Shown: piece by piece, positions 1-13,508 of the stretch
Position numbering within the stretch: position 1 is the stretch's first letter
Layout of the letters: each line of letters starts with the position of its first letter
Assembly (NCBI GenBank): GCA_005884305.1
Contig: VAYL01000149.1
Location: 1,364 to 14,871, forward strand
Source: Actinomycetota bacterium
GTDB taxonomy: Bacteria > Actinomycetota > Thermoleophilia > Solirubrobacterales > 70-9
DNA: 13,508 nucleotides
Direction of reading: 5' to 3'
The notes under the pieces: model-generated
What the model was told of the DNA's origin: nothing
What the model saw: the letters and a program-made list of their open reading frames with translations, nothing else
The model's database searches: none
Program-made: the position numbers and the translations under genes

Positions 1-423
1 GCCGTCCCGGTCGCCTTCGGCTTCCATCCCTACTTCCAGCTTCCGGGCGAAGACCGGGCGGAGTGGGAGGTCGAGCTTCCGGTGACCGAGCGCCTGCTGC
101 TCGACGAGCGGATGCTTCCGACTGGTGAGCGCGCGCCGACGAGCGTTGCCAGCGCTCCCCTGGGATCCCGCACATTCGACGACGCCTACACCTCGCCGCC
201 GGCGGGCGAACGGTTCGTGGTGGCCGGGGGAGGGCGGCGGATCGAGGTGGATTTCGAGTCGGGCTATCCGATCGCCCAGATCTACGCGCCGGCCGATGAC
301 GGCGTGATCGCGATCGAGCCGATGACGGCGCCCACCAACGCGCTGGTGACCGGCGACGGTCTGGCGATCGCGGAGCCGGACAGCCCGTACAGCGCCGCGT
401 TCTCGGTGAGGGTCGACGCCTAA
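1..423 (+). CDS. Aldose 1-epimerase family protein, C-terminal fragment (5' end outside window)
   Basis: The reading frame is open from the first base and ends at TAA, giving about 140 residues of the C-terminal half of a galactose-mutarotase-like protein. These enzymes interconvert alpha and beta anomers of hexoses in the cytoplasm. The first visible residues contain FGFHPYF, which matches the conserved histidine strand of the family. Near the end, IEPMTAPTNAL (Glu at about residue 106 of the fragment) matches the conserved Glu-Pro-x-Thr-x-Pro segment that supplies the catalytic base. An in-frame ATG at 115 is only an internal methionine. The sugar kinase begins 5 bases downstream on the same strand, so the two are probably cotranscribed in sugar metabolism. 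Which sugar is used cannot be told from this fragment. Confidence 0.85.
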   Translation, partial: AVPVAFGFHPYFQLPGEDRAEWEVELPVTERLLLDERMLPTGERAPTSVASAPLGSRTFDDAYTSPPAGERFVVAGGGRRIEVDFESGYPIAQIYAPADDGVIAIEPMTAPTNALVTGDGLAIAEPDSPYSAAFSVRVDA

Positions 424-428
424 CGGCC

Positions 429-1256
429 ATGCGCGTGGTCGTCGTCGGACACGTCGAGTGGATCGAGCTCGCGCTCGTCGACCGGGTGCCCGGGGCCGGC
501 GAGATCGTCCACGCGCGTGATACCTGGCAGGAGCCGGCGGGCGGCGGGGCGGTCGCGGCGGTCCAGTTGGCGCGACTCGCCGGCGAGTGCCTGTTCATCA
601 CCGCACTGGGCGACGACGAGCTGGGGCTGCGGGCGAAGGAGGGCCTCGAGCACCTTGGCGTCAGGGTGGAGGCGGCGTGGCGGCGCGAACCGCAGCGCCG
701 GGCGTTCGTCCACGTGGACGCGCGCGCCGAGCGCACCATCACCGTCATCGGCGAGCGGATGGGACCCATGGGCGCGGACGACCTGCCGTGGGCGGAGCTC
801 GGAGATGCCGACGGCGTCTACTTCACCGCCGGCGACGCGGCGGCGGTCCGCCGGGCCCGGGCCGCCGGCGCGCTCGTCGCGACGGCCCGCGCGATGGCGG
901 CGCTGTCGGAGGCGGGCGTCGAGCTGGACGTGCTGGTCGCGAGCTCGAAGGACGAAGGTGAGCGTTATCGGGCGGGCGACATCGAGCCGCCGCCGCGATT
1001 CGTCGCGCGGACGAACGCCGCCGCAGGCGGATCGCTCGAGACGGCCGACGGTGAGGTCGTCCGCTGGGAGGCGGCGCCGCTGCCCGGGCCCGTTGTGGAC
1101 ACCTACGGGGGCGGCGACTGCTTCGCGGCGGGGCTGACCTATGCCCTCGCGGATGGGCGAGCCCCGGCCGAGGCGCTGGCGCTGGGCGCCCGGTGCGGCG
1201 CAGCGTGCGTCACCGGCCGCGGCCCGTACGAGGGTCAGCTCAGGGACCCCGGCTAG
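429..1256 (+). CDS. PfkB-family carbohydrate kinase
   Basis: This 275-residue protein is a ribokinase/PfkB-type kinase that phosphorylates a sugar or nucleoside with ATP. The N-terminal glycine-rich signature is visible as GGGAVAAVQLARLAG (residues about 38-52), followed by the usual FITALGDDELG strand. The C-terminal signature is VVDTYGGGDCFAAGL, where the usual GAGD anion hole and catalytic base appear as GGGD with Asp at residue 230. The protein is slightly shorter than the usual 300 or so residues. The start ATG lies 5 bases after the epimerase stop. The last 4 bases overlap the end of the convergent lipoprotein gene. Family assignment is secure; the substrate is unknown. Confidence 0.88.
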   Translation: MRVVVVGHVEWIELALVDRVPGAGEIVHARDTWQEPAGGGAVAAVQLARLAGECLFITALGDDELGLRAKEGLEHLGVRVEAAWRREPQRRAFVHVDARAERTITVIGERMGPMGADDLPWAELGDADGVYFTAGDAAAVRRARAAGALVATARAMAALSEAGVELDVLVASSKDEGERYRAGDIEPPPRFVARTNAAAGGSLETADGEVVRWEAAPLPGPVVDTYGGGDCFAAGLTYALADGRAPAEALALGARCGAACVTGRGPYEGQLRDPG

Positions 1257-1639
1257 GGCGATGCCTGGAGCTGGGAGGTGGCCATGTCGGCTTCCTTCTG
1301 GCAGGCCTTGACCGCGGCGTCGCGGGCGGATCCCTCGGGGGCATTCGAAGCCGCCGTCGCGCATTGCTGGAATGCGTCGCGGACCTGGGCGCATGCGTTG
1401 TCGGCCCGCCCCTGAGACACGGCCCCCCCGAGCGCATCGAGACATGCCTGGTAGACGGCCTCGGGGTTCGCGCCGGCAACCCCAGTTGTGCCCGCCGGCA
1501 CGGTCCCGCCCACACTCGTCGAAGTGCTGGCGTCCCCGCCGCCGCAGCCGCCGAGGACCCCGGCCGCCACCAGGGCGACGCACGCGCATAGCCACACGTG
1601 GTTGTTGATGACGTCGCCGATCGATCGCCGCGAGTGCAC
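1253..1639 (-). CDS. Small Cys-rich lipoprotein, paralogue 1
   Basis: A 128-residue predicted lipoprotein. It has a short basic n-region, a hydrophobic stretch (CVALVAAG) and the lipobox VLGGC with the lipidated Cys at residue 32, then a Ser/Thr-rich linker. The mature part is a small domain of about 75 residues with four cysteines, enough for two disulfides, and the block ARDAFQQC-type followed by SNAPEGSARD. It is clearly a tandem paralogue of the gene at 1751-2131. The start is uncertain. GTG at 1639 is the longest choice, but the position equivalent to the paralogue's ATG is ATC here (1609-1607), and no good Shine-Dalgarno site is seen before either. The function is not recognised; a surface location is inferred. 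Its 3' end overlaps the sugar kinase gene by 4 bases. Confidence 0.65.
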   Translation of the reverse strand: MHSRRSIGDVINNHVWLCACVALVAAGVLGGCGGGDASTSTSVGGTVPAGTTGVAGANPEAVYQACLDALGGAVSQGRADNACAQVRDAFQQCATAASNAPEGSARDAAVKACQKEADMATSQLQASP

Positions 1640-1650
1640 CAGCGGGCGAT

Positions 1651-1669
1651 CCTATCCGCGACCAGCGGA
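1651..1669 (-). promoter_or_regulatory. Conserved upstream element, copy 1 (inverted repeat TCCGC-N5-GCGGA plus TAGG)
   Basis: On the minus strand this reads TCCGC, five bases, GCGGA, TAGG. A second copy with the same arms and a differing centre sits before the paralogous lipoprotein gene (2168-2186); the two match at 17 of 19 positions. The arms are identical and the changes fall in the centre, as expected for an operator or promoter element. The regulator is unknown. Confidence 0.45.
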
Positions 1670-1750
1670 CGCTCTGAGCGACCCCGGGGACCGCGATGAT
1701 CGATTCGACGGCGTGAACGGAGCGGGCGGTATTAGGCCCAGCTCAGCTCG

Positions 1751-2131
1751 CTAGGGGCTCGCCTTGAGTGCGGCCGTTGTCTTGTTTGCTGCGTCCTGAC
1801 AGGCCTTGAGCGCGGTGTCGCGAGCCGAACCCTCGGGCGCATTGCTCGCCTGGGTCGCGCACTGCTGGAACGCGTCACGCGCCTGCGCGCACGCTGTCTT
1901 GCCCGCTTGCTCGGCCGCGGTCCCGGAGATCGCGTCGATACAGGCGTTGTAGACGTCGTCGGGCGTTGCCTGCCCGGACGCTGCCGTGGTCGACGAGCTG
2001 GTTGTCGACGCGGACCCGCCCGCGCTGATAGCCGGTGTACTGGTGCTGCTGCTGCCTCCACCGCCGCATCCAGCGACGAGCACGGCCGCGACGAGCGCGA
2101 CGCACGCGGACAGCCACATGTAGTTCTTCAT
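1751..2131 (-). CDS. Small Cys-rich lipoprotein, paralogue 2
   Basis: A 126-residue predicted lipoprotein. The signal peptide is MKNYMWLSACVALVAAVLVAGC with lipobox LVAGC (Cys22), followed by Gly- and Ser/Thr-rich linker sequence. The mature domain has four cysteines and shares the FQQCAT, SNAPEGSARD and KACQ blocks with paralogue 1. The ATG start is supported by a GAGGG Shine-Dalgarno-like site a few bases upstream. The domain is not one I recognise; it looks like a compact helical, disulfide-bonded surface protein. It lies between its paralogue and the iron permease gene on the same strand but has its own upstream element, so it is likely transcribed separately. Confidence 0.8.
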   Translation of the reverse strand: MKNYMWLSACVALVAAVLVAGCGGGGSSSTSTPAISAGGSASTTSSSTTAASGQATPDDVYNACIDAISGTAAEQAGKTACAQARDAFQQCATQASNAPEGSARDTALKACQDAANKTTAALKASP

Positions 2132-2167
2132 GAACCCTCAATCGGTTGGGAAAGACGGACAGCCCAC

Positions 2168-2186
2168 CCTATCCGCGATCGGCGGA
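2168..2186 (-). promoter_or_regulatory. Conserved upstream element, copy 2 (inverted repeat TCCGC-N5-GCGGA plus TAGG)
   Basis: The same inverted repeat as at 1651-1669, placed 36 bases before the ATG of the second lipoprotein gene. The first copy is 41 bases before the equivalent codon of its gene, so position as well as sequence was kept after duplication. Confidence 0.45.
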
Positions 2187-2218
2187 TCCCAAGAAGAGGG
2201 TGGTTTATGCGGGACGCC

Positions 2219-3082
2219 TCAGGCGGTCGATTCGGCCGCGCTCGCTTGGGCGTGGACCTCGGCCCGCTGCGGGCGAGCGCGGCGGCGGTCCGGCCAGACC
2301 ACGTAGAGCGCCATCGGCACGGCGTAGAGCAGATAGGCGGCGGCCTCGATGACCGTCGGTTTGGGCTGGAGCCCCAGCATCCCGGTGAGCAACGAGCCGG
2401 TGACAGTGCCCGGCTTGACGAGCCAGGAGAGATCGATCGCCTGCTGCTGCAGGCCGGTGATCCAGCCGGCCTCATTCGCCGTGTGGAGGGACGTGGCCAG
2501 AAGGCCCGCGGCGACCAGCACGAGCACGAAGCCGGTGACCCGGAAGAACCGGGCGAGGTTGATCCGGACGCCGCCGCGGTAGATCGCCACGCCGAGGGCA
2601 ATGGCGGCGACCAGGCCGATGATGGCCCCCGCGCCCGCCGCCGCCGGGTCCGTCGAATCCTGAAACGCGGCGAGCATGAACACCGCGGTCTCGAAGCCCT
2701 CCCGCAGCACGGCCAGGAACGCCATGCCGACGAGCGCGGCCGTCGACCCCGCAACGAGCGCGCTACGGGCGTGCCCCTCGAGGGATGCTTTGAGCCCGCG
2801 GGCGTGGCGGCGCATCCAGACGATCATGTACGTGACCGCGCCCACCGCGATCAGTCCGATCACGGTCTCGAGCATCTCCTGCTCGCGGTCGGGAAGCTCC
2901 TCGCCCACGATGCGCAGGCCGATCGCAACGGCCACGCACATCGCAGCGGCCAGCGCGACACCGAGCCACATCGGCCGCAGCGCGTCGCGGCGGCCCTCCT
3001 TCACGCAGAAGGCCGCAACGATCCCCACGATCAGCGATGCCTCGACACCCTCTCTCAGGGCGATGACGAGCGTGGGGACCAT
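2219..3082 (-). CDS. efeU: FTR1/EfeU-family iron permease
   Basis: A 287-residue multi-pass membrane protein of the FTR1 iron permease family, which moves iron across the cytoplasmic membrane. Two REGxE motifs, the proposed iron-binding residues, are visible: REGVE at residues 10-14 and REGFE at 127-131. Both lie in hydrophobic segments, and about seven transmembrane helices can be read. Length fits bacterial EfeU (about 270-290). The ATG start places the first motif at the usual N-terminal position. The customary partners EfeO (periplasmic cupredoxin) and EfeB (heme peroxidase) are not adjacent; the neighbours are unrelated lipoproteins and a drug exporter. An IdeR/DtxR-like box lies about 50 bases upstream, which suggests repression by iron. 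Confidence 0.9.
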   Translation of the reverse strand: MVPTLVIALREGVEASLIVGIVAAFCVKEGRRDALRPMWLGVALAAAMCVAVAIGLRIVGEELPDREQEMLETVIGLIAVGAVTYMIVWMRRHARGLKASLEGHARSALVAGSTAALVGMAFLAVLREGFETAVFMLAAFQDSTDPAAAGAGAIIGLVAAIALGVAIYRGGVRINLARFFRVTGFVLVLVAAGLLATSLHTANEAGWITGLQQQAIDLSWLVKPGTVTGSLLTGMLGLQPKPTVIEAAAYLLYAVPMALYVVWPDRRRARPQRAEVHAQASAAESTA

Positions 3083-3129
3083 GTGCCTTGCTGCGGCTCC
3101 TGTTTGGGTTTCGGATCAGCGGCGCCCCA

Positions 3130-3148
3130 GACGGTTAGGGCACCCTAA
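3130..3148 (-). promoter_or_regulatory. Candidate IdeR/DtxR iron box upstream of the FTR1 permease
   Basis: The minus strand reads TTAGGGTGCCCTAACCGTC. Compared by eye with the IdeR/DtxR consensus TTAGGTTAGSCTAACCTAA it matches at 13 of 19 positions, including the whole TTAGG and CTAACC blocks. It also contains a perfect inverted repeat of TTAGGG and CCCTAA (3135-3148). It lies 47 bases before the permease start, where it could cover the promoter. Binding is inferred. Confidence 0.5.
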
Positions 3149-3431
3149 GTCAGGCGAGGCGAAAACCTAGCAGAAGGCTCGGGATAACTATCGGGCAGTT
3201 CGCGCCGACCCCTCGGGCGTCTTCAGGCGCGGGCGTGGGAGGGCTCGAGCTGTGGAAGGTCGTCAGTCGGTGCCCCGAAGCCCCGAAGGTTTGCCCGACA
3301 ATCGGAAAATGTCGGTCAGAGTTACGGGCATGGATGCGCGGGTACCCAGACCGGCGCGATTGTGCCGGGATCCTGATCGACAAGGCCCGTCACTTGCCCT
3401 GCACCGCTGGAGGCGCTTATCCGCCGGGGCG
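3149..3431. other. Intergenic region without a convincing gene
   Basis: Between the iron box and the end of the exporter gene I see no credible coding sequence. The short open frames on both strands have no recognisable domain and no good ribosome binding site. The one structure noted is an imperfect inverted repeat, CCGACA (3295-3300) and TGTCGG (3310-3315) around a 9-base loop. It could be a weak terminator or an operator, or chance. Confidence 0.4.
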
Positions 3432-4967
3432 TTAGCAGCCGCTCTCGGAGTACGCCGGCTCGGCGTCGCCGCCGACCTCTTCCTCGATGGGCTGCGGCTT
3501 GCCGTCGCCCTGGAGCACGGTGAGGCCCACGACCAGCGCCGCCACGACCAGGGCCGCCCCGATCAGGAAGGCCAGGTGATAGCCGCCGACCAGAGCGGAA
3601 GCGGTCGATTCGCTGGCGGCGATGAGGTCCTTGCTTCGCGATGCCGATAGCGTCGCGAGCACGGCGAGGCCAAGCGCACCGCCGACCTGTGCGGTCGTGT
3701 TGACGAGCCCCGACGCGAGTCCAGCGTCCTCGCGTGTCGCCCCCGACATCGCCAGGGACATCAGCGACGGGAACGAGACTCCGATCCCGAGCCCGAGGAT
3801 GATCATCGGCGGCAGGACGTCGGTGAGATAGCTGCCGTCGACCGGCGCCCGGGCGAACAACGCGAGTCCGGCGGCCACGAGGACCAGGCCCGCCAGCAGC
3901 GCCAGGCGGGCGCCGAAGCGGCTGATGAGGGGTTCGGTGTAGCGGAAGGACAGCGTTCCCATGATCAGCGTGGCCGGCAGGAAGGCGAATCCGATCTCCA
4001 GCGGGTCGTAGCCGAGCACCTGCTCCAGGTAAAGCGACCCGAGGAAGAACAGCCCGAACATGCCGGCCACCATCAGCGCCTGGATGGCGTTCGCGCCCGA
4101 GACGTTGCGCGAGCGGAAGATCCGCAGCGGGACCAGGGGGTTGCGCGTGGTCGCCTCCCATGCGATGAAGGCGCCGAGCAGCACGAGCGAGCCCGCGCCA
4201 AGAAGCAGGGTCTGGGTTGCGCCCCAGCCGTGTTCCGCGGCGGGCTGGACGATCGTGTACACGCCGAGCATCAACGCGCTCGTGATAAGTACCGCGCCGG
4301 GCGCGTCGGTCCCGTCGCCGAAGCCGATCCCTTTGTCGCGCTCAACAAGGCGGTGAGCTCCGATCGCCGTCAGGATCGCGATCGGGATGTTGATGAAGAA
4401 GATCCAGTGCCAGTTGATGGCCTGCGTCAGGACCCCGCCGGCCAGCAGGCCGACCGAGCCGCCCGCCGACGCGACGAACCCGTAGACGCCGATCGCCTTG
4501 GCCTGGTCCCGTGGTTCGGGGAACATCACGACGATCATCCCCAGGATGACCGCCGAGGTCATCGCGCCGCCGATGCCCTGGACGAAGCGCGCGACGACGA
4601 GCATCTCCTGTGACTGCGAAGCACCGCAGACGAATGAGGCGACCGTGAAGAGCGCGATCCCGGCCATGAAGACGTTCTTCCGGCCGAGGATGTCGCCGAA
4701 GCGCCCGGCGAGCAGCAGCAGGCCGCCGAAGGCGATCAGGTACGCGTTGACCACCCACGCGAGGCTTGACCCCGAGAAGCCGAGGTCCTGCTTGATCGAG
4801 GGAAGCGCGACGTTGACGACGGTGACGTCGAGGACGATCATGAGCATCCCGACGCACAGCACGTAGAGCGCCAGCCAGCGACGCCGATCGTCCGCAGGCG
4901 TCGTCGGCAGGTCGTCGGTCGTCGCGTGCAGGTCCATCCCGGTGTTCTCCTCGGTGGTTGTCGTCAT
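3432..4967 (-). CDS. MFS drug exporter, DHA2 (EmrB/QacA-like) family, 14 TM
   Basis: A 511-residue major facilitator transporter expected to export drugs or other hydrophobic compounds in exchange for protons. Motif A appears after TM2 as GRFGDILGRKNV. The DHA2-type TM5/6 stretch contains GGSVGLLAGG followed by NWHWIFFINIPI, a hallmark of this family. The first helix contains VLDVTVVNVALPSI, the conserved D-x-T-(V)-V-N-V-A-L-P motif D1 of 14-helix exporters. Length is typical. The ATG start has a GGAGA site 7 to 8 bases upstream. The VOC gene ends 60 bases upstream on the same strand, so the two could form a resistance-type pair. The substrate cannot be predicted. Confidence 0.92.
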   Translation of the reverse strand: MTTTTEENTGMDLHATTDDLPTTPADDRRRWLALYVLCVGMLMIVLDVTVVNVALPSIKQDLGFSGSSLAWVVNAYLIAFGGLLLLAGRFGDILGRKNVFMAGIALFTVASFVCGASQSQEMLVVARFVQGIGGAMTSAVILGMIVVMFPEPRDQAKAIGVYGFVASAGGSVGLLAGGVLTQAINWHWIFFINIPIAILTAIGAHRLVERDKGIGFGDGTDAPGAVLITSALMLGVYTIVQPAAEHGWGATQTLLLGAGSLVLLGAFIAWEATTRNPLVPLRIFRSRNVSGANAIQALMVAGMFGLFFLGSLYLEQVLGYDPLEIGFAFLPATLIMGTLSFRYTEPLISRFGARLALLAGLVLVAAGLALFARAPVDGSYLTDVLPPMIILGLGIGVSFPSLMSLAMSGATREDAGLASGLVNTTAQVGGALGLAVLATLSASRSKDLIAASESTASALVGGYHLAFLIGAALVVAALVVGLTVLQGDGKPQPIEEEVGGDAEPAYSESGC

Positions 4968-5027
4968 TTGGTCTCCGGACCGGCCAAGTGGCTCAAACTC
5001 ATCGTCCTTTACCTACGTATAGCTACT

Positions 5028-5396
5028 TCACTTTTTGTAGCACTTCGGCTGCCAGAACGCGATCTCGCCGCCGGCCGGCGCCGCAACGACGCTTCGCCAG
5101 CCCGCGGGTCCCTCGCGCGGCCCCAGGAGAACCGCGGCGCCCAGGTCACGCGCCCGCTCGGTGGCGCCAGAGATCTCCGGCACCTCTACATAAGGTAGCC
5201 ACAGGGCGTGATGCGTCTCGCATTCCACGACGCCGCCGCCGAGGCCGTTTCCCATCTCGAGCGCCAGGTAGGTCCGTCCGGCGGCAGCGATCCGCTCCGG
5301 ACGCCACCCGCACACCCGTGCGTAGAACTCGCATGCGCGGCCGAGGTCCCCGGTGTGGAGCTCCAGGTGGACGACGTGGTTCGCTTCGCGGTTCAT
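5028..5396 (-). CDS. VOC family (glyoxalase/bleomycin-resistance fold) protein
   Basis: A 122-residue protein of the vicinal-oxygen-chelate fold. The two beta-alpha-beta-beta-beta modules are visible, opening with HVVHLELHTGDLGRACEFYARVCGW and closing with GGEIAFWQPK. Possible metal ligands include His10 and the Glu of GGEIAF (residue 111). The frame is open further upstream to 5531, but those residues would overlap the divergent sigma factor gene and have no family resemblance. ATG at 5396, preceded by an AGGGG-like site, starts the fold exactly, so I chose it. Members act as metal enzymes, as drug-binding resistance proteins or as subunits of unknown role. The neighbouring exporter fits resistance, but this is inference. 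Confidence 0.82.
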   Translation of the reverse strand: MNREANHVVHLELHTGDLGRACEFYARVCGWRPERIAAAGRTYLALEMGNGLGGGVVECETHHALWLPYVEVPEISGATERARDLGAAVLLGPREGPAGWRSVVAAPAGGEIAFWQPKCYKK

Positions 5397-5482
5397 GCCC
5401 CTGCACCTACGACTCGCCCCGCGCCTTAAATTAATCGGGCCGATGAGCTTCGCGTTCTGCATCGGTCTAACCTCACGGAGCA

Positions 5483-6607
5483 ATGACCACGGGCTCGACG
5501 ATGCAAGAGCGGGAGCTGCTTGAGGCGGCACGCGGCGGCGACGAGGGGGCCTTCGAGCGGCTCACCGATTCCTACCGCGGCGAGCTCCACGCCCACTGCT
5601 ACCGGATGCTCGGTTCGGTCCACGACGCCGAGGACGCCCTTCAGGAAACCCTCATCCGAGCATGGCGGGGCCTGGCCGGCTTCGAGGGACGCAGCTCGCT
5701 TCGATCGTGGCTCTACCGGATCGCCACCAACACCTCGCTGACCCTGATCGACAAACGCCCGAAGCGCGTCCTGCCGATCGACTACGGCCCGGCCGCCGAT
5801 CCTCACGAGGGGCCGGGCGAGCCCCTGGTCGAATCGGTGTGGGTCGAGCCGTATTCGGACGACCGATTTGGATTGGAGGATGGGCTCGCCGGGCCCGAGG
5901 CGCGCTACGAGCAGCGTGAGAGCGTCGAGCTCGCGTTCGTCGCGGCGCTTCAGCACCTGCCCGCCAACCAGCGGGCCGTCCTCATCCTCCGCGAGGTGCT
6001 GGGCTACTCGGCCAAGGAGGCAGCCGAGGCGCTCGAGACGACGACCGCATCGGTGAACAGCGCCCTTCAGCGCGCCCGTGCCGCCGTCGAGGAGCGCCTG
6101 CCCGAGGAGAGCCAGCAGGAGACGGCGCGCGCGCTCGGTGACGACGGCCTTCGCAGGGTCGTCGACGGGTACGTCGATGCGTGGCAGCGCGCGGACGTCG
6201 ACGCGGTGGTCGCGATGCTGACGGAGGACGCTGCCTTTTCGATGCCGCCGCTTCGGACCTGGTTCAGCGGGCGGGAGGGAATCGCGACGTTCCTGGCCGG
6301 ATGGCCGCTGTCAGGTCAGTGGCGCTGGCGCCCCGTGTACGTCCGCTCGAACGGCCAGCCTGCGCTCGCCTTCTACAGCTGGGATCCGGACGAGGACGCT
6401 TACATGCCGTTCGCGCTGAACGTCCTGACCCTTCGCGGCGAGAAGATCAGCGACGTGACCGCCTTCATCATCCGCAACCCCGAGTCTCCCGACCGCGAGG
6501 TCGTGGCGCGGATGCCCGAGCAGCCGACGGACCCGGAGCGGCTCGAGACCGCGTTCCGGGCCTTCGGCTTGCCGGACCGACTGGAAGCAGACGAAGACGA
6601 CCGTTAG
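5483..6607 (+). CDS. ECF sigma-70 factor with C-terminal SnoaL-like domain (SigG/SigX5-like)
   Basis: A 374-residue extracytoplasmic-function sigma factor. Region 2 spans about residues 15-90 with ELHAHCYRMLGSVHDAEDAL, RAWRGLAGFEGRSSL and SWLYRIATN. Region 4 spans about 155-205 with the helix-turn-helix GYSAKEAAEALETTTASVNSALQRARA. From about residue 225 to 335 there is an NTF2/SnoaL-like domain (RVVDGYVDAWQRADVDAVVAMLTEDAAFSMPP), the C-terminal regulatory domain of this class, which does without a classical anti-sigma factor. The pattern resembles TIGR02960/Mycobacterium SigG. A start at ATG 5483 is used; ATG 5501 is an alternative because GGAG at 5477-5480 is unusually close to the first. 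It is divergent from the VOC gene and may control it and the exporter. Confidence 0.92.
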   Translation: MTTGSTMQERELLEAARGGDEGAFERLTDSYRGELHAHCYRMLGSVHDAEDALQETLIRAWRGLAGFEGRSSLRSWLYRIATNTSLTLIDKRPKRVLPIDYGPAADPHEGPGEPLVESVWVEPYSDDRFGLEDGLAGPEARYEQRESVELAFVAALQHLPANQRAVLILREVLGYSAKEAAEALETTTASVNSALQRARAAVEERLPEESQQETARALGDDGLRRVVDGYVDAWQRADVDAVVAMLTEDAAFSMPPLRTWFSGREGIATFLAGWPLSGQWRWRPVYVRSNGQPALAFYSWDPDEDAYMPFALNVLTLRGEKISDVTAFIIRNPESPDREVVARMPEQPTDPERLETAFRAFGLPDRLEADEDDR

Positions 6608-6615
6608 GAGCAGCC

Positions 6616-6888
6616 ATGTGCCGCAACATCCGGACCCTCTACAACTTCGACCCTCCCGCGACCGAGGAGGAGATCCGCGCCGCATCGCTGCAGTACGTGC
6701 GCAAGATCAGCGGGTTCAACCAGCCCTCGCGGGCAAATGAGGAGGCCTTCGAGCTTGCGATCGAGGAGGTAGCCAGCGCCTCGGCCAAGCTGCTCGACCG
6801 GCTCATCACATCCGCTCCGGCGAAGGACCGCGAGGTCGAGGCGGCCAAGCGCCGCGCGCGAGCGGCGGAGCGCTTCGCGACGGCCTAA
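6616..6888 (+). CDS. DUF2277 family protein
   Basis: A 90-residue protein that I recognise as DUF2277 from its opening MCRNIRTLYNF and the following PPATEEEIRAASLQYVRKISG and ANEEAFELAIEEV segments. The family is a single short domain of predicted helical structure with no established function. The start is fixed by the MCRNIR signature and by AGGAG at 6606-6610. The gene follows the sigma factor stop by 8 bases and is almost surely cotranscribed with it. The C-terminal KDREVEAAKRRARAAERFATA is a charged helix. Confidence 0.9.
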   Translation: MCRNIRTLYNFDPPATEEEIRAASLQYVRKISGFNQPSRANEEAFELAIEEVASASAKLLDRLITSAPAKDREVEAAKRRARAAERFATA

Positions 6889-6960
6889 CCCTGGCGCCGC
6901 TGCGGGCGCGTGCGGTGCGCTTCGCGCGGATAGCGGTCGCCGGGCTAACCCGTAGGGGCG

Positions 6961-6989
6961 GGCGGGGCCCGGTTACGCCGGGCCCCGCC
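6961..6989. terminator. Strong GC hairpin between convergent genes
   Basis: GGCGGGGCCCGG (6961-6972) pairs perfectly with CCGGGCCCCGCC (6978-6989) around a 5-base loop. There is no clear T-tract on either side. It lies between the 3' ends of the DUF2277 gene and the convergent gene at 7019-7834, so it probably serves as a bidirectional, actinobacterial-style terminator. Confidence 0.7.
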
Positions 6990-7018
6990 GTGCCTGCATT
7001 AGGACGGGGTCCTACGTG

Positions 7019-7834
7019 CTACTGCGCGATCGTCTGGCACAACAGGCTTCCGAGCAGCCCCCCGTTCGGATCCGCCGTTATGAGAACCTCGACCGGGTCA
7101 CTCCTTGTCGGCCCGTACAGATCCACGATCAGCCCGAGCAGATCGAGGTGGAGCGGACCGAGGAGCAGATCGAGCACCTCACAACTTCCGGGTGGAACCG
7201 GAGGAATGCTGCTCCGCATCATGCCCGTGGAGCTGCTGCCCGTTGACGTCGACTGCTGCTGCGGATAGATCGGCGCCCTGAACCTGACCACCTTCAGCGG
7301 CCGGTTCTGCAGCCGCTGATTGAGCGAGTGTGCGGTGCGCCTCGCCAGTCGCAGCCGGCTGAGGTTGATGCCCCTCGACAGGCTGCAGAACAGGCTCCCC
7401 AGGAGCCTGTGGCGATCCCCCGTGATCTTCAGGTTGATATCGCTCGTTCGCACCTGAAGCCCGAGCAGGTTGAGGTAAAGCGGGGCGAGATGCAGGTTCA
7501 GGATGCGGCACCTGTGCGTCGTCCCGACCTTGAGACGAACGCGCTGCGTCGTGACCTGCTTCGTCCCGTCCGGTTGTATCGCCGTGGCGGTAACCGGACC
7601 CTTCGCATAGACATCGCCGTGGCGGACGACGAAACGCTGAGCCCGTACGTCGAGCTTCAGCGTCGTTGCGTCCGCGGTGGTGGCGGTGCTCATCGCGGCC
7701 TTGTACGCGTGGAGCGTCGTCGGTTGCGTTCCCGAACCACCGCTTGCGGCGGCTGTGCTCACCCCAAGGGCAAGCGACAGGAACACAACAAGCGCTCCGG
7801 CGCCGATGGCCGTGCGTTGCCATGCCCTTCCCAT
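7019..7834 (-). CDS. Secreted protein with two Cys-bounded PL-x-L-x-LLGL modules
   Basis: A 271-residue predicted secreted protein. MGRAWQRTAIGAGALVVFLSL leads a signal peptide with cleavage likely after residues 28-30 (TAAA/S). Two similar modules follow: residues 109-150 (C-R-I-L-N-L-H-L-A-P-L-Y-L-N-L-L-G-L to LLGSLFC) and 218-266 (C-E-V-L-D-L-L-L-G-P-L-H-L-D-L-L-G-L to LLGSLLC). Each is bounded by cysteines and contains a PL-x-L-x-LLGL core. I have seen this kind of module in secreted bacterial and haloarchaeal proteins but know no function for it. A linker rich in Ser, Thr and Gln separates the modules. The open frame extends upstream to 8368, but ATG 7834 has AAGGAGGAG just before it and starts the signal peptide. 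A SigB-like promoter element lies upstream. Confidence 0.82.
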   Translation of the reverse strand: MGRAWQRTAIGAGALVVFLSLALGVSTAAASGGSGTQPTTLHAYKAAMSTATTADATTLKLDVRAQRFVVRHGDVYAKGPVTATAIQPDGTKQVTTQRVRLKVGTTHRCRILNLHLAPLYLNLLGLQVRTSDINLKITGDRHRLLGSLFCSLSRGINLSRLRLARRTAHSLNQRLQNRPLKVVRFRAPIYPQQQSTSTGSSSTGMMRSSIPPVPPGSCEVLDLLLGPLHLDLLGLIVDLYGPTRSDPVEVLITADPNGGLLGSLLCQTIAQ

Positions 7835-7886
7835 AGGCCTCCTCCTTGATGTTCCGATCCGCGGCTTCTGCCGCGCCGCCCGGCGA

Positions 7887-7911
7887 ATACCCCTCTCGTG
7901 GCGTTCGTAAC
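7887..7911 (-). promoter_or_regulatory. Candidate SigB/SigF-type promoter (GTTA-N15-GGGTAT) for the secreted protein gene
   Basis: On the minus strand GTTA (7911-7908) is followed after 15 bases by GGGTAT (7892-7887), close to the actinobacterial general-stress sigma consensus GTTT-N14-16-GGGTAT. It lies about 52 bases before the ATG at 7834. The divergent gene at 8089 has a matching element with the same 15-base spacing. Confidence 0.5.
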
Positions 7912-8030
7912 GTCGAGGGTCCGGGCTCGTTTCGGCGCGAGGCCTTGGCCTGTCGGCCGCGCGCCCGCGACGAGTGGTTGGTCGGCGGGCCGGCTCGATG
8001 GCAGCGAGCTTGTTCGAAAAGACGCAGGAG

Positions 8031-8055
8031 GTTATGCCGCCCGCCCAACGGGTAC
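8031..8055 (+). promoter_or_regulatory. Candidate SigB/SigF-type promoter (GTTA-N15-GGGTAC) for the gas vesicle region
   Basis: GTTA (8031-8034), a 15-base spacer and GGGTAC (8050-8055) lie 33 bases before the ATG at 8089. The element differs from the divergent one at 7887-7911 by one base in the -10 hexamer. Promoter activity is inferred. Confidence 0.45.
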
Positions 8056-8088
8056 GGACGACCCGAACGGAGTCCACACGGAGGAGAG

Positions 8089-8772
8089 ATGATGGAGGCC
8101 AAGACGGCGAGCCGAGGAGGCTCAACGAAGTCGGCGAGGGGCCGGTCTCGCAACTCGGGTGGCGCGGGCAGCAGCTCGCGAAGCGGATCCAGCAGCTCGC
8201 GAAGCAACGGCCGCGCCACGGCGACCAAGGCGAATCGCGCCAAGGCCGGCTCATCCACGTCGCGGGCGCGGTCGAACTCGTCGCGGGCGAAGTCGAACAC
8301 CTCGCGCCCGCGCGCGGGCAGCTCGAGCCGTCCGCGGACCAGCAGCCGAACGCGGACGAGCAAGGCAAAGCAGAACCCGGCGCGCGCTGCGGCGGACACC
8401 GTCAGCGACGGCGCGCAGACGGCGGCCGCGCGTATTGCAACCGCTGCGCAGAAGGCTAAGACACCACTCCTGGCCGGGGGCGCCGCGCTTGCCGGGCTCG
8501 CAGGCGCCGGGCTGCTGGCAGCACGCACAAACCGCCGGCGCAAGGTACTCGGTGTGGCGATGCCCAAGCGAAGCGGGTTCTCGATGCCGAAGAAGCCGAG
8601 CGGGTTCTCGCTGCCGAAGCGCAACGGGATCAGACGCGACGCACGAAAGGTGGCGGGCGCCGTCAACGACGCCGCGAAGCGCGCGGACCGCGTCGGTCAG
8701 CGCATCAGCCGCGTCGCGGGCGGCGTGCAGAACATCAGCGAGACGACCGATCAGGCGGTGAAGCGGATGTGA
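8089..8772 (+). CDS. Basic Ser/Arg-rich protein with hydrophobic segment, gas vesicle-cluster associated
   Basis: A 227-residue protein without a domain I can name. Residues 8-98 are a low-complexity Ser/Arg/Lys/Gly/Thr tract with no acidic residue. A hydrophobic stretch follows at 127-145 (LLAGGAALAGLAGAGLLAA), then a basic RTNRRRK. Three MPK/LPK repeats come next (MPKRSGF, MPKKPSGF, LPKRNG at about 158-180), and last an amphipathic helical tail, ARKVAGAVNDAAKRADRVGQRIS. The arrangement of hydrophobic segment then amphipathic helix loosely recalls YtxH/GvpT-like proteins, but that is weak. The frame is open from 7846; ATG at 8089 is chosen because GGAGGAGAG lies directly before it. ATG 8092 is equally possible. 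It is the first gene of the gas vesicle region, so a role in vesicle biogenesis, clustering or anchoring is a guess from context. Confidence 0.75.
   Translation: MMEAKTASRGGSTKSARGRSRNSGGAGSSSRSGSSSSRSNGRATATKANRAKAGSSTSRARSNSSRAKSNTSRPRAGSSSRPRTSSRTRTSKAKQNPARAAADTVSDGAQTAAARIATAAQKAKTPLLAGGAALAGLAGAGLLAARTNRRRKVLGVAMPKRSGFSMPKKPSGFSLPKRNGIRRDARKVAGAVNDAAKRADRVGQRISRVAGGVQNISETTDQAVKRM
8169..8205 (+). repeat. 16-bp direct repeat within the Ser/Arg tract
   Basis: CAGCAGCTCGCGAAGC occurs at 8169-8184 and again at 8190-8205, a 21-base (7-codon) period. It encodes part of the SSSR repeats of the basic protein and indicates that the tract grew by in-frame repeat expansion. Confidence 0.8.
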
Positions 8773-8776
8773 CCCA

Positions 8777-8794
8777 TCCCAGGCGAAGCTGGGA
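8777..8794 (+). promoter_or_regulatory. Small hairpin in front of the SRPBCC gene
   Basis: TCCCAG (8777-8782) can pair with CTGGGA (8789-8794) around a 6-base loop in the 40-base gap after the 8089 gene. The right arm borders the purine-rich ribosome binding region of the next gene (ATG 8813), so it could modulate translation. It is short and could be chance. Confidence 0.25.
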
Positions 8795-8812
8795 GGGGGA
8801 GCAGGAAAACCA

Positions 8813-9529
8813 ATGGCCGGAAGCCAGGCGCAGTCAAAGGAAACACGCCTATCGCGATACGCGCGGGAGGCGCTGAGCGAGTGGGCGAAGGCCGCCCGGT
8901 ACTCGAGCCGGGCCGTCTCACCGGCGCTGAAGGAAGTTGCATCGTCGCTTCGACCCCGGGTCAAGCCTGGCGGTGGCCCGGGCCAATCGCTTCGTGAGCG
9001 GCTGAACCCGGCGAATACCGAGAAGGGCGGGCGGCTCGGGGACGCCGCTGATTTCGCCCTCGAGAAGCTCGGCGGACCGGCCGGGAAGGCGATCTCCAGG
9101 TTCGCCGGCGGGAGCCGGATCGTGGAGCGATTGCGGAGCGGCGAGGAGGATGCGGGCGACGAGTCGGCCGGTCGCGGCGGGGAGAGCGGGGAGCGTTCCG
9201 GCGCGAACGGCTCCAGTGCCAACGGCTTCCACGGGCGGCTTCCGGTTCCGATCCAGGAGTCGATCGAGGTTGCGGTGCCAGTCCAAGCCGCCTACCGGCT
9301 ATTCACCCGGTTCGACGAATACCCGCGCTTCCTGGATCGCGTGGAGACCGCCGAACGGATCACCAAAGGACGCGTGTATGTCGCCGCCAGTATCCGGGGA
9401 CGCCGCCGCGAGCTCATCGCGCAGATCGTCGATGAGCGGCCCAATGAGCGCCTCGACTGGGAATGCGGAGATGAGATCGAGCACTCGGGCGTCGTCACTG
9501 TTCGGCGAGGAAGACGAGGACAGCGGTGA
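8813..9529 (+). CDS. SRPBCC protein, 5' part of the interrupted gene
   Basis: A 238-codon open frame with AGGA at 8803-8806 before the ATG. The N-terminal 70 residues form a basic amphipathic region (SRYAREALSEWAKAARYSSR), and residues about 75-140 are Gly/Ser/Glu-rich linker. The SRPBCC domain begins at about 147 (IQESIEVAVPVQAAYRLFTRFDEYPRFL) and is cut after GVVTV, its last seven or so residues being the out-of-frame RGRRGQR. Only about two thirds of the fold would be made, so a stable, ligand-binding domain seems unlikely from this piece alone. Confidence 0.6.
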   Translation: MAGSQAQSKETRLSRYAREALSEWAKAARYSSRAVSPALKEVASSLRPRVKPGGGPGQSLRERLNPANTEKGGRLGDAADFALEKLGGPAGKAISRFAGGSRIVERLRSGEEDAGDESAGRGGESGERSGANGSSANGFHGRLPVPIQESIEVAVPVQAAYRLFTRFDEYPRFLDRVETAERITKGRVYVAASIRGRRRELIAQIVDERPNERLDWECGDEIEHSGVVTVRRGRRGQR

Positions 9530-9569
9530 CGGCGAACGCCAAGGGGAACGCAGGCGGTCGAGCTCGAGC
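9498..9569 (+). repeat. 72-bp dispersed direct repeat, copy 1 (recipient, in SRPBCC gene)
   Basis: Positions 9498-9569 match 10405-10476 at 71 of 72 bases; the only difference is A at 9548 versus G at 10455. Here the segment is read in the frame that gives RRGRRGQR and a stop, which fits neither the fold nor the reading in gvpA. This copy is therefore taken as the acquired one. Confidence 0.92.
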
Positions 9570-9580
9570 CGAGCGGAGTC

Positions 9581-9934
9581 GTGGAGCGGCTGACCCGCAC
9601 CGCGGGCCTGACCGAACGTGCGATCCGGGCCGACCTGCATCGCTTCAAGGCATATGCCGAGCTGTTCGAGGACGACGAGGTGGAACCGGCAGGCGAGGAG
9701 GAACCGGACGCGGAGGAGAGCGCGGCTGACGCCGACGAGGAAGAGGGGCTCGAGGACGAGGACGAGTCCGAGGCCGAGTACGTGGACGGGGAGGAATACG
9801 AGGACGGGGACGAGCTCGAGGATGAGGAGGACTTCGAGGAGGATGACTTCGAAGGCCAGGACGACGAGGAGTACGAGGACGAGGAGGACTTCGAGGAGGA
9901 CGAGGAGCTCGAGCCGGCGAGGGCGCGCCGATGA
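9581..9934 (+). CDS. SRPBCC C-terminal helix plus acidic tail, 3' part of the interrupted gene
   Basis: A 117-codon open frame if translated from GTG 9581, in the same frame as the 5' part. MERLTRTAGLTERAIRADLHRFKAYAEL is the long C-terminal helix expected at the end of an SRPBCC domain. The remaining 88 residues are an acidic low-complexity tail with about 55 Asp or Glu, ending in a basic ARARR. No clear Shine-Dalgarno site precedes the GTG, so independent expression is doubtful. The acidic tail is a possible partner for the basic tails encoded by neighbouring genes. Confidence 0.5.
   Translation: MERLTRTAGLTERAIRADLHRFKAYAELFEDDEVEPAGEEEPDAEESAADADEEEGLEDEDESEAEYVDGEEYEDGDELEDEEDFEEDDFEGQDDEEYEDEEDFEEDEELEPARARR
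9824..9900 (+). repeat. 20-bp direct repeat within the acidic tail
   Basis: GAGGAGGACTTCGAGGAGGA occurs at 9824-9843 and at 9881-9900, 57 bases apart (19 codons). It encodes EEDFEE units and shows in-frame expansion of the Glu/Asp tail. Confidence 0.8.
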
Positions 9935-10053
9935 GCAGCGGCACGCAGACAGCCTGGCGCCGAGGCCTCGTGACTGAACTGGTTCGCGGAGGCAGGCACC
10001 ACGCGCCTTTGCCACCGCGCGTTGGCAGCAGGCGAATCCAGAAAGGAACGTAG

Positions 10054-10566
10054 ATGGCTACTGCAATGCAGCAACGAGGATCGATGCAGCCATACCGCGG
10101 CGGCAGCGGATACGTCGCGCGATCGTCATCGAGCGGTCTCTACGACGTCCTCGAGCTGATCCTCGACAAGGGGCTCGTGATCGACGTCTTCGTGCGAGTG
10201 TCCCTGATCGGGATCGAGATCCTGACGGTCGACGCGCGGATCGTGATCGCGAGCGTCGACACGTACCTGCGGTTCGCCGAGGCCGTCAACCGGCTGGATC
10301 TGATGTCCACTGAGACGCAGGGCCTACCGGAGATGATGGAGGGCATCACCGAGGGAGGCGCGTCCAACAAGACTAAGGGCGTTCTCCAGGGAGCGAAGGA
10401 GGCGCTGTTCGGCGAGGAAGACGAGGACAGCGGTGACGGCGAACGCCAAGGGGAGCGCAGGCGGTCGAGCTCGAGCACGACCCGCCGCCGGCGCAAGAGC
10501 GGCAGCAGCGGGTCCTCTGGCGGCGGATCCTCGGGGTCCCGAAGCCGATCGAGCAGTAAGAGCTAG
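10054..10566 (+). CDS. gvpA: Gas vesicle structural protein GvpA with long Ser/Arg-rich tail
   Basis: A 170-residue protein whose residues 28-83 are the GvpA shell fold: [19 protein letters not shown], then [25 protein letters not shown] and [10 protein letters not shown]. GvpA forms the ribbed gas-permeable wall of the vesicle. Classical GvpA is about 70 residues and actinobacterial ones are longer. Here residues 84-170 form a tail with a short acidic patch ([10 protein letters not shown], 118-127) and then a basic Ser/Arg/Gly tract. The start ATG follows AAAGGA. gvpF starts 12 bases downstream. Part of the tail-coding DNA (10405-10476) is duplicated in the SRPBCC gene. It could instead be named GvpJ or GvpM by automated tools, but the [11 protein letters not shown] core is that of true GvpA. 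Confidence 0.93.
10405..10476 (+). repeat. 72-bp dispersed direct repeat, copy 2 (likely donor, in gvpA)
   Basis: This copy encodes GvpA residues 118-141 in frame ([10 protein letters not shown] then [13 protein letters not shown]) and continues smoothly into the Ser/Arg tail, so it is taken as the original. The other copy is at 9498-9569. Confidence 0.92.
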
Positions 10567-10578
10567 GAGCTGGGCCAG

Positions 10579-11340
10579 ATGAGCGAGTCGAACGGCGGCG
10601 GTGTGAGGTACGTCTACGGCGTCGTCCGTGCGCGCCGCAGCTCGCGGTTGAAGCAGACCGGAATCAACGGCGAGCCGCTCAAAGTCGTTGCGGACGGCGG
10701 CCTCGGGGCGCTCACGAGCACGGTCCCGGAAGGATTCCTAGAGGCGGGACGCGACGAGCTCCTGACGCACTCCGCCGTGCTCGAGCGGGCGCTGAAGAAG
10801 GGCACCGTCCTCCCGATGCAGTTCGGGGTGGTGATGCCGGATGAGGCAGCGGTTCGCCGCGACCTGCTGAAGGCGCACCACCGGGAGCTCGAGACGCAGC
10901 TCGAGGAGATGGACGGAAAGGTGGAGGTGAACGTCAAGGGCATCTACAGCGAGCCGAGGATCCTGCGCGAAGCGCTCGAGGAAGACGGCGAGCTGAGGGC
11001 GCTCCGCGAGAGCATCCGCGACAAGCCCCAGGACGCCACGTACTTCGAGCGCATTCGCATCGGCGAGCTGATCGCCGAGTGCCTGGGGCGGAAGCGGGCG
11101 GAGGACGAGCGCCGGATCGTCGACCGCCTGCTTCCGCACGCGGTCGCGGTTGAGGTCGGCGAGCCCGTGCACGAGCGCATGGCGCTGAACGCGTCGTTCC
11201 TCGTCGAACAGCGACGGCAGCGGGATTTCGACCGCGCACTCGACGAGATCGCCGAGGGGCAAAGCGGCAGGATCCAGTTCAAGTACACCGGGCCGCTGCC
11301 GCCGCACAGCTTCGTCGAGCTGGCGATGGAGGCGGCGTAG
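10579..11340 (+). CDS. gvpF: Gas vesicle assembly protein, GvpF/GvpL family
   Basis: A 253-residue GvpF/L protein. The opening VRYVYGVVRA, the middle VLPMQFGVVMPDEAAVRR, the VNVKGIYSEPRILRE segment and the C-terminal IQFKYTGPLPPHSFVEL are all typical. GvpF is a two-domain protein that contacts GvpA monomers and is needed for assembly on the cytosolic side of the growing vesicle. AGGAG overlaps the gvpA stop region (10565-10569). The stop codon TAG shares its last base with the GTG start of gvpG, which indicates translational coupling. A second, longer family member starts at 12607. Confidence 0.94.
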   Translation: MSESNGGGVRYVYGVVRARRSSRLKQTGINGEPLKVVADGGLGALTSTVPEGFLEAGRDELLTHSAVLERALKKGTVLPMQFGVVMPDEAAVRRDLLKAHHRELETQLEEMDGKVEVNVKGIYSEPRILREALEEDGELRALRESIRDKPQDATYFERIRIGELIAECLGRKRAEDERRIVDRLLPHAVAVEVGEPVHERMALNASFLVEQRRQRDFDRALDEIAEGQSGRIQFKYTGPLPPHSFVELAMEAA

Positions 11341-11648
11341 TGGGGCTGTTCAAGGAACTCGTCCTCCTGCCGCTTGCTCCGGTTCGCGGCACCACGTGGG
11401 TTGCCGAGCAGATCGCCGAGGAGGCGGACCGGCAGCTCTACGACGAACAAAACATCAAGCGCGAGATGGTCCAGCTCGAGATCGACGCCACCGAAGGGCG
11501 GATCAGCGAAGTGGAACGAACGGCCAAGGAGGACGAGCTCCTCGAGCGCCTGGCAGTGGCGCGGCAGCGAGCGACCGAAGAGAAGTGGTACGCCACCGGC
11601 GAGGAGATTGACGAGTTGACAGCCGAGGAAAGGTCTGGTGATGGCTGA
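11340..11648 (+). CDS. gvpG: Gas vesicle protein GvpG
   Basis: A 102-residue GvpG. Recognised from LLPLAPVRGTTWVAEQIAEEADRQLYDE, followed by the helix VQLEIDATEGRISEVER and EDELLERLA. GvpG is a short, mostly helical assembly factor thought to act with GvpF/L. The start is GTG, overlapping the gvpF stop by one base, with GGAGG at 11327-11331 inside gvpF. The end overlaps the start of gvpO by 8 bases, continuing the coupled operon. Confidence 0.93.
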   Translation: MGLFKELVLLPLAPVRGTTWVAEQIAEEADRQLYDEQNIKREMVQLEIDATEGRISEVERTAKEDELLERLAVARQRATEEKWYATGEEIDELTAEERSGDG

Positions 11649-12006
11649 GTCCAAGCGCCGCGGCAAGAGCTCGAGCCGAGGGTCCTCCTCGAACAAGAGC
11701 TCCTCGAAGAGCTCGAGCAACCGCTCGTCGAAAAGCGGCGCGAACAGCAAGCGGCCGATGCGGGAGATCGTGCTGGAGGCGGTCAGCCAGGGTCAGGAGT
11801 TGATCGGCCGGCCGGTCGAATCGGTGACCGGCATGGAGAAGGACGGCAACGAATGGAAGGTCACGCTCGAGGTTCTGGAGCTCGAGCGCGTGCCGAACAC
11901 GACCGACGTCCTCGGCAAGTACGAGGTGACGCTGGACAAGGACGGCGAGGTCACGAGCGCACACCGCACCCGGCGGTATCACCGCGCTGAGGCTGGGGAG
12001 GATTGA
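11641..12006 (+). CDS. gvpO: Gas vesicle protein GvpO with poly-Ser/Lys/Arg N-terminus
   Basis: A 121-residue protein. Residues about 40-115 are the GvpO domain: GRPVESVTGMEKDGNEWKV, then LEVLELERVPNTTDVLGKYEV and TRRYHR. GvpO is an essential or enhancing factor of vesicle formation in several organisms; its biochemical role is not settled. The first 38 residues are low-complexity Ser/Lys/Arg/Asn/Gly. ATG 11641 is preferred over GTG 11638 because it lies at a good distance from AGGAAAGG (11626-11633). The next gene's ATG lies 5 bases beyond the stop. Confidence 0.92.
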   Translation: MAESKRRGKSSSRGSSSNKSSSKSSSNRSSKSGANSKRPMREIVLEAVSQGQELIGRPVESVTGMEKDGNEWKVTLEVLELERVPNTTDVLGKYEVTLDKDGEVTSAHRTRRYHRAEAGED

Positions 12007-12011
12007 TCGTC

Positions 12012-12614
12012 ATGGCGGAGCGCGCTGAACCGAGCCTCTACAACCGCCGCACGATGGACCCGCGCCGCATGGAGGTCCAGAGGCCGGGCGGCCCGGCGAA
12101 CCTGGCCGACATCCTCGAGCGGGTGCTCGACAAAGGGATCGTGATCGCGGGCGACATCCAGATCAACCTGCTCGACATCGAGCTGTTGACGATCAAGCTG
12201 CGTCTCCTGGTTGCGTCGGTCGAGCGAGCCCAGGAGATGGGGATCAATTGGTGGGAGTCCGACCCGACCCTGTCGAGCAACGCGCGAGAGCTCAAGCGCG
12301 AGAATGAGGACCTCCGGACTCGGCTGCGGCGCCTGGAGCAGATGGCCGGCCTCCCGGGCCCCGAGCCCGGCGAGGAGGTGGTCATCGAGACACGGCGGGA
12401 GGAGGTGGTGGAGCGTCCTCCCGGCCCGGAGACCCGTTCCCGGGTGAGCCACGAGCGCCGGGAGGGGTCCGCCGGCGGCCGTCAGTTGACGAAGGACGAG
12501 CTGCTCGAACGCGCCCAGCGGCTGGACGTCACGGGCCGCTCGACGATGACCAAGCCCGAGCTCGAGCGCGCCGTTGCGGATGCCGAAGAAAGGCGGACGC
12601 GCGGCGATGCGTGA
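12012..12614 (+). CDS. gvpJ: GvpJ-like GvpA-family protein with C-terminal Rho-N/SAP-like motif
   Basis: A 200-residue protein. Residues 30-82 form a second GvpA-type domain (ANLADILERVLDKGIVIAGD, NLLDIELLTIKLRLLVASV, MGINWWESDP); the IKLRLLVASVERA and WWESDP features are those of minor GvpJ/M/S-type proteins. A short coiled-coil-like segment (83-103) and a charged linker follow. Residues about 158-190, LTKDELLERAQRLDVTGRS then MTKPELERAV, resemble the Rho N-terminal or SAP-like helix-extended-helix motif. ATG 12012 is preferred over TTG 12003 because GGGGAGGA at 11995-12002 is properly spaced only for the ATG. The stop overlaps the start of the next gene by 8 bases. Confidence 0.88.
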   Translation: MAERAEPSLYNRRTMDPRRMEVQRPGGPANLADILERVLDKGIVIAGDIQINLLDIELLTIKLRLLVASVERAQEMGINWWESDPTLSSNARELKRENEDLRTRLRRLEQMAGLPGPEPGEEVVIETRREEVVERPPGPETRSRVSHERREGSAGGRQLTKDELLERAQRLDVTGRSTMTKPELERAVADAEERRTRGDA

Positions 12615-13508
12615 GGACGACGAGGCCTTCGAGGCGCTTAGGCAGGCGATTCACTCCTTCGGTGCCGAGCGCGCGCAGGATCTCGTGGCCGAGGCCCGCA
12701 TCGAGGCCGCCGCGAAGGTCCGTTCGATGCTGGCGGAGGCGATGGCTCAGTCCCTGCTCGACCACGCCCGTGAGCACCTTGCAGCCGAATCCGTCAAGCC
12801 GAGGCGCCGGGCCGCGGAGCCACGACAGCCGCAGCGGTCCAGCGCTCGACGGCCTCAGAGGGCGGAAACCGAGCACCGGCGGGCGGAGGAACCGCGAGCG
12901 GCGCGTGACGAGGCGCCCGCCTACTACGTCTACGGCATCACCCGAGCGGGTGGACCTGGGCTTCCGGACGAGACTCCGGGTGTGGATGCGGGTCATCCGG
13001 CCGAGCTCGTGGAACACGAGGAGCTCGCGGCGATCGTCTCGCGTGTGACCCTCGCCGAGTTCGGCGAGGCGCAGCTCCACGAGAACCTCAACGACGTCGG
13101 TTGGCTCGAGGACACGGCGCGGGCGCACGAGGAGGTCCTCGACAAGGCCCTGTCGCGGATGACTGTCGTCCCGCTGCGCCTGTGCACGATCTACCGCAGC
13201 GAAGGGCAGGTCCAGGAGATGCTGAGCGCCGAGCGCGACGTGTTCGCCGATGCCCTGCGGCGCCTCGAGGGAAAGACCGAGTGGGGAGTCAAGCTGATCG
13301 CCGAGCCGGGCGCGATCGAGCGCGCCGCGGGGATCGCGGCGGGGGCGGCCGGCGACGAAGAGGCCGGCGCCTCGGCGGGGGCCGCCTATATGGGCCAGAG
13401 GCGCCGTGAGGCGGTGCTGCGAGAAGCAGCCGATGCGATCGCCGAGGATTGGGCTGAAGCGGTTCACGAGCGGATGGCGGCTCACGCCTCCGAGGCGCTG
13501 CTGAACCC
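12607..13508 (+). CDS. gvpL: Second GvpF/GvpL-family protein with N-terminal extension (3' end outside window)
   Basis: This frame runs open from ATG 12607 to the window edge, 300 codons without a stop. From residue 106 the GvpF/L fold is clear: YYVYGITRAGG, then LVEHEELAAIVSRV, AHEEVLDKALSRMTVVPLRLCTIY and EWGVKLIAE. Residues 1-58 form an Ala/Glu-rich helix (ALRQAIHSFGAERAQDLVAEAR), and 60-102 form an Arg/Glu/Pro linker, an extension that usual GvpL/F proteins lack. The ATG overlaps the previous gene's stop by 8 bases. AAGAAAGG upstream is a rather distant ribosome binding site, so coupling probably drives initiation. The gene is placed in gas vesicle assembly alongside gvpF; the C-terminus is not visible. 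Confidence 0.88.
   Translation, partial: MREDDEAFEALRQAIHSFGAERAQDLVAEARIEAAAKVRSMLAEAMAQSLLDHAREHLAAESVKPRRRAAEPRQPQRSSARRPQRAETEHRRAEEPRAARDEAPAYYVYGITRAGGPGLPDETPGVDAGHPAELVEHEELAAIVSRVTLAEFGEAQLHENLNDVGWLEDTARAHEEVLDKALSRMTVVPLRLCTIYRSEGQVQEMLSAERDVFADALRRLEGKTEWGVKLIAEPGAIERAAGIAAGAAGDEEAGASAGAAYMGQRRREAVLREAADAIAEDWAEAVHERMAAHASEALLN

Follow-up and report, generated by a model that had tools for sequence, protein, structure and literature searches.

A short patch of an SRPBCC (START/polyketide-cyclase-like) gene has been replaced by a copy of the tail of the nearby gas-vesicle gene gvpA, and the copied piece brings a stop codon into the SRPBCC domain. Both genes lie in a stretch of 13,508 bp, hereafter the window, taken from inside contig C83 (20,286 bases) of an actinomycetotal draft metagenome-assembled genome (MAG) of 2.35 Mb in 268 contigs, 73% complete. 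The gvp cluster of the window includes the SRPBCC gene, gvpA, gvpF/L, gvpG, gvpO, a second gvpA/J-type gene and a second gvpF/L. We think it probable, if by no means certain, that the replacement arose by a recent, single and non-programmed templated event. Such an event would be a known kind of mutation; we have seen one case of it and no sign of a program. The features on which the analysis rests are collected in Table 1.

Table 1 Features of the SRPBCC and gvpA genes in the window (coordinates are window positions)
Feature	Position	Strand	Basis
SRPBCC (START/polyketide-cyclase-like) gene, 5' part, ending early at a TGA from the copied piece	8813..9529	+	227 of 228 pre-junction residues as in P0001
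Stretch standing for 15 P0001 codons of SFHELAPRLTHIELT	9497..9556	+	9498-9556 (59 nt) gvpA-like; 9497 not
Acceptor copy of the 72-bp repeat	9498..9569	+	Self-comparison and genome search
Premature TGA within the SRPBCC domain	9527..9529	+	Reading frame
Severed SRPBCC 3' part: last strand residues, C-terminal helix, acidic tail	9557..9934	+	Normal frame to the normal stop
Right-junction 13-bp match GTCGAGCTCGAGC	9557..9569	+	Common to gvpA (SSSS frame) and SRPBCC (VELE frame); VELEP in P0001
gvpA, intact donor gene	10054..10566	+	PF00741 43.9 bits (cut-off 25); NF006872 169.5 (cut-off 151)
Donor copy of the 72-bp repeat, the native 24-residue gvpA tail	10405..10476	+	Same tail in P0099, nearly same in P0100

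The two copies form a direct repeat (9498-9569 and 10405-10476) with a spacing of 907, and sequence comparison bears out the identity at 71 of 72 bases reported in a first-pass annotation of the window. The only mismatch, A at 9548 versus G at 10455, is silent in gvpA, at the third base of a codon (GAA/GAG). Because of this one base the copy does not reproduce the gvpA consensus exactly, and the difference fits either a donor allele that was slightly different or a single change made later. Beyond the ends of the repeat the two sites are dissimilar on both sides, and outside it the SRPBCC gene and gvpA share no exact same-strand run longer than 10 bp. The draft genome holds these two copies, both on contig C83, and no third; a repeat family or mobile element was rejected on this count.

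Local repeats of this kind are scarce. Across 40 sampled stretches of the same draft genome (346,473 bases), a single other local repeat of at least 30 bp was found, one of 34 bp, and none was found in 16 stretches (320,000 bases) of a single-contig relative, G006. The scan started from exact seeds of 20 and took in direct copies separated by 60 to 5000 bases and inverted copies within 5000 bases, with a complexity filter against simple sequence. Chance similarity was accordingly rejected, given the 71/72 identity, the 10-bp ceiling on other matches between the pair and this scarcity. The 34-bp repeat is exact and direct, at 1637-1670 of locus L068, with its copies 2,780 bases apart. At a length of 24 bases, self-repeats among loci L001-L039 comprise the window's own and those of L005, L016, L022, L023 and L030. 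The new direct repeat in the window would itself make a 907-bp deletion possible, with loss of the gvpA core.

The direction of copying is clear: gvpA is the donor and the SRPBCC gene the acceptor, because the tail is native in gvpA relatives and the SFHELAPRLTHIELT site is intact in SRPBCC relatives. P0001, an ENA protein of 384 aa in a cluster of 9 members, is the nearest SRPBCC homologue; it shares 98% identity with the window protein in the part that aligns and reads GVV-SFHELAPRLTHIELT-VELEPSGVVERL at the site, where the window has 19 other residues in place of SFHELAPRLTHIELT. The flanks are barely diverged from this protein, with one difference in the 228 residues before the junction and agreement at each of the first 73 after it, in line with the proposal that the event was recent. 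On the donor side, the window gvpA product passes the Gas_vesicle profile. P0099 is identical to it over residues 19 to 170, tail included, and P0100 carries nearly the same tail; among 120 listed of 7995 gvpA matches, the exact 24-residue tail occurs in one (P0099) and EEDEDSGD in two. Copying from the SRPBCC gene into gvpA was therefore rejected, since the tail is native in gvpA relatives, and the gvpA-to-SRPBCC direction given in the annotation is sustained by the intact P0001 and the native tails of P0099 and P0100.

More distant homologues agree with P0001. Of 98 SRPBCC homologues, 90 extend to the site, and 85 carry the motif FHxLAPxLT or LHxLAPxLT, ungapped. Thirteen of the 98 lack LAPxLT, among them eight fragments (134 to 233 aa) that end before the site; close variants (FHEVAP, FHELTP, FHELSP) occur in the four full-length homologues P0046, P0053, P0062 and P0068, and the site of full-length P0040 is not displayed, though this protein is counted among those reaching it. 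The insert peptides occur in none of the 98, the evidence for absence being the 90 that reach the site. Comparison with relatives, which the annotation had suggested, thus points to an ancestral stretch of the SFHELAPRLTHIELT type, and the idea that the segment is a normal part of both genes was rejected. With a looser site motif, 30 loci (L010-L039) gave a true match in 17 and none in 12, including the window itself (L010); the match in L021 was spurious alone, and L012 and L015 had a spurious match beside a true one. P0001 as a query against the contig database returned 423 pattern matches and no relative.

The two junctions differ in kind. The 13-bp match at the right junction holds a 10-bp palindrome, TCGAGCTCGA, and exceeds the 10-bp same-strand maximum found elsewhere between the two genes. 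These 13 bases were very likely in the acceptor before the event, because P0001 has VELEP there, so that the right-hand microhomology described in the annotation is supported. VELE is found in 13 of the 85 homologues and is not family-wide; the argument therefore leans on the near relative P0001, from which a pre-existing match in the acceptor appears well supported by inference. At the left junction, an 11-bp microhomology had been deduced from presumed ancestral VTVRR codons. These codons proved wrong, since P0001 and the other relatives carry S or T (43 and 42 of the 85, respectively, with S in the nearest three, P0001-P0003) followed by F-H or L-H, and the claimed microhomology falls with them. 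As judged from protein, the shared run at 9498 would be zero bases for an AGC codon, one for ACC and two for ACT.

We propose that a DNA end in the SRPBCC gene, arising during replication or break repair, annealed through the 13-bp match to gvpA 907 bp downstream. From there, 59 nt of the gvpA tail would have been copied, and the product would have been rejoined, near GTC-A of the SRPBCC gene, over 0-2 shared bp and with the loss of ~45 nt, leaving a stop inside the SRPBCC domain and gvpA untouched. As to the polymerase or joining route, we infer that an anchor on one side and a near-blunt junction on the other fit a template switch, short-patch illegitimate recombination, or end joining with templated filler. 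Ku is encoded in the MAG, and end joining is therefore available.

Several known processes resemble this scheme in part. Short-patch double illegitimate recombination (SPDIR) is independent of RecA and proceeds via a single-stranded intermediate. It was reportedly described in Acinetobacter baylyi, in PNAS in 2016. As in SPDIR, a short stretch of the acceptor is here replaced, not merely inserted into, by a distant copy from the same genome; a junction shows microhomology (13 bp on the right; 0-2 bp, as estimated from protein, on the left), and the outcome is one clustered mutation. In contrast to SPDIR, clear microhomology is here confined to one side. Templated insertions made by end joining or template switching (MMBIR/FoSTeS-like) likewise copy tens of bases from a nearby template and have one microhomology-anchored and one nearly blunt junction, and Ku is encoded here, although nothing links it to the replacement. 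Gene conversion between gvp paralogues shares the unidirectional copying inside one cluster and the intact donor, but gvpA and the SRPBCC gene are unrelated, their flanks are dissimilar, and no homologous tract is present beyond the 10-bp longest match. Gene conversion in the strict sense, which the annotation had offered, is thus unfit because homology is lacking.

The replacement exchanged ~45 nt of SRPBCC coding sequence for 60 nt, of which 59 are gvpA-like. As the net change is +15 nt, the SRPBCC frame resumes. The readings given in the annotation hold: the piece is in frame in gvpA, and in the SRPBCC gene it yields RGRRGQR and the TGA, followed by VELEPSGVVERL in the same frame, so that the gene is interrupted within its domain in this assembly. 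The lost residues (229-243 of P0001) include nine positions that are invariant in a 21-sequence alignment (F230, H231, L233, A234, P235, L237, T238, E241 and L242). A predicted structure places them, with modest confidence, at the end of strand 223-230, in the turn that follows and over most of strand 237-245; the C-terminal helix (263-279) lies beyond the new stop. The model has a mean pLDDT of 56, with ten-residue means of 62-83 over residues 141-250, 47 over 251-260 and 72-75 over 261-280. Its best Foldseek match among solved structures, at that mean pLDDT, belongs to the START superfamily; the matches that come next include TcmN-type aromatase/cyclases and PYL receptors. Intact P0001 passes the profiles PF10604 (42.8 bits, cut-off 27.4) and PF03364 (30.5, cut-off 23.4), which places it in the SRPBCC/START-like helix-grip family; the truncated window protein scores 25.8 bits with PF10604, below the cut-off, and 25.2 with PF03364, above it. 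The SRPBCC protein had no match in NCBIfam.

Because the stop falls within the domain, a full SRPBCC protein is not expected, and loss of function would be the expected consequence. We regard it as very unlikely that the altered gene still works, whether by readthrough of the TGA or by a 3' restart at GTG 9581 to give a modified protein. The frame does resume after the net +15 nt, and a TGA followed by C, as here, is a leaky stop context; against this, TGA is the ordinary stop of other window genes, and the lost residues are probably structural in the predicted domain and contain the nine invariant positions.

Downstream of the site, the acidic tail of the SRPBCC gene (9692-9931) consists of imperfect repeats, mostly at 18-nt spacing. 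Relative to P0001 it shows a 16-residue gap and three substitutions, and this length change suggests that tail length may vary among close strains.

A serious rival to the templated event is an assembly or library chimera, produced by an amplification switch at the 13-bp match or by a misclosed gap, with the gene intact in living cells; we consider this a real possibility, though a doubtful one. A 13-bp match suffices for template switches in amplification. The fragmented and incomplete state of the MAG, the existence of an intact, near-identical protein elsewhere (P0001, in its cluster of 9) and the undecayed flanks all speak for a chimera. The junction also had no second sighting. Its 23-mer gave no exact match in the contig database, from which near records may be left out, and window DNA 9470-9600 had no match longer than 50 of its 131 bases in 60 relatives. 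Eleven of the 60 gave one or two matches of 22-50 bases (E 1.5e-4 to 9.7e-4), which were taken for chance; some overlap a junction position, the longest covering 48 query bases at 78% (G033). Among proteins, none of 26 candidates for the severed fragment scored, in a search whose reach is unproved, as the window's own fragment was not returned either. What speaks against a chimera is the sequence itself: two precise junctions fall within 72 bases (C83:10861-10932), with over 9 kb of contig on each side; the left one seems to offer no long shared word to a graph assembler; one base sets the copy apart from gvpA; and the 40 other sampled stretches held one similar repeat, of only 34 bp. On balance the altered gene is probably present in cells and not confined to the assembly.

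The annotation had also raised phase-like variation, in which a donor cassette, gvpA, would turn the SRPBCC gene on and off. Both genes do sit in one cluster, and the change does turn the SRPBCC gene off, but we find this programmed reading extremely improbable. The original stretch is lost and would not return without an outside donor, and recombination between the two repeat copies would cost gvpA its core. Reversibility with both states recoverable finds no counterpart here: the MAG, at 73% completeness, contains no visible silent copy of the lost stretch and one SRPBCC match, with no second found, although the missing part may hide a copy. Nor does an insert-bearing relative appear among the 98 homologues, eight of which end before the site. 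We give scarcely more credence to a broader scenario in which the gvp clusters of these bacteria repeatedly swap short pieces between unrelated neighbours at GAGCTC-rich palindromic words, with fast one-way shedding of the SRPBCC protein while gvpA is kept.

The neighbourhood of SRPBCC and gvpA also exists outside this genome. In G006, G071 and G073 gvpA lies inside the fetched flank of the SRPBCC match, and in G053 the distance from SRPBCC to gvpA is ~1.5 kb. Three same-genus genomes had no gvpA match and no SRPBCC match, and hence provide no comparable second case within the genus. The names borne by two gvpA matches, P0179 and P0205, hint that the host may belong to Solirubrobacterales or a group close to it, a weak clue since gvpA is strongly conserved. 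A literature search found no account treating the SRPBCC gene in gvp clusters of this bacterial group, or its role, and the available portions of PMC5839063, PMC8965627, PMC8116780 and PMC5312590 contain nothing bearing directly on the gvpA/SRPBCC finding. Elsewhere in the window, a Ser/Arg/Lys-rich protein with no Pfam or NCBIfam match is encoded directly before the SRPBCC gene (7846-8769), and two adjoining small lipoprotein-like ORFs on the minus strand (1253-1639 and 1751-2131), alike by eye, are apparently a tandem pair of paralogues.

If the patch is an artefact, it warns that short chimeric patches in draft MAGs can break genes. If it is real, an uncultivated bacterium would offer a clean natural case of templated microreplacement in which the donor, the acceptor, an intact relative and one anchored junction have all been identified, and in which nature would have knocked out the SRPBCC gene of a gvp cluster.
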